A DNA stretch of 64,000 nt from assembly GCA_016795105.1 (NCBI GenBank), contig JAEUIH010000015.1:1-64000 (forward strand), written 5' to 3'. Below are positions 1 through 64,000 of this stretch, piece by piece. The translations under genes and the position numbers were made by a program. The notes beneath the pieces are model-generated. The model worked only from the letters and a program-made list of their open reading frames with translations, ran no database searches and was not told the origin of the DNA. Every line of letters starts with the position of its first letter. The first letter of the stretch is position 1. Origin of the DNA: Planctomyces sp. Its GTDB lineage: Bacteria > Planctomycetota > Planctomycetia > Planctomycetales > Planctomycetaceae.

Positions 1-428
1 GCCGCGGCAGTCGCCAGCGGCGGCACGGAAGATTCCTTCTTCGCGTAGCCAGCGATCTCGTTGGTGATGTCGCCGGTATCCTGACGCTTGCGACATTTGA
101 CCGTGATCATCAGCGGGAGGTTGTGCAGTTCGACCGAGTCACCGGGTGCCGTCACTCCGACGGCCCGGCAGATCGCCGACAGTTCCGCACGAGCAATTTG
201 AACGGCCGTGGCGTTCGGATTGTCGAGGTTCAGCCGAGCCCAGAGGATGCGGCCTTTGTAGGTTCCCTCCTGAATCTGAAAGGTCAGCTGCAGGTAGTGT
301 CCCGTGCCGGCCTTCGTCGGTTTCTGTTCGGATTCGGTGATCACTGCCAGGTACTTGCCGGCAGGAATCGGATCGAACTTGGCGGCGGGTTCCACCTGGT
401 TGGCGTCAAAGCCATTGAGATTGGCCAT
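1..428 (-). CDS. DUF669 family phage-type protein (3' end outside window)
   Basis: The frame opens with ATG at 428 and stays open to the left edge, giving 142 residues that begin MANLNGFDANQVEP. It contains the segment FDPIPAGKYLAVI, followed by a GTGHYLQLTFQI and GRILWARLNLDNPN core, which matches DUF669 as found in phages and integrative elements. DUF669 proteins are usually encoded beside a RecA-like ATPase and are thought to help DNA recombination or single-strand binding; that role is inferred from family context. The start is only 3 nt beyond the stop of the upstream ATPase gene, so the two are surely co-transcribed. The C-terminus is missing from the window. Confidence 0.8.
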   Translation of the reverse strand, partial: MANLNGFDANQVEPAAKFDPIPAGKYLAVITESEQKPTKAGTGHYLQLTFQIQEGTYKGRILWARLNLDNPNATAVQIARAELSAICRAVGVTAPGDSVELHNLPLMITVKCRKRQDTGDITNEIAGYAKKESSVPPLATAA

Positions 429-431
429 GGA

Positions 432-1211
432 TCAGTTCTCCACATTCGTTTGAGCTGGGTTGGTAAAGGCCGCCATGAAGGCCGGCCACGACAGAGGAAG
501 TTGTTCAGGCAGAGAAAAACGGTTCTTGGCCACACAGGACGGGCCACCGATCGTACGGAGCACGCGTTCGCCACCGTCTTTGCCGATGCCAAAGGCGACG
601 CCGCGTTTGCGATTGAATCCGGCGTCTTCGGTTTGCACACGGATTTTGCGAGTCGCAAACATCACGGCGTCAGCCCATTCACACACGAGGCTGCACGCAT
701 GCTTGTGCAGCCGTGGCGAATAACGGTCATAGGCTGTGGCTTCGGGGTCTTCGAACTTCTCGATCCGGGCATGGGCAATGCACAGCACCACCATGCCGCG
801 TTCCACTCGCAGGCGATTCAAGAGTCCCAGCAGATGACGCCAGTGCGACAGTGCGTGCGTGTAGCCTTTGGCATAACCGCCATCGACCTTTTCGATGCTG
901 GTGACGTTGTACTGACGGCAGAGGTCATCCCAGATCAGTCGCTCCAGCCAGTCGAGCGAATCGATGACGACGGTCTGGTAGTCATGCGGCTCGGAGAGCA
1001 GCGTGTTCAGATATCCGACGACGTCATCGAACGACGTAGCGAGCGGAAACTTGTCGCAGTCAATCTCCGCCAGGCCGTCTTCGGTCTGAATGAAGACGGG
1101 TGATGGGCATTGCGAACCGAAAGTGGACTTGCCGATGCCTTCGGTACCGTAGAGCACGAGTCGAGGAGGAAACGGCTGTTTGCCGCGTTGAATGGATTTG
1201 AGAAGTGTCAT
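432..1211 (-). CDS. Phage-type AAA ATPase (AAA_24-like nucleotide-binding protein)
   Basis: This 259-residue protein starts MTLLKSIQRGKQPFPPRLVLYG. A Walker A motif, GTEGIGKST, lies near residue 25, and hydrophobic strands ending VVIDSLDWLE and MVVLCIAHA fit Walker B and sensor positions of the RecA-like fold. It resembles the phage nucleotide-binding AAA_24 family, whose members are recombination mediators encoded next to DUF669. An upstream in-frame extension to 1493 exists, but the ATG at 1211 is preferred because it follows a purine-rich GAAAGGATCGATCCTG stretch and gives the normal family N-terminus. It lies 3 nt upstream of the DUF669 gene and about 100 nt downstream of the sigma-like gene. 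Helicase-loader or DNA-repair activity is possible; the exact role is unknown. Confidence 0.75.
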   Translation of the reverse strand: MTLLKSIQRGKQPFPPRLVLYGTEGIGKSTFGSQCPSPVFIQTEDGLAEIDCDKFPLATSFDDVVGYLNTLLSEPHDYQTVVIDSLDWLERLIWDDLCRQYNVTSIEKVDGGYAKGYTHALSHWRHLLGLLNRLRVERGMVVLCIAHARIEKFEDPEATAYDRYSPRLHKHACSLVCEWADAVMFATRKIRVQTEDAGFNRKRGVAFGIGKDGGERVLRTIGGPSCVAKNRFSLPEQLPLSWPAFMAAFTNPAQTNVEN

Positions 1212-1312
1212 CAGGATCGATCCTTTCAGAGGCTGTGAAGAGGTGTTTGATTTGTGTTGAAGGGACGTAGGTGATGTATGCCGTGCGGACGGCATCTGTC
1301 CGCTTTTGTTCG

Positions 1313-1888
1313 CTATTCTTCGAAGCCAGCATTCGTGAAATGAGCCCGGACATCTTCCACGGCGCGACGCAGCTGTCGGCGAGAAATGCCCAGCTTGCGG
1401 GAGGCAGCAGCGGCCGGTAAGACCATGAGACTGCGACAGATCGCCTGCAGCTCCGATGGCAGCTGGTTCATGACAAACTGGATTGCCTGGCAATCTTCAG
1501 AGTGTCGCAGACGAGCCTCATGAGATTCCGTATAGCGACGTTGGTCGCCGTCTTCGGTCATCTCAGCAGCAAACGCATCGCCGGGTGGTTCGGTGTTCTG
1601 GCCTGGTCGGCGGGCATGCTGAACTGGCTGCCGTTTCTCACGACGACGTTCTCGGATCAGCATGAACACTTTCGTGCTGAGAACGCATTCGACGAATGTG
1701 TCGATCGATGCTCGCTGCGGATCGAACTTAGCGATCTGTGCGAAGAGAGCGACCCACAATTCCTGCTCAAGGTCTGGCTGTTCCTGGCGTTTGAATCCCG
1801 GACAGCAGGACAGTCGGCAGGCTTTGCTGCGAACGGCGGCACGTGCGTATTTGGAGAGAAACGCCTCTGGTGCAAGGGACGCTTGCAT
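1313..1888 (-). CDS. Small sigma-70-like transcription factor of the element
   Basis: This protein has 191 residues and ATG at 1888. The N-terminal half (about residues 38-90) reads like sigma region 2: an acidic DLEQELWVALFAQIAKFDP helix, then a segment ending in the basic stretch RERRREKRQ. The C-terminal 40 residues contain SRKLGISRRQLRRAVEDVR, a helix-turn-helix comparable to region 4. The linker is long and charged. The protein would direct host RNA polymerase to element promoters, or act as a phage-like late regulator; this is inference, because sequence similarity to true sigma factors is weak. It sits just upstream of the ATPase and DUF669 genes. Confidence 0.55.
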   Translation of the reverse strand: MQASLAPEAFLSKYARAAVRSKACRLSCCPGFKRQEQPDLEQELWVALFAQIAKFDPQRASIDTFVECVLSTKVFMLIRERRREKRQPVQHARRPGQNTEPPGDAFAAEMTEDGDQRRYTESHEARLRHSEDCQAIQFVMNQLPSELQAICRSLMVLPAAAASRKLGISRRQLRRAVEDVRAHFTNAGFEE

Positions 1889-2093
1889 TCATGATTCTGA
1901 GGCCGGAAGCAGACACCTTCGAAAGCCGCCAGAACTGGCGGAATGCGTCGTGCGATGGTTCCCTTCCCCATCAACAGAATCACAACGCGACTGACCCTCG
2001 GGTGATGGCCTCGGCGGCCTTCAGACGGCAGCCCCGGTGTCGCGTTTTGGGACGCCGTCGCGGCCGAAAATTCAGCCGCGATGGCGATGTAAC

Positions 2094-3071
2094 TTATTGC
2101 CAGTCAACGGTATCGGTTGAGTCGGAAATTATTTTCCGGTTGTCGCAGCGCTGCGACGCGACAGTGCGCCGCACTGAACAACTGTTGTGGTTGACGGGAG
2201 CCTTGATTTCGACACCACTGCGTTTCAGTGCTCGGTAGACCTTGTCCTTTGAAATCTCAGACTTTGTTTGGATGGACAGAGCTTCCGCCGCCAGCCGTAC
2301 AGACCCGTGCTGAAAATACGCAGCCACCATCGCTTCGTCTGTCAGCATCGAAGCAATCTCCTCCTTGACTTGTCGACGGATTCTCTTCGAAGAAACGCGT
2401 CCGGTCTCCGCTGGCATGGACTCGCAGACCATGTCATCCTGATCTCGCACCGCTTCCAGAAGCTGCATCGCGTCGATGCTGAATTTTCCGTCGCACCATT
2501 GCGACACGTGCGACAGTAAGACAAACGCCGGCGAACGAGTTTTCCAAAGCGGATCCGGAAGAACTCGACCATAGGTCAGCACGATCGCCTGTCGCGACGA
2601 CTTCAATGCCAACTTCAGATCGGTTCTGGAAAGCGACGGGCTGTCGCGCAACAGCCAGACTTCCCGTGTCCTGTTTTGCCACGGAGCTCGGCCCAGTCGC
2701 CACAACTTCTGTGGAATCTCGACGCTTAGTGGTCCCGAGAGCGACAGCGTGCCGGCGATCGTTCTCGCAATCGCCTCCAGATCAAATTGCCACTGTTGCA
2801 ATTCGTCTGGTCGCAGCTGCACTCGTCCGCTTTCCGGGCACGGGATAAACCATTTCGGCGCGACGCCGGGGTACTCGCGCAGGATCGGTTCCTCATCGTG
2901 ATCGAGACAATCCGGACAGACCACATATTTCAGTGGAGACGTTTCTCGGAGCCACGATTCCTTCAGGATTGCGAGCGTGTCTCGGTCAATCCAATCCTCA
3001 AAACTGCTACTGGCAAATCCGCCGCAGTACCTGTCCAGCATCAACCAAAGTGTTCGCAACCAATCATGCAT
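2094..3071 (-). CDS. Unknown element cargo protein B with Cys motifs and C-terminal HTH
   Basis: I do not recognise this family. The ATG at 3071 gives about 325 residues beginning MHDWLRTLWLMLDRYCGG. An in-frame frame extends 13 codons further upstream, but ATG 3071 overlaps the preceding stop by 8 nt, a usual coupling arrangement. Two cysteine-containing stretches near residues 50-80 (CPDCLDHDEEP and FIPCPESGR) could form a small metal site. The C-terminal third has a charged region and a helix-turn-helix-like segment (VRLAAEALSIQTKSEISKDKV), followed by a basic tail. The partner is the gene immediately upstream (protein A). Together they occupy the slot between the integration and replication-like genes where elements carry cargo. 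Function unknown; a defence or element-maintenance role is speculation. Confidence 0.6.
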   Translation of the reverse strand: MHDWLRTLWLMLDRYCGGFASSSFEDWIDRDTLAILKESWLRETSPLKYVVCPDCLDHDEEPILREYPGVAPKWFIPCPESGRVQLRPDELQQWQFDLEAIARTIAGTLSLSGPLSVEIPQKLWRLGRAPWQNRTREVWLLRDSPSLSRTDLKLALKSSRQAIVLTYGRVLPDPLWKTRSPAFVLLSHVSQWCDGKFSIDAMQLLEAVRDQDDMVCESMPAETGRVSSKRIRRQVKEEIASMLTDEAMVAAYFQHGSVRLAAEALSIQTKSEISKDKVYRALKRSGVEIKAPVNHNSCSVRRTVASQRCDNRKIISDSTDTVDWQ

Positions 3072-4245
3072 TGCAGATCCCCCACATCCGTAGACAGCGT
3101 TCACCGACAACTCTCAGATCATCGGCCTTTTCCTTGAGATTACAGGTATTTGGAGCGTGGACGCTGAAGGTCAGCGGACTGACTCGCAGTCGTCCCAGCG
3201 GCCGTACCATCAAATTGAATCCGACGGACAGAACTCTGAGCCCTTTGGGTTCGAAGGCGCGTTCGGCCAGTCTCTCCCTCAACTGTTGTTCCGCGGCATT
3301 GAGGTCCGTTCCCTGAGCGAATCCGATCTCCTCATACCGCACATTTTTCACGCATCGCGGTGCGAACCGGATATGAGTGAGTCGCACACTGGAGACGCGG
3401 TCTTCCGACGCAGTTGGCAGCTGAAATCCCTCTGTCAGGAGATGATCCAGCCGATACGCCGGCGTCTCAGCAAACGAAGGATTGGCTGGCTTTACGAGAA
3501 CCGCTCGACAAAACGAGTCCTTCAGTTGCTCGTGGATCACTCGACCTCCTCGGGCAGCGACTTCCAGCGTCCCATGATGACGATCGAGTGAAAACACGTT
3601 CGTGAAGGCACAGTGCCCTGATAGCGGAGACAGCTGGCCGTTTTCGCGAAACAGCATCAGCTGGTCCGGCCAGTTATCGAGGTAGGCGCAGAAATAATCC
3701 ACACCCGATTCCCGCTGATGGTGCTCGATATGGCAGTGACGACCCCGTAGCTGGGCCGAATAAACCTGCCGCAACTCGTCCTGCAGGGCTTCAATGCGCT
3801 GGCCGTCAATTTGCAGATCATCCGGCACATCGACATAGGATCGCTTCCAGAAGCGGCCCGACAGTGCTGCTTCAGCGACGGCCAGGAACTCAGCCTGTTC
3901 GAATGCATCCGGCAGATTGAGCCAGGCCCAGACGATCTGGTCGTTCCGATGCTCAAAGCGATCAAATTCACCGATGCGATGTGGATGTCGCTCCCGGATC
4001 GTTTCCATCAGCGCTGTCATGCCGAATTCCTGCGACAGCGTGAAGATCTTCTGCAGAACAATCTGCATGCGAGCACGCTCCTCATCAGGGATTGATTGCC
4101 AGGCCTCATATAGAGGCCCGGAGTTTCTGCGATGGACGCTTGCCATCTGTGACGGTGGCGTCCCTTTGTGGCGTGCGATGAACTCACGCAGGAGATTCAT
4201 GGAAAAAGAGCGGAGAACACGAAGTGGGTCAAAAGTCTGAGCCAT
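3064..4245 (-). CDS. Unknown element cargo protein A
   Basis: I do not recognise this 393-residue protein. The start at 4245 (MAQTFDPLRVLRSFSMNLL) is preferred over an in-frame extension to 4305, because the longer N-terminus (MRVSPEWRPFSV...) is rich in codons unlike the rest. The sequence looks soluble: no signal peptide or membrane helix. It is mixed alpha/beta, with many Glu, Arg and His residues and a conserved-looking CRAVLVKPANPSFAETPAYRLDHLL block near residue 250. Its stop overlaps the start of protein B by 8 nt, so the two are very likely translated together and may form a complex. A 554-nt gene-free stretch with a palindromic promoter-like site precedes it. Confidence 0.6.
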   Translation of the reverse strand: MAQTFDPLRVLRSFSMNLLREFIARHKGTPPSQMASVHRRNSGPLYEAWQSIPDEERARMQIVLQKIFTLSQEFGMTALMETIRERHPHRIGEFDRFEHRNDQIVWAWLNLPDAFEQAEFLAVAEAALSGRFWKRSYVDVPDDLQIDGQRIEALQDELRQVYSAQLRGRHCHIEHHQRESGVDYFCAYLDNWPDQLMLFRENGQLSPLSGHCAFTNVFSLDRHHGTLEVAARGGRVIHEQLKDSFCRAVLVKPANPSFAETPAYRLDHLLTEGFQLPTASEDRVSSVRLTHIRFAPRCVKNVRYEEIGFAQGTDLNAAEQQLRERLAERAFEPKGLRVLSVGFNLMVRPLGRLRVSPLTFSVHAPNTCNLKEKADDLRVVGERCLRMWGICNA

Positions 4246-4799
4246 AAGAATAGTCGTTCCCAATAGACGTACGGAGAACGGCCTCCATTCCGGTGAGACG
4301 CGCAAAGCCAGCGCGCACGGGGAGCATCAAGAAGAGAAAGAGTGAGAGCGCAGCCGCAAACCAGCGAGCGGCGCGGGCGTCAGCATTAGTAGGCTGGTGG
4401 CGGGAACTCAACGGCAACGAAGCGGAGTTCGCGGTCCTGAGCAATGAAGGACCAGCCAGACCATGTGCCCCAGGCAAGTTGGAAAAAACAGGCCTGTGTC
4501 AGGCTTCTCAATGTCCGACTGTGAAGCATCGACGATCAATCCCGGAATCGCTGCAAACATCCTGCAGCTGTGCCATTTCTGACGGTTGAGTGAGACTGCG
4601 AATGTATCGTGTTGACAGGCTGTGTCAACACATTCGTCACGTTATCCGGCAGCGGGATCTGCCCACTTGAACGCAACTCGTTGCAGCCCAACGCTGTTTT
4701 GATCTCAACATTTTTCTGAACGCAGTTTTGGCCACAATCGGGGTCGAGGAAGTGTCGAAATTCGGGGGGAACTCCAGACGAGAGATTCAATAACCGTTC
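4246..4799. other. Gene-free stretch inside the integrative element
   Basis: No credible gene was found here. The short open frames have compositions unlike their neighbours and overlap each other on both strands. The only notable structure is the inverted repeat at 4609-4631. The stretch separates the recombinase operon from the cargo pair, so it probably carries the promoter of the latter. Confidence 0.5.
4609..4631 (-). promoter_or_regulatory. Palindromic operator/promoter candidate for the cargo gene pair
   Basis: A perfect 9-bp inverted repeat, GTGTTGACA / TGTCAACAC, encloses the loop GGCTG. Outer bases GAATG and CATTC extend the dyad after a gap. Each arm contains TTGACA, the ideal -35 hexamer. 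On the minus strand, TTGACA is followed 16 nt later by TACATT, an acceptable -10. This would place a promoter reading toward the cargo pair, with the operator inside its spacer. The 5' leader would be about 350 nt, which weakens the assignment. Confidence 0.35.
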
Positions 4800-5213
4800 T
4801 TAATTGTTGCAGGCTTTTTCCGTTGCTTCGATGATCGACTTCCACATCTCTCGCTGCTTCGCCCAACTGACTTCCGCGGTTATGGGGCGCAACATCTTTT
4901 CGTGAATCGAATCATCGCCCTTAATGGTTCTGGGAAGGAAAAGAATGGTCTCCTGAATGTCGGGGGCCAGATGGAGCAGGTTCAAGATTTGCGTCATTCG
5001 GGGCTGTGTGATCTGCATAGTGCGAGCGAGTGACGATTGGTCGGTGGCCTCCCCGTTTTGCAGCATCTTCTCGAACTGGAGGGCGAGTGCCATCAGGCGA
5101 GACACACGGGGAATTCGCCCGGGCTCAACAGAGGGCACGACTGCTGGCTCACGTCGGATCCGTTTATGACCAGTGGTCACTCGATGGAAGACAATGGGGC
5201 GTTCCAGACGCAT
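4800..5213 (-). CDS. Small helix-turn-helix protein coupled to recombinase
   Basis: This 137-residue soluble protein has a basic N-terminus and a central helix-turn-helix (about residues 55-90: SSLARTMQITQPRMTQILNLLHLAP), of the kind seen in ParB/KorB-like or excisionase-associated DNA-binding proteins. Its ATG overlaps the last base of the recombinase stop codon (TAATG), so it depends on translation of the recombinase. Genes of this type recur directly downstream of DUF2924/recombinase pairs in bacterial integrative elements. They may act as directionality factors or repressors, which is inferred from position. No enzymatic motif is present. Confidence 0.6.
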   Translation of the reverse strand: MRLERPIVFHRVTTGHKRIRREPAVVPSVEPGRIPRVSRLMALALQFEKMLQNGEATDQSSLARTMQITQPRMTQILNLLHLAPDIQETILFLPRTIKGDDSIHEKMLRPITAEVSWAKQREMWKSIIEATEKACNN

Positions 5214-6781
5214 TAAGGTTTCTCCTTTGCATGTCGTTCTGTGAGCGTGCCAATGGCCGTATCATGGAAGCAGATCGCCATCGTCCCGCGACCGGCATCA
5301 TATTCAACACGCTCAACAATCAGTGAAATCAACTTCGCTTGCTGTCTTGAGCTCAATGTCCGCCAGAGCTGATCGAAGTCGCCAAATGCGCGCGTGACAT
5401 CGGTCTCAGAAATATGTTCTGACTCAAGGTCCTCCAGCTGTTCGTCCAACTCCGCAAGGCGGACCCTGGTCTTTGCGATCTTCTCGTGCAGGTCGGCAAT
5501 CATTGTGGCGACGGCCGGGCTGGATGGCTCCATGGCGAAACGCCGCAACTCGCTTTCCTGAAAGATTCGGTCTCGACAGAACTGCTCTCGTTCGGCTGTC
5601 AGGATTTCTCGTTCCTCTGCGATACCCGCCGCAGTCTGCCGCAACACCTCCGCCTGCAGGCTGCGATCAAGGCCAATACTGCGAATCTGTTCAATGACCG
5701 CTTCCTCGATTTCTGCGGCCGGCAGAGTCGGTTGAGGGCACTCTTTATGCCCGGCGCTGTTGGCACGTCCGCATGTGTAGTACCGATAAAGCTTTTCTTT
5801 CCGCTGCGTGAATGTGTGAGTCATCATGCGATCGCAGGATTTGCATCGCAGGAGTCCTCGCAGCAAAGCACCATATTTGTTCCGGACATCTTTGCCTCCC
5901 GTGCGTCCATTCAATCGCAGGGTGGATTGCACCTGCAGGAAAACTGATTCATCGATAAGCGCCGGATGCTCTCCGGCGAATCGTTCGCCTTTGTGGACAA
6001 CCAACCCAATGTAAATCGGGTTGGTCAGGAGCGAATACAGTGCATTCTTGTCGAATCGTCTCCCGCCACGAGGCACGTCACGCTTGGTCGTCCAGCTCTT
6101 GTTGTTCATTCCCTTTTCGGCGAGTCGCTGCACCACTGGCAGCAACGAACCCAGTTCCAGATACCACTCGAAGATCTTCCGAACCTGTGCCGCTTCCTTC
6201 ACATTCACAACCAGCTTCGGACTGGGATTCGTCCGATCCACATCGTACCCCAGAACGGGAATCCCGCCGGCCCATTTTCCTTTGCGACGTTGCGCTGCCA
6301 GTTTGTCGCGAATGCGTTCTCCGATGATCTCTCGTTCGAACTGCGCGAAAGACAGGAGAATGTTGAGCGTCAGACGGCCCATTGAGTGCGTCGTGTTGAA
6401 TTGCTGGGTGACCGAGACGAACGACACATTGTGCTTCTCAAATGTCTCCATGACTCGGGCGAAGTCCATCAGCGATCGGCTGAGGCGATCCACCTTGTAG
6501 ACCACAACGCAGTCAATCTTTCCATCCCTGATGTCGGCCAGCATTCGCTGCAATCCGGGACGTTCCACATTGCCACCGGAGAATCCGCCGTCATCATAGA
6601 GCGTCGGAAGACACACCCAGCCTTCATGTCTCTGGCTGGCGATGTAGGCTTCGGCGGCCTCCCGTTGTGCATCGAGCGAGTTGAATTCCTGATCCAGCCC
6701 GTCTTCAGTCGATTTGCGGGTGTAGATCGCACAGCGGATCTTTGTTTCCGATGACTTCACCGGAGATTTTGCCCGGCCCAT
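5213..6781 (-). CDS. Large serine recombinase (site-specific integrase)
   Basis: This 522-residue protein starts at ATG 6781 (MGRAKSPVKSSETK), which overlaps the stop of DUF2924 by one base; an upstream extension to 6820 is not needed. The N-terminal resolvase domain has the catalytic serine in IYTRKST (Ser24), the SLDAQREAAEAYI helix, YDDGGFSGGN and the VYKVDRLSRSLMDF motif. The recombinase domain follows, with a zinc ribbon near residues 310-360 (CKSCDRMM ... YTCGRANSAGHKECP). A coiled-coil region (about 380-460) closes the protein, as in integrases of the phiC31/TndX class. It would catalyse integration and excision of the element by attP x attB recombination. All key residues are intact, so it is probably active. 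Confidence 0.93.
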   Translation of the reverse strand: MGRAKSPVKSSETKIRCAIYTRKSTEDGLDQEFNSLDAQREAAEAYIASQRHEGWVCLPTLYDDGGFSGGNVERPGLQRMLADIRDGKIDCVVVYKVDRLSRSLMDFARVMETFEKHNVSFVSVTQQFNTTHSMGRLTLNILLSFAQFEREIIGERIRDKLAAQRRKGKWAGGIPVLGYDVDRTNPSPKLVVNVKEAAQVRKIFEWYLELGSLLPVVQRLAEKGMNNKSWTTKRDVPRGGRRFDKNALYSLLTNPIYIGLVVHKGERFAGEHPALIDESVFLQVQSTLRLNGRTGGKDVRNKYGALLRGLLRCKSCDRMMTHTFTQRKEKLYRYYTCGRANSAGHKECPQPTLPAAEIEEAVIEQIRSIGLDRSLQAEVLRQTAAGIAEEREILTAEREQFCRDRIFQESELRRFAMEPSSPAVATMIADLHEKIAKTRVRLAELDEQLEDLESEHISETDVTRAFGDFDQLWRTLSSRQQAKLISLIVERVEYDAGRGTMAICFHDTAIGTLTERHAKEKP

Positions 6782-7269
6782 TACTTCGCCCTCAACCCGA
6801 AGAACCGGTACCCGTTGCAATGCGATCCCGTTATGACCTTGGCGACGGCCGAGAGAGACCTGTATCGCTGGCCCTCGTACTCGAAGCCATCTGATCGCAC
6901 CTCGACCACAATCCTCTTTCCCTTGTAATCGCGATAGATCGGCGTTCTGTTGGGCGGCAATCGTCGATCGACCGACGGCTCCGTCCGCTGTCGTTTCTCC
7001 GCTGGTTTGACGCTGACCGTCGGGGAACGCTGCGCTGGCATCAATCGAACATCAGCATCTGCTGCCAATTCCGTGGCACGCTGCCGGGCACGTTCACTCA
7101 GGCTGCCGCCCTTGAGCGATTGCAGTCGCCAGAGAATCTTGCGGATCAGCCAGACTCGGTTCCGCGACCGAGGAGCCTCGCCATAGACGCTCACAAACCG
7201 TTCGTGCAGCTTGCTCACCGGCAGTTGGTGCAGTGCTTCGGATTCAACATCGACCTCGTCCGCCATCAT
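6781..7269 (-). CDS. DUF2924 domain protein (recombinase partner)
   Basis: The 162 residues match DUF2924. There is an N-terminal helical part with LPVSKLHERFVSVYGEAPRSRNRVWLIRKILWRLQ (shown here in abbreviated sense: the LRxxY/F...P.S.nr.wLirkilWrlQ pattern). The C-terminal part is a small beta domain, YRDYKGKRIVVEVRSDGFEY, then YRSLSAVAKVITGSHCNGYRFFGL. The C-terminal domain resembles the RAMA/SWIB-type DNA-associated modules that read modified or specific DNA. DUF2924 genes almost always precede serine recombinases in mobile elements. The biochemical role is unknown; an accessory role in recombination is inferred. The stop overlaps the recombinase start by one base. Confidence 0.85.
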   Translation of the reverse strand: MMADEVDVESEALHQLPVSKLHERFVSVYGEAPRSRNRVWLIRKILWRLQSLKGGSLSERARQRATELAADADVRLMPAQRSPTVSVKPAEKRQRTEPSVDRRLPPNRTPIYRDYKGKRIVVEVRSDGFEYEGQRYRSLSAVAKVITGSHCNGYRFFGLRAK

Positions 7270-7337
7270 GCTGTTTCTCCTCGTTTCTCTGACTTCCGCG
7301 CAGCGTCAAGCGTTGTTCGTTGCCTGGGCTGTATCAC

Positions 7338-7580
7338 CTACTCGTTCGACAGACCCGAGCCATCGGGTACGCGGGACACACTGAGCCGTTTTTCGAGAAC
7401 GAGTTCAACTCTGTTCGAAACGTCAGTGCTCAGAACTTTGGAATTCTGCTCGTCCCGCAGAATTCGGCGGACAGCCAGCGCCAGAATTGCGGCCACTCCT
7501 CGGCGTCGCTCTTCAGCTGTGAGCGGCTTCTTGTTGCGTGTCTTCATCCCGAATCTGTCTTCCTGCCAACTGCGATTCAT
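7338..7580 (-). CDS. Small element protein upstream of DUF2924
   Basis: An 80-residue (or 69-residue, from the internal Met at 7547) basic protein with no recognised domain. It contains KKPLTAEERRRGVAAILALAVRRIL, a helix-rich stretch, followed by a Val/Arg-rich tail. A short protein in the same position is common in DUF2924/recombinase cassettes, which supports it being real. The MKTRNKKPLTAEERR start looks more natural than the upstream Met. It is the first gene of the recombinase operon, 68 nt upstream of DUF2924. Confidence 0.5.
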   Translation of the reverse strand: MNRSWQEDRFGMKTRNKKPLTAEERRRGVAAILALAVRRILRDEQNSKVLSTDVSNRVELVLEKRLSVSRVPDGSGLSNE

Positions 7581-7656
7581 CAGTTCCTGCAGAAAGTGAT
7601 ATATGCCTTAGCCGGGTGATGTGTCCGGGATTCTGCATCGCAGTGCAAGATACGGT

Positions 7657-8778
7657 TCAGTGAGATGCTGTTCGCCCAGTGTGTGTAGTATGGACATAAG
7701 CTCCACACGAGTTACGAACAACAAGCGTTGGCGCGAGAAACGTTGTGCGCACTGGATGAGCGGCGTGAAGAATTCTTTCTTCCAGCGTTCGAAATGCGCA
7801 CCATGCCAATTCTCGGCATGGCTGGCGGACCGTTGTTAGTGTCACATTGGCTAGTGTTGCATGACGGACATCGTCAAAGCCGATCAGCCGCAGGTCTTCA
7901 GGTACGCGCACGTTCAGCTTCATGAGCGTTTGCTGCAGGCGAAATGCGGTAAAGTCGTTTGCACAGACAATGGCATCAACATCCTGGATCGCGTGTTTGA
8001 CGAAGGGAAGATGAGAGGCATCACCGTCCATACGAATTGGTATGCCACTGTGCAGCTGATATTGAAGCATGGCTTCACGAACTCCCGTCAGCCGAGCATC
8101 AACAGAGCTGGCTGAATCCCGATCAGACAACAGGCGCAGCCTTCTCATGCCGAGTCGCAGTAAGTGATCGGCTGCAAGGAATCCGGCCTGCACATTGTCA
8201 AGTGCAACAAGGTCATAGTCACTCCGCAATGGGAACGGCATGAAGTCGCGATCGATCAGTACCACAGCGATACCAGCCTGACGCAGCAGATCCAACAACT
8301 GCAAATTGACGTTGCGACTGTCGTCCAGATGTTCGAACGGCGCAAAGATGACGCCCCGGACTCCTCGCTGAATAAACTGCTCACAGGCTTCACGTGCCAA
8401 TGTTGCATCAAGATTGCGATCCAACATGGGATGCGGCGAACGTCCCCAGAGAACTCCGTATCCATGGAGCTTTGCGATCGCTCCCAATTCGCCACAAACA
8501 ACGTCAAGAACTTCTGTCGAGCCACGGCCGGGGACAAGCAAACCTATCAATTGACTGTTTTGCTGATGTTCGCCGCTACGAACATACGAACCAGAACCAG
8601 CCTTGCGTTCAATTAACCCTTCCGACTGAAGGTCGCGTAACGCTCTCGCGACAGTGGGTCTTGAGGCGTGGAATCTTTGCACGAGTTGTGATTCGCTGGG
8701 CAGTTTGCCGGACGGGGCGAATTTCCCCGTGGCAATCTCAATGCGCAGTTCCTGAGAGATCTGCTGATGTTTCTGCAT
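7657..8778 (-). CDS. AraR-like regulator: GntR HTH fused to LacI sugar-sensing domain
   Basis: This protein has 373 residues. The N-terminus (1-70) is a GntR winged helix: ELRIEIATGKFAPSGKLPSESQLVQRF, then SRPTVARALRDLQSEGLIERKAGSGSYV. The remainder is a periplasmic-binding-protein-like LacI sensor (LIGLLVPGRGSTE..., GVIFAPFEHL, VVLIDRDFMPFP, LVALDNVQAGFLAADHLL, DAIVCANDF, LRLIGFDD). The GntR/LacI chimera is the architecture of AraR, in which the sugar ligand releases DNA. It is divergent from a fructose/sucrose uptake and hydrolysis operon and almost certainly regulates it. The intergenic region holds a matching TGTA-N2-TACA palindrome. The inducer is inferred to be fructose or a small fructan; the fold alone does not show it. 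Confidence 0.85.
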   Translation of the reverse strand: MQKHQQISQELRIEIATGKFAPSGKLPSESQLVQRFHASRPTVARALRDLQSEGLIERKAGSGSYVRSGEHQQNSQLIGLLVPGRGSTEVLDVVCGELGAIAKLHGYGVLWGRSPHPMLDRNLDATLAREACEQFIQRGVRGVIFAPFEHLDDSRNVNLQLLDLLRQAGIAVVLIDRDFMPFPLRSDYDLVALDNVQAGFLAADHLLRLGMRRLRLLSDRDSASSVDARLTGVREAMLQYQLHSGIPIRMDGDASHLPFVKHAIQDVDAIVCANDFTAFRLQQTLMKLNVRVPEDLRLIGFDDVRHATLANVTLTTVRQPCRELAWCAFRTLEERILHAAHPVRTTFLAPTLVVRNSCGAYVHTTHTGRTASH

Positions 8779-8925
8779 AGACTCGAATCGGGAACGTTGC
8801 GAATTGCAAAAGGTGGCCGGATCTCTCCAGCGGTCATTTTGGGGACGGGCCTTGGGCCGCCTTCCAAGCTCCAGATGCCTAACAACAAGTGCATCAGAGC
8901 GACAGACATGTCATCACAAGCCAGT

Positions 8926-8955
8926 AACCTGTAACTACAGGATAGTTATCAGGTT
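8926..8955. promoter_or_regulatory. Candidate operator of the GntR/LacI regulator
   Basis: CCTGTAACTACAGG at 8928-8941 is a perfect 6+2+6 dyad with the core TGTA-N2-TACA, the spacing of the AraR consensus (TTGTACGTACAA type). A second, wider dyad, AACCTG (8926-8931) with CAGGTT (8950-8955), encloses it. It sits in the 291-nt divergent intergenic region, about 150 nt from the regulator start and 128 nt from the transporter start, so it could control both. Confidence 0.55.
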
Positions 8956-9069
8956 CGGGCCAGTTTTGCAACTCGACCGAATTCTGGATTCGTATGATCA
9001 CTAATCCACGAGGCTTCTCGTCCACCGCTGGAAGACGAACAACGTTCGACCAAGTCAGGAATCCTTTTC

Positions 9070-10395
9070 ATGAAATCGAAGCTGTATTTCTGGTCCATCG
9101 TCTCCGCCCTGGCAGGATTTCTATTTGGCTTTGATACGGTCGTCATTTCCGGTGCGGAGAAGACGATCCAGAGTCTCTGGGGATTGAGCAACGGTATGCA
9201 CGGACTGGCCATGAGCGCCGCGTTGTGGGGGACCGTGCTGGGTTCGGCGATCGGACAGTGGCCGACCGATCGATACGGCCGTCGTCCCACACTGATTCTG
9301 ATTGGCGTCCTGTACTTTGTGTCTGCAGTCTGGTCGGGGCTGGCGACCGATGTCTACTCATTTATCATCGCGAGATTCACAGGAGGCCTCGGCGTAGGCA
9401 TTTCCACGATCGCAGCTCCGTTGTTCATTTCGGAGATTTCGCCCGCAAAAATGCGAGGACGACTGACGGGGTTATTTCAGTTCAACATTGTTTTCGGCAT
9501 CCTGATGGCCTTCGCGTCGAATGCCATTCTGGACGGTGTCAGGAACGACTGGCGTTGGATGCTGGGAGTGGAGGCTATTCCGGCGTTCTTTTACACACTC
9601 TTGTGTTTCGTCATTCCTGAAAGCCCGCGCTGGTTGATTGCAAAGAAGGGCGACCGCGACATGGGGATGCGTGTGCTTGCCATGATCAGCGAAGATTCGT
9701 CGCCAGATAATTTGAATCGACTGGCCGATGAAATCTCAGATGCTGCAGCGACCTCGGCGACATCGCGAGGGTTTTGGTCGTCGAAGATGCGAGTTCCAAT
9801 CGTGCTCGCATTTCTAGTCGCGTTTTTCAATCAAATGTCCGGCATCAACGCCATCCTGTACTTTGCCCCGCGGATTTTTGAGTTGACTGGGCTGGGCGAG
9901 AAAGCAGCGTTGTTGCAGTCGATCGGCATCGGCGTAACAAATCTGATCTTTACATTTGTCGGGTTGTGGCTGATCGATCGCCTTGGTCGTCGAACTTTGT
10001 TGTACATCGGTTCGTTCGGATACATTTTGTCCCTTGGGTTATGCTCGTTCGCCTTCTTTAGCGAACGATACAGCATTGTCCCTGCCTGCGTTTTTGGATT
10101 CATTGCGGCTCATGCAGTTGGCCAGGGAGCTGTGATTTGGGTCTTGATTTCCGAGATTTTTCCAAATCAGTATCGGGCCTCAGGTCAGGCACTCGGCAGC
10201 TTCACACACTGGATTTTTGCGGCATTGCTGACAACGCTTTTTCCGACGATGGTCACCCTGTTTCCTCCAGGCTATGTCTTTCTGTTTTTCTGCGGGATGA
10301 TGGTTCTGCAGTTAATCTGGGTGATGTTTATGGTTCCGGAAACTAAGGGCGTGCCGCTTGAAGACATACAAAAGCAACTGGGAATCACGCCATGA
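9070..10395 (+). CDS. MFS sugar porter (fructose/sucrose type proton symporter)
   Basis: This 441-residue inner-membrane protein has 12 predicted helices. Sugar-porter signatures are all present: GFLFGFDTVVISGA in helix 1, DRYGRRP after helix 2, GVGISTIAAPLFISEISPAKMRGRL, PESPRWL near residue 195, DRLGRRT in the second half, and PETKG close to the C-terminus. A GGA-type site (AGGAA) precedes ATG 9070. The helix 7 segment QMSGINAILYF (Q-SG-N) lines the sugar site in this family. It is the first gene of a three-gene operon with a fructokinase and a GH32 enzyme, so fructose or sucrose is the likely substrate; proton coupling is the family norm. Confidence 0.9.
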   Translation: MKSKLYFWSIVSALAGFLFGFDTVVISGAEKTIQSLWGLSNGMHGLAMSAALWGTVLGSAIGQWPTDRYGRRPTLILIGVLYFVSAVWSGLATDVYSFIIARFTGGLGVGISTIAAPLFISEISPAKMRGRLTGLFQFNIVFGILMAFASNAILDGVRNDWRWMLGVEAIPAFFYTLLCFVIPESPRWLIAKKGDRDMGMRVLAMISEDSSPDNLNRLADEISDAAATSATSRGFWSSKMRVPIVLAFLVAFFNQMSGINAILYFAPRIFELTGLGEKAALLQSIGIGVTNLIFTFVGLWLIDRLGRRTLLYIGSFGYILSLGLCSFAFFSERYSIVPACVFGFIAAHAVGQGAVIWVLISEIFPNQYRASGQALGSFTHWIFAALLTTLFPTMVTLFPPGYVFLFFCGMMVLQLIWVMFMVPETKGVPLEDIQKQLGITP

Positions 10396-11282
10396 CCGGC
10401 CGTCATCAGATTGTTGGACTCGGAGAGGTCCTGTGGGACATCTTTCCTGCTGGCCCTCGATTCGGCGGCGCGCCGGCGAATTTCGTCTGCAGTGCGGCCG
10501 GAGTGGGTGGAAACTCGGTGCATGCGTCGATGGTCAGTGCAGTTGGACGGGATTCTCTTGGTGAAAAAGGGCTCGCGGAATTCCGAAGGCGATCTGTCGA
10601 TGCGACTCACGTCGCGCAACTGGATCTGCAGTCGGGGCAGGTGCTTGTACAGCTCGATGCTCTGGGTCAGGCAAGCTACCAGTTCCTTGAAGACACGGCG
10701 TGGGACAACGTCCGGTGGACGACCGATCTTCAAACACTGGCGGAAAAAGCTGATGCTGTCTGCTTTGGAACACTGGGACAAAGAAGCAATGTCTCGCGCG
10801 AAACAGTCCGGCAATTCATCCACTCGACGGCGGACGGATGTCTGCGAATTCTGGATATCAACCTCCGTCCGCCGTACTGGACCGACGAAGTGATTCTGGA
10901 ATCCCTGCCGTTGGCAAACGTATTGAAGCTGAACAGCGATGAATTGCCGATTGTGGCGTCATTACTTTCACTTCACGGCGATGAAGAGGAATTGATGTGC
11001 CAATTGCTTCATAAGTTCTCATTTCAAGTGGCCGCACTGACTCGGGGAGCGGCGGGCTCACTACTGCTCAGCAGGTCAGGTGAACGCAGCGAGTTGCCTG
11101 GTCAGGAAATCAGGGTGGTCGATACTGTTGGTGCTGGTGATGCATTCACGGCGGCTCTGACCGTCGGCCTATTGAAGAATAAGCCACTGGCCGAAGTTCA
11201 TTCCTGGGCAGATCGAATTGCAGCGTTTGTGTGTACTCAGGCCGGCGCAACGCCGGAATTTCCGGATGAGTTTCGTTGCTGA
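10392..11282 (+). CDS. PfkB-family carbohydrate kinase, probable fructokinase
   Basis: A 296-residue cytoplasmic kinase. The N-terminal PfkB region (VGLGEVLWDIFPAGPRFGGAPANF) gives a substrate-binding Gly-Gly. The C-terminal signature DTVGAGDAFTAAL carries the catalytic Asp250. It overlaps the transporter stop by four bases (ATGA). In this operon it would phosphorylate imported fructose to fructose-6-phosphate. The EVLWDxFP opening is typical of fructokinases rather than ribokinases, but it does not prove the substrate. Confidence 0.87.
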   Translation: MTGRHQIVGLGEVLWDIFPAGPRFGGAPANFVCSAAGVGGNSVHASMVSAVGRDSLGEKGLAEFRRRSVDATHVAQLDLQSGQVLVQLDALGQASYQFLEDTAWDNVRWTTDLQTLAEKADAVCFGTLGQRSNVSRETVRQFIHSTADGCLRILDINLRPPYWTDEVILESLPLANVLKLNSDELPIVASLLSLHGDEEELMCQLLHKFSFQVAALTRGAAGSLLLSRSGERSELPGQEIRVVDTVGAGDAFTAALTVGLLKNKPLAEVHSWADRIAAFVCTQAGATPEFPDEFRC

Positions 11283-11292
11283 AAGGCTGATC

Positions 11293-13293
11293 ATGGTTCG
11301 ATTCCTGTTTCTGCTGTTCGTCTTTTCCGGTTACCAGAACGCGGCTATTGCTGCGGATGACGTCGTTATCAATGATTTCGAAGCCGACACATTTGGCAAC
11401 TGGATCGTGGAAGGCGAAGCGTTCGGGCCGGGGCCTGTTCAGGGGGCGGTCGACGGTCAAATGCCGGTTAGCGGAGTGCTTGGCAAGGGAGTTGCGAACA
11501 GCTTTTCGAAGGGTGACCAGGCTGTCGGAATCATCACGTCACCGGAATTCGTGATTACTCATAATCACATCGCGTTCCTCATTGGCGGTGGAAAGATTCC
11601 GGATGCACTTGGCATCGAACTGCTGGCAGACGGTCAGCGAGTTCGATCCGAAACGGGACACGAGTCCGAAGGCATGATATGGGAATCGTGGGATGTCAGC
11701 GAACTGATCGGCCGCAAAGTGAAGTTGCGAATCTTCGACAGCGCGACCGGAGGATGGGGACATATTCTGGTCGATCAGATCATCCTGACCGACACTTCGC
11801 GGCACGTTATTAAGGTTGATCGACTTTCCTCGTACCGCAAATCCAAGGGCTACTATCAGGAACCGTTTCGACCGCAGTTTCACTTCACTCCGGAAATGAA
11901 CTGGATGAATGATCCAAACGGTCTGGTCTACTATGACGGTGAATATCACTTGTTTTATCAGCACAACCCTCATGCGAATGAATGGGGGCACATGAGCTGG
12001 GGCCACGCCGTCAGTGAGGACCTCGTGCACTGGAAGCATCTGCCGATTGCTCTGCACGATGAATATGGAGTGATGGCGTTCTCCGGCAGTGCCGTGGTGG
12101 ATTTCGAGAACACGAGCAGCTTTGGCGTGAATGGCAAACCGCCGATGGTCGCGATCTACACGGGCCACAGTGCCGGACTTCAGACGCAGGACATCGCATT
12201 CAGTAACGATCGAGGCCGCACCTGGACAAAGTATGAGCACAATCCTGTGCTGGATATCGGAGAAGCGGATTTTCGAGATCCCAAAGTCTTCTGGCACACT
12301 CTGTCAAAGCGATGGGTGATGGTCGTGACGTTAGCGGTCCAGAAGAAGTTGCAGTTCTACGGTTCTCCAAATCTGAAAGACTGGACACTACTGAGCGAGT
12401 TTGGACCGGCGGGAGTTCCCAACAAACCGAACTGGGAATGCCCGGATATTTTTGAACTGCCAATCGAGAATGAGCCCGGCGGGACTCGCTGGGTTCTGGA
12501 GGCCGACATGGGTGGCGGAGCGATCGCAGGGGGGTCCGGCGGTGAGTATTTCACGGGCGTTTTTGACGGCACCAGTTTTGTCGCCGACTCAAAGGAATCC
12601 CAGTGGGTCGACTTTGGAAGGGATTTCTATGCGCCCGTTTCCTGGTCGAACATACCAGCCAGCGATGGTCGAAGACTATGGATTGGCTGGATGAACAACT
12701 GGGAAACGGCATTAAACCCCACCAGCCCGTGGCGCAGTGCGATGTCGATTCCCCGAGAGCTCACACTGAGGCGAATCAGCGGCCAGCTGCGACTGTGCCA
12801 AAGACCAGTGCGTGAGTTGCAGTTGCTGCGGACGGATTCGATCAGGTTGAAGAACGTTGAGCTCAAAAGCGAAACACGTAACATCGGTCTTCGAGGTCAG
12901 CAGCTCGAGGTAATTGCTGTGTTTAATCCGGGCGACGCAAGGGAATTCGGTCTGCGAGTTCTCAAGGGAACAAATCAGGAAACGGTTGTGGGTTATGATG
13001 TGAAGTCAAAGAGTCTGTTTATTGACCGAATTCGATCCGGCAACGCGGATTTTCATCCAGCGTTTCCCGGTCGCCATCGGGGACCATTAATTCCGGATGA
13101 CAGAGGGCACATTCGCCTGCATCTGTTTGTTGATGCATCGTCCGTCGAAGTCTTCGGCAACGATGGGGAAACTGTGGTGACGGATCTGGTGTTCCCGGAC
13201 GTCGGCAGTGCTGGAGCAGAGGTCTATTCATTCGATGGCACATGTGACTTGGTGGAATGCGACGTTTACCGACTAAAATCAGCGGTGCGTTAA
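11293..13293 (+). CDS. Secreted GH32 beta-fructosidase (levanase/invertase) with N-terminal sandwich domain
   Basis: The start is taken as ATG 11293 (MVRFLFLLFVFSGYQ), which opens a clean signal peptide (cleavage near AIA-ADD). An open frame extends upstream into the kinase gene but lacks a signal there. Residues about 22-170 form a beta-rich domain (FEADTFGNWIVEGEAFG...) ahead of the catalytic part. The GH32 five-blade domain has the nucleophile Asp207 in NWMNDPNG, FRDP (Asp329) and the acid/base Glu382 in NWECPD. The C-terminal GH32 sandwich ends the protein. It should release fructose from sucrose, inulin or levan outside the cytoplasm, feeding the porter and kinase upstream. Exo or endo mode cannot be told from sequence. 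Confidence 0.93.
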   Translation: MVRFLFLLFVFSGYQNAAIAADDVVINDFEADTFGNWIVEGEAFGPGPVQGAVDGQMPVSGVLGKGVANSFSKGDQAVGIITSPEFVITHNHIAFLIGGGKIPDALGIELLADGQRVRSETGHESEGMIWESWDVSELIGRKVKLRIFDSATGGWGHILVDQIILTDTSRHVIKVDRLSSYRKSKGYYQEPFRPQFHFTPEMNWMNDPNGLVYYDGEYHLFYQHNPHANEWGHMSWGHAVSEDLVHWKHLPIALHDEYGVMAFSGSAVVDFENTSSFGVNGKPPMVAIYTGHSAGLQTQDIAFSNDRGRTWTKYEHNPVLDIGEADFRDPKVFWHTLSKRWVMVVTLAVQKKLQFYGSPNLKDWTLLSEFGPAGVPNKPNWECPDIFELPIENEPGGTRWVLEADMGGGAIAGGSGGEYFTGVFDGTSFVADSKESQWVDFGRDFYAPVSWSNIPASDGRRLWIGWMNNWETALNPTSPWRSAMSIPRELTLRRISGQLRLCQRPVRELQLLRTDSIRLKNVELKSETRNIGLRGQQLEVIAVFNPGDAREFGLRVLKGTNQETVVGYDVKSKSLFIDRIRSGNADFHPAFPGRHRGPLIPDDRGHIRLHLFVDASSVEVFGNDGETVVTDLVFPDVGSAGAEVYSFDGTCDLVECDVYRLKSAVR

Positions 13294-13763
13294 TTGAATG
13301 ATGTTCAGAACGGTGCCATTTTGGAGTGGTGATAACTTTCACTCGGAGATCCAGCTTGAAGTTCCAAAATGACGGCGTTGCTTTAGTCACGTGGCGATAA
13401 CCCCGCGGTCGCATAACCCCAAAACGCGATTTGGAAAATCCGAAACTGCTTAGTGAAGCCAGTGGGGGTCATAACCCGAGCCGGGGGTGTCTCTGTTTGG
13501 GAGAGACAAATCGCTCTCAAACTGGCCGAGACGGCCAGATCGGTCTGAATTGCCGTGTCTCTGTTTGAGGCAAGAGGCACGGGACCGAGTTCGGGGCTGA
13601 TCGCAAGTTGTTGCGGGAAAGCGGGATAGGGCGACGCTTTTGGCGGGGCTCAAAGGTGATCGCAAAAAATAACCCCGGGGTCGAAAAATGTTTCGACACC
13701 GGGGCAAGTGGAAATTTGGGCTGACACAGTGGTGACCTTCGGGTTATTTGCCGATTCTGTGAT
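13294..13763. other. Gene-free stretch holding the left 307-bp repeat copy
   Basis: The short open frames in this stretch on the minus strand have no family resemblance and follow the repeat, not codon usage. It contains repeat copy A (13397-13704) and a terminator-like hairpin, then 59 nt before the second recombinase. Confidence 0.6.
13397..13704. repeat. 307-bp direct repeat, copy A
   Basis: It begins ATAACCCCGCGGTCGCATAACC and matches 16019-16325 along its length, estimated by eye at roughly 90%. Differences cluster in loops of small hairpins (for example TGTCTCTGTTTGGGAGAGACA here against TGTCTCTGAATGGGAGAGACA). It ends in the hairpin CCCCGGGGTCGAAA / TTTCGACACCGGGG (13673-13704). No tRNA follows this copy, unlike the other. 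Confidence 0.9.
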
Positions 13764-15035
13764 ATGGCCGAAAAACGGAAAAAACCAGCACCTGATGTTC
13801 TGCGGCCGGTACGGAAGGCAGTGATCTACACGCGGCAGTCGCGTGACCGGAACGCAGTGTTCTCATCCTGCGACATGCAGCGAAGCATCTGCAAAGATTT
13901 CGCGGACGGGTTTGGCTGGGAGGTCTGTGAGACATTCGAAGACGTCGGTGGATCCAGTGAATCGCTCGATCGTCCGTCATTGAGGCGACTTCTCCAGTCC
14001 GTGGAGGCTGGTGGAGTGGATCGCATCATTGTTTACAGCGTCGACCGGTTGACTCGAAAGTTACTGCATCTTCAGGTTCTTCTGCAGACATTTGAACAGC
14101 ATGATGTTTCCCTGCATGTTGTGACCGATCCGCACTTTGGCAGTTCCGCAAGCGCTCGGCTGATGTCCAATATCATCGCGGCGGCCAGTGAGTTCCAGCA
14201 GGATCTCACCCGAGAGCGACTGGCAGAGGCGAGAGCCGCACTCAAACAAAAAGGACGTCGCGTGGCGGGGCGAGTCCCGTATGGCTACGTGACCGACAGG
14301 AACTCAAAGCAGTTGATTATCGATCCCACGGAAGCGAAGCGCGTCCGGAAGATCTTTGAACTGGCCGTTAGTGGCAAGCGACCTCAGGAGATTGCTGACT
14401 ACGCAAATGGTCGGAAATGGCAGACGCGTCGTGATGGAGCGATGTGGACCGCGCGACAGGTTCTGAAGATGTTATCGAATCCGACTTACGCAGGAATGAT
14501 TCACCATGGTCCGGGGAGATTGCCAGGACAGCACGAAGCGATCGTGGACCACGCGATGTTCGAGCAGGTAAGAGTGGTGATTGCCTCTCGTCGTTCGCGG
14601 AAAGCCGACTATGCTCCGGCAAAGATTCTGTTTCCCCTCAGAAGGTTACTCAAATGTGGCCGGTGTCATCGAGCAATGACTCCCTGCATGAATCAACGTA
14701 AGTACTTTCGCGATTACTTCTATCGGTGTCGGTCGAGAGCCGGTGGAAAACCTCCTTGCCGCAATGTCAGCCTTCGAGCATTTGAGATTGAACACTTTAT
14801 TTGCTCCATGTTCGAACAGAGCGAGGCAGACCACGAGTCATCTGCAAATGGTCCGTTGGAGGCGATCCGCAGTTCCTGGTATGAACTCAACATGCGAACC
14901 CAGACAAATCTGCTGGCGACAATCATCAAAGAAGTGGTCTTCGATCCGGATGCAGGATCGATTTCCGTCACGCTCGTGGACGATGCGGCTGAGCAGATCA
15001 TGTCCGCGAAATCTGATGGTTCGTCAACGCGATAG
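13764..15035 (+). CDS. Serine recombinase (resolvase + recombinase domain)
   Basis: A 423-residue protein with a divergent but complete catalytic domain: IYTRQSRDR (Ser26), YSVDRLTRKLLHL, SEFQQDLTRER. A recombinase domain (GRVPYGYVTDRNSKQLIIDPTEAKRVRKIFEL in pattern) and a zinc ribbon (CGRCHRAMTPC ... FYRCRSRAGGKPPCRN) follow. It is shorter than the first recombinase, at the low end of the large serine family, with only a short tail after the ribbon. It probably mobilises the surrounding island. It lies 59 nt after the left 307-bp repeat and is convergent with the nucleotidyltransferase gene. Confidence 0.9.
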   Translation: MAEKRKKPAPDVLRPVRKAVIYTRQSRDRNAVFSSCDMQRSICKDFADGFGWEVCETFEDVGGSSESLDRPSLRRLLQSVEAGGVDRIIVYSVDRLTRKLLHLQVLLQTFEQHDVSLHVVTDPHFGSSASARLMSNIIAAASEFQQDLTRERLAEARAALKQKGRRVAGRVPYGYVTDRNSKQLIIDPTEAKRVRKIFELAVSGKRPQEIADYANGRKWQTRRDGAMWTARQVLKMLSNPTYAGMIHHGPGRLPGQHEAIVDHAMFEQVRVVIASRRSRKADYAPAKILFPLRRLLKCGRCHRAMTPCMNQRKYFRDYFYRCRSRAGGKPPCRNVSLRAFEIEHFICSMFEQSEADHESSANGPLEAIRSSWYELNMRTQTNLLATIIKEVVFDPDAGSISVTLVDDAAEQIMSAKSDGSSTR

Positions 15036-15097
15036 ACACACGCTTCTCAGCTTCGCCGCTGTTGCGGAGGATGTGGCAGAGGTTGTCGTCAGTGGAC

Positions 15098-15673
15098 TCA
15101 CTCGAAGAGTTCGTCGGATTCTGCGAGGACCGAATCGAGCAGATCGGTGAGTTCAAGCTGCAAGGCTTGCGTGCGAAGAAAGACATTCTCTTCTTCAGAA
15201 AGTCGACGCACGATCTGGCGAAGATCGTGCCGACTCTTGTGACTGCCTCGCTTGATCCAGATGAGTTTCGACAGTGCGGCATCGGGGCGGGAAACAATAG
15301 CGATTGTGCTCCCGGGAAACACTTCTGCCAGAACAGAACGACTCAATTCGCCGGGTACGAGTTCGCGAGGATACACGTCCAGCTTCAGAACCTCGACCTG
15401 ATCAAGCAACTGAAACGGCTTACCGCCGTGTATCGCATTTCGAATACCCTGTTCATCAGCGAAGTAACCTGCAGATTGAATCTCGCTCACCAATCGCTCA
15501 ATGTTCGCGGTCGCGCCAACTCGATCAATCACAATGTCAATATCCTGCGTCATTCTCGGTTCACCCCACGCGACGCTGACGACTCCTCCAGTCAGGTGAT
15601 GACGAATCTTGAGCGATTTGAGGATCCCTATGAAACGTTCGACGGTTCCGCGAAACGCTTCAATCGGAAACAT
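15098..15673 (-). CDS. Nucleotidyltransferase-fold protein (AbiEii/DUF6036-like, possible toxin)
   Basis: 191 residues from ATG 15673 (MFPIEAFRGTVERFIG); a TTG start at 15691 would add six residues. The signature HHLTGGVVSVAWGEPRMTQDIDIV contains the GG motif followed by Asp-Ile-Asp, the metal-binding pair of the DNA polymerase beta fold. The downstream VEVLKLDVYP block gives the third acidic residue. Such minimal nucleotidyltransferases often act as toxins or modifiers in type IV or MNT-like systems. The partner gene overlaps by 14 nt upstream. Toxin function is inferred from size, fold and location in a mobile island. Confidence 0.7.
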   Translation of the reverse strand: MFPIEAFRGTVERFIGILKSLKIRHHLTGGVVSVAWGEPRMTQDIDIVIDRVGATANIERLVSEIQSAGYFADEQGIRNAIHGGKPFQLLDQVEVLKLDVYPRELVPGELSRSVLAEVFPGSTIAIVSRPDAALSKLIWIKRGSHKSRHDLRQIVRRLSEEENVFLRTQALQLELTDLLDSVLAESDELFE

Positions 15674-15899
15674 GGGAGAGGGCTTTCTCAATCAGTTGTC
15701 GGACAGACTCTTCATGGCCGTACATCTTCAACGCGATTTCAAGCTTCAGCCTCTCTTCAGACATTGGGCCTTTCTCAGCGAGAACCTGTCGCATGATCCA
15801 GTCGCGGGACCATTGGAACATTTGCACCGCACGTGCAACCTTGACGTGGACAGGCATGGCATCAATCAGTTCCTCATATTTTTGTTGAACGACTGACAC
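15660..15899 (-). CDS. Small partner protein of the nucleotidyltransferase (antitoxin-like)
   Basis: A 79-residue helical protein starting at a GTG codon (15899). It has an Arg/Trp-rich middle (VARAVQMFQWSRDWIMRQVL) and a C-terminal helix. No DNA-binding motif is obvious. It overlaps the nucleotidyltransferase start by 14 nt, so the two are translationally coupled, with the small gene first as in toxin-antitoxin operons. The antitoxin role is inferred only from arrangement. Confidence 0.55.
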   Translation of the reverse strand: MSVVQQKYEELIDAMPVHVKVARAVQMFQWSRDWIMRQVLAEKGPMSEERLKLEIALKMYGHEESVRQLIEKALSHVSD

Positions 15900-16018
15900 G
15901 AAATGACATCCCTGAGGACACTGATGTTACATACCGATACAACACGCCAGTCTACCGACAAGGGAGGCAAATAAAAAGACGGAGACTCATTGATCCGGAC
16001 TTCACTTATGACACGTTC

Positions 16019-16325
16019 ATAACCCCGCGGTCGCATAACCCGAAAATGCGATTTGGAAAATCCGAAACTGCTTAGTGAAGCCAGTGGGGGTCATAACCCG
16101 AGCCGGGAGTGTCTCTGAATGGGAGAGACAAATCGCTCTCAAACGGGCCGAGACGCTTGGAGAGATCCGCTCTGGCGTGTCTCTGTTTGAGAAGAGAGGT
16201 TCGGGACCGAGTACGGGGCTGATCGCAAGTTGTTGCGGGAAAGCGGGATAGGGCGACGCTTTTGGCGGGGCTCAAAGGTGAGCGCAAAAAATAACCCCGG
16301 GGTCGAAATAAATTCGACACCGGGG
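16019..16325. repeat. 307-bp direct repeat, copy B (abuts tRNA-fMet)
   Basis: The direct partner of copy A at 13397-13704. Conserved arms, such as CTCAAAC ... GTTTGAG and TGTCTC ... GAGACA, are kept while loops vary. Its right end is the tRNA terminator hairpin. Confidence 0.9.
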
Positions 16326-16327
16326 TT
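16285..16327 (-). terminator. Rho-independent terminator of tRNA-fMet
   Basis: Arms AACCCCGGGGTCGAA (16293-16307) and TTCGACACCGGGGTT (16313-16327) pair with one mismatch. Read on the minus strand, the hairpin is followed by TTATTTTTTGCG, a U-rich tail. It starts 4 nt after the tRNA 3' end. Confidence 0.8.
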
Positions 16328-16328
16328 T

Positions 16329-16855
<527 letters not shown>

Positions 16856-17767
16856 ATGGCGGATCTCTATATCAGCTTTGCGTTCATGCTGGGACTCTGC
16901 AGCGTGCTGCTCGCGGTCGGGGTTCGCTGTGCACGCTGGTTTTCTCCAACTGCTCTCGTGCAGGTGCTCGGAGTCGCCGTTGTGCTGATGTCCAGCTACC
17001 TCATGTTTCTCTGGAATCAACCCATCATTGCCAGTCTGATCCCGTCGTCGGCGATCATCGTCCTCGGAAACTGGCTACCGCTGTTCGGCGCTTTCTTCGC
17101 GGGTGTCTGTGCCGGGACACGTCGAATCCATGTAGCTCGCCGAGCAAGCCTGACTGTCGCCACTGTCGCACTCTGCACCTACTCGCTCTTCGAACCCATG
17201 TCCGGCACCTCTCCAACCTGCCTTAGACTGAACGGTCAAGCAGCGCTGCAGTACCAAACCGCAGATACCACCTGTTCGCCAGTCTCCGGTGCCTGCCTGC
17301 TCCGCCTTCACGGAATCGCAGCTACAGAATGGGATATGGCGCCCCTGTGCCTCACTCGCGAAGGGACTCACTGGATGGGACTCTATCGAGGCATGAAACT
17401 CAAGGTTCAAAACACTGAATGGGATGTCGTGGTTGAACCCTTCAGTCTCGATCGCCTGAAGGCCGGAGAAATTCCTCGCGGTCCAGCAGTCCTGTCCCTG
17501 TCCTTTGATGATCGCTTTGGGTCGCAGTCTCTGGCTGCAGGCTTCTCTGAACTTAAAGGACATTCGGTTGTATTGCTGGATCATTCCGGCAGCAATACCC
17601 TCCAGATTTTCGATCCGTCACCAGAATTCGGATTCGAATCGTGGGATGAGTCGATTCTCTCGACCATCCAGGAAGGTGTCATGATCAGGTTGGTTCCTCG
17701 AAATCCGTCGGCCCGGAAACTGGACCTTGAACAGATCATCGTTGCGGAGCGGTCCGCTCGCCGCTGA
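16856..17767 (+). CDS. Membrane protein with C39-like cysteine peptidase domain
   Basis: 303 residues. ATG 16856 follows AGGAGG by 9 nt, which decides the start over an upstream TTG. Residues 1-112 contain about four hydrophobic helices. The C-terminal half resembles the peptidase C39 / papain-like fold: Gln134 and Cys140 in QYQTADTTCSPVSGACLL, His236 in GHSVVLLD and Asp253 in FDPS give a plausible oxyanion Gln and Cys-His-Asp triad. C39 domains cleave double-glycine leaders in bacteriocin exporters, but no ABC part is present here. This could be a stand-alone membrane peptidase acting on the periplasmic side; its substrate is unknown. It is monocistronic. Confidence 0.65.
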   Translation: MADLYISFAFMLGLCSVLLAVGVRCARWFSPTALVQVLGVAVVLMSSYLMFLWNQPIIASLIPSSAIIVLGNWLPLFGAFFAGVCAGTRRIHVARRASLTVATVALCTYSLFEPMSGTSPTCLRLNGQAALQYQTADTTCSPVSGACLLRLHGIAATEWDMAPLCLTREGTHWMGLYRGMKLKVQNTEWDVVVEPFSLDRLKAGEIPRGPAVLSLSFDDRFGSQSLAAGFSELKGHSVVLLDHSGSNTLQIFDPSPEFGFESWDESILSTIQEGVMIRLVPRNPSARKLDLEQIIVAERSARR

Positions 17768-18062
17768 TGATCCGCCGGTCGGGTGCGAAACCGCAGATGG
17801 ACGCGGATCAATGAGGGTTGATGATCGGCGCGATTGAGAATCCCAATCTGCTGGATGACCGTGACCTTTGCTCACAGCCCCATCAACACAGGAACACTCA
17901 TTCTTCTGCCTCCAGTCTTCTGACTCGCTTGTCTGTCACGTCTTGATTCGCCAGAACATATCTCCACTCACCCTCATGAGTGCTCGACCAAAGGCTCTTC
18001 ATCAAGGCTCATTCGTGACGACACCACAAAACAGACGGACATTTTTGACCGAATTCACGTTC

Positions 18063-20012
18063 ATGAAGGTACTGTTACGGATCTCGATCATCGTTTTACT
18101 GAACGTCGACTCTGTGTCTGGTAGACCGCAGGATGCTGAGATTCAACCAGCGGCGAATCTCTCAACTGTCAGCCATGCCAATCCCGATTTAGTCGCAGAT
18201 GTTGAGTTGTTCCGCAAGGGCGTTGCCTGGGCGCTGCGATATGACAGTCCATTGACGCCTGCCGACGAATTGCTGGTGAAGAATGCGATCGCCAGCGGCA
18301 ATCGACGGGCCGAAGAACTGGCAGTGAATATGACCAGCTGGACTGAAAAGAAGGGCAAAGTACTGCGAGGCTTTGTTTCCGCGGTGGATGGTTCTACACA
18401 GCCTTATGGCGTGATTATCCCGAAGAGTTATGATGGCACCCGACCAATGCGGCTCGATGTCGTGCTGCATGGCAGTTCAAAACCGGTTGGCATGAGTGAG
18501 CTGCGATTCGGCGCACGTTTTGACTCCGGAGACGACGATGAGAATCCAGCGCCAGACGTTGATTTTATCGAACTTCATCCACTGGGACGCGTTGAGAACT
18601 GTTACCGCTGGGCTGGCGAGACGGATGTGTTTGAAGCGGTTGACGCTGTCTGTCGGAACTACAATATCGACCGTGACCGAATCGTGCTTCGTGGCATGTC
18701 AATGGGAGCCTCGGGGACATGGCATCTGGGATTGAAATACCCGGACCTTTTTGTGGCGATCGGGCCATATTGTGGCTACGTCGACACGCATCGCTTTTCT
18801 GAGACACCAGTTCCCGGATTCATCAGAGTTGGTCCGCTGCCTCGGCATCAGGAAATGGGATTGCACATGCTGGACTCGGTGGACTATGCCGCGAATGCCG
18901 CTGTCGTTCCGGCAATCGCTGCCATCGGTGACCAGGACGTGTTCTTCCAGGCTCACGTCATCATGGGCGAAGCATTCGCAAAGGAGAAACTTCCGTTCGT
19001 CAACCTGATCTCTGCGGGCACCGGCCATGTCATCGATCCCATGACTCACAATGAGCAAATGCGGCGCATCGGAGAATTCGCCGCGCAAGGGCTCAACCAC
19101 GCACCAGACCACCTTCGCTTCGTGACATGGACGCTCAAATACAATCGTTGTCACTGGCTCGAAGTGCTGGCGCTTAAGCAGCACTACGAACGCGCGGAGA
19201 TGATCGCTAACGTGGCAGAGGATGGCAGTGTCGAGATTGACGAACCCACGAACATTACTCATTTTGCCATTCATCCACCGATGCTCAGGAACGCGAAGAC
19301 CATGCTCAGAATCGGGGGAATGGAAGTGGCGTTACCGCAGCGCGACACTGCACTTGTGATCTCACACAAAGACGGGAAATGGCAATGCTCTGGTGCTCGC
19401 AGTGATCTTGTTACGACCGGAAAACGCCCCGGTCTCCAGGGGCCGATTGACGATGCGTTCTCCGGGCCGTTCTTGTGTGTGCGAGGTACCGGTAAACCGT
19501 GGAACTCAGAAGTGAATCACTGGGCATCGGCCAGCCTGCGACGCTTCGAATATGAATGGGCTCGCTACATGCGTGGCGATCTTCCGATCAAGAACGATAC
19601 GGACGTCACTGAAGCCGATGTGCGCGACAAGCACCTGATTCTTTTTGGGGATCCCGGCAGCAATTCGTGGATTGCAAAAGCTCTGCCGAATTTGCCCGTG
19701 AAGTGGACACCCGATGCCGTAGATCTCCATGAAGAAACGTATGCGGCCCTGGATCACGCTCCTGTTCTGATTTGTGCCAGCCCGCTTGCAGCCGACCGTT
19801 ACGTTGTCATCAACAGTGGCCATACGTTCCACGAGAAGGAGTTCGCGGCATTCAACTATCTGCTCTTCCCGCGACTCGGCGACTGGGCCATCATGAAAAT
19901 ATCATCGGGATCAGAGAAATGGGAGCCAATGTCCGCGGCGTTCCCGGAGGAGATTGTTCGAGCCGGCTACTTTGATGAGCAGTGGAATGGCGTCATGATC
20001 GCGGAGCCGTAG
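18063..20012 (+). CDS. Secreted alpha/beta hydrolase (prolyl-oligopeptidase/esterase type)
   Basis: 649 residues from ATG 18063 (MKVLLRISIIVLLNVDSVSG), which gives a signal-peptide-like N-terminus; the frame is open further upstream without a signal. After a helical region there is a hydrolase domain: RLDVVLHGSS (oxyanion strand), DVDFIELHPLGR, and nucleophile Ser213 in LRGMSMGASGTWHLG (GxSxG variant GMSMG). His in GTGHVID near residue 320 is a candidate triad His. The remaining 300 residues form a beta-rich C-terminal region of no known family. It is probably an extracytoplasmic esterase or peptidase of the type found beside planctomycete polysaccharide loci; substrate unknown. No obvious operon partner. 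Confidence 0.75.
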   Translation: MKVLLRISIIVLLNVDSVSGRPQDAEIQPAANLSTVSHANPDLVADVELFRKGVAWALRYDSPLTPADELLVKNAIASGNRRAEELAVNMTSWTEKKGKVLRGFVSAVDGSTQPYGVIIPKSYDGTRPMRLDVVLHGSSKPVGMSELRFGARFDSGDDDENPAPDVDFIELHPLGRVENCYRWAGETDVFEAVDAVCRNYNIDRDRIVLRGMSMGASGTWHLGLKYPDLFVAIGPYCGYVDTHRFSETPVPGFIRVGPLPRHQEMGLHMLDSVDYAANAAVVPAIAAIGDQDVFFQAHVIMGEAFAKEKLPFVNLISAGTGHVIDPMTHNEQMRRIGEFAAQGLNHAPDHLRFVTWTLKYNRCHWLEVLALKQHYERAEMIANVAEDGSVEIDEPTNITHFAIHPPMLRNAKTMLRIGGMEVALPQRDTALVISHKDGKWQCSGARSDLVTTGKRPGLQGPIDDAFSGPFLCVRGTGKPWNSEVNHWASASLRRFEYEWARYMRGDLPIKNDTDVTEADVRDKHLILFGDPGSNSWIAKALPNLPVKWTPDAVDLHEETYAALDHAPVLICASPLAADRYVVINSGHTFHEKEFAAFNYLLFPRLGDWAIMKISSGSEKWEPMSAAFPEEIVRAGYFDEQWNGVMIAEP

Positions 20013-20282
20013 AGTTGAGAGCACGATCTCAGTGAGATTGATAACAATTCAAAAGTCAGGGAATCCAAAATTAGACAGACTCCTGAAACGACCTCGGAGT
20101 TATGCTCAGAGCGTGCGTACAGGCTTCGATCAAATTGCCTCTCCATTGAATTCCTCAAGTCGCAAATCAACGAATACGGATGGTCGCCTGAGTTGAATGT
20201 TGCTCCCAAATGGAACATTCTTCGTTGCCAACCGGCAACTCAATCGCGCGAAGATAAGTCCAACCCAAGGTGTGTCCAGGTC

Positions 20283-21038
20283 ATGTTCGAGCCCTTGAAT
20301 CGAATTTCGTCGGGTGTTGTGTGCCTGATGTTTCTGCTTTGGCCAATGATGGGTTGTTCCTCGCCGACTCAGCGTGAAATCGGTGACAGGTACAAAACGC
20401 AGATCGATCAACTGGTGTCCGACTTTCGTGAGTTGGCGTCCGCCATTCCCAGGCAAGATGCAGAACTGACTGGTGAACCGCTCAATCCGACTCCGTACTA
20501 TCACATCGCTGACCCGATGTCGAATATGGTGGTTCTGTCTCGACAGGAACTGGATGGCGAATATCACGATATCAATGACTCAAAAAACTTTTCGCTCTTC
20601 GCAGCGGAAGAGCTGAAGAATCAACTCGATGCAAGGTATCTTGCAGAGCCTGCTGAGAACGCGGCACGATTCGACGCTGAGATGAAGGCACTTGGTGAAA
20701 CGCCTTATGTTCTGGCCTACGACCTGATCGATTTTAAGCCTGCAGTCTTCTCAGACAGTACTTTCGAGATAGCTCCGATGCGGATGGCCGTTTCCCTGTA
20801 CGACCGACGCACCAAACAGTGGAGGGCCTGTCGGTTGTTCGAATTCATGCCTCCCGATGAAATAGAGTTCAAATATAAGGAATGGGAAAAAGAAGCGACG
20901 GCCCACTCTGAACTTGGCGAACACTTCCGGAAGCAGGCTACTGAGCAGATTTCGAAATACGTCTCTGCAACTTTGGGAGGAAGAGCTGAGTTCGATCTTT
21001 ACGCCGTTCGGTTCGACGGCACACGTTTTGAACCGTGA
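20283..21038 (+). CDS. Predicted lipoprotein of unknown function
   Basis: 251 residues from ATG 20283. The hydrophobic N-terminus ends in WPMMGCSS, a lipobox-like site with Cys25. The mature part is helical and acidic, with no recognised domain. The frame is open for 30 codons upstream, but only the chosen Met gives a sensible signal. It lies alone on the plus strand between the hydrolase and the Bax-inhibitor gene. Confidence 0.7.
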   Translation: MFEPLNRISSGVVCLMFLLWPMMGCSSPTQREIGDRYKTQIDQLVSDFRELASAIPRQDAELTGEPLNPTPYYHIADPMSNMVVLSRQELDGEYHDINDSKNFSLFAAEELKNQLDARYLAEPAENAARFDAEMKALGETPYVLAYDLIDFKPAVFSDSTFEIAPMRMAVSLYDRRTKQWRACRLFEFMPPDEIEFKYKEWEKEATAHSELGEHFRKQATEQISKYVSATLGGRAEFDLYAVRFDGTRFEP

Positions 21039-21289
21039 AGAGTTTCCAAACAGCTGATGAACGCTCATGAACGGTAATATCAACCAGGAACCGCATCCAA
21101 AGTCGTCTTTTATGGTTGAGGTTGTCTTTTGTGGTTGAGCAGGTCGTGATAGTGTGTTCCTGATCTGGTCTTTGGGATTGCATACCGGACAATGTCTGCG
21201 GAGAATTGCTTCAGGCAGGCAACGTGATCCGTTCACCGCGATGCGTCAATTTTGTATCGTGGAATTGTCCAGAAAACCGAGGTTGTTTC

Positions 21290-22057
21290 ATGCGCAGCGG
21301 AAATCCGACTCTGAACTCAAACACGTTTCAGGATATGGGCGCGTTTTCTGGCCGCATGGCGACTGCTGAATCTGCGACGATGACCATTCAGGGGACTGCT
21401 CTGAAGACGTTCGTACTCCTGATGATCGCATTTGCAACGGCTGGATTCTCATGGGTTCGAGTCATGGGGGGCGGCAACCTGAATTTTGGCGCTGTTGCTC
21501 CATGGATGTTTGGTGGCATGATCGTGTCACTGATCTTGTCGGTGATCATCTGTTTTAAGCCGACCACATCTCCCTTTCTGGCACCTCTCTACGCCGCAGC
21601 AGAGGGTGTTTTCCTCGGAGGTATTTCTGCACTCTTTGAATTGCGATATCCCGGAATCGTAGTCATGGCGGTGGGTTGCACCTTTGGAACACTCGCCGGC
21701 CTGCTCATGGCATATGTCTCAGGACTGATCAAAGCGACGGAGAATTTCAAGCTGGGAGTCACAGCCGCCACGATTGGCATTGGTTTGATGTACCTGGTCT
21801 CCTTTATTGGGAGCTTCTTTGGATTTGGAATACCGTTCATTCATTCTGCAGGATGGATCGGAATCGGATTTAGTATTTTCGTGGTCATCATTGCCGCGAT
21901 GAATCTGGTATTGGACTTCGACTTCATTGAGGACGCGGCTGAGAGGGGAGCCCCCAAGCATCTGGAGTGGTATGGAGCATTTGCACTCATGGTGACGCTC
22001 GTCTGGCTGTATCTCGAAATCCTGCGTCTCCTCGCAAAACTGAACGATCGCAGATAA
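21290..22057 (+). CDS. Bax inhibitor-1/YccA-family membrane protein
   Basis: 255 residues, ATG 21290. After a polar N-terminus with RSGNPTLN and F-Q-D-M-G, typical of the bacterial subfamily, there are seven predicted transmembrane helices (TFVLLMIAFATAGFSWV ... MFGGMIVSLILSVIICF ... FAFALMVTLVWLYLEILRLL in pattern). It also has the internal motif GVFLGGISALFE and a conserved C-terminal DFIEDAAERGAPKHLEWYGAFA segment with acidic residues of the calcium-leak pore. The family forms pH-gated Ca2+ channels and interacts with FtsH in bacteria; the role here is inferred. No operon partner is evident. Confidence 0.85.
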   Translation: MRSGNPTLNSNTFQDMGAFSGRMATAESATMTIQGTALKTFVLLMIAFATAGFSWVRVMGGGNLNFGAVAPWMFGGMIVSLILSVIICFKPTTSPFLAPLYAAAEGVFLGGISALFELRYPGIVVMAVGCTFGTLAGLLMAYVSGLIKATENFKLGVTAATIGIGLMYLVSFIGSFFGFGIPFIHSAGWIGIGFSIFVVIIAAMNLVLDFDFIEDAAERGAPKHLEWYGAFALMVTLVWLYLEILRLLAKLNDRR

Positions 22058-22130
22058 TCGCCCAGCGCGGTTTCGCTTCGCTCAGCCGCAACCAAGTTCA
22101 GTCGAGGGAATCGAACCGTTGGTTGAATTC

Positions 22131-22815
22131 GAATCGCAGGCAGGGCCGGCGGTTTAACCACGAAAGACACGAACCACACGAAAGAGCTGCAGGGGGCGTT
22201 TGTCGTCCAGCAGATTCACGGAGGCGGCAGATTGATGTATGGCAGAAGAATGGTGGCAGAAGAATGGTTGGGCCCTGCATTCTTCTGACCTCATTTTCTT
22301 GCCAATTGAGAATTCTCCAAGAGAGCGTTTGTGGCTTTGAATTCAAGTCGCAGGCAGGACTCGCGTTTTGACCACGGAAGACGCGGAAATGACGGAAGAA
22401 TCGCAGAAGTACTCGATTGTGTTTTTTTTGTGTCTTTCGTGGTTACCAATCACGCTGGCTACGCGCCGGATGCCATCAGGGGCGGACACTGGGGCTCGAC
22501 ATCAAGACGGAGCGTGATGAGTACTTTTTCAACCACGAAAGACACGAAAGAATCGCAGGGCGTCAAGAGATCGGGATATGGCAGAAGAATGTGGGCAGGA
22601 GAATGGCAGAGTCCGGCATTCTTTTGCCCTCATTCTCTTGTCAATTGAGAAGACTCCAGGACAGTGTTTCTGGCGTTGAATTCAAGTCGCAGGCAGGGCT
22701 GGCGTTTTGACCACGGAAGACGCGGAAGAGACGGAAGCAATCGCAGAAGTACTCGATTGTATTTTTTCGTGTCTTTCGTGTATTTCGTGGTTACCAATCA
22801 CGCTGGCTACGCGCT
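22131..22815. repeat. Mosaic array of fold-back intergenic repeats
   Basis: Three copies of unit I (AATCGCAGGCAGG ... ACCACGGAAGACGCGGAA ... CGTGTCTTTCGTGGTT) start near 22131 (truncated), 22344 and 22683. Two copies of unit II (GGCAGAAGAATG ... CATTCTTCTGCC fold-back) lie between them, near 22241-22305 and 22580-22650. A palindromic REP-like piece sits at 22503-22528. The units alternate I-II-I-REP-II-I. Similar units recur at 35482-35612 and 52682-52885. Confidence 0.75.
22503..22528. repeat. REP-like palindrome, degenerate copy
   Basis: The right arm GGAGCGTGATGAGTACTTT is intact; the left arm CATCAAGA is decayed relative to the perfect copy at 41291-41326. Confidence 0.6.
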
Positions 22816-23117
22816 GGATGCTGGGGTATTTTGTGAACAATCCTAAGAACTCTTTGCCCGTTCCGGCGGCGTTTCTGCCTGACTGCTGAGCGTTCTGCAG
22901 CACCCGCGTTTGGACCTGCTCGACTGCCAATGAACGACTTGGCGTTTTCAGGGAATTGCCTGCTGCAATGATTGACATTCGTTGGTCAATCACGTCACTC
23001 TGGGCGAAATGAGCAGGAATGCTGACTGAGGTTCCGATCACGAACGGATTGAACGTTCAATCAACAGACCGCATGTCAAGGTCGAAGACCTTTTCGATAC
23101 TTCAAAGTGACTACACG

Positions 23118-25853
23118 ATGAATCAAACGAAATTCGCTCGACGCCGGGACTTGCGAAACCTGTTCCTGCTGACATTTCTTGTCGCAGCCTGCGGCGGCCT
23201 GATGGCTGACGAAATTCAAACGGACGTTAAGCCCGACGATAAGCCTGCAGCAGCTGTGGAATCCTCAACAGCGCCAGACAAGGTTGTTGCCTTGGTTGGT
23301 GGGCGAGTCGTGACCATGAGCTCCGCCGGTGTTCTGGAAGACGCGACTGTCGTCATTACCGGAGACAAGATCTCTGCCATCGGCAAAGACGTTCAAATCC
23401 CGGAACATGCCACGAGGATTGATGTGACCGGGATGACGGTTGCTCCGGGGTTGATCGACTGCCGCAGCAGTTTGTGGCTCGCAACGGATTCGATTTCCGC
23501 GTCTGCTGAGGACGGCAGTCTGAAAGCCATTGACGGGGTCGATCCATTCTCTGACTCATGGGTTGAAGTTTCTCGACAGGGAGTCACCGCGGTTTCTGTT
23601 CAGCCGAGCGGCCCACTGGGTGGCCTGAGTGTTGTACTCAGAGTTGCTCCCGCGACTTCCGTAGCTGAACTCGTCATCAGACACGATGCATCAATGCAGG
23701 CGTCGCTCGGACTTTCGGGCGCAGCGGGCAATTCACGAGACCGATATCTTCAGTACGAATCGCTGAAGAAGGTCCTGACCGCCGCCAAAACGTATAAAGA
23801 GGAGTGGGAAAAGTACGAAGAGGCCGTCAGGAAGGCGGCTGAGACACCTAAGGAAGCCGACAAGCCAGCCGCTGACAGTCAGAAGACCGAAGCCCCCCCA
23901 ACTGAATCACAACGTTCATCAGATTCACAGCGACCGTCCGGCGGAGAACGGCCCCCAGGCGGCAGCGGCCGTGGAGAATCTCGCCGACGTGGCGAAGGCC
24001 GTCCCGGTTTTGGTCGACCGCCCGGTGCTGGTGGGCCTCCGGACGCTGGCGGGCCTCCAGGTGCTGGTGCAGAACCTTCGAAAGACGGTGACACAAAACC
24101 TGCTTCTGCGGGATCGACGGACGAGAAGAAGCCGGAGCTTCCAAAGAAGCCAAAGAGCGATCCTGTAAAGGACCTGTTGGTGAAGGTCCTGAAAAAGGAG
24201 CTGCCGCTTCGGATTGAAGTTCATCGCGCCGATGATATTGCGAATGCGTTTCAGCTGGCAAAAGACTTTGATCTGACGTTCGTTTATGAAGGGATCAGTC
24301 AGGCGGGCCGCTCATGGGAGACACTCGCCGCACAGCATCCTCCCGTGATTGCCGGGCCGTTTGCCGCGTTTGAAGCAACTCCATCGTATGCCAGCAGCAA
24401 AGAAGATCGCTATGAGAAGCTGAAGAATGTTGAAGGCCTGATTGCAGTTGCCACGTTTTCGAAGGACCCTCGGGGATCGCGGCTGATTCGTTTCCATGCA
24501 GCTGAAGCAATTGCATCTGGATTGACGCCGGAGCAGGCGATGCGAGCCATCACGATTGATGCTGCACGAGTCCTTGGAATCGATGCCGAAACAGGCTCAC
24601 TTCAGCCGGGTAAGCATGCAGATATTGTGGTCGTTGCCGGAGATCCTTTGAATCCGGCTGCCCCGGTGAAGCTGACGATTTCGCATGGAGACATTGTTTA
24701 TCAAGCCGGCGATGTGCAATCTGTAGTACTCGGCAATCTTGTGGACGTACCGACGCTTCCCGGTGTTCTTCCGACCGACTTCGCGATTGTCAGCCAACAG
24801 GTTCTGTATCCGGATGGTCAGCTGGCACCTGCTGCAATTCAGGTCAAGGGCGGGCAAATCGTCAGTGTCAATGCAGCAACGACTGAGACGGGAGGATTAC
24901 CCGTATTTGACATGGGTTCCGCGGTCATTTCACCGGGCTTGATTGTCGGTCATTATTCCGAAGTGGATGTTGAATCAACGGACGCTGTAGCATCTCAAAT
25001 TCGTGCGATTGATTCATTCTCGCCGGACAGTGCTGCTCTTCGCAAGCTCAGTCATGCGGGCTTCACCGCCGTGATGCTGGCTCCGGATTCGAAAAGTGTG
25101 GTTGCCGGACAGGTCGGATGTGTCCGATTTCTTGCGAAGGATCAGGTGCTGCATTTGAACGATCAACCTGTTCTGCCTGCATCCAAATTTGTCCTAACAG
25201 CAGAAGCTCGACTTGGTGATCGCTATCCCGCATCACTCTCCGGGCAGCTGAGTTTACTGAATCAGTATTTTTCCGGGACACCAGTTTCTTCAAACCTCTA
25301 CGTCCCCGACTCGGTTCGCAGCTTGTTGACCGCTGAACATGAACGCGTTCTTGGAACTTTGAAGAACAGGTCCACCGTCGCCATCATTGAAGCGTCTTCA
25401 TCACCGGAAGTCGACGCGGCTGTTTCATTGATAAAGCGATTCGAATTGAATGCAATGATCTTACATCCGGAAGATCCCCAGACGTCAATCGACGCTCTTC
25501 AGCAACTGCAGGCCGGATTGATTGTCCGAACCTCTCGCACGACAGATCGTGACTGGTATGCTCAGGATATTGCTGCGGCATCGAACAAAGGCATCAAAAT
25601 TGCCGTCTCCGGTAGCGATGCCTCGGGAATGCGACAAACTTTAGCAGTTCTCACAAACGCCGGCATGAGTCCCGAAGCGGCATTGCGGTCCGTTACCAGT
25701 GACGCCGCCGATCGTTTCGGCCTGATGAATCTCGGCAGGCTGGCAGAGAATTCCGCTGCGGACATTGTGATCTGGAGTGGTTCTCCGTTGAATCCTTCTG
25801 CTCGCCCGATTCACGTGATCGTTGATGGTCGCCTTATGAAAGACGCACAATGA
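23118..25853 (+). CDS. Exported double amidohydrolase-fold protein 1 (metal ligands lost)
   Basis: 911 residues from ATG 23118 (MNQTKFARRRDLRNLFLLTF); upstream frame rejected for lack of a signal. The signal ends in VAACGG, which also fits a lipobox (Cys25). Two amidohydrolase units follow. Each has the small beta-sandwich opening (VVALVGGRVVTMSSAGVLEDATVVITGDKI in pattern) and the closing ITIDAARVLGIDAETGSLQPGKHADIVVVAGDPL / RFGLMNLGRLAENSAADIVIWSGSPL. At the metal-binding position, where enzymes read PGLIDxHxH, unit 1 has PGLIDCRSSLW and unit 2 PGLIVGHYSEV. Hence both are probably inactive. A Gly/Pro/Arg-rich linker of about 90 residues interrupts unit 1. It is the first gene of a seven-gene operon and overlaps the next gene by ATGA. 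Confidence 0.85.
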   Translation: MNQTKFARRRDLRNLFLLTFLVAACGGLMADEIQTDVKPDDKPAAAVESSTAPDKVVALVGGRVVTMSSAGVLEDATVVITGDKISAIGKDVQIPEHATRIDVTGMTVAPGLIDCRSSLWLATDSISASAEDGSLKAIDGVDPFSDSWVEVSRQGVTAVSVQPSGPLGGLSVVLRVAPATSVAELVIRHDASMQASLGLSGAAGNSRDRYLQYESLKKVLTAAKTYKEEWEKYEEAVRKAAETPKEADKPAADSQKTEAPPTESQRSSDSQRPSGGERPPGGSGRGESRRRGEGRPGFGRPPGAGGPPDAGGPPGAGAEPSKDGDTKPASAGSTDEKKPELPKKPKSDPVKDLLVKVLKKELPLRIEVHRADDIANAFQLAKDFDLTFVYEGISQAGRSWETLAAQHPPVIAGPFAAFEATPSYASSKEDRYEKLKNVEGLIAVATFSKDPRGSRLIRFHAAEAIASGLTPEQAMRAITIDAARVLGIDAETGSLQPGKHADIVVVAGDPLNPAAPVKLTISHGDIVYQAGDVQSVVLGNLVDVPTLPGVLPTDFAIVSQQVLYPDGQLAPAAIQVKGGQIVSVNAATTETGGLPVFDMGSAVISPGLIVGHYSEVDVESTDAVASQIRAIDSFSPDSAALRKLSHAGFTAVMLAPDSKSVVAGQVGCVRFLAKDQVLHLNDQPVLPASKFVLTAEARLGDRYPASLSGQLSLLNQYFSGTPVSSNLYVPDSVRSLLTAEHERVLGTLKNRSTVAIIEASSSPEVDAAVSLIKRFELNAMILHPEDPQTSIDALQQLQAGLIVRTSRTTDRDWYAQDIAAASNKGIKIAVSGSDASGMRQTLAVLTNAGMSPEAALRSVTSDAADRFGLMNLGRLAENSAADIVIWSGSPLNPSARPIHVIVDGRLMKDAQ

Positions 25854-27070
25854 AGATCACTCAAATGACGATCACAAAGACGTTGGTTCGAACAACGTTG
25901 ATGAAAGCAGTGGCCATCGTATTTGCGATTGGCTGCGGCAGTACGGTCAGCGTAATCGCTGACGAACCAGAGGTGTCTGGTGACAAAACTGTGTTGATCA
26001 AAGCCGAAGTGATTCACACCGGCACGGGAGAGATCCTTCGACCGGGCTGCGTATTGATCAGGGATGGTAAAATTGTCGAAATCGGTGAATCGCTTTCGGT
26101 TGAGGGTGTGAAAGTTGTCGAAGTGAAGAGTCTGATACCGGGGCTCGTCGATGCGGCATCCCGAATTGGCGCCGGGCGTCTGGATGACGAACGGACAGAC
26201 GAGATCACTCCGGATTTGGCTTCTGTATCGATCGTCGACTGGAAAGACATTGACTTCCTTCAGCAGCTGTCCGGAGGAACCACGTGCGTTCATCTGACCC
26301 CTGGTACTTCAAACGTCGTTGCAGGGTTGACAAGTGCGGTGAAGACGGCAGGAACGATCGACCGTCGCATCGTTGCAGAGCGAACGGGGCTGGCGATTTC
26401 CGTTTGCAGCGATCCCGCGTCGGGAAACAATGCAAGGTCTCGGCCCGACAGTATCTACATCCGTCAGCCGACGAATCGAATGGGTGTCGTGTGGATGTTG
26501 CGAAACGCATTTCATGCAACTCAGAATGACAAGTTCGCTTCGCCTGCAATGAAGGATGTGACCGCAGGTACGCTGCCCGTTTTCGCCGTCAGCCGGACTC
26601 AGCATGACATTCAGGCGCTGATGACTCTGGCCGATGAGTTTTCATTCCATCCAACACTCATTGGCGGACAGGAGTGCTGGAAGGTCACCGATGAAATTGC
26701 CGAGCGAAAGATGTCTGTCATCCTTCAGAGAGTAATTCCGGGCTCATCCCGTGGAGATGAACGGACGCGAATCAGTGCCGACATGGCAGCTCGCCTGAAC
26801 AAATCCGGCGCCACGTTTTGTCTTTCAGGGGGTGATCTGCTGGACCAGATGCGGTTTGCTGTCCGGTTTGGCCTTCCGGCTGAATCGGCTTTAGCGTCAA
26901 TCACCGCCAGCCCGGCAGCGATTTTGAAAATTGACGACCGCGTTGGATCAATTGTTGTTGGCAAGGATGCTGATCTTGTTGCGATGACAGGCGATCCTCT
27001 GGAATTTTCAACAGCGATTCAATGGGTCATGGTTGATGGTGCGATTCAATTTGAACAGGCAGGCAACTGA
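25850..27070 (+). CDS. Exported amidohydrolase-fold protein 2 (metal ligands lost)
   Basis: 406 residues with a signal peptide around MKAVAIVFAIGCGSTVSVIA. One amidohydrolase unit: N-terminal composite strands (VLIKAEVIHTGTGEILRPGCVLIRDGKI in pattern), barrel, and the C-terminal ASPAAILKIDDRVGSIVVGKDADLVAMTGDPL. The HxH motif is replaced (PGLVDAASRIG), and the later barrel histidines are not found, so no hydrolase activity is expected. The start overlaps the previous stop (ATGA) and the stop overlaps the next start by one base (TGATG). Confidence 0.85.
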   Translation: MKITQMTITKTLVRTTLMKAVAIVFAIGCGSTVSVIADEPEVSGDKTVLIKAEVIHTGTGEILRPGCVLIRDGKIVEIGESLSVEGVKVVEVKSLIPGLVDAASRIGAGRLDDERTDEITPDLASVSIVDWKDIDFLQQLSGGTTCVHLTPGTSNVVAGLTSAVKTAGTIDRRIVAERTGLAISVCSDPASGNNARSRPDSIYIRQPTNRMGVVWMLRNAFHATQNDKFASPAMKDVTAGTLPVFAVSRTQHDIQALMTLADEFSFHPTLIGGQECWKVTDEIAERKMSVILQRVIPGSSRGDERTRISADMAARLNKSGATFCLSGGDLLDQMRFAVRFGLPAESALASITASPAAILKIDDRVGSIVVGKDADLVAMTGDPLEFSTAIQWVMVDGAIQFEQAGN

Positions 27071-28410
27071 TGAAAATACAGGTTCCTCTAATCAGCCGTC
27101 CCTGGAAAATTGCAGTGGTTCTGCTTTTGGCAGGATCAACCACTGCGATCGCTCAGGATCGTCTTGCACTTCGTGGTGCGACAATCATCCCGATCGTCGG
27201 TGAACGCATCGTCGGTGGTACGATACTGATTTCTGATGGCCGTATCGAAGCCGTTGGGAAAGACATTGAAATCCCGGTTGAAGCCAAAGTCATCGATGCG
27301 ACGGGCCGCTTCATTATGCCTGGGATGATCAACGTTCACAGCGCCGCGGGTATGAGTCAGGCGAATGAACAGAATGCAAACGTTCCGTTCCTTTCCGTTG
27401 TCGACTCAATCGATCCAATTGCGGACTTCTTTGAAGAGTCTCGCCGCAACGGGGTCACAACTGCGGCCGTGGTTCCAGGCAACAGTACGATGATTGGCGG
27501 CAGAGCTGCCATCGTGAAGACCGCCGGTTCATACGTCAACGACATGCTTGTGAAACGTGACGCCGGCATCAAGATCTCTCTGGCTCCAACAACCGGCACC
27601 AGTCGAATGAGCCACTTCGCGAGACTGCGTCGAGAACTTCTGAAAGCACAAAAGCCGGAAGAAGAAACCAGCATTGAAAAGCCCGCAGAAGAAGTAAAGC
27701 CGGAAGGCGAGCCGGCTGAAGCGCCAAAGCCGGAAGGCGGAGAAACTCCTGAAACCCCTGGAGCAACACCAGCGCCATCCGCTCAGGCGGAAACAGAGAA
27801 GGCAACTCGCGAGGCACTTGTGAGTCTGTTAAAGGGCGAGATGCCGGCCATCATCTATTGTGAAACATCCATGGATGTTTCACAGGCTCTCGCTTTGGTG
27901 GATGAATTTAAATTGAAACCGATTCTGGTGCTGGGTCGAGACTGTTACAAAGCGGCAAAGCTGGTGGCAGATCGAAAACTGCCGGTGGTGCTGGACAGTA
28001 CGATGGTGTACTGGAGAACGGACCCGATTACGCGAAAAGAAGAGAAGATTGTTCTCCCTAAAATCTTCAGCGACGCCGGGGCGAGTTATGTGTTTCAGGT
28101 TGCTGACAGTGGTACGTCTCTGGGTACGCATTACTACTGGTATCAGGCCACAACGGCCGTCAGATACGGTATGTCGGCTGACGCAGCACTGAAGGCTCTG
28201 ACTTTCGATTCGGCAAAGCTGCTGGGAATTGACGATTCCGTGGGCAGCATTGAAACTGGCAAAGATGCCGATCTGGTGATCCTTTCAGGAGAACCGCTGA
28301 GCGTTTCCACCTGGGTAGAGACAACGATCGTGGGCGGAAAAGTTGTCTATCAGAAATCTGAAGATGCCGAACTTCGACTCCTGTTCAATCCAGAAGAGGA
28401 CACCAACTGA
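27070..28410 (+). CDS. Exported amidohydrolase-fold protein 3 (metal ligands lost)
   Basis: 446 residues; signal peptide IAVVLLLAGSTTAIA. The family composite opening (LRGATIIPIVGERIVGGTILISDGRIEAVG in pattern) and closing (SAKLLGIDDSVGSIETGKDADLVILSGEPL) are clear. The metal site reads PGMINVHSAAG, so only the first His of HxH remains. A Pro/Glu/Lys-rich linker (about residues 198-245: KPEEETSIEKPAEEVKPEG...) interrupts the barrel at the same point as in proteins 1, 4 and 6. Tightly coupled on both sides by one-base overlaps. Confidence 0.85.
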   Translation: MKIQVPLISRPWKIAVVLLLAGSTTAIAQDRLALRGATIIPIVGERIVGGTILISDGRIEAVGKDIEIPVEAKVIDATGRFIMPGMINVHSAAGMSQANEQNANVPFLSVVDSIDPIADFFEESRRNGVTTAAVVPGNSTMIGGRAAIVKTAGSYVNDMLVKRDAGIKISLAPTTGTSRMSHFARLRRELLKAQKPEEETSIEKPAEEVKPEGEPAEAPKPEGGETPETPGATPAPSAQAETEKATREALVSLLKGEMPAIIYCETSMDVSQALALVDEFKLKPILVLGRDCYKAAKLVADRKLPVVLDSTMVYWRTDPITRKEEKIVLPKIFSDAGASYVFQVADSGTSLGTHYYWYQATTAVRYGMSADAALKALTFDSAKLLGIDDSVGSIETGKDADLVILSGEPLSVSTWVETTIVGGKVVYQKSEDAELRLLFNPEEDTN

Positions 28411-31205
28411 TGAGCAACATGCAATGCATCAGGCTGGCGAGCCGGCTTTTGATCGCTGTGTCTTTGACGGCATCCGGCCTGTTTGGTTCGACGGCAGTGA
28501 ATGCCGACGAACAGGTTCATGCCTTTTATGTCGGCAAACTCTGGCCCGGCAACGCTGAGCCGGTCACCGACGCCGTCATGCTGGTTGTTGATGGAAAAAT
28601 CAGAGCGGTGGGTGCGAGATCAACGATTGAAGTGCCGGAGTCTGCTGTCCGCCACGAACTTCAGGATGCAGTTGTCGTCCCAGGTTTTGTCATCGCAGAA
28701 ACATCCATCGGAATCGCCAGCGATGATGAGCGAACACTGACGCCCGAAGTGCGAGCAATCGATGGATTCGATCTGTTTGGAGACTATTCCCGCTATGTCG
28801 CAGCCGGTGTGACAACGGTTCAGATTTCTCCTGGACAGGCACGACTGATGCCCGGACAGGGGGCTGTTGTAAAACTCGCCGGCGATGATCATTCGCGCCG
28901 AATCCTTCGCCCACAGGAATCGTTACGACTCGTGCTTTCGAGCGAATCCGCGTCTGCTCCTCGCATTTATGAACCGCCAGTTGGAGCTGTCTCAGTCGAC
29001 AACCCTCTCGATCCGACTCAGCCGCAGATTGCTCAAAGCCTGTCGGCCCGAGTGGCAGGCCTGCGGGCAGTCTTTGCAGCAGCCCGCACCGGAGAATCAG
29101 ATAACTCAGGTGCTTTTGACTTTGATGCATTCCGACAAAATGTGTCCCTGGGACGAATCCGTATCAAGGCTCGGACATCGGCCGAGATTCGAGCCTCCTT
29201 AATGTTGTTCGCCGAACTGCAGAAGAGTGTTGATACGAAACTGCAGCTGATTTTGACTGATTCGGCCGAACTGGATGCGTTTTTGTCGGACGCAGAACGA
29301 CTGAAATCAATCGGCTTCGTATTGAACGCCGATGTCCGTCCGGGGCAGGTGCTCAATCCAGCACTCCCGGATGAAGACGAACAGCCGAAGAAGCAGGCAT
29401 GGGACAATGCAGCATCGCTGTTCGAAGCCGGGGCGGGTGAATCGGTTGCCGTGCGTCCGGCATCTGACAGCGATCTGAACGATGTTTTGTTCCTCGCTGG
29501 TCTGTTCACTCGAGGAGGCACTTCGCAGCTCAACGTTTTGAAAATGCTGACTGCAAACCCAGCCAGAATTCTGGGAGTCGACGCAACAGTTGGAACTCTG
29601 ACCGCGGATCATGACGCGGATTTTGTTGTGCTGTCGGGCGATCCATTCGCCAGCGGCACACTGGTAGAATCCACCTGGATCAATGGCGAACGCGTCTACC
29701 ACAGAGAAGCTGCGAAAAGAGCAACTCTTGTTCAGGCTGACACAATCTACACAACGAATGGCAGCACCGTTTCCGACGGGGGAGTACTCGTCGCTGGATC
29801 AAAGATCCAGGCGGTGGGCTCCAGCGTTTCAATTCCGGAAGATGTTTCTATTCGTCGATTTCCCGGTGCGGTGATCGTACCGGGCTTCGTTGATCTTGGT
29901 ACAGGACTTGGGTTCGGTGGAAGTGTTTCTCGAGTCTCCCTCGGCACGACCCTCGGAGATCGACTTGCGTCCGATGATCGCACAATTGCATTCGCACGGC
30001 AGGGTGGCGTCACAACTGCTGTGTTCGCCGGATCGGATTCCCCTTCGCCGCTGTTGGCGTTCAAGCTGGGAGATACTCCACGACTGCTCAAAGAACCCGT
30101 GGCGATCCGGTTCTCAATGCCTTCCAATTTGACATCAGGTGTGTCTGGTCTGCAGCGCACACTGGCATCCGCAAAAGCATACGCGGACGCCTGGACAAAG
30201 TATGACGCAGAGATGGTGACCTATCAGAACCAGCTCAAGGACTATGAAGTCGCATTGGCGAAGTATGAAGCCGAAAAGAAGGCTGCCGCCGAGAAGAAAG
30301 CTGAGGAGGAGAAGAAGGCCGCCGAAGAACAGAAGGCTGAAGAAGCAAAGAAGGCTGCGGGCAACTCATCGGGTCCAAAGGATGAATCAAAACCTGTTGG
30401 CGAAGTGAAGACACCCGCACCAACACCCGCACCAACCGAGAAGCCAGTCGAAAAGCCGCCGGAGAAGCCGCCGGAGACACCTGCTGAGAAGCCGGCGGAG
30501 AAGCCGGCAGATAAACCTGCGGACACAAAGACGGACGGCAGCACACTGGCAACGACTGGTCAGTCGGAAGCGGGAAAACCGGAGGCTGGCAAACCAGAGG
30601 CGGAAGTTGATCCGAATGCACCGGTGAAGCCAACAGAACCGAAGAAGCCGCAGGTGGTTGCTGCCAGTGAGCCATACCGGGCACTTATGGCAGGTAGCAT
30701 ACCGGCGGTGGTTGAGGCGAGAAATGTCAATGCAATTACGGCGGCCGTGAAGCTATTTCGCGAAGAATTCCGACTGAAGATGATACTGGTGGGAGCCGAC
30801 GACGCGTATCGGGTGGCCGACCTTCTTGCAAAGCACGAAGTCAGTGTGTCTGTCGGACCGACACTGGTCAGTCGAGTTGAAAACTCGGTCGTAAACATGC
30901 CTCAGGTGATGGCCAACCATCAGGTTGCCTTTGCATTTCAATCGAATGCAACGACGGGAGTTCAGCAGTTGCCGATGGCGGTGCAATATGCGGTCTTTCG
31001 AGGTCTTGGGCCTGCGGACGCACTGAATGGTCTGACCGAATCGGCCGCAACGCTGTTGTCACTTCAGTCCAGCATTGGCTCGCTGGAACCAGGTAAAGAT
31101 GCGGATTTGGTTGTGATGAGCGGACCACCGTTTGAACCTTCGAGCGAAGTTCTCGCAGTCATGATTGACGGCGAATGGGTCTATGAACGCGGAGCAAAGC
31201 CATGA
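28410..31205 (+). CDS. Exported double amidohydrolase-fold protein 4 with Lys/Glu/Pro linker
   Basis: 931 residues, signal MSNMQCIRLASRLLIAVSL. Two amidohydrolase units, with closings ANPARILGVDATVGTLTADHDADFVVLSGDPF and SAATLLSLQSSIGSLEPGKDADLVVMSGPPF. The HxH positions read PGFVIAETSIG and PGFVDLGTGLG, so both units lack ligands. Unit 2 contains a long low-complexity insert near residues 605-745: alternating Lys/Glu/Ala helix, then EKPxEKPPEKP repeats. This may span the periplasm or bind a surface. The gene overlaps its neighbours by TGATG (upstream) and ATGA (downstream). Confidence 0.85.
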   Translation: MSNMQCIRLASRLLIAVSLTASGLFGSTAVNADEQVHAFYVGKLWPGNAEPVTDAVMLVVDGKIRAVGARSTIEVPESAVRHELQDAVVVPGFVIAETSIGIASDDERTLTPEVRAIDGFDLFGDYSRYVAAGVTTVQISPGQARLMPGQGAVVKLAGDDHSRRILRPQESLRLVLSSESASAPRIYEPPVGAVSVDNPLDPTQPQIAQSLSARVAGLRAVFAAARTGESDNSGAFDFDAFRQNVSLGRIRIKARTSAEIRASLMLFAELQKSVDTKLQLILTDSAELDAFLSDAERLKSIGFVLNADVRPGQVLNPALPDEDEQPKKQAWDNAASLFEAGAGESVAVRPASDSDLNDVLFLAGLFTRGGTSQLNVLKMLTANPARILGVDATVGTLTADHDADFVVLSGDPFASGTLVESTWINGERVYHREAAKRATLVQADTIYTTNGSTVSDGGVLVAGSKIQAVGSSVSIPEDVSIRRFPGAVIVPGFVDLGTGLGFGGSVSRVSLGTTLGDRLASDDRTIAFARQGGVTTAVFAGSDSPSPLLAFKLGDTPRLLKEPVAIRFSMPSNLTSGVSGLQRTLASAKAYADAWTKYDAEMVTYQNQLKDYEVALAKYEAEKKAAAEKKAEEEKKAAEEQKAEEAKKAAGNSSGPKDESKPVGEVKTPAPTPAPTEKPVEKPPEKPPETPAEKPAEKPADKPADTKTDGSTLATTGQSEAGKPEAGKPEAEVDPNAPVKPTEPKKPQVVAASEPYRALMAGSIPAVVEARNVNAITAAVKLFREEFRLKMILVGADDAYRVADLLAKHEVSVSVGPTLVSRVENSVVNMPQVMANHQVAFAFQSNATTGVQQLPMAVQYAVFRGLGPADALNGLTESAATLLSLQSSIGSLEPGKDADLVVMSGPPFEPSSEVLAVMIDGEWVYERGAKP

Positions 31206-32530
31206 TTGCGGTTTGTCATTTCTTGCGATCACAGTTGCTGCCTCTCAGTGTCATTGTCTCGGGCTTAATTCCGATCAGCGGACTTGCGAGGGCTCAGGAC
31301 GAAGCCGCTGCAGTCGCCGCATCGGAAAGCTCACCGGTTACCGCAGAAGTCGTTCAGGACGTGTCCAAACCGAAACTGGCGATCAAGGTCGGCAAGATCA
31401 TCACCAGTGCCGGTGATCCGATCGTCAATGGCATCATTCTGGTGTCTGAAGGCAACATCGAAGCCATCGGAACGAGCACTGAAGTTGTGATTCCGGAAGG
31501 TTACGAAGTCATTGATCACAGTGACAAGTTTGCAATGCCCGGGCTGGTTGAAGCTCATAGTCATGTCGGTGGTTCAGGGGACCTGAATGAGATGGTCTAC
31601 CAGACCAATCCGGAACTCAGAAACTGGGACCAGATCATTCCTCACAATGATGATTTAAAAGTCGCCGTTGCCGGCGGTGTAACAACGATCTGTTTCATTC
31701 CAGGCAGTGGCACCAACATGGGTGGCTGGGGAGCCCTGATGAAGACCGGTCCAGGCAAGCCGGAAGATGTGATTATCAGAGCTCCCGGTGTACTCAAAAT
31801 TGCTCAATCGGGCAATCCGGAACGTCAGGGTGGCGAGGTTGGTTCGGGACGCATGGGGATGAACCATGTGATTCGACAACAGCTTGAGATGGGGCGCATT
31901 TATGTCAACCAGTGGGACCTTTACGAGTCCGGCAAGACGGAAGTGAAGCCGGAAGTCAATCTGCGACTGGAGTACTTCAAGCCGTTGTTCAGGCGTGAGA
32001 TTCCGGTGGTTGTCCATACACAGGCCTACCAGGTCGTGCAGTCGACTCTGCGAATTCTGCACGACGAAATGAACCTGAGAGTCGTAATCGACCACGGGAC
32101 GTTTGACAGTTATAAGCTCACCGAAGAGATCCAGAAACGCGACATCCCCGTGATGGCCGGACCTCGAGGATTCAGATACGAGCCGGATGATGGCCAGATT
32201 AAGGGCATCGTGGCGGAGTATCATAAGCGAGGTTTTACGAGTCTGGGTGTCAACACGGACGCTCCCGTGATTCCTCAGGAAGAACTGTTCTTTCAGGCGA
32301 GTATGGCAGTTCGCTACGGCTGGACAGAAGAGAAGGCTCTGAGAGGCGTCACCATCGAACCGGCGAAAGCACTGATGATTGCAGACAGGGTCGGATCACT
32401 GGAAGTTGGCAAGGATGCAGATATTGTCATCACCACAGGATCGATTATCGACCCTCGCAACTACGTTACGCAGGTATTTATTGACGGCAAGAGTGTCTAC
32501 GACATCAGGAAGGATCGACGCCGTTTTTGA
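31202..32530 (+). CDS. Exported metal-dependent amidohydrolase 5 (intact active site)
   Basis: 442 residues with a signal peptide (cleavage near LARAQD). It resembles imidazolonepropionase-like amidohydrolases. All ligands are visible: HxH in PGLVEAHSHVGG (His119, His121), His272 in VVVHTQAY, His298 in VVIDHGTF and catalytic Asp353 in GVNTDAPV. The family closing ITTGSIIDPRNYVTQVFIDGKSVYD follows. This is the only unit in the operon with a complete set, so it is the likely enzyme of the system. It would hydrolyse a cyclic amide or similar bond in the periplasm; the substrate is unknown. It overlaps gene 4 by ATGA and is followed 50 nt later by gene 6. Confidence 0.9.
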   Translation: MIAVCHFLRSQLLPLSVIVSGLIPISGLARAQDEAAAVAASESSPVTAEVVQDVSKPKLAIKVGKIITSAGDPIVNGIILVSEGNIEAIGTSTEVVIPEGYEVIDHSDKFAMPGLVEAHSHVGGSGDLNEMVYQTNPELRNWDQIIPHNDDLKVAVAGGVTTICFIPGSGTNMGGWGALMKTGPGKPEDVIIRAPGVLKIAQSGNPERQGGEVGSGRMGMNHVIRQQLEMGRIYVNQWDLYESGKTEVKPEVNLRLEYFKPLFRREIPVVVHTQAYQVVQSTLRILHDEMNLRVVIDHGTFDSYKLTEEIQKRDIPVMAGPRGFRYEPDDGQIKGIVAEYHKRGFTSLGVNTDAPVIPQEELFFQASMAVRYGWTEEKALRGVTIEPAKALMIADRVGSLEVGKDADIVITTGSIIDPRNYVTQVFIDGKSVYDIRKDRRRF

Positions 32531-32580
32531 TTTGTCCGGTTTCGACGTGTTCCGGTCCTGATTGTCGCGGGAGTTTCCGA

Positions 32581-33879
32581 GTGTCTTATCGAAGAATCAT
32601 TTTGTTCGCGCTGCCAATCGCTGCCCTGTTGTCGAGTGCAGTGATTGCTGACGATGTCGTGGCCTACCGTGGCGCGACGATAGAGACCGTCGCGGAAGCC
32701 GGCACAATCAAGGACGGAATTATCGTTATTCGAGACGGAAAGATTGAGGCCGTCGGCACGGATCTCAAAATTCCTGCCAGTGCACGTGTGGTCGATGTCT
32801 CGGGTCAAACAATTCTGCCGGGACTGGTAAATATCTATCATCCTGTCACAGGAGGTGATACTTCATCACCATCCGAAACTCGAACGATTGTTGCTGGCGG
32901 ACGGACGATCACAATCCCGGGAGCTCCGTCAACAACTGCCCCGACCTTCAGCAAACTTTCTGACAACCTTGACCCGCTGTCGCTGAAAACCATTCTTAGT
33001 ACTCAGTCTCGCTACGGAGTCGGATTCGCCAACATCGTCACTCGTGGTTACGGTCAGTCGCTGAGTGTTCGAGTCACTCCCGGTGATGTTGAGAACTGCA
33101 TTGTCAACAAGGACGGCTGTCTGTATTTGTCGTTGACGAACACTACGGAAAGCCTGGATGTCCTGCGAAACGGTTTGCGGGGACGTCCGAGTACGAGCAG
33201 TAGTGCATCTGGTTTCGGGGGCCGAGGCGGAGGTCCTCGCTCGGGGCGTGGCGGAGACGGTCGCAGAGGTGAGTCGGCTCCAGCGACGGCACCACCACAA
33301 TCTGAAACTCCGGCACCCGCTACAAGCTCATTGACGTCGCTTTGGCAGTCGGTGAAGGATGGCAACACACCGATCATCCTCAATGTGAATAACGCATCGA
33401 CGATCATGTACGTTCTGGAGATCCGGAAGGAATTCGAGAAGGTTAAAATTGTTCTTGTGGCCAGCGGTGCCAATGTCTATCAGACTAAGGATGCCCTGAA
33501 AGGCACTGGGATCTCCGTTCTTCTGCGGGCCGGACTTGATATTGCTCCGAGGTCAAGCGACCGAATCAATGTTCCAAAGCTGCTGGCGGAATCCGGTATC
33601 AACTTTGCCTTCTCTTCCTCTTTGGACAATTCGCTCGAAAGCATGCCGGACACACCCTACTTTCCAGTCGCACTGCTGGTAAAGACTGGATTGCCTCGCA
33701 AAGCTGCCCTTGAGGCATTGACGCTGGCACCGGCCAGAATGCTGGGGCTGGAAAAAACAGTGGGCTCAATTGAACCCGGCAAGCAGGCCAACCTCGTATT
33801 TTTAGACGGTGATCCTTTGACTGTCGCAAGCAAAGTGCGACAGGTACTTGTGGAAGGGAATTCTGTTTATGAAGACTGA
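32581..33879 (+). CDS. Exported amidohydrolase-fold protein 6 (metal ligands lost)
   Basis: 432 residues from GTG 32581, chosen because it directly opens a good signal (MSYRRIILFALPIAALLSSA) and follows a GGGAG site. A TTG at 32527 overlapping the previous stop is the alternative. The composite opening (VVAYRGATIETVAEAGTIKDGIIVIRDGKIEAVG in pattern) and closing (PARMLGLEKTVGSIEPGKQANLVFLDGDPL) are clear. PGLVNIYHPVTGG replaces HxH, and the later barrel histidines are absent. A Gly/Arg-rich linker (GFGGRGGGPRSGRGGDGR) interrupts the barrel. The stop lies 11 nt inside gene 7. Confidence 0.83.
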   Translation: MSYRRIILFALPIAALLSSAVIADDVVAYRGATIETVAEAGTIKDGIIVIRDGKIEAVGTDLKIPASARVVDVSGQTILPGLVNIYHPVTGGDTSSPSETRTIVAGGRTITIPGAPSTTAPTFSKLSDNLDPLSLKTILSTQSRYGVGFANIVTRGYGQSLSVRVTPGDVENCIVNKDGCLYLSLTNTTESLDVLRNGLRGRPSTSSSASGFGGRGGGPRSGRGGDGRRGESAPATAPPQSETPAPATSSLTSLWQSVKDGNTPIILNVNNASTIMYVLEIRKEFEKVKIVLVASGANVYQTKDALKGTGISVLLRAGLDIAPRSSDRINVPKLLAESGINFAFSSSLDNSLESMPDTPYFPVALLVKTGLPRKAALEALTLAPARMLGLEKTVGSIEPGKQANLVFLDGDPLTVASKVRQVLVEGNSVYED

Positions 33880-35410
33880 AAGCCAACGCCCCGTGTTTCA
33901 GCGAATGATTGCACTGCTTCTGATGTGCGTCATTTCACCAGCGATCGCTTCTGCGCAGTCTCCCAGAGAAACGCCCGCAGAGAACACTCCGCCATCTGAA
34001 AAATCAGCGGAGGCTGACAAAGGGAAATCGGCAGATCAGAACGAAGCAACGAAGGCAGAACCCAGGCCGATCACGGCCATCGTTGGCGCAGACATCCACA
34101 CGGTGACTCGGGAAGTGATTCGTCGCGGAACCGTGTTGATTCAGGACGGTAAGATTCTGAAAGTCGGTCAGGGCATCACAATTCCTGAAGGTTCGACAGT
34201 CATTGACGCAAAAGGCATGATCGTCACTCCAGGCTTTGTGTCGATCAGTACTCGCGGAGTCGGTCTGACCGGTACACCTTCGACCGGCCAGAAGTTCGCT
34301 GACCAGCTCGACCCTTTCGACGATAACGTCAAAATCGCGTTGGGAGTTGGTATCACAACGGCTTGCGTTCAGGTTTCCGGTGGTGGTGGCGGTTTTCGAC
34401 GCCGCAGAGCAGAAGATGAACTGTTTCCCGGGCTGGATCCGACACTTGAACAGCTGACGAACGTGGCAGTCGATTTCAATCCTGACTTTGGTGATCCCAA
34501 TACGTCCGTGTGTCAGTGCTGCGGTTTGCCGATCCTTCCAACCGAACCGATTGAACCTGCGGCACCTGAACCGATTCGCCCACAACAAAACGCCGTCATC
34601 AAAATGAGCGCTGGCCGACTTGAGGGGATGATGGTCAGCGACATGGTCTTCTATCACGTTACGCCGGGGGCATTCACTGGTGCTCTGAATCGACACACAT
34701 GGCGAGAAACCATTGCGAAGGCCCGGGACTATCTGAAACAACAGGCCGAACATGAGCAAAAAGTGGCAAAGGGTGAAAAAGTTCCACCACCGCGAAAACC
34801 GGTTGGTGACGATGTATTGGCATTGGTTCAGAACAAGATTGCTCTGAGGATTTCAAGCAGCAATGTGGCTTCGATCCGTGAATCCATCGACCTTGCGAAG
34901 GAACTCGATTACAAGCTCGTGATTGAGAGCGCCACAGAAGGCTGGGTGATTCCGGATGAACTCGCCGAAGCCGGTGTATCCGTCATCATCACACCCCGAA
35001 ACCGCCGCCAGCCGCAATTCGCTCAGGAAAACACCACTGGAAGCAACATCGAGTCCTCAAAGATTTATGAATCCTATGGTGTGCAGTTCGGTATTGCTCC
35101 GCTTTCTGATTCGATCAGCCTGAACGGGCTCGCCGGCCGCGACCTGACATCGCTGCCCCTGGAAGCGGCTTTTGCAGTCCGAGGCGGCTGCAGTGAACAA
35201 ACAGCATTGAAGGCACTGACAATCGTGCCTGCGACGATGCTGGGGCTTCAGGATCGAATTGGCAGTATCGAGGAAGGCAAAGACGCCGACCTGCTGATTC
35301 TTAACGGACAGCCCCTGGACTATCGAACCTACGTGGAAACTGCCATCGTCAATGGCCACGTCGCATATACTCGATCCGGCGATAAGGTCTTCCCGGTCTA
35401 CGACCGCTAA
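33869..35410 (+). CDS. Exported amidohydrolase-fold protein 7 (metal ligands lost)
   Basis: 513 residues from ATG 33869, overlapping gene 6 by 11 nt; a frame extension to 33848 is not favoured. Signal peptide QRMIALLLMCVISPAIASA. Family opening VGADIHTVTREVIRRGTVLIQDGKIL in pattern, and closing VPATMLGLQDRIGSIEEGKDADLLILNGQPL. The metal site reads PGFVSISTRGVG. The insert contains four Cys in CQCCGLPILP-like and nearby residues, and a Pro/Glu-rich stretch. Probably a non-catalytic partner. It is the last gene of the operon. Confidence 0.83.
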   Translation: MKTESQRPVFQRMIALLLMCVISPAIASAQSPRETPAENTPPSEKSAEADKGKSADQNEATKAEPRPITAIVGADIHTVTREVIRRGTVLIQDGKILKVGQGITIPEGSTVIDAKGMIVTPGFVSISTRGVGLTGTPSTGQKFADQLDPFDDNVKIALGVGITTACVQVSGGGGGFRRRRAEDELFPGLDPTLEQLTNVAVDFNPDFGDPNTSVCQCCGLPILPTEPIEPAAPEPIRPQQNAVIKMSAGRLEGMMVSDMVFYHVTPGAFTGALNRHTWRETIAKARDYLKQQAEHEQKVAKGEKVPPPRKPVGDDVLALVQNKIALRISSSNVASIRESIDLAKELDYKLVIESATEGWVIPDELAEAGVSVIITPRNRRQPQFAQENTTGSNIESSKIYESYGVQFGIAPLSDSISLNGLAGRDLTSLPLEAAFAVRGGCSEQTALKALTIVPATMLGLQDRIGSIEEGKDADLLILNGQPLDYRTYVETAIVNGHVAYTRSGDKVFPVYDR

Positions 35411-35481
35411 AACAGCCGATCTTCCCTCGGTGGCACGCTGAATGTCGTGCGGCAAATTCAGTGAGGACTGCAGATTGGGAA

Positions 35482-35612
35482 AATCGCAGGCAGGGTTGGC
35501 GTTTTGACCACGGAAGACGCGGAATAGACGGAAGAATCGCAGAAGTGCCCGATTGTGCTTTTTCGTGTGGTTCGTGTCTTTCGTGGTTAAATTAACAATC
35601 CTGCCTGCGATT
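35482..35612. repeat. Fold-back (MITE-like) repeat with 13-bp terminal inverted repeats
   Basis: Ends AATCGCAGGCAGG (35482-35494) and CCTGCCTGCGATT (35600-35612) are perfect inverted repeats. Inside, ACCACGGAAGACGCGGAA pairs with TTCGTGTCTTTCGTGGT. Same unit as at 22.1-22.8 kb, here complete. No coding capacity; likely mobilised in trans, if at all. Confidence 0.75.
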
Positions 35613-35694
35613 GAAGGTTGCGGATGAGTGAGTGTTTGTCGTTGAGAAATCGGATCGCTGGCAGGGCGAGTTCGTTTGGGTTATCCTGAGGGGT

Positions 35695-36252
35695 ATGTCT
35701 GACGTCTCACACATCCTGGCGAAAATCGAACAGGGGAATGCTCGAGCGACGGAGGACTGGCTTCCGCTTGTTTACGACGAGTTGCGACGTTTGGCAGCGG
35801 CCAAGCTTGCACACGAGAAGCCAGGCCAGACGCTCGATGCAACGGGCCTTGTTCACGAGGCGTATCTGCGCCTTGTGAAGCCGGCTGAGACGGATAGCTG
35901 GCAGAATCATCGGCACTTCCTTGCCGCGGCTGCGGAAGCCATGCGGCGGATTTTGATTGAGCGGTCTCGACAGAAGGCAGCCCTCAAGCGTGGCGGGAAT
36001 CCTCAGCGACAACCACTGGAGAGTCTGTCCATCGAGACCGACGAGGACGCCGAAGAAATGCTGGCGCTCAGCGATTCGCTGGACCGACTGGCGGCGGCAG
36101 ATACTCAGGCCGCGGAAATCGTCAAGCTGCGTTATTTCGCAGGCCTGACGATGCAGCAAACCGCCGAGACGCTGAGTATCTCAGAACGAGCCGCCTACTA
36201 CGCCTGGGAATACGCCAGGTCATGGCTGCGACAGGACTTGAAGTCCGAATAG
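35695..36252 (+). CDS. ECF RNA polymerase sigma factor (planctomycete type)
   Basis: 185 residues from ATG 35695 (MSDVSHILAKIEQG). An upstream frame to 35632 would add a poor N-terminus. Region 2: WLPLVYDELRRLAAAKLAHEKPGQTLDATGLVHEAYLRL, then RHFLAAAAEAMRRILIERSRQKAALKRGG. Region 4: EIVKLRYFAGLTMQQTAETLSISERAAYYAWEYARSWL in pattern. This is the subgroup (TIGR02999-like) that planctomycetes pair with membrane Ser/Thr kinases, and a kinase lies just downstream, separated by two intervening short ORFs. It probably relays a kinase-sensed signal; target genes are unknown. Confidence 0.88.
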   Translation: MSDVSHILAKIEQGNARATEDWLPLVYDELRRLAAAKLAHEKPGQTLDATGLVHEAYLRLVKPAETDSWQNHRHFLAAAAEAMRRILIERSRQKAALKRGGNPQRQPLESLSIETDEDAEEMLALSDSLDRLAAADTQAAEIVKLRYFAGLTMQQTAETLSISERAAYYAWEYARSWLRQDLKSE

Positions 36253-36503
36253 CGGCTCATTGCATGCCGTTTTGATTGCCCCCATTAGCAAAAAACTGTG
36301 AAGGCACTCTGGACAAGGTGCCACCACGCATCGCCACGACTTTCGATTTCGTAATGAACGGAAGGCAACCAACAGGAAGTTACCAAAAAAATTCCAAAAA
36401 TTTGTTGCAGACTTTTCAATCGACTGCGCATTAAGAATCAAGACGTTGAGATGGACCGGGCCAGGGTAAGCAAATCACCGAAAGCAACAAGGAATTTTTC
36501 ACT

Positions 36504-37334
36504 ATGCCGAACGTGAAGTATCCCAGCAAGCTGATTCCAACAGATTACTGGCCGCCTGAGGGTCAAAGGCACTATTTCCAAACTGGAGAGCGATGGGAGA
36601 CCGTCGCCGCAAAGTGGGGTGTCGACGTTAAGACGCTTTTTTTTCATAACTTCCGGACCATACAGCCCGAAGAGGTCAACTGGTATCTGACAAATCTCAT
36701 TGGATGCAAGTACTCCAGTGACGGACTGAACTATGCCTTCAAGACTGGGGAAGGATTCGGATACGTTGTTGTTCCGTCTAAGTCAGTCCACTTCGATCCG
36801 GAAGTGATCGAAGTGTCCAAAAGCGAAGTTGATCGTCTTAAACCCCTCATCGCAAAGACTCCTGGTGTGATTGGTCAGCGAATGCGATGCTTGCTCGAAA
36901 AGGCCATACTCGCTGGTTCGCCTGGAGACGAAAAATGGTGGTATTACAATTCTCAGGCAACATTGATCTATATGAATGTTTACACGACGAATCAGCAAAG
37001 ACGATGGATGTCGCTGCCTACTCAGGGCAGGTTGCCATTTGATGGAACCGCAGGAGCTGCATTCGGTGAGTGGAGGATCTACCCTTTTCGGAAACTCAAG
37101 ATCGAATGTATCGGAGGGTGCTCCGATAGCGAGCTAACTCGCAAGCTCGAAGACATCGAAAGCGACTTTCACAATTCATTTGCCAACGTGGCAAATGGGG
37201 CCGGTTCTGCAAAGGCTTCCGGGCCTCTGGTGGAAGAGTTTGTGCGGCACGTTTATCAGCTCTCGCAGTCTCGACACAGCCTTTACTCGTGTGGAGGACT
37301 GGGTGAGAAGTCGTTGTTTAGCGGATTTGCCTGA
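36504..37334 (+). CDS. LysM-like protein of unknown function, terminated by TGA in frame with an amidase remnant
   Basis: 276 residues. Near residues 15-45, HYFQTGERWETVAAKWGVDVK resembles a LysM motif (Tyr..Thr-Gly-Glu..Ala-Ala), followed by GYVVVPSK as its last strand. The remaining residues are unrecognised. No signal peptide is seen. After TGA at 37332 the frame continues without interruption for another 107 codons that end an amidase_2-like domain, so the gene may have been part of a peptidoglycan-active protein interrupted by a nonsense change. It separates the ECF sigma gene from the kinase. Confidence 0.5.
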   Translation: MPNVKYPSKLIPTDYWPPEGQRHYFQTGERWETVAAKWGVDVKTLFFHNFRTIQPEEVNWYLTNLIGCKYSSDGLNYAFKTGEGFGYVVVPSKSVHFDPEVIEVSKSEVDRLKPLIAKTPGVIGQRMRCLLEKAILAGSPGDEKWWYYNSQATLIYMNVYTTNQQRRWMSLPTQGRLPFDGTAGAAFGEWRIYPFRKLKIECIGGCSDSELTRKLEDIESDFHNSFANVANGAGSAKASGPLVEEFVRHVYQLSQSRHSLYSCGGLGEKSLFSGFA

Positions 37335-37658
37335 TTGCTATCTGTTCCGACGACCGGAGACTCTGTTATTGCGATTTCACAATTCTCGCGAGTTTACCTG
37401 CTTGGCTATCCCTCCATTTCCAGGCATCGAATCGTCGGGCATACGGACGTTACCTTGAACGATCGCGATTGTCCCGGTCTTGCATTCGATTGGACATTGC
37501 TTGAACGCGAGGGCCTTGGAATGGTGCCGCGAAGCGGTAGCGTCTCATTGGATGTTGCTTACGGAATGTTCTTTAGACTGGAACCGAAGGGTAAGCTGCA
37601 ATTGGGGGACAACGTGGATATTGTGACGGCGGAGTACATCAAACGCGTCCGGCCCTAA
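37335..37658 (+). pseudogene. Amidase_2 (N-acetylmuramoyl-L-alanine amidase) C-terminal remnant
   Basis: 107 codons in the same frame as the previous gene. YLLGYPSISRHRIVGHTDVTLNDRDCPGLAFDW contains the second zinc His (GHTD) and the Cys (DCPG) ten residues later, the exact spacing of amidase_2. The first zinc His and the catalytic Tyr are missing, so it cannot be active alone. The only start is TTG at 37335. It reads as a decayed fragment, or the tail of a readthrough product, and abuts the kinase gene. Confidence 0.6.
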
Positions 37659-37801
37659 TGCTCGATCGAAGTCGAAGGGGCTCTTCAATCTGTCGACAGA
37701 CTAATGCTGAATTCGTCTTGGTTGTAGAGCAATTTCGTATCGCTAAACTGGCTGTTCTCGCACGGCAGCGTTTCTTTAAAGTTTCACCTGACAGCCCAAC
37801 C

Positions 37802-40800
37802 ATGACTGAACGCGAAATTTTCGCTGCGGTGCTTGAGATTCAGGACGCTGACAAGCGTAATGAATTTCTCGATCTGGCATGTCATGGGGATGATGTGCTG
37901 CGACGTCGGATTGTCGCGCTTCTTGAGGAACAAGGTCAACTCGGTCAGTTTCTTGAGACACCCATTGCTTCGATTCTGCCGTCAAAAGATCCCGAAACTT
38001 CACTGCTGCAAACGAAAATTGGCCCGTATAAACTGCTGAAGCAGATCGGTGAAGGCGGAATGGGGGCCGTGTTTCTTGCTGAGCAGGAGCAGCCGGTTGC
38101 TCGTCAGGTTGCGGTCAAGATCATCAAATCCGGAATGGATTCCGCTGAGGTCATTGCTCGATTTGAGCAGGAGCGGCAGACTCTCGCCAACATGGATCAT
38201 CCGCACATCGCCAGGGTTCTCGATGCGGGTGCCACGGAACAGGGCCTGCCTTACCTCGTGATGGAACTTGTCAACGGCGTGCCAGTGACTCGTTATTGTG
38301 ATCAGGAACAACTGTCGATCGATCAGAGGCTGGAATTGTTCGTTGCAGTTTGTCAGGCAGTGCAGCATGCCCATCAGAAAGGTATCATCCATCGTGACCT
38401 TAAACCGAGCAATGTGCTGGTGGCTCTGTACGATGGTGTCGCTGCTCCAAAGGTCATTGACTTCGGTGTCGCCAAAGCCACAGGACAACAGTTTACCGAA
38501 AAGACCGCATTCACAGGGTTTGGCCACCTGATCGGCACGCTGGAATATATGTCGCCCGAGCAGGCACAGTTTCGATCGCTGGACATCGATACTCGCAGTG
38601 ATATCTACTCGCTTGGCGTGATTCTGTACGAACTACTCACTGGCTCGACCCCGCTGGACCGTTCACGCATGCAAACGGTCGCCTTTGACGAAACCCTGCG
38701 GATTATCCGTGAAGAAGAGCCCGAGACAGTCAGCAGTCGAGCTTCAAGAACTCGGAGTCAGAACTCGCGAGCACCAAACACAGTACGAAGACAGCGTTCA
38801 GCATCACGCGTATCGCGATTGCGCGAGCTGGATGCAATCGTGATGAAGGCACTCGAAAAAGACCGCACGCGTCGCTACCAGACAGCAAACGCCTTTGCAG
38901 CGGATGTCATGCGATACTTACACAATGAGCCAGTGCAGGCCTGTCTTCCCACAGTCGGTTATCGTCTCCAAAAATTCGTGCGACGGAATAAGACAACTGT
39001 ATTTGCGGGCATACTGATTCTTGTAGCGTTGCTGGCCGGGATCGCCGGCACGACCTGGCAGATGCTCGTTGCTCAACACGAACGGGCTCAGGTTGTCAGC
39101 GAATCTCGAGAGAAGAGTGCCGCTCTGGAAGCGGCTCAGATGAGCGAACGAAAGGCAAAAGACCAACTTTTCTTTGCATTATTGAACCGCGCCCGAGCCA
39201 GTCGCTTCAGCAGACAGTCGGGACAGCGACTGGAGAGCCTTGCTGCTGCAGCGGAAGCGGCACAAATCCACCCAGATGAACGATTGCGAGACGAAGCCAT
39301 CGCCGCGATGGCATTGCCCGATGTGAACAGAATTTCCGTCAAATGTTCAGCACCTCCCGGAACGACGGCAGTTGGGTTTGACAGCGAGTACCGAACGTAT
39401 GCACGGGCAGATTCCTCGGGAACGATCAGCATTCGCAGCACTGACAACGACCAGGAGATTCGAAAGATTGAATCGGACCCGGTGATGGGAGAGGCCGTCT
39501 ATTTCAGTCCCGACGATCGGTTTCTACTGGCAATTACGGACGGGCTTTTTCTGAATGTGTGGCGAGTTTCCGACGGACAACGCGTCATCGAGGGCAACTA
39601 TCACCAGTGCTGGAGAAGTTCGTTTAGCTCTGACGGGCAGCGACTTGCTGTTGGCCAGAATGAGCAGGTGATCTGCTTCGACCTCGCGACCGGTAAGGAA
39701 CTTAGTCGATGGGCAATGCCTGAGAAAGTCAATTCACTCGCATTTCACCCGGATGGCATTCAGCTGGCTGTTGGTCTATCACAGGCAGGTGTCATCAGAA
39801 TCTACGACACCACAACCGCCACGCGTCGCACCGCACTGAATGTCGGCACTATGCAGGACCAGGTTGTTGCATGGCATCCGGACGGTGAGCGACTTGCCAT
39901 ATCGGGCCGCGACCCGAGCATTCAGATCTGGGATGTGACCAGACGACGCAGGCTGGCAGAAACGATCGATGGACACTCGCAACTTGTTTCAACGCTTGCG
40001 TTCCATCCTGACGGAAGCCTCCTCGCTTCGTATTCGTGGGACGGTTTGCTGCGACTGTGGGATCCGTCAACAGGTCGTCCATTGCTGCAGTTGCCTGTTG
40101 CTGTCAGCGGCCATCCCCGATTCAGCCGCAGTGGAAAATGGATCGCTGGTGTACTCACTCGCGAAAAAGGAGAATTGCTGGAGGTGACACCGAGCCGAGA
40201 GTATCGCACGCTGGTTTCGAGCAGGCGGCTCGGCCGAGGCGCGTATAACCCTGCCGAAATCAGCCCGGACGGACGAATGCTGGCGGTCGGTAAAGCGGAG
40301 GGCGTCGAGCCTGGTGTACAACTGTGGGACCTGAATTCCGGCCAGGAACTTGCATCGCTTCCGACAGGAACCAACTTCGTTTCTTTCCATTCGCCAGCAG
40401 CTGTGGATCAGCCCTGGAGTCTCCTGACATGTGGAGCGGAAGGACTTCAGCGTTGGCCTGTGACGGTTGATGAATCTGCGACTTTGCATCACCTGCAGAT
40501 TGGTCCGCCGCAGCAACGATCACAACTGCGCCGGGCATGGTTTGCCCGCAGTGACAGCGGCCAAACATTGACTGCGGTCACTCAGGAGGGCGGTACAAAT
40601 CAGATTCTCGACATCGATTCCGGGCGTGTGCTGCAGAGTCTTGGAGTCCACCCTGATGGCGACGTGCGAGCGTTGAGCTCCGATGGAAAATGGGCGGCCA
40701 GCAGTGGATGGCATTCCCAAACTGTCCGGCTTTGGAATATCGCTTCGGGCAAACAAGTCCATGAATGGACAGTCGGCAGGCAAACGTTTGTGTTCTTTAC

Positions 40801-41257
40801 ACCAGACAGCCGCAGCCTGATCATTTCCCGTTCCGACGAAGTGAGCTTCTGGGACGTTGAGTCTCTGCAACCGGGTCTGCGGATTGGACGCGATTCTGCC
40901 CATAAGCCAAGCCACCTGTCATTTTCTCCTGACGGCCATCTTATGGCCATCGCCATGGCGCCTGCTGCGATCCACTTGAAAGAAGCGAAAACAGGGCGTA
41001 CGGTCGCAACACTGGATGATCCACATGGTGACCACTCCAGTTGGCATGGCTTCACTCCCGACGGTAGGCAACTGGTCGTGGTGTCGAGCTATTCCAATGC
41101 GATTCACGTCTGGAACCTTGAGGCAATTCGGAGTCGGCTGATGGAGATGAAACTGGATTGGGACTCGCCGGAAGTTCAGCCCCTGAAGCCGAGCGGTGAA
41201 CAACCAAAAGTACTGACAATTGAAGTGATTGCAGCTGAGCCGGTGAAGCCTCGGTAG
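37802..41257 (+). CDS. Hanks-type Ser/Thr protein kinase with C-terminal WD40-like repeats
   Basis: 1151 residues from ATG 37802 (MTEREIFAAVLEIQD); the frame is open back to 37658, but that part lacks the usual planctomycete N-terminus. A helical N-terminus precedes the kinase: P-loop IGEGGMGAVFLAE, Lys106 in VAVKIIK, HRDLKPSN (Asp199), DFG (Asp220) and GTLEYMSPEQA. All catalytic residues are present. A transmembrane helix follows (FAGILILVALLAGIAGTTW). The remaining 600 or so residues are beta-propeller repeats (FHPDGxxLA...G, IxIWD). The kinase is probably cytoplasmic, with the propeller outside. In planctomycetes such kinases are encoded next to ECF sigma factors and are thought to control them, and one lies 1.5 kb upstream. 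Their partners here are unknown. Confidence 0.92.
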   Translation: MTEREIFAAVLEIQDADKRNEFLDLACHGDDVLRRRIVALLEEQGQLGQFLETPIASILPSKDPETSLLQTKIGPYKLLKQIGEGGMGAVFLAEQEQPVARQVAVKIIKSGMDSAEVIARFEQERQTLANMDHPHIARVLDAGATEQGLPYLVMELVNGVPVTRYCDQEQLSIDQRLELFVAVCQAVQHAHQKGIIHRDLKPSNVLVALYDGVAAPKVIDFGVAKATGQQFTEKTAFTGFGHLIGTLEYMSPEQAQFRSLDIDTRSDIYSLGVILYELLTGSTPLDRSRMQTVAFDETLRIIREEEPETVSSRASRTRSQNSRAPNTVRRQRSASRVSRLRELDAIVMKALEKDRTRRYQTANAFAADVMRYLHNEPVQACLPTVGYRLQKFVRRNKTTVFAGILILVALLAGIAGTTWQMLVAQHERAQVVSESREKSAALEAAQMSERKAKDQLFFALLNRARASRFSRQSGQRLESLAAAAEAAQIHPDERLRDEAIAAMALPDVNRISVKCSAPPGTTAVGFDSEYRTYARADSSGTISIRSTDNDQEIRKIESDPVMGEAVYFSPDDRFLLAITDGLFLNVWRVSDGQRVIEGNYHQCWRSSFSSDGQRLAVGQNEQVICFDLATGKELSRWAMPEKVNSLAFHPDGIQLAVGLSQAGVIRIYDTTTATRRTALNVGTMQDQVVAWHPDGERLAISGRDPSIQIWDVTRRRRLAETIDGHSQLVSTLAFHPDGSLLASYSWDGLLRLWDPSTGRPLLQLPVAVSGHPRFSRSGKWIAGVLTREKGELLEVTPSREYRTLVSSRRLGRGAYNPAEISPDGRMLAVGKAEGVEPGVQLWDLNSGQELASLPTGTNFVSFHSPAAVDQPWSLLTCGAEGLQRWPVTVDESATLHHLQIGPPQQRSQLRRAWFARSDSGQTLTAVTQEGGTNQILDIDSGRVLQSLGVHPDGDVRALSSDGKWAASSGWHSQTVRLWNIASGKQVHEWTVGRQTFVFFTPDSRSLIISRSDEVSFWDVESLQPGLRIGRDSAHKPSHLSFSPDGHLMAIAMAPAAIHLKEAKTGRTVATLDDPHGDHSSWHGFTPDGRQLVVVSSYSNAIHVWNLEAIRSRLMEMKLDWDSPEVQPLKPSGEQPKVLTIEVIAAEPVKPR

Positions 41258-41290
41258 AGCGGCAGGGGCGGACCAGAGGGCCTTTACCCT

Positions 41291-41326
41291 AAAGTACTCA
41301 TCACGACGGAGCGTGATGAGTACTTT
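41291..41326. repeat. Perfect REP-like palindrome between convergent genes
   Basis: AAAGTACTCATCACG (41291-41305) and CGTGATGAGTACTTT (41312-41326) are perfect 15-bp inverted arms with loop ACGGAG. The hairpin lies between the converging kinase and exported-protein genes and could end transcription from both sides. Four other copies occur in the window. Confidence 0.75.
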
Positions 41327-41355
41327 GGTGAGGACGTACATGAAAGTTTGGCGGG

Positions 41356-44300
41356 CTATTCTGTTGGTGCTGCTTTGATTGGGGGCTTTCCTGACAGGTT
41401 GGCGGCAAGAACTGTGAGGAGTGCAATCAGCAGGGCTGTCTGCCAGATTGGGAGTTTCAGTTTCGAACCGAAGTCCAGATTCAGCTCCAGTGGTGCGTTC
41501 TCCGCGACCTGTACGGTGCGGCCAAAGGTATAGATGTCACCCTCTTCCGGGAGACTAATAATAATTGCCTGCGGTGCCGGTTCTGTTGTGTGCTGGTGTT
41601 GAACCAGTCGGCCTGCGATTTGCTGAAGAATCGCGTTATCCGCAGTTGTATTTCCCTGCAGTAACTGGCTGAGCTGTTGTGGTCGAAAATTCAGCTGATC
41701 CTGTTGCAAGACGGGGTTATCGGCAGCCGCCTGACGCAGTTGGTCATTACCGGGCACATTTGCTTCGTCTCTGCTGTTGTCGAGATACAGCCGCTGTCGA
41801 CGTGTATTGAGTCCGACGATTGCCTGCTGCATCTGCAGGTTTTCCAGCTGAACTCGGGCATCTTCATTGGAAGCAGCGTCGAGTGCATACTGATTCGCGA
41901 CACTGTTGAGTGCCCAGCGGGCTTTGGATTGTTCACCGGCCTGCAAAAGCTGATTCGCCTGTTCCAGCAGTTGAGTCGCCTGCTGCGCCTGAACCTGACG
42001 TTTTCCACTTGCCGCGGACAGATACGAATCTCGATCGTAGTCTTTCTGACTTGAGTGGCTGATCAATTCCAGATTTCCATCATCATCGTTCAACTCGAAC
42101 CCCTTCGGCGCGACGACGTTCCACTGGATATTCTCCAGCGGTACATTCAGTTGAGGACTACTCAGCTTCAAATCACGCAACCCGCTGCCGGGGACTGAAT
42201 ACACAAAGCGGACCTGAGCAGTGCGATCGTCGATACCTGGAAGAATGTAAAACTGCCAGGCATTTGTTGCACCACCCTGTCGAATCGAGTTCACACTTTC
42301 GCCATTCACAAAAATGCTGAATAACTGGCCGTTCTCCGGCAAACCTACATTGAGGCTGCTTCGCTGAATGACCTCCATGGTTACGTCAACCGACGTCAAC
42401 TGGTCGCCTGTGGGTGAGACAACGGTCGTCAATGCCCCCTGTTTCACGCGAAGTTTCAGAGCTTCTGCAAGCGAATGACGTTTCGCATGCACATTCAGCC
42501 CGTTCGAAGGAGCAACGGCTCTGAACGCCAGCGAAGGAGCACTGCGATTTTCAGATTCTCGGAGAACCTGCGGTACTGTGTTCCAGTCGATTCGCTGCCA
42601 TCCCTGAGTGAGAGCATCATGATCAAGTTCCAGTCGTCCGCCAGCACGGACACCAAAGAAGTATGAGAGCTGACGAGCTTGTGGACATCCGATCGGGCTT
42701 AGAGTTTCATCTTCGTTCTCGCGATCATCGCGACGTTCATATTCAAGTCGAAACTGAAGCTTTCCGACAACTCGACGCTTGAACTGCACTTCCCAGATGT
42801 TCGAATCAGGTGCCGTTCTGACAAGATCACTGACAGCCGAGCCACTGGCTCGAAGCGTCTTGATTTCGTCTTCGTCTGAAATCGGGATCATTACTCGCAG
42901 AGCACCAATCGAAGCGTTCTGCACATTGAACTCACCGATCACTGTGGACCTCGTCTGGCCTTCCCGCAGAGTAATCTCATGTAAAACCTGCCCAGTGACC
43001 CACGGATCCAGTTTTTCGATGCTCAATGCCAGATTCCAGTCACGTTGAAGCAGTCGAAACGCCAATGCACCCTGACCTTCGCCACCAAGTGCTCGGGGAT
43101 CAGTTTCAGAGACGTTTTGTCGAGAAGCCGTCCGGAGTCGTAATCCCGTCGCAGGCTGGACAACCAATTCGCCGGTCTGCCGAGCTGCCTCATTCAATTC
43201 GAAACGAGGGATTACCCACTGTGCAGCGTCTGGCGGCGAGTTTCCCGACAGTGTCAGTGCAAACTGCTGAGTCCCAATCGTTTTGCCGTTGAGGTGCAAA
43301 ATGATCTGTCGCTGGTCACCTTCAGTCAGCTCGGCCCAATGATGCAGGGCCGGACCCGTGAGTGATTCAACTTCCAGACCATCCGGCAATGGAAAACTCA
43401 ATTGAAACAAACCCGCACGTGAGATTTCGACGACCATGTTTGCGGCGAGGACAACTCGCTCATCGCCCAGCGACAGCACTTGTTTACTGACGACACGCAC
43501 CTCGGAAGCCACAGAAGCGACTCGCACAGTCAGTTCCCCGCCGTCCGTACCGTAGCGGTACACTCGATGCAGAACAGCCTGTGGATTTGGCATCAGACCT
43601 GCGTCGAAGTCGCCAAGATTGACGGCCGACATGATCTTAGGTTCCAGCGACTCGGGCTGAGCTTCAGGTCCAAAGGCGATCGCAACAAGCCCGACTTCCC
43701 CGTTTGCACCAATGACTCGCAACGGGGCCAGATTCAGATCTGCGGGCAGAGGATCGAGACCACGCTGGGTTTCAATCAGGATGTCAAATGTCTGCGACTG
43801 AGCCGGTTCGATCTGCAGCTTCAACCCGCCGCTGTCTGCGTCAAATTGCCACGCCCCAACCGGTCCAGTCACCGCACTTACGGTTAGCCCTTTGGGTACT
43901 AACACGTCGAGAACGCTGACCTGACCCTGTGATGTCCGAATGTTGAGTTTATGACGACCATCAACAACACCAGGTCCAGGCAGAAACAGATTTGACGCTT
44001 CGACAAAGAACTGAGTCTTCTCGGTGGTGACATCACGGGCCTTTGGCTTGAGTATCAGACTTCCTGCCCCTGGGCCAAGCACTGCGGTGGCCTGCGTTGA
44101 GTTCTCGTCTCCCGGCAGCCGTTCGATTCTCACCGCCGTCGGCCCAAAAACATCCCATCCCGCTTCGTCGTAGGTGAGATGGACTTGCTGAACCGCAGCC
44201 GAACCTGTCACCACCGGCAACCCTTCCATAGGCTTTGTTGCTTCCAGTTGATATTCGAACGTTGCTGTAAATGTCTTAATCACATCAGGCGCGACAACTC

Positions 44301-44694
44301 CAACAGGATCGGTTGTGTCGTCAGAAACTACCGCTTCGTCGGAAAGTGGAATACTGATGATGTAAGCGAGCCCTTCTCCAGGAACTTCCTGTTTGTTGAG
44401 TCGCAGACCTTCACCATTGAAAGCCGTCAGGATGGCCGGCACTTTCAGAAGAACGAATCGGTCGCCAGGTCGCCCGGACAACGTGATTGTTCCGTTTGCC
44501 TTCAAGCGCAAGTCCTGATGTGTGACGTGCCACTTCTGCATGACAGAATCGGCCGCCTCATAGCCATCCGCCGCCGCGTGACAAGCGTTCGTCGATGAGC
44601 AGATACCGACGATCACCAGAATGATTACGATCCGCATGCCGAGAGAGTCGATCGCCGCGACATGTTGACTGATTTTAAGAACAAAGTTCTGCAT
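41356..44694 (-). CDS. Large exported protein, sigma-VWA operon member 3
   Basis: 1112 residues from ATG 44694 (a TTG at 44721 is possible). The signal anchor includes LGMRIVIILVIVGIC. The bulk is beta-rich, with long conserved-looking stretches but no recognised domain. Near residues 960-1060 there is a Gln/Ala-rich coiled coil (QAQQATQLLEQANQLLQAGEQSKARWALN in pattern), and the C-terminus has a helix, LPIWQTALLIALLTVLAANL, that may anchor it. It follows the other large protein by 86 nt. Probably a cell-surface or periplasmic protein; function unknown. Confidence 0.7.
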   Translation of the reverse strand: MQNFVLKISQHVAAIDSLGMRIVIILVIVGICSSTNACHAAADGYEAADSVMQKWHVTHQDLRLKANGTITLSGRPGDRFVLLKVPAILTAFNGEGLRLNKQEVPGEGLAYIISIPLSDEAVVSDDTTDPVGVVAPDVIKTFTATFEYQLEATKPMEGLPVVTGSAAVQQVHLTYDEAGWDVFGPTAVRIERLPGDENSTQATAVLGPGAGSLILKPKARDVTTEKTQFFVEASNLFLPGPGVVDGRHKLNIRTSQGQVSVLDVLVPKGLTVSAVTGPVGAWQFDADSGGLKLQIEPAQSQTFDILIETQRGLDPLPADLNLAPLRVIGANGEVGLVAIAFGPEAQPESLEPKIMSAVNLGDFDAGLMPNPQAVLHRVYRYGTDGGELTVRVASVASEVRVVSKQVLSLGDERVVLAANMVVEISRAGLFQLSFPLPDGLEVESLTGPALHHWAELTEGDQRQIILHLNGKTIGTQQFALTLSGNSPPDAAQWVIPRFELNEAARQTGELVVQPATGLRLRTASRQNVSETDPRALGGEGQGALAFRLLQRDWNLALSIEKLDPWVTGQVLHEITLREGQTRSTVIGEFNVQNASIGALRVMIPISDEDEIKTLRASGSAVSDLVRTAPDSNIWEVQFKRRVVGKLQFRLEYERRDDRENEDETLSPIGCPQARQLSYFFGVRAGGRLELDHDALTQGWQRIDWNTVPQVLRESENRSAPSLAFRAVAPSNGLNVHAKRHSLAEALKLRVKQGALTTVVSPTGDQLTSVDVTMEVIQRSSLNVGLPENGQLFSIFVNGESVNSIRQGGATNAWQFYILPGIDDRTAQVRFVYSVPGSGLRDLKLSSPQLNVPLENIQWNVVAPKGFELNDDDGNLELISHSSQKDYDRDSYLSAASGKRQVQAQQATQLLEQANQLLQAGEQSKARWALNSVANQYALDAASNEDARVQLENLQMQQAIVGLNTRRQRLYLDNSRDEANVPGNDQLRQAAADNPVLQQDQLNFRPQQLSQLLQGNTTADNAILQQIAGRLVQHQHTTEPAPQAIIISLPEEGDIYTFGRTVQVAENAPLELNLDFGSKLKLPIWQTALLIALLTVLAANLSGKPPIKAAPTE

Positions 44695-44780
44695 GATGAA
44701 CACCCTTTGATCCAGGCTCAACTGGCCGGTCTTATGTCAGCCTGAGACAATGCTCAGTTAGAAATCTATAACGTCGAGTA

Positions 44781-47700
44781 CTACACCACTGGACTGGCCT
44801 GCGTCCCGGATTCAGGACTCACGACATCCTGCCTGACCAAATTTCCGTCCTGTGGCTGATCATTCCTGTGATGCATCGAGCGTCGCAAATTACGGTACAA
44901 ATCTCTTGCTGCCCTGATGAATAGTACGAGCAGGATTGAAACGGCCAGCAACAGGAAGAACCACGGTGCGGAATCACCCTGGAACAATACGCCGAGTGCA
45001 ACAAGCAGAAGGCCTGCTCCTCGAATCAGTTTGCCTCCCTTCGACGTCTGCTGCCATGACAGTACAACGACAGCTCCGCCCACGATCACCGCGACCAAAC
45101 CGAGCCAGGAAAAATTGACGAGCCAGAGGGGAATGTTGTTAACGGCGAGTTCGACGGCCTCACCCGCCGAAAGAATCGGCAGACTTAGTTGAAGAGGTTC
45201 GGGTGATTTCGTTTGAACAAACGCCGTCTGAGCCGTTCGACATGAGACCATTATGGCGAATGCGAGACTCGCCAGACCGAGTATCTGCCAGAGAGTATCC
45301 CTGCCACGGGACCAAATGCCAAAGCCGGTCAACAATCCGACAAAGAACAGTGAACCGAAGCCATGTCGAGCAACCCAGTCGAAGCCCGCTGGACGAAGAA
45401 CGGGGACTGGTGGCTCCACAGTTCCATTGGAAGGTACCAGGACATGTTTCTCGTCACCGACGATATTCCACTGAGTCTTAAGAACTGGTGCAAACACGAT
45501 GGGCAATGCAAGTTCCGGATGTGATTCAGCAACCGCTGGTTTTCCCAGACGCAAACTGACTTCAATTGGAACGTTGGGATCTATACCGCCTGGCAGCGGA
45601 ATTAATGTCTCTTCGTCTGCCTGTCGAGCCGTCACTGGCTGACCATTCACCGCCACGGCCCACAGACGAACCGGATCGCCAGGCATTTTGATTCTTAAGG
45701 TGCGTTGTCCACGGGATTTGACATAGTACAACACATCGGTCACCAATTCGCCGTCCTGAGAGACTCGGCTGCTGGCTTCAGAATATTCAACCAATTGAGT
45801 GACTGTTGTGCCTGGTTCAAACCAGGTGACCTTCAGACTGAGATCAAACGGACGGTCGGTGTATTGCCATGTTCCGAGCGGAGGAGCAGTACTCAACAGA
45901 CGGAACTCCGCGGGCAGTTCCAGTGAATCAAGCCTCAGAATATCGGCGGATATCGTGGCAGTTTCAATCTCCACCTGCATCGGACTCACAACCTGAATAT
46001 AACCTCGCTCGCTTTGCACACCGATCGGAGCAACCTGACCAGCCTGGAATGTACTTTTGATGTTGTCAGGTTTCTCTTCAAACGTCACCAACAGCGTGTA
46101 AGCCCCCATAACTGGTTGATGGAGCGAAACGATGAGTACATCTGCCTCTCTGCGCCACGTTCGAATATTCTGGCCATCCACCAAAACATTCCCGATTGTC
46201 TCGGGCACAGAGATTCTCCACTCGGAGACCGGCGCACCTGTCACGAAGTAATTGATCAAGGCGCTGCCGTACACGGTCTCCTGGCTCAATGAATAGAGAT
46301 GAAAGACATCTGACTGGACACTCCGTTCCAGCATCTCCACCTGCATGGCGGCTGACCAGCCTGGTTCGCGAATACGAAACGCCTGCTGAAGGTGTGGCGA
46401 GGGCTTTGGAAAGTAGGACAACGGCTTCTCTGCCAGCAGATCAGTCTGTCCGACGGAGACTCGAAAACCGGGGGCACTCACTATTCCGAGATCACCGCGA
46501 ACAGATTTAGTTCCCGGAAATTCAATCCGCTGAAGAATCCAGTCTCCGGCTACAGCGGCTTCGCTCTTTTCCAGTTGGATCGTCACCAATTGTCGCCCCG
46601 TAACGTCCTGACCAAACAGAACTTTCAGGTTTCGCCTCCCCTCAACAGCGGTCGTTGCTGCAAGGTAGTCCGCGACGCTTGCACCAGTGACTGAGACAAC
46701 CGAATAATCTGCTGGTATGCTGAAGTCCCACTCGCGAATCGGTGCTTCTCGAACGTCCAGTTCAATATCTGCATTGATGACTCGATCGGTTTCAGAAAGC
46801 TGATAGACAACAATTTCAGAAACGTTCACTTCGGGCTCTATGCTGTCTGCAATGACCGTAAATGCGTGGTCGGCAGCCGGAAAGCGATACACGAAGGTTT
46901 GACGAGCTTCGACCGGATCGCCGGGAAATTGTTCAGGGGACAACTGAGTCAATCCACTCAATGCAGTTGGCTCCAGCCGAACGGAACCCAGGTTGGCAAT
47001 ACGTAAGAATCCCGAATGGCGAATTGCACCGATTGGCGAGAGCCTTAAACCGTCGACCTGAACAGGAAATGCGCTCAATGGCGTCTGACTGCGGACTTTG
47101 ATTGAACTTGTACCCGTGATCGGCTGACTGAGCGTGGCTTCCAGCAGACGATCGTCGCCCTGACTCGTGACGTTCCATCCGACAATATTATTGCCTTCGA
47201 CGTCGAGAATCTCGCCTGGGCCCTGTAGCAGGATCCGGAAGGATTTCAGTTCTCCCTGAAGGACCTGATAGTCAATCTGATGATCCTGACGCAGCAGCCC
47301 TACACCGACTTTTGAATCAATGCGTCCTGTCGTTGAGAAGAACAGTTTCCCTTCCCCAGTCTGTCTCACTGTCTTCCAGCTCAACTTTGCTCGACCCGTC
47401 GCGGGTAGATATCCATTCCAGTTGATGTCGTCTCGAAATGGGACAACCGATTCCTGATCACTTTGAAATTCGACGTCGCCTCCAAGTCCAGCGAGAGTCA
47501 ACGGAACAACCGCGCTTGCCGCAATTGTAAAGTCCATACTCCGCCCATTTGCGTTGGGTGTGGCCAGGGCGGCGATAAAATTGAGTTCAACGGGAAATGA
47601 CCCGGGCTTCGGAAACTCTAACTTGTAGACGGAAAGCCCGCTCTCTGTCGCCAGTCGCAAACGATAGTTGGCATCATTGGGGATTTCACTGATCGCGGCG

Positions 47701-48620
47701 CTGCCGGACAGAATTGTGATCTCCGAGTTCGCAGCTGTGACATGCGCTGTGCCGCGAAACTGAAAATGAATCGAGTCGCCGTTCGTGTGAACCTGACCGA
47801 TCAACTTCGTTTCCAGCAACTCTACAGGGTTCGGAGCTGCACCGGCTCGATTCAGAACGAACCGGATCTGGCCGCCTGTCGCTGTTTGAAATCGACTGAT
47901 TCTGCTCGCGGATTCTCCAACACTCGAATCGAGCGGCGCAAACCCGGCCGCCTCTGTGACGACACCTGTAAATCCGGGAGCGTACTGCAGATTCACAATG
48001 GAATTGAAACCAACGGAGTCGCCTGGAGTGAGGTGAGTCAGTTCTACAGTGACAGGAGTCTTCAGCTCATACTTGAGTGAGCGAATCTTCACCTGTACCT
48101 TGAGCTCAGTGACTTTCTCAAGGAGATGCAGGTCAAGAAATCTCTGAGTCCCTTCCTGACGAACGGACCAGGACTTCACACCTTCACCCTGTACATCAAC
48201 GATCGGGTCGACACCATTGATTCCGAAACTTACGGTCTTCGCTTCACCCTGCACGACCTTCACCGCCACATCGACTACCTGTTCAATAAAATCGGGCCCC
48301 GCCTGTGCATTTGCCTGGGCGCTGGCCGTGTAGAACACCGGTGGCTTCGGCAACTGACCGCGAGCTTCCACGATAATCGTGCCCATCCCATCCTTACCAA
48401 CAGAACTGTTGATCGCCGCACCAGTAAACTCCGCACTTCCGACAGTCGTGGCAGGCTCGGCTTGTGGAACCGGCTCGGCTTGTGGCGCCGGCTCGACTGG
48501 TGGTGCTGGCTCGTCCTGTGCCCTGCCGGAATGACTCATAGCCGAGATAAGCATGAGCATACAAAGTGACTTGATAAAGTTTATGATCGTTGTGTTCAAT
48601 CGACTTGACGGCGTGTTCAT
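44781..48620 (-). CDS. Large exported protein with C-terminal membrane helices, operon member 2
   Basis: About 1279 residues from ATG 48620 (MNTPSSRLNTTIINF; MSAM three codons earlier also possible). Signal peptide CMLMLISAMSHSGRA, then a Pro/Glu/Ala repeat (EPAPPVEPAPQAEPVPQAEP). The central part is a long beta-rich region of several similar-looking modules. The last 200 residues contain about five membrane helices (FGSLFFVGLLTGFGIW ... FFLLLAVSILLVLFI). No known family was recognised. The layout, a large extracytoplasmic part plus a membrane anchor, suggests an envelope component. It lies 162 nt after the VWA gene, with a short tandem repeat between them. Confidence 0.7.
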   Translation of the reverse strand: MNTPSSRLNTTIINFIKSLCMLMLISAMSHSGRAQDEPAPPVEPAPQAEPVPQAEPATTVGSAEFTGAAINSSVGKDGMGTIIVEARGQLPKPPVFYTASAQANAQAGPDFIEQVVDVAVKVVQGEAKTVSFGINGVDPIVDVQGEGVKSWSVRQEGTQRFLDLHLLEKVTELKVQVKIRSLKYELKTPVTVELTHLTPGDSVGFNSIVNLQYAPGFTGVVTEAAGFAPLDSSVGESASRISRFQTATGGQIRFVLNRAGAAPNPVELLETKLIGQVHTNGDSIHFQFRGTAHVTAANSEITILSGSAAISEIPNDANYRLRLATESGLSVYKLEFPKPGSFPVELNFIAALATPNANGRSMDFTIAASAVVPLTLAGLGGDVEFQSDQESVVPFRDDINWNGYLPATGRAKLSWKTVRQTGEGKLFFSTTGRIDSKVGVGLLRQDHQIDYQVLQGELKSFRILLQGPGEILDVEGNNIVGWNVTSQGDDRLLEATLSQPITGTSSIKVRSQTPLSAFPVQVDGLRLSPIGAIRHSGFLRIANLGSVRLEPTALSGLTQLSPEQFPGDPVEARQTFVYRFPAADHAFTVIADSIEPEVNVSEIVVYQLSETDRVINADIELDVREAPIREWDFSIPADYSVVSVTGASVADYLAATTAVEGRRNLKVLFGQDVTGRQLVTIQLEKSEAAVAGDWILQRIEFPGTKSVRGDLGIVSAPGFRVSVGQTDLLAEKPLSYFPKPSPHLQQAFRIREPGWSAAMQVEMLERSVQSDVFHLYSLSQETVYGSALINYFVTGAPVSEWRISVPETIGNVLVDGQNIRTWRREADVLIVSLHQPVMGAYTLLVTFEEKPDNIKSTFQAGQVAPIGVQSERGYIQVVSPMQVEIETATISADILRLDSLELPAEFRLLSTAPPLGTWQYTDRPFDLSLKVTWFEPGTTVTQLVEYSEASSRVSQDGELVTDVLYYVKSRGQRTLRIKMPGDPVRLWAVAVNGQPVTARQADEETLIPLPGGIDPNVPIEVSLRLGKPAVAESHPELALPIVFAPVLKTQWNIVGDEKHVLVPSNGTVEPPVPVLRPAGFDWVARHGFGSLFFVGLLTGFGIWSRGRDTLWQILGLASLAFAIMVSCRTAQTAFVQTKSPEPLQLSLPILSAGEAVELAVNNIPLWLVNFSWLGLVAVIVGGAVVVLSWQQTSKGGKLIRGAGLLLVALGVLFQGDSAPWFFLLLAVSILLVLFIRAARDLYRNLRRSMHHRNDQPQDGNLVRQDVVSPESGTQASPVV

Positions 48621-48710
48621 AGCGGACAATTTCCAAAACTTCGACTACGTTGTTTGTGAGTGGATCCCACGTCATCGATCACTACCGAATCGATCAACTG
48701 GTCATTGATC

Positions 48711-48760
48711 AACGCTGAATTACGTAACACTGAATTCCATAGCACTGAATTCCACAACAC
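48711..48760. repeat. 15-bp tandem repeat
   Basis: AACGCTGAATTACGT, AACACTGAATTCCAT and AGCACTGAATTCCAC follow each other, then a partial fourth copy. It lies in the leader between the VWA gene and the large exported gene. Confidence 0.7.
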
Positions 48761-48781
48761 CAGCGACTGACTCCGAGCCGT

Positions 48782-51700
48782 TTATCTTCCCTGTAGCTGC
48801 CGTGCCTGTTCGATCATCTGAATCAACTCCTGAACTCGAACATCGTTGCGTTGCGCATCGGGCAATGCTGAGAGAGTTTGCGACAACGCCTGCAGGTCAA
48901 CGGCATCACCCAGCGGTTCGCCTCGCAGCTTCGCCGCGAGCATCGCGGCAGATGCAGCGATGCGGAGTGAGGGAGTCGCCTGATCGATTCGAGGAGCTGC
49001 GGGTTCGTAAGGAATCGGCCAGCGGTTTTCGACCATTTCTCCGGTCGACAGGTCTCGAAATCGCACGGACACGGAACCAACATCACCTTCACCATCGGGT
49101 TTGGCTTCAAAATGATATAGAGCAACTCCCGCTTCAGCGGCCGTCAATTCTGCCGCATCAACGGCATCGTTGCGAAAGTCCTCGGTCTCCAGAAGGTGCT
49201 TCTCGAAGCCCAGCAGTTTAAAGTGGCCGACACGTTTCGGATTGAATTCAACCTGAACCTTGACATTCTTTGCGGACGGACGAAGAGCCCCCGCGATCTG
49301 ACGAACAAAGCTGTCATCTGCCGACGCGACCGAATCCAGAAGGTAGTAGCGGCCGTCGCCTTTGCGAGTCAAAGCCTCGAGGACTTCATCATTCAAACCA
49401 TCAGCGCTGATTCCGGCAGCATCAAAGGCGATGCCTTTGGTACGCATTGATATGACCATTCGTGACAGACTCTCCGGGTCGGCATTGCCGAGATTCACGG
49501 CCCCGTCTGTCAGCAGGATGACTCGATTCTGTCCATCCAGCGACTGCTGTTCACTGGCCTTTTCAAACGCCAACTGCAGTGCAGCTTCGATGTTTGTTCC
49601 GCCTTCACTGGGCAACTCATCGATCAGTAGAACAAGTGTTTCCGACTCATTGCCACTCACTTTGTCTGCCAGAAGTCGGGGCTGTCGAGCGAAACTGATC
49701 AGGGTTACCTGATCCAGCGGTGTAAGCTGTTGAGCCAGTAGAGCAAAGGCATGACGGACAGTTTCCTGGCGATCAGCCCGCTCCATCGAGCCAGAGTTAT
49801 CGAGAAGAAACGTCAACCGCAACGGCGTGTTGGCTGATCTTCCCATGGCGGCAGTCCGCATTGAAATTCTCAGAAGATTTCTTTGCTGCAGAAACGGATG
49901 AATCGACTGTTCGACTCGGCATGCAACCCTTTCTCCCCTGGACGGCAGCGGGTCTCCGTAGTCGAATGCATTGACGAATTCTTCGACCCGAATCTTTGTT
50001 GCTTCAGGCCATTCGCCACGGGAGAGTGCAGCCTGAGCCAGTTTGAAAGAAACATCGCTAACATGCAGAGAAAAGGTTGAAAACACTTCTTCGGCGGTCG
50101 CGGTTTCATTCAGGCCCGCGGATGCGGTAGCGCCAAAACCAAACCTACCGCCTCGGCCAACAACCTTATCGAATTCTGCAAGTGACTTATATTCCCGTCC
50201 CTCTGACTCACCCAAACCACGTCCCCACTGTGTGCCTTTCGTATCGGAGCTTTCGAAGTCGGTAATCTGCAGCGGCACTTCATTCTGTTTCTTGCTCAAC
50301 TCCTCTGACAGTTTTAACGAGTCCGCACCTGCAGGCTGGTCTTGCTGTTGTGGTTCGGTTCCTCGAGCGATTTCTCGTTTCTCTCCGGGAAAGGTCAACT
50401 GGCGTGACCCGAATGCCGGATAGATGGGCTTCGTTCCATCTGCCTCCTGAATGTTGGAGTCAACATCGGAACCATTTTGATCGGACCATTTCTCGATGGC
50501 TTCCGGTTTCTCATCAGCCTTTGCGGCGTCTCCACCAAGATCTTGGTGGAGCTTCTCCCCGTCAATATCACCAGATAAAGCATCACCATGTGTGACGGGA
50601 GGCAATTCGATGGCCCATTTGTCAGATGGCTTCTGCGGACCACTTGCATCTGCTCCGTCCAGCGACGAACGGGACGGCATTTTCGGAAGCGGTTCTCCGG
50701 GCTGCTGTTTGCTCTTACCCCTCTGCTCAATGAGTGCTTCTTCCAACAGGTCGCCTTCCCGGTCCAGCGGGCTCGCCGGTACAATTGCTCGGCGAGCTTC
50801 CTCGGATGCTTCCTCGGATGCATCCTCGAACGCGACATCGACTTTCGCGGACTCGAGGGGCATAATTTCTTTGGATTCGATGCCAAGTGCTGGGGACGAT
50901 CTCTGTGATTGCTCACCGGATTTCTTCGCGTCACTCAGGTCGACATCAGACCTCAGAGAATTGAGTCGATCACTGTCTGTCGCTGCGACATCCGGTGCCG
51001 CCGTCTGCAACCGAATCATTGGCGATGAATTCAGCAGACCACTGTCCCGTGTAACCTCCTGTTCCGGAGCAAGGATCGGCAGGGACTGTGGCTGAGTGGC
51101 GGCGAACTCCGGAGGCGTCAAGGCCGGTGTCTCCGCGAAATACTCGATCTGGTCCTCGAGGTACATCGGACTCGGCAGCGTCGCTGTCCCCACTGTCTCT
51201 CGAATAGCCGACAAGGCACTCGCAGGCCCCTCGGACTGTGCCGCCTTGTGTAATGAGTCTCCCCTGGACAAAACCGTCACGCCATCGAGACTCGCCGGTT
51301 CGCCCGTGAAAACGATGCCTGTTCCTCCGAACAGGCGATTGCCATTCATGTCTGCCGGTGGAACATCGGTTCTCGCCAGGTCGTAGAACCCCGCGGATGG
51401 CTTACGCAAGTTGAACGTTTGCCTGCTCAATGACAAAACCATGAGCAGTCCAGCGATGCAAACGACGGCTGCGAGTCTTCTGATGGCCGAAGTTTTGCTG
51501 AGAGCTATAACCCTGCCTGTGATCGTGAGCCGGGCGGAACCTGAACCCAACTGGTGAGCTGGTTCCGGAACTAATGTATCCCCAGAAACTCTCTCCGACT
51601 TCAGATCAGGCGAATGTCCCGCAACAGCCATGTGTCCAGCAGACGCAGCGACAAACTCGTGAGCACTGTTGACCGCGTTTCCTTCAAGCTCAGTCAATTG

Positions 51701-51979
51701 AACCGCAGAGTCCCCTCGAATGACACCAAGGACAGAGTTGCGTCGATCAGCAGGCAGTTTCCAGTCGTCTTCGGGTACTGTAGATTCACCGGCACCGACA
51801 TCCCGCAACAGTCCATGCATCAGCTCAATCTGAAGTTTGAATGCTTCGAGCTCAGGCCGCGATTCCATCAGACGGGTCAGCTCTTCACGTTCAAAGTCGG
51901 AAGCTTCGCCGAGCACGAGAGCCACAATTCGAGCTTCGAGCTCCGATTCGATCGATGGTTTGTGTGAGTGTTCGTTCAT
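48782..51979 (-). CDS. VWA protein with possible anti-sigma N-terminus
   Basis: 1065 residues. The N-terminus (ESELEARIVALVLGEASDFEREELTRLMESRPELEAF in pattern) resembles planctomycete anti-sigma-like heads. One membrane helix follows (RRLAAVVCIAGLLMVLSL, about 167-185). After a long acidic, disordered-looking region, a YfbK-type VWA part begins: EFVNAFDYGDPLPSRG, then VWA at about 720-890 with the MIDAS motif LLDNSGSM (Asp727, Ser729, Ser731) and VILLTDGAVNLG. A DUF3520-like end follows. The ATG overlaps the sigma stop (ATGA), so the sigma and this membrane protein are made together and probably interact. The metal site is intact, suggesting protein binding outside. Confidence 0.85.
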   Translation of the reverse strand: MNEHSHKPSIESELEARIVALVLGEASDFEREELTRLMESRPELEAFKLQIELMHGLLRDVGAGESTVPEDDWKLPADRRNSVLGVIRGDSAVQLTELEGNAVNSAHEFVAASAGHMAVAGHSPDLKSERVSGDTLVPEPAHQLGSGSARLTITGRVIALSKTSAIRRLAAVVCIAGLLMVLSLSRQTFNLRKPSAGFYDLARTDVPPADMNGNRLFGGTGIVFTGEPASLDGVTVLSRGDSLHKAAQSEGPASALSAIRETVGTATLPSPMYLEDQIEYFAETPALTPPEFAATQPQSLPILAPEQEVTRDSGLLNSSPMIRLQTAAPDVAATDSDRLNSLRSDVDLSDAKKSGEQSQRSSPALGIESKEIMPLESAKVDVAFEDASEEASEEARRAIVPASPLDREGDLLEEALIEQRGKSKQQPGEPLPKMPSRSSLDGADASGPQKPSDKWAIELPPVTHGDALSGDIDGEKLHQDLGGDAAKADEKPEAIEKWSDQNGSDVDSNIQEADGTKPIYPAFGSRQLTFPGEKREIARGTEPQQQDQPAGADSLKLSEELSKKQNEVPLQITDFESSDTKGTQWGRGLGESEGREYKSLAEFDKVVGRGGRFGFGATASAGLNETATAEEVFSTFSLHVSDVSFKLAQAALSRGEWPEATKIRVEEFVNAFDYGDPLPSRGERVACRVEQSIHPFLQQRNLLRISMRTAAMGRSANTPLRLTFLLDNSGSMERADRQETVRHAFALLAQQLTPLDQVTLISFARQPRLLADKVSGNESETLVLLIDELPSEGGTNIEAALQLAFEKASEQQSLDGQNRVILLTDGAVNLGNADPESLSRMVISMRTKGIAFDAAGISADGLNDEVLEALTRKGDGRYYLLDSVASADDSFVRQIAGALRPSAKNVKVQVEFNPKRVGHFKLLGFEKHLLETEDFRNDAVDAAELTAAEAGVALYHFEAKPDGEGDVGSVSVRFRDLSTGEMVENRWPIPYEPAAPRIDQATPSLRIAASAAMLAAKLRGEPLGDAVDLQALSQTLSALPDAQRNDVRVQELIQMIEQARQLQGR

Positions 51980-52578
51980 GACTTTTCGTCGAATCCGAGC
52001 TTCCGCAGTTTGTCTGCAAGCTCCTTCAAAATATGGTGCAGTCGATAACCGACGTTGCCAATGGTGATTCCCGTTTGATTACTAATGTCGCGATAGCGGA
52101 GGTCTGAAAAATACTTCAGCTTCAAGAGCTGCCGATCAGGCTCGTCCAATTCCTCAACGATCTGCCTGACAGCAGCAATGGCTTCCATATGGACCAGCGA
52201 TGCCTCAGGTGAATCCTGGTCAGTAACCGCCGATTCACTGGATGACTGCGATGAGCTTTCGCCGTCGTCGAAGACTTCCCGCTTGCTGTCACGAAGATGC
52301 TTGAAAGCTCGATTTCGAACACTGCGATACAGCCAGGCTCTTGGCGACTGAACTTCATCCCAGTGTGCATGCAGCTGCAGGAACACTTCCTGAACAATTT
52401 CCTCGGCCACTGCTCGGCGGCCGACAACCGAAAACGCGTAGTGCAACAGAGGCGTCTCTTCAGAGTCGAACAACGACTGAAGCGTGATTTCACTCACGCC
52501 TGTGGCACCAAATCCACTGGCTCCAGGCGGCGGTTCCAACACAGGTCTCGTTTGTTGTGTCTGGCAGGTTCGAATCAC
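51976..52578 (-). CDS. ECF RNA polymerase sigma factor controlling the VWA operon
   Basis: About 200 residues from GTG 52578, preceded by AGAGGA; the frame extends upstream, but only through dispersed repeat sequence. Region 2: LLHYAFSVVGRRAVAEEIVQEVFLQLHAHWDEVQSPRAWLYRSVRNRAFKHLRD in pattern. A Ser-rich linker follows. Region 4: LDEPDRQLLKLKYFSDLRYRDISNQTGITIGNVGYRLHHILKEL in pattern. The overlapping VWA/anti-sigma-like gene is the expected regulator. The target is unknown; autoregulation is likely. Confidence 0.87.
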   Translation of the reverse strand: MIRTCQTQQTRPVLEPPPGASGFGATGVSEITLQSLFDSEETPLLHYAFSVVGRRAVAEEIVQEVFLQLHAHWDEVQSPRAWLYRSVRNRAFKHLRDSKREVFDDGESSSQSSSESAVTDQDSPEASLVHMEAIAAVRQIVEELDEPDRQLLKLKYFSDLRYRDISNQTGITIGNVGYRLHHILKELADKLRKLGFDEKS

Positions 52579-52681
52579 GACATTTTCGTCCTCTCGTCGA
52601 GTATGACCCCGCGGGATACGGTTTCTTAGAGAAATTCCTGGCGAATTCCAGAAGCCGTACAAATATGCAAGGAAAAACCAC

Positions 52682-52885
52682 GGAAGGGCTGGCGGTTTGA
52701 CCACGGAAGACACGGAAAAGACGGAAGAATCGCATGGGGCAAGAGTTCGGGAGATGGCAGAAGAATGGGGGCAGGAGAATGGTCGAGTAAGGCATACTTC
52801 TGCCTTCATTCTCTTGCCATACGAGAACACTGATGGGCTGTGTTTGCGGTTTTGTGTGGTTCGTGTCTTTCGTGGTTAACGATCA
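52682..52885. repeat. Composite fold-back repeat (units I and II)
   Basis: TTTGACCACGGAAGACACGGAA at the left pairs with TTCGTGTCTTTCGTGGTTAA at the right. Between them GGCAGAAGAATGGGGGCAGG pairs with CCTTCATTCTCTTGCCA-like sequence, so unit II is nested inside unit I. Confidence 0.7.
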
Positions 52886-52970
52886 CACTGACTTCACGCT
52901 GGCTGCTATCCAGTAAGGCGACGTCTTACATGAGCGGAGAGGGGGACCATGAGCGGACCGGGGCGTTCGT

Positions 52971-52997
52971 CATCACGGCGGAGCGTGATGAGTACTT
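52971..52997. repeat. REP-like palindrome copy
   Basis: CATCACGGCGGAGCGTGATGAGTACTTT; a core copy of the palindrome at 41291-41326 that lacks the outer left arm. Confidence 0.65.
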
Positions 52998-53063
52998 TTG
53001 GTACCACGCAAAAACGCGAAGACGCAAAGTTGAAACGAGGCGATTCTGCTGCTTGAATACTGC

Positions 53064-53669
53064 CTACTTGCGATTCTTTTCTTTGTGCAACAGAATTTCC
53101 ACTTTGAGTCTCGCGGCGCGGGCCGACGGGTAGTCTCCATGCTCCCCGACACCCGCATCGAGCATTGCCTTCGTCGACTTTTCCAGCGACATGAATGATG
53201 CTAGAGCTTTTTCAATCGCTGCAATACGCTCTTCCTTAGATTCTGCGAGTTCCAGTTGTACTTCCAGATACTCTGTCGTCACAGAAGCCGGGAAGTGATT
53301 ATCCTGCCTAACGCCCAAATGTCCTTTCATGCTGTGGATACGCATGAACTCCAGCAGTGCATCTCTGCGAGCCTCCAACAGGGCTCTCAGTTCCGGATCT
53401 TTGGTCGGAGATGCGGCGGCACCGTCTTCGTGAACGGTAGCCGACGGAGGCGATAACGGAGCCGTGACTGCTTGAGTCACACGCATCCCAATGCAGCATG
53501 GCCGGCAAGACTGTTGACACGAACTCCGTCTATGCCTCAGAAACACGTGTCCAGGTCCCCTCGTCAGGAGGTTCTCAGGTTCGTCGCACGAAGCAATCGA
53601 AGTTGAGAGCCAGAGGCAGTTGAGTGCGATCACGGCCAATAGAAATCTACGTAGGTTTAAAGTCTTCAT
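53064..53669 (-). CDS. Secreted Cys-rich small protein, paralogue 2
   Basis: 201 residues with signal peptide MKTLNLRRFLLAVIALNCLW. A Cys cluster (SCQQSCRPCC) follows near residue 50, then a helical C-terminal half (EYLEVQLELAESKEERIAAIEKAL in pattern). It closely matches the next gene upstream (53733-54338) over the signal, Cys cluster and middle, but differs in the last 60 residues. It is a tandem duplicate. Function unknown; the helical half may mediate oligomerisation. Probably co-transcribed with the upstream sigma factor. Confidence 0.65.
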   Translation of the reverse strand: MKTLNLRRFLLAVIALNCLWLSTSIASCDEPENLLTRGPGHVFLRHRRSSCQQSCRPCCIGMRVTQAVTAPLSPPSATVHEDGAAASPTKDPELRALLEARRDALLEFMRIHSMKGHLGVRQDNHFPASVTTEYLEVQLELAESKEERIAAIEKALASFMSLEKSTKAMLDAGVGEHGDYPSARAARLKVEILLHKEKNRK

Positions 53670-53732
53670 GGAACGGTCTTTCCTGGATTTACATTCACGA
53701 GGAACGAAGATCGGAATGCTGACTGCAGTCTG

Positions 53733-54338
53733 CTATTTACGTGTCTTTTCTTTGTGCAACAGAATTTCTACTTTAAGTCTCGCGACACCGGCGACCGGAG
53801 TCTGCGAATATGGCGCCAAACCTATGCGTTGCTTCGCCTTTACGAGATTTTCCCAAGCCGTGAATGTGGCGAGAGCTTCTTCGTGCGCAGCGACACGCTC
53901 TTCCTTTGATTCTGCAAGCTCCAGTTGTACTTCCAGATATTCCATCGTGACAGATTCCGGGAAGCGATCTACCCTCGCAGTGCCCCTCATAAATCCCTCG
54001 CTCTGGATACGAATTAACTCTCTCAGTGCATCTCTGCGAGCCTCCAGCAGGGCTTTCAGTTCCGGATCTTTGGTCAGAGGTGCGGCGGCACCGTCTTCGT
54101 GAACGGTCGCCGACGGAGGCGATAACGGAACCGTGACCGCTTGAGTCACACGCATCCCAGTACAGCACGGCCGGCATGACTGTTGACACGAACTCCGTCC
54201 ATGCCTCAGAAATACGTGTCTCGGTCCCCTCGTCAGGAGGTTCTCTAATTCGTCGCACGAAGCGATCGATGTTGTGAGCCAGAGGCAGTTGAGTGCGATC
54301 ACGGCCAATAGAAATCTGCGCAGGTTTACAGTCTTCAT
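53733..54338 (-). CDS. Secreted Cys-rich small protein, paralogue 1
   Basis: 201 residues from ATG 54338 (MKTVNLRRFLLAVIALNCLW); a start at 54353 would add five residues. Same architecture as its neighbour at 53064-53669: signal peptide, SCQQSCRPCC cluster, SPPSATVHEDGAAAPLTKDPEL spacer, and a helical charged C-terminal half ending HKEKTRK. The gap to the paralogue is 63 nt. It lies 23 nt after the kinase stub, in the place where planctomycete loci usually continue with the kinase. Confidence 0.65.
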   Translation of the reverse strand: MKTVNLRRFLLAVIALNCLWLTTSIASCDELENLLTRGPRHVFLRHGRSSCQQSCRPCCTGMRVTQAVTVPLSPPSATVHEDGAAAPLTKDPELKALLEARRDALRELIRIQSEGFMRGTARVDRFPESVTMEYLEVQLELAESKEERVAAHEEALATFTAWENLVKAKQRIGLAPYSQTPVAGVARLKVEILLHKEKTRK

Positions 54339-54361
54339 GAAACAGTCTTTCATAGATTTGA

Positions 54362-54559
54362 CTAAAGGCGATTCTTCGACTGCAGAAATGATTCAAGGTC
54401 TGTGAAGAAGTCAATCAGAGCATCCCGAAACTCCGGATATCGAGCCATAAGCTTCTGCTTCCCCGGCGTCGCTCCAGCTTCCTCCAGGCGGTAGTATTCG
54501 GCAATAATCGCATTGAGCTGCTGTTCGCGTTCCTCGTCTCGATCGATGGAACTGGCCAT
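54362..54559 (-). pseudogene. Stub of a Ser/Thr kinase N-terminus
   Basis: 65 residues, MASSIDRDEEREQQLNAIIA then EYYRLEEAGATPGKQKLMARYPEFRDALIDFFTDLESF in pattern. This matches the helical head that precedes the kinase domain in many planctomycete Ser/Thr kinases (RYP-like, then FF.D), but a stop follows at once and no kinase domain remains. It starts 2 nt after the ECF sigma gene, the standard arrangement for the sigma-kinase pair. It may survive as a small sigma-binding protein; this is speculation. Confidence 0.65.
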
Positions 54560-54561
54560 GG

Positions 54562-55146
54562 TTATGCTCCCTCTGCGAGGTGACCACGCAGCTTCTTCAA
54601 TCCTCGTCGCAGAAGGCCACCTACGGCCTCCGGGGTGCGACCGAGTTGCTGAGCAATATCCGAGACGGGCCAGTTGTGATAGTGCTTCAGGATGACGGCC
54701 GAGCGTTCATCGTCGAGCAGTTTCAGAAGGGCGTTGGCGAGTTGCTCGACGCGTTCCTGTTTCATCATGTTCATACTGGGCGACGTCTGATCTGCAACCA
54801 GTTTTTGATGCAGAAGTGCCGACGATTCCTCCACCTGCCTCTCAAGTGGCACTTCCTTGCCGGTTGCACGTTTGCCTCGCTTGTAGTGCCTGGCGGTGCT
54901 TAACAGATTGTGAATCAGGATCTGCTTGAGCCATGCTCGCAACTCGGCTTCTGTCTTTCCTCGAAAGTCAGCGAAATCGCGATGTGCCTCCAGCATGGTC
55001 TTCTGCACGATGTCCGAAGCGTCTTCTTTACTCCTCAATTGCGGATTCAACTGCAGCTCCGCCAACAATTTGAGATATTGACGGTACCGTTCAAGAATCG
55101 GGAGCCCGTCATCCGGAAAGTCTCCGCTTGTAATGACAACCTTCAT
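54562..55146 (-). CDS. ECF RNA polymerase sigma factor (planctomycete TIGR02984-like)
   Basis: 194 residues. Region 2: YLKLLAELQLNPQLRSKEDASDIVQKTMLEAHRDFADFRGKTEAELRAWLKQILIHNLLSTARHY in pattern, with the RSKEDASDIVQ motif typical of the planctomycete-specific group. Region 4: LDDERSAVILKHYHNWPVSDIAQQLGRTPEAVGGLLRRGLKKL. Start ATG 55146. The coupled downstream gene is only a kinase stub, so regulation by a kinase, usual for this group, is probably lost here. Confidence 0.9.
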   Translation of the reverse strand: MKVVITSGDFPDDGLPILERYRQYLKLLAELQLNPQLRSKEDASDIVQKTMLEAHRDFADFRGKTEAELRAWLKQILIHNLLSTARHYKRGKRATGKEVPLERQVEESSALLHQKLVADQTSPSMNMMKQERVEQLANALLKLLDDERSAVILKHYHNWPVSDIAQQLGRTPEAVGGLLRRGLKKLRGHLAEGA

Positions 55147-55317
55147 AAGGCTGGTGGTTCCTTAGGATTCAGTGACACCTTCACACACTGCTGTTGGTAG
55201 ACTCTTTCCCCATGGGGCGTAAATCGCGAACGAATCGAGCGCGAAAATTCGAAAATTGGTTGATTTGAGGGCAAGGGCAAAAAAAAACACAAGAGAATCG
55301 CAGGGGGGGCATCCCCC

Positions 55318-55346
55318 AAAAGTACTCATCACGCTCCGCCGTGATG
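55318..55346. repeat. REP-like palindrome copy
   Basis: AAAAGTACTCATCACG, CTCCGC, CGTGATG: the left arm is complete, the right arm short. Confidence 0.65.
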
Positions 55347-55402
55347 TCGAACACTGGTGCGCGCTGTATCCCGGACCGTCCAGAGCGGCTGCCAGGGACT
55401 CG

Positions 55403-55430
55403 TCATCACGTCGGAGCGTGATGAGTCCTT
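55403..55430. repeat. REP-like palindrome copy
   Basis: TCATCACGTCGGAGCGTGATGAGTCCTT; arms TCATCACG/CGTGATGA are intact, and the outer AGTACTTT has become AGTCCTTT. Confidence 0.65.
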
Positions 55431-55830
55431 TGGGGTCGAGGTGAAGTAGTGGTTTACCCGACTCCTGCTTCCCTTGCCTGCGATGTCGAGTGACGTTTGC
55501 GCAACGTGTTCCGATTTTGACATCCTTGCGAGTAGTCTCGATCAAAACGATCCTGGTGGTTGCCATAGTTCGCCGAGTTCCAGCGTTGACGACCGGTCGT
55601 GCTGCATTTTCGGGTGGTTGCGATTGCACGAAGGCGTTTCGGCAGAAGTGGCGGCGAGCTCCTGGATGCAGAGGTGGACTGCGAGTTTTGAAATCCGATG
55701 AAACGAGGTAAGCGTGATTGCAAACTCAAAGCGCGTCGAGTCTGCAGGATATGACGAGTACAACGAATGTACCCGGGACCGGTGCGTTTCACTTTTGATG
55801 GATGTCAGGATATTCCAGGAGGGATAGACC

Positions 55831-56853
55831 GTGAAGAAGTTCCGTATACCAATTCTACTGGCACTGGCCGTGGCATTGGCCGCGCCCTCAGCGTTGGAGG
55901 CCCGGGAGTCTCGGGACGACGACGGCCCCGCTTCAAACAGCCCTGCGTTTCTGACCTCGATGCCCGCGGAAGCAGAGCCTTCTCTCTTTGAATCTTCTCT
56001 GACTCAGAAGAACGAAGAACTGGAAGAGCGAATCAGCCGGCTGGAAGCGGAACTCAATCAACCCCGACACTACGGTGTCGATCCCAGCGCCAGCATCGAA
56101 CAACGTTTGCAGAGGCAGGAAGCTGGTACCGGCGGACTGTTCGGTTCCATTGAAGTCACGTTCCTGCAGCCATCACTTTCCGGAGCACAGTCAGTATTTG
56201 GATCCGGAACGGGCCGACTGCTCGAAACGGAATACCAAACCGGCGTTCGCTATGTTCTTGGTTACGTTAGTGATTCGGGACTGGGAATCCGAGGACGATA
56301 CTGGTCATTTGATAACAGCACAGGATATTCTCCACCCTACGCTCCGGCAGTATTCGGTATCCAGCTTCAGGCCGCGGACACAGAAGTGACGATGCTTCAG
56401 CGAATGCGACATCTGGACCTCGAGCTGTCCGGTGGTGTGCGATATGGTCAGCTGGAATACACCAATCCACCTCTTACACTTTATGGCCCAGGGATCGTGC
56501 GATTTGAAGGGTTCGGCCCAACAGCATCGCTCAACGCTCGACGAGCACTTGGCAAGAGCGGCTTCTCTCTGTTTGGCAACGTACGGGGATCAGTGATGAT
56601 CGGCGACATTCGAACCGCATCACTGTTGCTCAATATTCCAACCGGCTCAGTTGAAGACGAAGTTATGACGGTCTTCGAAAATCAGCTTGGCGTTGCATGG
56701 AACCACAATCTTACCAATCAGTTGCTTCTTGAAGTCCGCACCGCATGGGAGACTCAGTACTGGTCCAACAGTACTCTTGAAGACGACTTCTATGGCATCG
56801 GATCAAATCTGGCACTGATGGGTCCAACTCTTGCGGTCGAACTTCGGTACTAA
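55831..56853 (+). CDS. Outer-membrane beta-barrel-like protein
   Basis: 340 residues from GTG 55831, preceded by AGGAGGG. Signal peptide MKKFRIPILLALAVALAAPSALEA. A short coiled coil (about residues 60-77: EELEERISRLEAEL) follows, then an alternating-strand region (GLFGSIEVTFLQPS, GVRYVLGYVSDSGLGIRGRYWSF, HLDLELSGGVRYGQL, FGPTASLNARRAL) that ends in VELRY, an aromatic terminal residue as in barrel proteins. It resembles porin-like barrels with a periplasmic coiled coil; the substrate is unknown. A hairpin follows the stop. Confidence 0.72.
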   Translation: MKKFRIPILLALAVALAAPSALEARESRDDDGPASNSPAFLTSMPAEAEPSLFESSLTQKNEELEERISRLEAELNQPRHYGVDPSASIEQRLQRQEAGTGGLFGSIEVTFLQPSLSGAQSVFGSGTGRLLETEYQTGVRYVLGYVSDSGLGIRGRYWSFDNSTGYSPPYAPAVFGIQLQAADTEVTMLQRMRHLDLELSGGVRYGQLEYTNPPLTLYGPGIVRFEGFGPTASLNARRALGKSGFSLFGNVRGSVMIGDIRTASLLLNIPTGSVEDEVMTVFENQLGVAWNHNLTNQLLLEVRTAWETQYWSNSTLEDDFYGIGSNLALMGPTLAVELRY

Positions 56854-56896
56854 TCCGATCTTCTTCGTACTCATCCGCTGGCTACCTGACTCTATA

Positions 56897-56942
56897 AAAA
56901 TCCCGGTCGTGTATCGTTCTGCGGTACGCGACTCGGGATTTT
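56897..56942 (+). terminator. Hairpin terminator of the barrel protein gene
   Basis: AAAATCCCG-GTCGTGTATCG pairs with CGGTACGCGACTCGGGATTTT, with G:U pairs and one bulge. The T-run is inside the right arm, so activity is likely but not certain. Confidence 0.6.
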
Positions 56943-57414
56943 AGAGTTTCTTCGACGCGAGGAACATGTTTCGATTTCAACACAGATTCCTCCCATCCGT
57001 ACAGCCGGCCGTGCCTGTTTTCGGCGGAATTTAACATCGTTCAAAAACGACAGGCTTCCGGAACTCTAAACTTGCAATGAGTTCGTTCACTGGCAATGAT
57101 CCGCATTCATCTGACGTCATTCAATACGGACGTTGTTCGCAGGTAGTGTGGTCTTAGTAGCTTTACGATGAGGCGATGGGAGTAACGATCCTGCAGTCAT
57201 TGGCGCCATAGACCATCGAGTTGACCTGGGCGAGAGTCTTGTTTTTACCTGAGTGCTTGCTGCCTATTCTCAACATGGCAGCATTTCTGTAATGCCTCCT
57301 GCACACTGAGCGCGCCAAGCACGTTGCAACTGTCCGAGAGGTCACAGACTGCCTCTGAGAACCTCGAATCCTGGCGGAATTGACACACCTTTTTCCTTGC
57401 CTGCTCCTTCCATA

Positions 57415-57458
57415 TCTCCGAGACTGTGCAGCCTAAGCATTTCTTACCGTCTCGGAGA
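57415..57458 (+). promoter_or_regulatory. Inverted repeat covering the ribosome binding site of the giant gene
   Basis: TCTCCGAGAC (57415-57424) and GTCTCGGAGA (57449-57458) are perfect 10-bp arms with a 24-nt loop. The right arm contains GGAG, the ribosome binding site, 6 nt before ATG 57464. In RNA the stem would hide the site. Confidence 0.6.
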
Positions 57459-57463
57459 GAAGA

Positions 57464-60400
57464 ATGAGTACTGTCGTCAGCGCCCTGGCCAAGTTGTTGT
57501 TTGCCGAAAATCGTAAAGCAGATCGAGCACGAAAGGCAAGGTTGGGGCGATCGATTCGGGAGCAGCGAGGCCTTTCAGCGGAGACACTCGAGCACAGAGT
57601 AATGCTGTCTGCGGAGCCGCTGGTCACGGAAACTTCATCTGGCCATTACGTCATATCGTTTGGTGATACTGACGATACCGTGACTGTCGAACTTGAATCC
57701 ACGACATTTTCGACTAACGATGGCGTGATCGCCAGTGTCTCGTACATCAACGACGAGTCCGTTCTGATCAAGTTCAACATCGGGAACGCGACGACCGGCG
57801 TGTTAGGTCTGACGATTGAAGGAGGCGGTGGCAGTGACACCATCACAGTTGAGTCCCTTGGAAAGCCGCTGACGATCCGCGGCGGGGATGGGACCGACAG
57901 CCTCATCGGTCCGGATGCAGATACAGCATGGACGATCTCCGGGCTAAACACAGGATCTGCGACCGGTATCACACTTTTCGAGAGTGTCGAGAACCTGACA
58001 GGCCGCAGCGGTGACGATCAGTTTACACTAGCAACTGCCGGTTCAATCACGGGAACGATCGACGGAGGAGACGGCGACGATACTCTTCGGGGACCGAATA
58101 CGCATAACGTCTGGACGATCTCTGGTGAAGACGCTGGTGAGATACGTAATTTTGATGAAAGCGTTGAGACAGGAGCAGCGACCTTCACAGGGATAGAGAA
58201 TATCTCCGGTGGAAATGCGGTCGATGAATTTCAGGTACTGACAGAGGAATCAGTTTCCGGAATGATCTCAGGTGGAGGTGGAATTGACAGATTGACCGGG
58301 GCCGATGAGGACAACACCTGGACATTGACAGGGCCGAACTCAGGGACCCTGAATGATTCTGAGTTCTCTGATATTGAAGACCTCATCGGCGGCACTGCGA
58401 ATGACACATTGAGCGTCATTGGTGTGACTGCGATACTCGATGGAAAGTTTGATGGTGGTGAAGACGACGAAGACTCGCCAAGCGTCAATACGATCAACTA
58501 CTTCCAGCGAGGTCAGGGGGTTCTTGTCAACCTCGAAACCAGAACGGCCTCAGCTTTGACTGGCGGCTATGTCAATCTGACTCGATTCATCGGCAGTAGC
58601 CACACGGATACACTGGTCGGGCCAGTTGCAGTGCTCGATCAGACAGCATGGACAATCAGCGGTATCAACTCCGGAACAGTGGATGGAAGAGTATTCTCCG
58701 AGTTTGAGAATCTGACGGGCCAGAATTCAACACGTGACGCATTTACGATCACCACTCTTGGCAGCGTGACGGGAATGCTTAGCGGTGGAGTTGGCTCGCT
58801 GGATGGATTTGCGGTCTCGAATATTGCTGGGGATCTGACCATTTTCCAGCCGCTCAGTTCAGATGCCGCCGGCACAACAACGATTGGTTTGAAAACTGTC
58901 AACTACACGGGAATGGATCCGTTTAGCACTTTAAGTGGCAACAATAGTCAGCGAGTGGTCACTGGCACGATCTTCGACCGCGACATGATTGTCGAAGATG
59001 ATTCAGCGATTCCAGGAAACATGAAGGTACACTTCGACGGCGTGACATTCAGCAGTGGACCATCCAGCTTCAGCTTTCCAAGTCCAACAAATTCATTAAC
59101 CCTGGATGCCGGAACAGGCATCGACGAGATCGACATCGTCTCTACAGACGCGGGATTTGCGGGCTCCGTCGTAACATTTAGCCTCGGAGTGTTGACGGTA
59201 ACAGGAAATGAATCAGCAAATAGTCTGACGATCGAGCAAACAGAACGAACGACGTCTACCGCGACACTGAAACTGGTTCTGGACGGTGGTTCACCTCAGA
59301 CGTTCAGGCATGTCGAAGAACTGGTGGTCGATACGAAGGGTGGGGCAGACTCGGTCGAAATGCTGACGACCATCAACATTGATGTCACACTGGGTGGTGG
59401 GGACGGCGCGGACACTCTGACCGGACCTGACGAACAGGTTGACTGGTACCTGACCGGTGCTGATATGGGCAGTGTGGGGGACGCAGATTTTTCCAGATTT
59501 GAATTCCTTCGTGGTGGTAGTGCGGTGGATAGTTTCAAAGTGGAAGATGGAGCCACTCTGACCGGTGACCTGGATGGCGGTGGTGGAAATGACAATTTGA
59601 TTTCCAGCGATGACGATAACACATGGGAAATCTCAGCACTGAACGAGGGATTGCTGAACAGCATTTCATTCTCCGGCATAGAGAACCTCATCGGAGGCAC
59701 TGGCGATGACACCTTTGTGCTTGCAGATGGGGCCGGTGTATCCGGACTCATCGACGGTGGAAATGACGACGACGATGACCTCGACGGTATCGCGGAAGCG
59801 GAATCCGACAGTATCGACTACAGTGCCTACACAACGAAGGTAACTGTCAATGTGGGCACATCGGTGGCAACGGGGATTGGCAGCTTCGTGGCTATAGATT
59901 CGTTCACAGGTGGATCGAGTGACGAAGATGAAGTGATCGGTCCGGACGAAAGCAGTGTGGTCTGGAATGTGACGGACGACGACGAAACGGAAGTCTCCGG
60001 TGTTACATTCAGTGACTTTCAGAATCTAACGGGAGCTGCAGACAATACAGATGCCTTTGTGATCGCCTACGGCGGTCTGATTACCGGAACGATTGACGGC
60101 GGGACTGGCGGGACCGACGGATTGGCGTTCATCGATTCAAGCGACGGCACGCTGGCGTTCAATCCATCAGGAGCCGACAGCTCCGGCACCACTGACAGTG
60201 CAACGTATGGGGCCGCCATTCAATACGTCGGAATTGATCAGGTCGACTACTACGACGACAGTGATCCACTCAATCCCACAATCAGTGGAACCGTGTTTAA
60301 TGACACGATCCGCGTCTTCACCGACCCGGCGAACTCCAGTGGTCTAAAGATCACGTTTGGCAGCACCGAGATTACTTTGAACACAGCGGAAGTCACTGCA

Positions 60401-63400
60401 TTGCAGTCCCTTCGGATCGACGCGTTGGACGGTGCTGACGACATTACAGTGGAATCTCTCCCAGCAAACTACACGGGAAGTCTGGTTCTCTACGGGAATC
60501 GACTTCAGCGAGCAGATTTGATCTTCCCACTCATGGCGGAAGATGACCCATATCCGGACTCAGTGACGTTCAGCGGCAATATCAGCCCGGACTATCTGGA
60601 AGTTTTTGCCGACAACATTACGGTTAACGACAACGTCAAGATCACGACCGGCGACGATGGAATCTTTTTCCGATCACGAATGATTGGCGTATCGACGCTT
60701 GAAAATCTGCTTCCGATTTTCGCCACAAAGCGTTCAGTATCGCTGGATATCGGCAAGAACGCAGAACTGAGTGGAGGAAGTATTTATTTCGTGCTGCAGG
60801 CTGAAGATAAGAGCCTGTCGGACGTGCTTGGTGCCAACAATGAGATCTCGAATTTCCTGATCGGCCCTCTGACGGATGTAATCTCCGACGCCGTCGCACT
60901 GCCGGTTAAGGTTCTCGTAAAGGACTCGTCGGCCACCATTAAGCTGCAGGATGGAGCTAAGATCACAAGCACCGGAACAATTGGGATGTACGCGACAGCC
61001 GCAGCGGACGCATCCGGCAGCGCATCCAGCAGCATGGTCAGCGTTGCCTACGGCCAGGCAACCGCGAATGCCAAAATCGAGATCGAGTCCAATGTTCAGA
61101 TCACAGCCGCGGACGCCGTTGTAATCACCTCCACCGGAGGCGCGACTGCAAATATCAGTGCAACAACGGCACGCGAAATCGAAAGCACACCGAATCCGGG
61201 CGGCAAGGGTGGTGGTCAGGGCAAGAACCAGTTCGCTGTTGGTATTGGTGTTGCTTATGCCAATGTTGTTTCAGAAGTGACCATGGCCTCAACCGCCAGT
61301 ATTTCGGCCGGCAGAACCGCAAATATCACAGCTGGTGGTGACATTGAATCTGAGGCAAAGGGAGAAGGAGGAATCTACGCAACAGGCGCTGCCGGACTGG
61401 GATTCGGCATAGAAATCTCCAAGGCCAACATCAAGACGACAGTTGACGGCACGGTCACAGCAAGAATGAAACCGGGGGCCGTTGTAAAGCTTGAAATCGA
61501 CCCGACAGTCACGTGGGACGGAACTGGAGATGTCCCGTTTGGATATGTCGACTATGCAACTGACCGTATTTACCTCGGTGACACATCGCTGGTCACAGAA
61601 GACACGATTACCTACACGAATCGTCGTGGTACCAGCATTGGCGGCATGGTTGATACACGTGAATACTTTGTCATCGCAGACAGCGACAACCCAGGTTATT
61701 ACTGGTTCGCCGAAACGGAGACGCAGGCGATTCGAGCGAGTCTGGGTTATCTGACTGGTAATGTCGTCAATCTCGTTGCTCAGCCAGGGGAACTTGCCAC
61801 AGCAAACAATGAGCGAGCGTTTGACGGTTCCGACATCGATTCCGGTGCAAATACCGTTTCCCTTGGAAGAAACGGCAATGTGAATAACACATTTGAACTT
61901 GGGCAGGCCGTTGTCTATCACGAAGGAACAAAGCCCATACCGGGACTTGTGGACGGCGGTACTTACTATATTGCCGCATCAACCAGTCAAAATAATCTCC
62001 AGGGAAATACCCGATTCACGGAAGCACAGATTGTTGGCCTGTCGGAGTCCGAAAACGAATCGAGAGCAGGAGTTCTCATCGACATTGGACCATCAGATGG
62101 TACCGGCTACACGCTGGAAGCCAAACACGTCCTGGACTCTGATTTTGCTACGGGACTGGGCATTGTTGCGAAGTTGTCAGCAGAGAACAAAGCAACTGCC
62201 GGCGCTGGCGTCACCAGCGAAGACACAAGTCCTGGTTACGTCTCAAAATTCAAAAGTGCAGTCGGCAATGCTTCCGTCAATGGCCTGTTCGGGAAACTGA
62301 CCAAATCATATGCCGACAATGTCTCCAAAGCGAACACGGCAGCCGGCAACACAGGCGCCAGCAACAGCGTTTCCGTCGCGGGAGCACTTGCGTTTACTTT
62401 CGTCGAACACAATGTCATCACGAACGTCGGCAGTACAGCGGTACTGAAGTCGAACGAAGATCTTGAAGTCAAGGCGCTGATTTCGCAGAAGTATACTCTG
62501 GGAGCCGAGAGTAATGCAGAGCCGCAGGAAGGTTCACCGAGTGCTGATACAACGGCCAGTGTGGCGGTAAATATTGGAGTCTTTAAAAATACTGCTCAGG
62601 CAACAATTGCTTCGAATGCACAACTGGACGGTCTTCGCGCGACTCGAGTCATCAGCGATGTGAGCTATCCGTTTCTGCAGCGTTTTGACGAGTATCTGCC
62701 TTTGAGCTGGGGCGAATTGGTCGACGGCATTCGCAATGACGGGTTGGAAGCCGTAACAAAATACCTCAACACGAACCTCGGATTTAAGGACTCGTTCTTC
62801 AATACGTGGGTGGCAAGCACGGCTAAGGGCGAGAAACTCGGAATTGCAGCATCCATCAATGTTGTGACTCTGACAAACGTTTCCGAAGCGGTTGTGAAGT
62901 CGGGAGCGAAAATTAATCAGGATGTCAACTGGCACGACAAGGATACGGATCCTGCCGGCAGTGATGTCAATGTCCATCCCAACCAGGCTCAAAACCGAGC
63001 CGACGGAAACGATGGTGATGGAAAGGGTGAGCAGGTCGTCTCGATCGAAGCCACCAACTATCAGCAGACCATCAACATGACCGGGAACTTTAAGTTGCCC
63101 GATCTGAGTCTTGATGTGGTGGATGATCCAGACAAGTCTACCGCTGCACAAAAACGCTATAAGGCAAAGAAGGACTACAGCCTTAATCCAGCTGGTACTG
63201 GAGGTTCGAGTGGAGGGGCTGGAGGCTCAATTTTCATCACAGTGCAGAACAATACCACTCATGCCATCGTTGAAGACGACGTGGAGATCTATAGCGGTGG
63301 CGACGGTGGCTTCAACATGAAGGCTGAAGAAGCACTGCTGAACGTCAACCTCGCTCAGGCCTGGGCGAAAGGGGGAGGCTTTGCTATTGGAGGGACGCTG

Positions 63401-64000
63401 ATTTATGCGGGACAGAAGAGTAACACAATAGCACAGTTGAGCAACGAGGCTGAGGTCACTGGTCGCGATGCGAGAATCTACGCGGGTGATTTGACTACTA
63501 ATGTGTCATGGGCCGGAGGGATTGCCAGCGGCGAATCTCTCGGGATGGGAATATCGATCGCGGTCAACGACATTGATCGCACAACACTCGCTCTTATTGG
63601 AGACGAAACGGTTACGGCTGGAACGCCGTTGCGCACTGACACGTCAATCGATGTCACAGACAGTGTTCAGACGCTCGCCCGCGTGAGTGGCGATGTGTGG
63701 TCATTTACGATCGCTGGCGCTCTGGTTGCGGAAGACAAGAAGAAAGATGACACCGCAGCTCAGCCACAGTCTCAGGATCCAACCAAGATTGCCAATGGTT
63801 CGCAAAGTGCAGATCTCAGCAAAGTTACGGACAACAACACTGGCGGATCGGGGACTGGGGTCGGCATCGCCGCAGCAGCTTCCGTCAACATCATCAAAAA
63901 CACAGCGATTTCACGAATCGCGGATGCCGGCAGTATCCACGCCGGGTACGTTTCTGTCAAAGCTGATAACGACACAGGTGTCGTCGCCGCGACCGGTGGC
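57464..64000 (+). CDS. Giant LEPR-XLL surface protein (3' end outside window)
   Basis: Open from ATG 57464 to the right edge: 2179 codons without a stop, and the end lies outside. The N-terminus carries TLEHRVMLSAEPL (residues 41-53), the LEPR-XLL motif of planctomycete giant proteins, preceded by a basic stretch. About 50-1000 contains calcium-binding RTX-like repeats: GGDGTDSLIGPDADTAWTISG, GGDGDDTLRGP, GGGGNDNLISSDDDNTW in pattern. Later parts are beta-rich, with Ala/Thr/Ser repeats and long strand-like segments. It is likely an adhesin or surface-layer component exported to the cell envelope. No catalytic domain was recognised in the visible part. Confidence 0.88.
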   Translation, partial: MSTVVSALAKLLFAENRKADRARKARLGRSIREQRGLSAETLEHRVMLSAEPLVTETSSGHYVISFGDTDDTVTVELESTTFSTNDGVIASVSYINDESVLIKFNIGNATTGVLGLTIEGGGGSDTITVESLGKPLTIRGGDGTDSLIGPDADTAWTISGLNTGSATGITLFESVENLTGRSGDDQFTLATAGSITGTIDGGDGDDTLRGPNTHNVWTISGEDAGEIRNFDESVETGAATFTGIENISGGNAVDEFQVLTEESVSGMISGGGGIDRLTGADEDNTWTLTGPNSGTLNDSEFSDIEDLIGGTANDTLSVIGVTAILDGKFDGGEDDEDSPSVNTINYFQRGQGVLVNLETRTASALTGGYVNLTRFIGSSHTDTLVGPVAVLDQTAWTISGINSGTVDGRVFSEFENLTGQNSTRDAFTITTLGSVTGMLSGGVGSLDGFAVSNIAGDLTIFQPLSSDAAGTTTIGLKTVNYTGMDPFSTLSGNNSQRVVTGTIFDRDMIVEDDSAIPGNMKVHFDGVTFSSGPSSFSFPSPTNSLTLDAGTGIDEIDIVSTDAGFAGSVVTFSLGVLTVTGNESANSLTIEQTERTTSTATLKLVLDGGSPQTFRHVEELVVDTKGGADSVEMLTTINIDVTLGGGDGADTLTGPDEQVDWYLTGADMGSVGDADFSRFEFLRGGSAVDSFKVEDGATLTGDLDGGGGNDNLISSDDDNTWEISALNEGLLNSISFSGIENLIGGTGDDTFVLADGAGVSGLIDGGNDDDDDLDGIAEAESDSIDYSAYTTKVTVNVGTSVATGIGSFVAIDSFTGGSSDEDEVIGPDESSVVWNVTDDDETEVSGVTFSDFQNLTGAADNTDAFVIAYGGLITGTIDGGTGGTDGLAFIDSSDGTLAFNPSGADSSGTTDSATYGAAIQYVGIDQVDYYDDSDPLNPTISGTVFNDTIRVFTDPANSSGLKITFGSTEITLNTAEVTALQSLRIDALDGADDITVESLPANYTGSLVLYGNRLQRADLIFPLMAEDDPYPDSVTFSGNISPDYLEVFADNITVNDNVKITTGDDGIFFRSRMIGVSTLENLLPIFATKRSVSLDIGKNAELSGGSIYFVLQAEDKSLSDVLGANNEISNFLIGPLTDVISDAVALPVKVLVKDSSATIKLQDGAKITSTGTIGMYATAAADASGSASSSMVSVAYGQATANAKIEIESNVQITAADAVVITSTGGATANISATTAREIESTPNPGGKGGGQGKNQFAVGIGVAYANVVSEVTMASTASISAGRTANITAGGDIESEAKGEGGIYATGAAGLGFGIEISKANIKTTVDGTVTARMKPGAVVKLEIDPTVTWDGTGDVPFGYVDYATDRIYLGDTSLVTEDTITYTNRRGTSIGGMVDTREYFVIADSDNPGYYWFAETETQAIRASLGYLTGNVVNLVAQPGELATANNERAFDGSDIDSGANTVSLGRNGNVNNTFELGQAVVYHEGTKPIPGLVDGGTYYIAASTSQNNLQGNTRFTEAQIVGLSESENESRAGVLIDIGPSDGTGYTLEAKHVLDSDFATGLGIVAKLSAENKATAGAGVTSEDTSPGYVSKFKSAVGNASVNGLFGKLTKSYADNVSKANTAAGNTGASNSVSVAGALAFTFVEHNVITNVGSTAVLKSNEDLEVKALISQKYTLGAESNAEPQEGSPSADTTASVAVNIGVFKNTAQATIASNAQLDGLRATRVISDVSYPFLQRFDEYLPLSWGELVDGIRNDGLEAVTKYLNTNLGFKDSFFNTWVASTAKGEKLGIAASINVVTLTNVSEAVVKSGAKINQDVNWHDKDTDPAGSDVNVHPNQAQNRADGNDGDGKGEQVVSIEATNYQQTINMTGNFKLPDLSLDVVDDPDKSTAAQKRYKAKKDYSLNPAGTGGSSGGAGGSIFITVQNNTTHAIVEDDVEIYSGGDGGFNMKAEEALLNVNLAQAWAKGGGFAIGGTLIYAGQKSNTIAQLSNEAEVTGRDARIYAGDLTTNVSWAGGIASGESLGMGISIAVNDIDRTTLALIGDETVTAGTPLRTDTSIDVTDSVQTLARVSGDVWSFTIAGALVAEDKKKDDTAAQPQSQDPTKIANGSQSADLSKVTDNNTGGSGTGVGIAAAASVNIIKNTAISRIADAGSIHAGYVSVKADNDTGVVAATGG

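What the first reader, a model, noticed from the sequence alone, without database searches (positions are those of the whole stretch)
2094..4245. Overlapping pair of unknown cargo genes in an integrative element
Two genes of unrecognised family overlap by 8 nt and sit between the recombinase block and the replication-like block, where integrative elements carry cargo such as defence systems. Protein B has paired Cys motifs and a helix-turn-helix. A dedicated palindromic promoter candidate precedes them.
Basis: inference. Interest (0 to 1): 0.5.

Follow-up and report, generated by a model that had tools for sequence, protein, structure and literature searches.

The report
Rex-like gene pair in planctomycete prophages
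Two unknown overlapping genes turn out to be a fixed part of the control region of virus-like mobile elements in planctomycete bacteria, and one of them is predicted to fold like proteins that wrap around DNA, so the pair may guard its host against other viruses or set the element's own switch.

Summary
In detail: A (3064-4245, 393 aa) and B (2094-3071, 325 aa) overlap by 8 nt and have no curated family. The reading as optional cargo is mostly wrong. A relatives occur in 44 of 397 genomes of the class; B follows A in 51 of 55 testable loci. Variable genes sit beside the pair instead. In 24 of 55 loci a phage-type repressor gene lies just upstream (XRE+ImmA 18, LexA-like 6), sometimes overlapping A; replication genes follow, and in two loci checked a GpA terminase. 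This is the lysogeny-control region of temperate-phage-like elements, where lambda carries cI-rexA-rexB. A's predicted fold best matches CENP-N, CENP-L and RdgC; published work ties lambda RexA to RdgC and Iml3/Chl4. B is soluble (three conserved Cys, variable HTH end), unlike membrane RexB. I propose a DNA clamp plus DNA reader that excludes other phages or tunes the switch. This rests on fold and gene order, without sequence support; function is untested. It works like Rex but is not filed as RexAB. A conserved 47-codon ORF and an operator-like palindromic promoter precede A.

The parts
3064..4245 (-). Protein A, 393 aa; helical N-terminal part plus beta-rich C-terminal part; predicted RdgC / CENP-L-N-like fold
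2094..3071 (-). Protein B, 325 aa, overlaps A by 8 nt; C52, C55, C78, W124, G127 invariant in 32 rows; variable C-terminal HTH; no transmembrane segment by hydropathy
4386..4529 (-). Small ORF S, 47 codons, upstream of A; conserved in L006 (98%), L007 (93%) and more distantly L027 (62%)
4609..4631 (-). Operator-like palindrome with 9-bp perfect arms, overlapping promoter-like TTGACA-16-TACATT (4628-4601)
2053..2086 (-). Strong hairpin just after the stop of B (-26.7 kcal/mol, z -4.05, 0 of 200 shuffles); may end or slow the S-A-B transcript (no T tract)
4800..5213 (-). Small HTH protein of the recombinase block (phrog_14161, E 2.8e-15)
5213..6781 (-). Large serine recombinase (Resolvase, Recombinase, Zn_ribbon_recom domains); ATG at 6781 inferred from the reading frame
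6781..7269 (-). DUF2924 protein, first gene of the recombinase block
1313..1888 (-). Sigma-70-like protein (TIGR02937 E 6.9e-9, below its curated cut-off)
432..1211 (-). Sak4-like / AAA_24 ssDNA-annealing ATPase (phrog_124); start inferred from the reading frame
1..430 (-). DUF669-like gene, runs off the contig end
   Evidence: profile; Pfam DUF669 shown for the relative in L012

Best explanation
A-B is a two-protein module of the lysogeny-control region of temperate-phage-like integrative elements in Planctomycetota, working in the manner of lambda rexA with a different partner. A is a DNA-binding clamp with the RdgC/RexA/CENP-L-N type of fold. B is a soluble, probably zinc-binding protein whose changing C-terminal HTH reads DNA (the element's own operators or the DNA of an intruder). 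Made from a repressor-linked or operator-controlled transcript while the element is dormant, A and B together either block replication of incoming phages or bias the element's own switch. Shown here: gene order, co-conservation, coupling to repressor genes, promoter-like palindrome, absence of transmembrane segments in B. Predicted only: fold of A, HTH of B. Inferred: dimer clamp, zinc binding, lysogenic expression, exclusion or switch control.
For: B directly follows A in 51 of 55 loci with at least 1.5 kb downstream (38 of 42 clusters at 80% identity); a repressor-type gene (XRE+ImmA 18, LexA/S24 6) lies just upstream on the same strand in 24 of 55 loci (17 of 41 clusters); LexA overlaps A by 4 nt in L060 and L061 and is 1-6 nt away in L065, L079, L080, L081 (domains of examples). 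In L079-L081 the sigma/Sak4/DUF669 operon runs away from LexA-A-B, so there the pair goes with the repressor, not with replication. Foldseek best hits of A in the PDB are CENP-N (6eqt_B E 1.4e-3, prob 1.00, then 7pkn, 7qoo, 7r5v), and RdgC is at ranks 17 and 20; VIA: CENP-N Z 7.9 (171 aa, 5.0 A), CENP-L Z 7.7 (151 aa, 5.8 A), Chl4 7.5 (163 aa, 5.7 A), RdgC 5.5 (182 aa, 6.2 A, over 130-393), Iml3/Chl4 entry 4je3 4.7. PMC11077077 reports lambda RexA as a structural relative of RdgC and of Iml3/Chl4, and rex genes beside cI; CarolAnn, Sejanus and Hafnia yong1 show repressor or HTH gene, RexA, partner. Phage nature: GpA terminase in L012 and L016, Prim-Pol, RusA and ParB-methylase in relatives.
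Against: The fold match is weak by the tool's own yardstick (best Z 7-8 is typical of models without a clear Foldseek match) and TM-scores are low (0.18-0.24 by query for the CENP-N rows). No sequence link to RexA or RdgC: 0 of 42 A rows hit Pfam, hhalign prob under 1%; but accepted RexA proteins do not link to each other or to RdgC either in the same test, so it is uninformative. The window copy itself has no repressor gene next to it, and 31 of 55 loci lack one. B is not RexB-like. No terminase match was found in the window's own genome (without a positive control).
Confidence: 0.42

Rival explanations
1. RdgC-like modulator of the element's own replication and recombination: A clamps DNA and restrains or loads the Sak4-type annealing protein encoded downstream, B targets it to the origin.
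For: A-B is usually followed on the same strand by sigma-like, Sak4/AAA_24, DUF669, RusA, helicase and primase genes; RdgC is among A's fold matches.
Against: In L079-L081 the replication operon is divergent while LexA-A-B stay together; six loci (L067, L069, L075-L078) and the Tenderia plasmid carry A-B without the Sak4 gene in view; a strong hairpin separates B from the next gene in the window.
Confidence: 0.22
2. Transcription switch: B (HTH) with A as co-factor is a second repressor or activator acting on the operon that begins with the sigma-like gene.
For: B's C-terminal HTH part differs between groups, as expected of a protein that tracks changing operators; the sigma-like gene is present in 42 of 55 loci; palindromic promoter before S-A-B.
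Against: Does not need a DNA-clamp fold in A or the conserved Cys of B; HTH matches are weak.
Confidence: 0.22
3. Ordinary accessory defence cargo picked up by these elements, unrelated to Rex.
For: Position between recombinase and replication blocks; on the Tenderia plasmid A-B is followed by Multi_ubiq, JAB-like and ThiF genes; Mrr and another gene lie next to A in L007.
Against: Fixed pairing and position across most of 44 clusters are unlike exchangeable cargo; no PADLOC hit.
Confidence: 0.1
4. Partition or centromere-binding system of an element that can live outside the chromosome.
For: Best fold matches are centromere proteins CENP-N/L; the pair occurs on one plasmid.
Against: No ParA-type ATPase gene was noticed beside the pair, though none was searched for; the centromere likeness is shared with RdgC and RexA, which have other roles (PMC11077077).
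Confidence: 0.04

Closest known systems
Lambda RexA-RexB and Sbash gp30/gp31, CarolAnn gp44/gp43, P. putida RexABpp (PMC11077077, PMC6426596, PMC6426606, PMC12894663)
   Same: Two adjacent genes of temperate phages, first one predicted to share the RdgC-type fold, often directly behind the phage repressor gene; A (393 aa) is near the size of Sbash gp30 (372 aa)
   Different: Second protein is soluble with conserved Cys and HTH instead of a four-helix membrane protein; A carries an extra helical N-terminal part; no detectable sequence similarity
RdgC (PF04381)
   Same: Fold match over A 130-393 (182-191 residues, Z 5.0-5.5, rmsd 6.2 A)
   Different: No sequence hit; A is phage-borne and paired with B; RdgC in 0 of 21 planctomycete genomes searched (E. 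coli control rang)
CENP-N/CENP-L, Chl4/Iml3 of the kinetochore
   Same: Best structural hits of A, including part of A's helical region in the CENP-N alignment (model 58-260)
   Different: Eukaryotic centromere proteins; likeness is at fold level only and below the tool's safe threshold
phrog_37634 (unknown function)
   Same: A and all five relatives scanned match it (E 9e-29 to 4e-13 for planctomycete proteins, 5e-83 for the Tenderia protein)
   Different: No function is given for that family
ImmR-ImmA control module of ICEBs1 (recalled, not fetched)
   Same: XRE repressor and/or M78 (ImmA/IrrE) protease directly upstream of A in 18 loci
   Different: Here the module is followed by A-B

Membership tests
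RexAB phage exclusion system | RexA sequence family (Pfam PF15969; DUF4747 PF15931) | tested here: inconclusive
   0 of 42 A rows hit Pfam at E 0.01; but the accepted members CarolAnn gp44 and Sbash gp30 also have no Pfam hit, and hhalign does not join them to lambda RexA
RexAB phage exclusion system | RdgC/RexA-type two-domain fold of the first protein | tested here: inconclusive
   CENP-N, CENP-L, Chl4 lead the list and RdgC is on it, but Z stays under 8
RexAB phage exclusion system | Membrane protein RexB with four transmembrane helices as partner | tested here: not met
   Maximum 19-residue hydropathy 0.97 for B against 2.39 for lambda RexB and 2.07 for CarolAnn gp43; B family 0.77-1.62
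RexAB phage exclusion system | Genes next to the phage repressor, in the lysogenic transcript | tested here: inconclusive
   Repressor-type gene upstream in 24 of 55 loci; not in the window copy; expression not testable
RexAB phage exclusion system | Blocks growth of other phages | not testable with these tools
   needs a plating assay
RdgC | PF04381 sequence match | tested here: not met
   0 of 42 A rows at E 0.01; the E 0.01 hit of B to RdgC is under its cut-off
CENP-N/CENP-L | CENP-N/L fold | tested here: inconclusive
   Foldseek E 1.4e-3, prob 1.00; VIA Z 7.9 over 171 aa, rmsd 5.0 A
Temperate phage / prophage | Integrase of the serine type | tested here: met
   Resolvase 2.3e-40, Recombinase 2.9e-16; phrog_95 integrase 3e-123
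Temperate phage / prophage | Virion genes (terminase) | tested here: inconclusive
   GpA endonuclease domain in relatives L012 and L016; the window's contig ends in DUF669 and its genome gave no match (no positive control)
Known anti-phage defence families (PADLOC-DB 2.0.0) | Profile match | tested here: not met
   0 families for A and B at E 1

The most novel reading that the evidence does not exclude
A widespread planctomycete family of soluble Rex-type systems in which a DNA clamp with the CENP-N/L-RdgC-RexA fold works with a DNA-reading protein instead of a membrane channel, so that exclusion or switch control acts on DNA rather than on the membrane; A would also be the prokaryotic protein whose helical-plus-saddle layout comes closest to kinetochore CENP-N.
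Probability: 0.25. Interest if true: 0.78.

Novelty: new variant of a known kind. Interest (0 to 1): 0.5.

Why it matters
Of Rex-like systems, one 2026 paper counts only five described (PMC12894663, passages read), all with a membrane partner. A family found in 44 of 397 genomes of one class and 17 of 294 drawn from the phylum, with a soluble partner, would widen that kind considerably and make the old question of what RexA does to DNA testable without the membrane channel. It also gives planctomycete temperate phages a recognisable control region.

Tried and rejected
Optional cargo: rejected because A-B stays in register while the neighbours vary. Housekeeping family: no hit. Sequence homology of A to RexA, RdgC or B: hhalign found none; the controls also failed (131, 133), so this neither supports nor refutes. 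B as an inactive PDDEXK nuclease: element order alpha-beta-beta-beta-alpha-beta in the model and weak rows for Can2 8bao (Z 5.5) and EndoMS (Z 3.9), but the invariant columns of A6 include no acidic residue; left open. B as RdgC: E 0.01 only. RexA itself (8twq) is not among the 50 rows shown. BFVD gave only unnamed phage proteins at the top (best E 4e-4). DnaX frameshift element at 4316-4380 plus strand (29 bits, gathering 35): treated as chance. A in phage records: no match, nor in viral contigs; plasmids: one. Greater divergence of B's C-terminal part was tested by mean identity: 0.257 for residues 1-200 against 0.220 for 205-290 over 484 pairs, a small difference, so 'HTH swapping' rests on the alignment by eye. 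Rows dropped: the Tenderia row was left out of A5/A6; in the 55-locus counts, loci with under 1.5 kb on the relevant side were left out (58 loci in all); L124 and L006 are the same element and fall in one cluster; the 40 regions fetched are those of the best-scoring places, not all of them.

Full report
What is there. On the minus strand of the first 7.3 kb of the contig (G000:C66) run DUF2924, a large serine recombinase, a small HTH protein, a 0.55-kb gap, A, B, a sigma-70-like protein, a Sak4/AAA_24 ATPase and a DUF669-like gene cut by the contig end. A and B overlap by 8 nt.

The transcription unit. In the gap lie a 23-bp palindrome with 9-bp arms (4609-4631) and, inside it, the only sigma-70-like site found in 1850-5250 (TTGACA-16-TACATT, 10 of 12). 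Such a palindrome appears in 9 of 500 shuffles. It is kept in L006. Codons that differ from L007 are 9 synonymous and 5 not, from L027 18 and 19, so coding is likely but not proven. Just after B's stop a strong hairpin (-26.7 kcal/mol, z -4.05) separates S-A-B from the sigma-like gene, though the tail has no T tract.

Relatives. A profile of seven A proteins finds matches in 44 of 397 genomes of the class; a larger profile finds 17 of 294 drawn from the phylum. Outside the phylum one was seen, on a Candidatus Tenderia electrophaga plasmid, where A and B are followed by Multi_ubiq, a weak JAB-like and a ThiF gene.

Gene order. I took 58 A-bearing loci (44 clusters at 80% identity) and labelled neighbours with profiles built from the window and its relatives. 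B follows A in 51 of 55 loci with enough sequence (exceptions with enough sequence: L086 with a broken A, L120, L121, L122). The sigma-like gene is present in 42 of 55 and the recombinase in 28 of 58, in three main arrangements: upstream on the same strand (as in the window), upstream on the opposite strand (e.g. L060, L071-L074), and downstream (L079-L081). Directly upstream of A a repressor-type gene is seen in 24 of 55 loci: XRE and/or ImmA/M78 in 18, LexA/S24 in 6 (domains of examples). LexA overlaps A by 4 nt in L060 and L061. In L079-L081 LexA-A-B-DUF2924-recombinase run one way and sigma-Sak4-DUF669-RusA-helicase-primase the other. This ties the pair to the repressor side. Further downstream are Prim-Pol, ParB-methylase and GpA terminase in L012, and GpA terminase in L016, so these elements are temperate phages or derived from them. 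For the window itself that step is inferred: its contig ends too early and a terminase search of its genome was empty.

What varies. Between the small HTH gene and A the window has only S, L006 an opposite-strand gene without Pfam hit, and L007 two opposite-strand genes, one an Mrr endonuclease. That slot, not A-B, looks like the place for cargo.

Structure. AlphaFold2 models have mean pLDDT 82.0 (A, pTM 0.58) and 81.7 (B, pTM 0.63). A's best PDB matches by Foldseek are human CENP-N chains (E 1.4e-3, prob 1.00), with E. coli RdgC at ranks 17 and 20. VIA places CENP-N (Z 7.9), CENP-L (7.7), Chl4 (7.5 and 7.4), RdgC (5.5, over 130-393) and the Iml3-Chl4 entry 4je3 (4.7) on the list. These are known relatives of each other: PMC4080450 (one passage read) cites Chl4/Iml3 likeness to RdgC, and PMC11077077 (abstract, introduction, sections 18 and 23, passages of section 19 and the discussion read) shows lambda RexA to be a structural relative of RdgC and Iml3/Chl4. 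The hits are therefore one coherent group, but Z under 8 is within the tool's stated background. B has no good match (best Z 5.5).

Sequence controls. A shows no profile similarity to RexA or RdgC. In the same test actinophage RexA does not link to lambda RexA, nor lambda RexA to RdgC. So the failure says little.

Mechanism. The place behind a phage repressor, the possible RdgC/RexA fold and the strict pairing suggest a Rex-type module: a DNA clamp (A) with a partner. In the Rex systems described in the papers read (PMC11077077; passages of PMC12894663 and PMC6426596) the partner is a membrane protein; here B is soluble by hydropathy, with invariant C52, C55 and C78 and a C-terminal HTH part that differs between groups. 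I propose that B recognises DNA and A clamps or blocks it, giving exclusion of other phages or control of the switch. The last step is inference. Because the membrane partner was tested and not met, I do not file the pair as RexAB; I say that it may work like it.

Novelty. Paper searches for RdgC with CENP-N, RdgC with Iml3 and Chl4, RdgC with phage and kinetochore, DUF2924 with recombinase and Planctomycetes, and DUF4747, RexA and prophage listed no report of this family among the titles and abstracts shown; the library holds only open-licence papers.

Noticed in passing
window 4386-4529 (-): Unlisted 47-codon ORF between the palindromic promoter and A, found in 4 of 170 genomes of the family.
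   Followed up: partly
L018 11809-16490 (Tenderia plasmid CP013100.1): A-B relatives directly followed by Multi_ubiq, JAB-like and ThiF genes, i.e. a ubiquitin-like conjugation operon; this B lacks the conserved cysteines.
   Followed up: no
L007 1941-3382; L006 8384-9529: Variable opposite-strand genes (Mrr endonuclease and others) in the slot between recombinase block and A.
   Followed up: partly
L067, L069, L075-L078: A with a longer B (about 480 aa) beside DUF3854 or primase genes and no recombinase in view: a second kind of element carrying the pair.
   Followed up: no
window 7657-13293: The element abuts a regulator, a sugar transporter, a PfkB-like kinase and a GH32-like gene (names by eye from the translations, no search), suggesting a fructan or sucrose operon next to the insertion.
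   Followed up: no
window 4316-4380 (+): Sub-threshold match to the DnaX frameshift element (29 bits, gathering 35), antisense to the leader of A.
   Followed up: no
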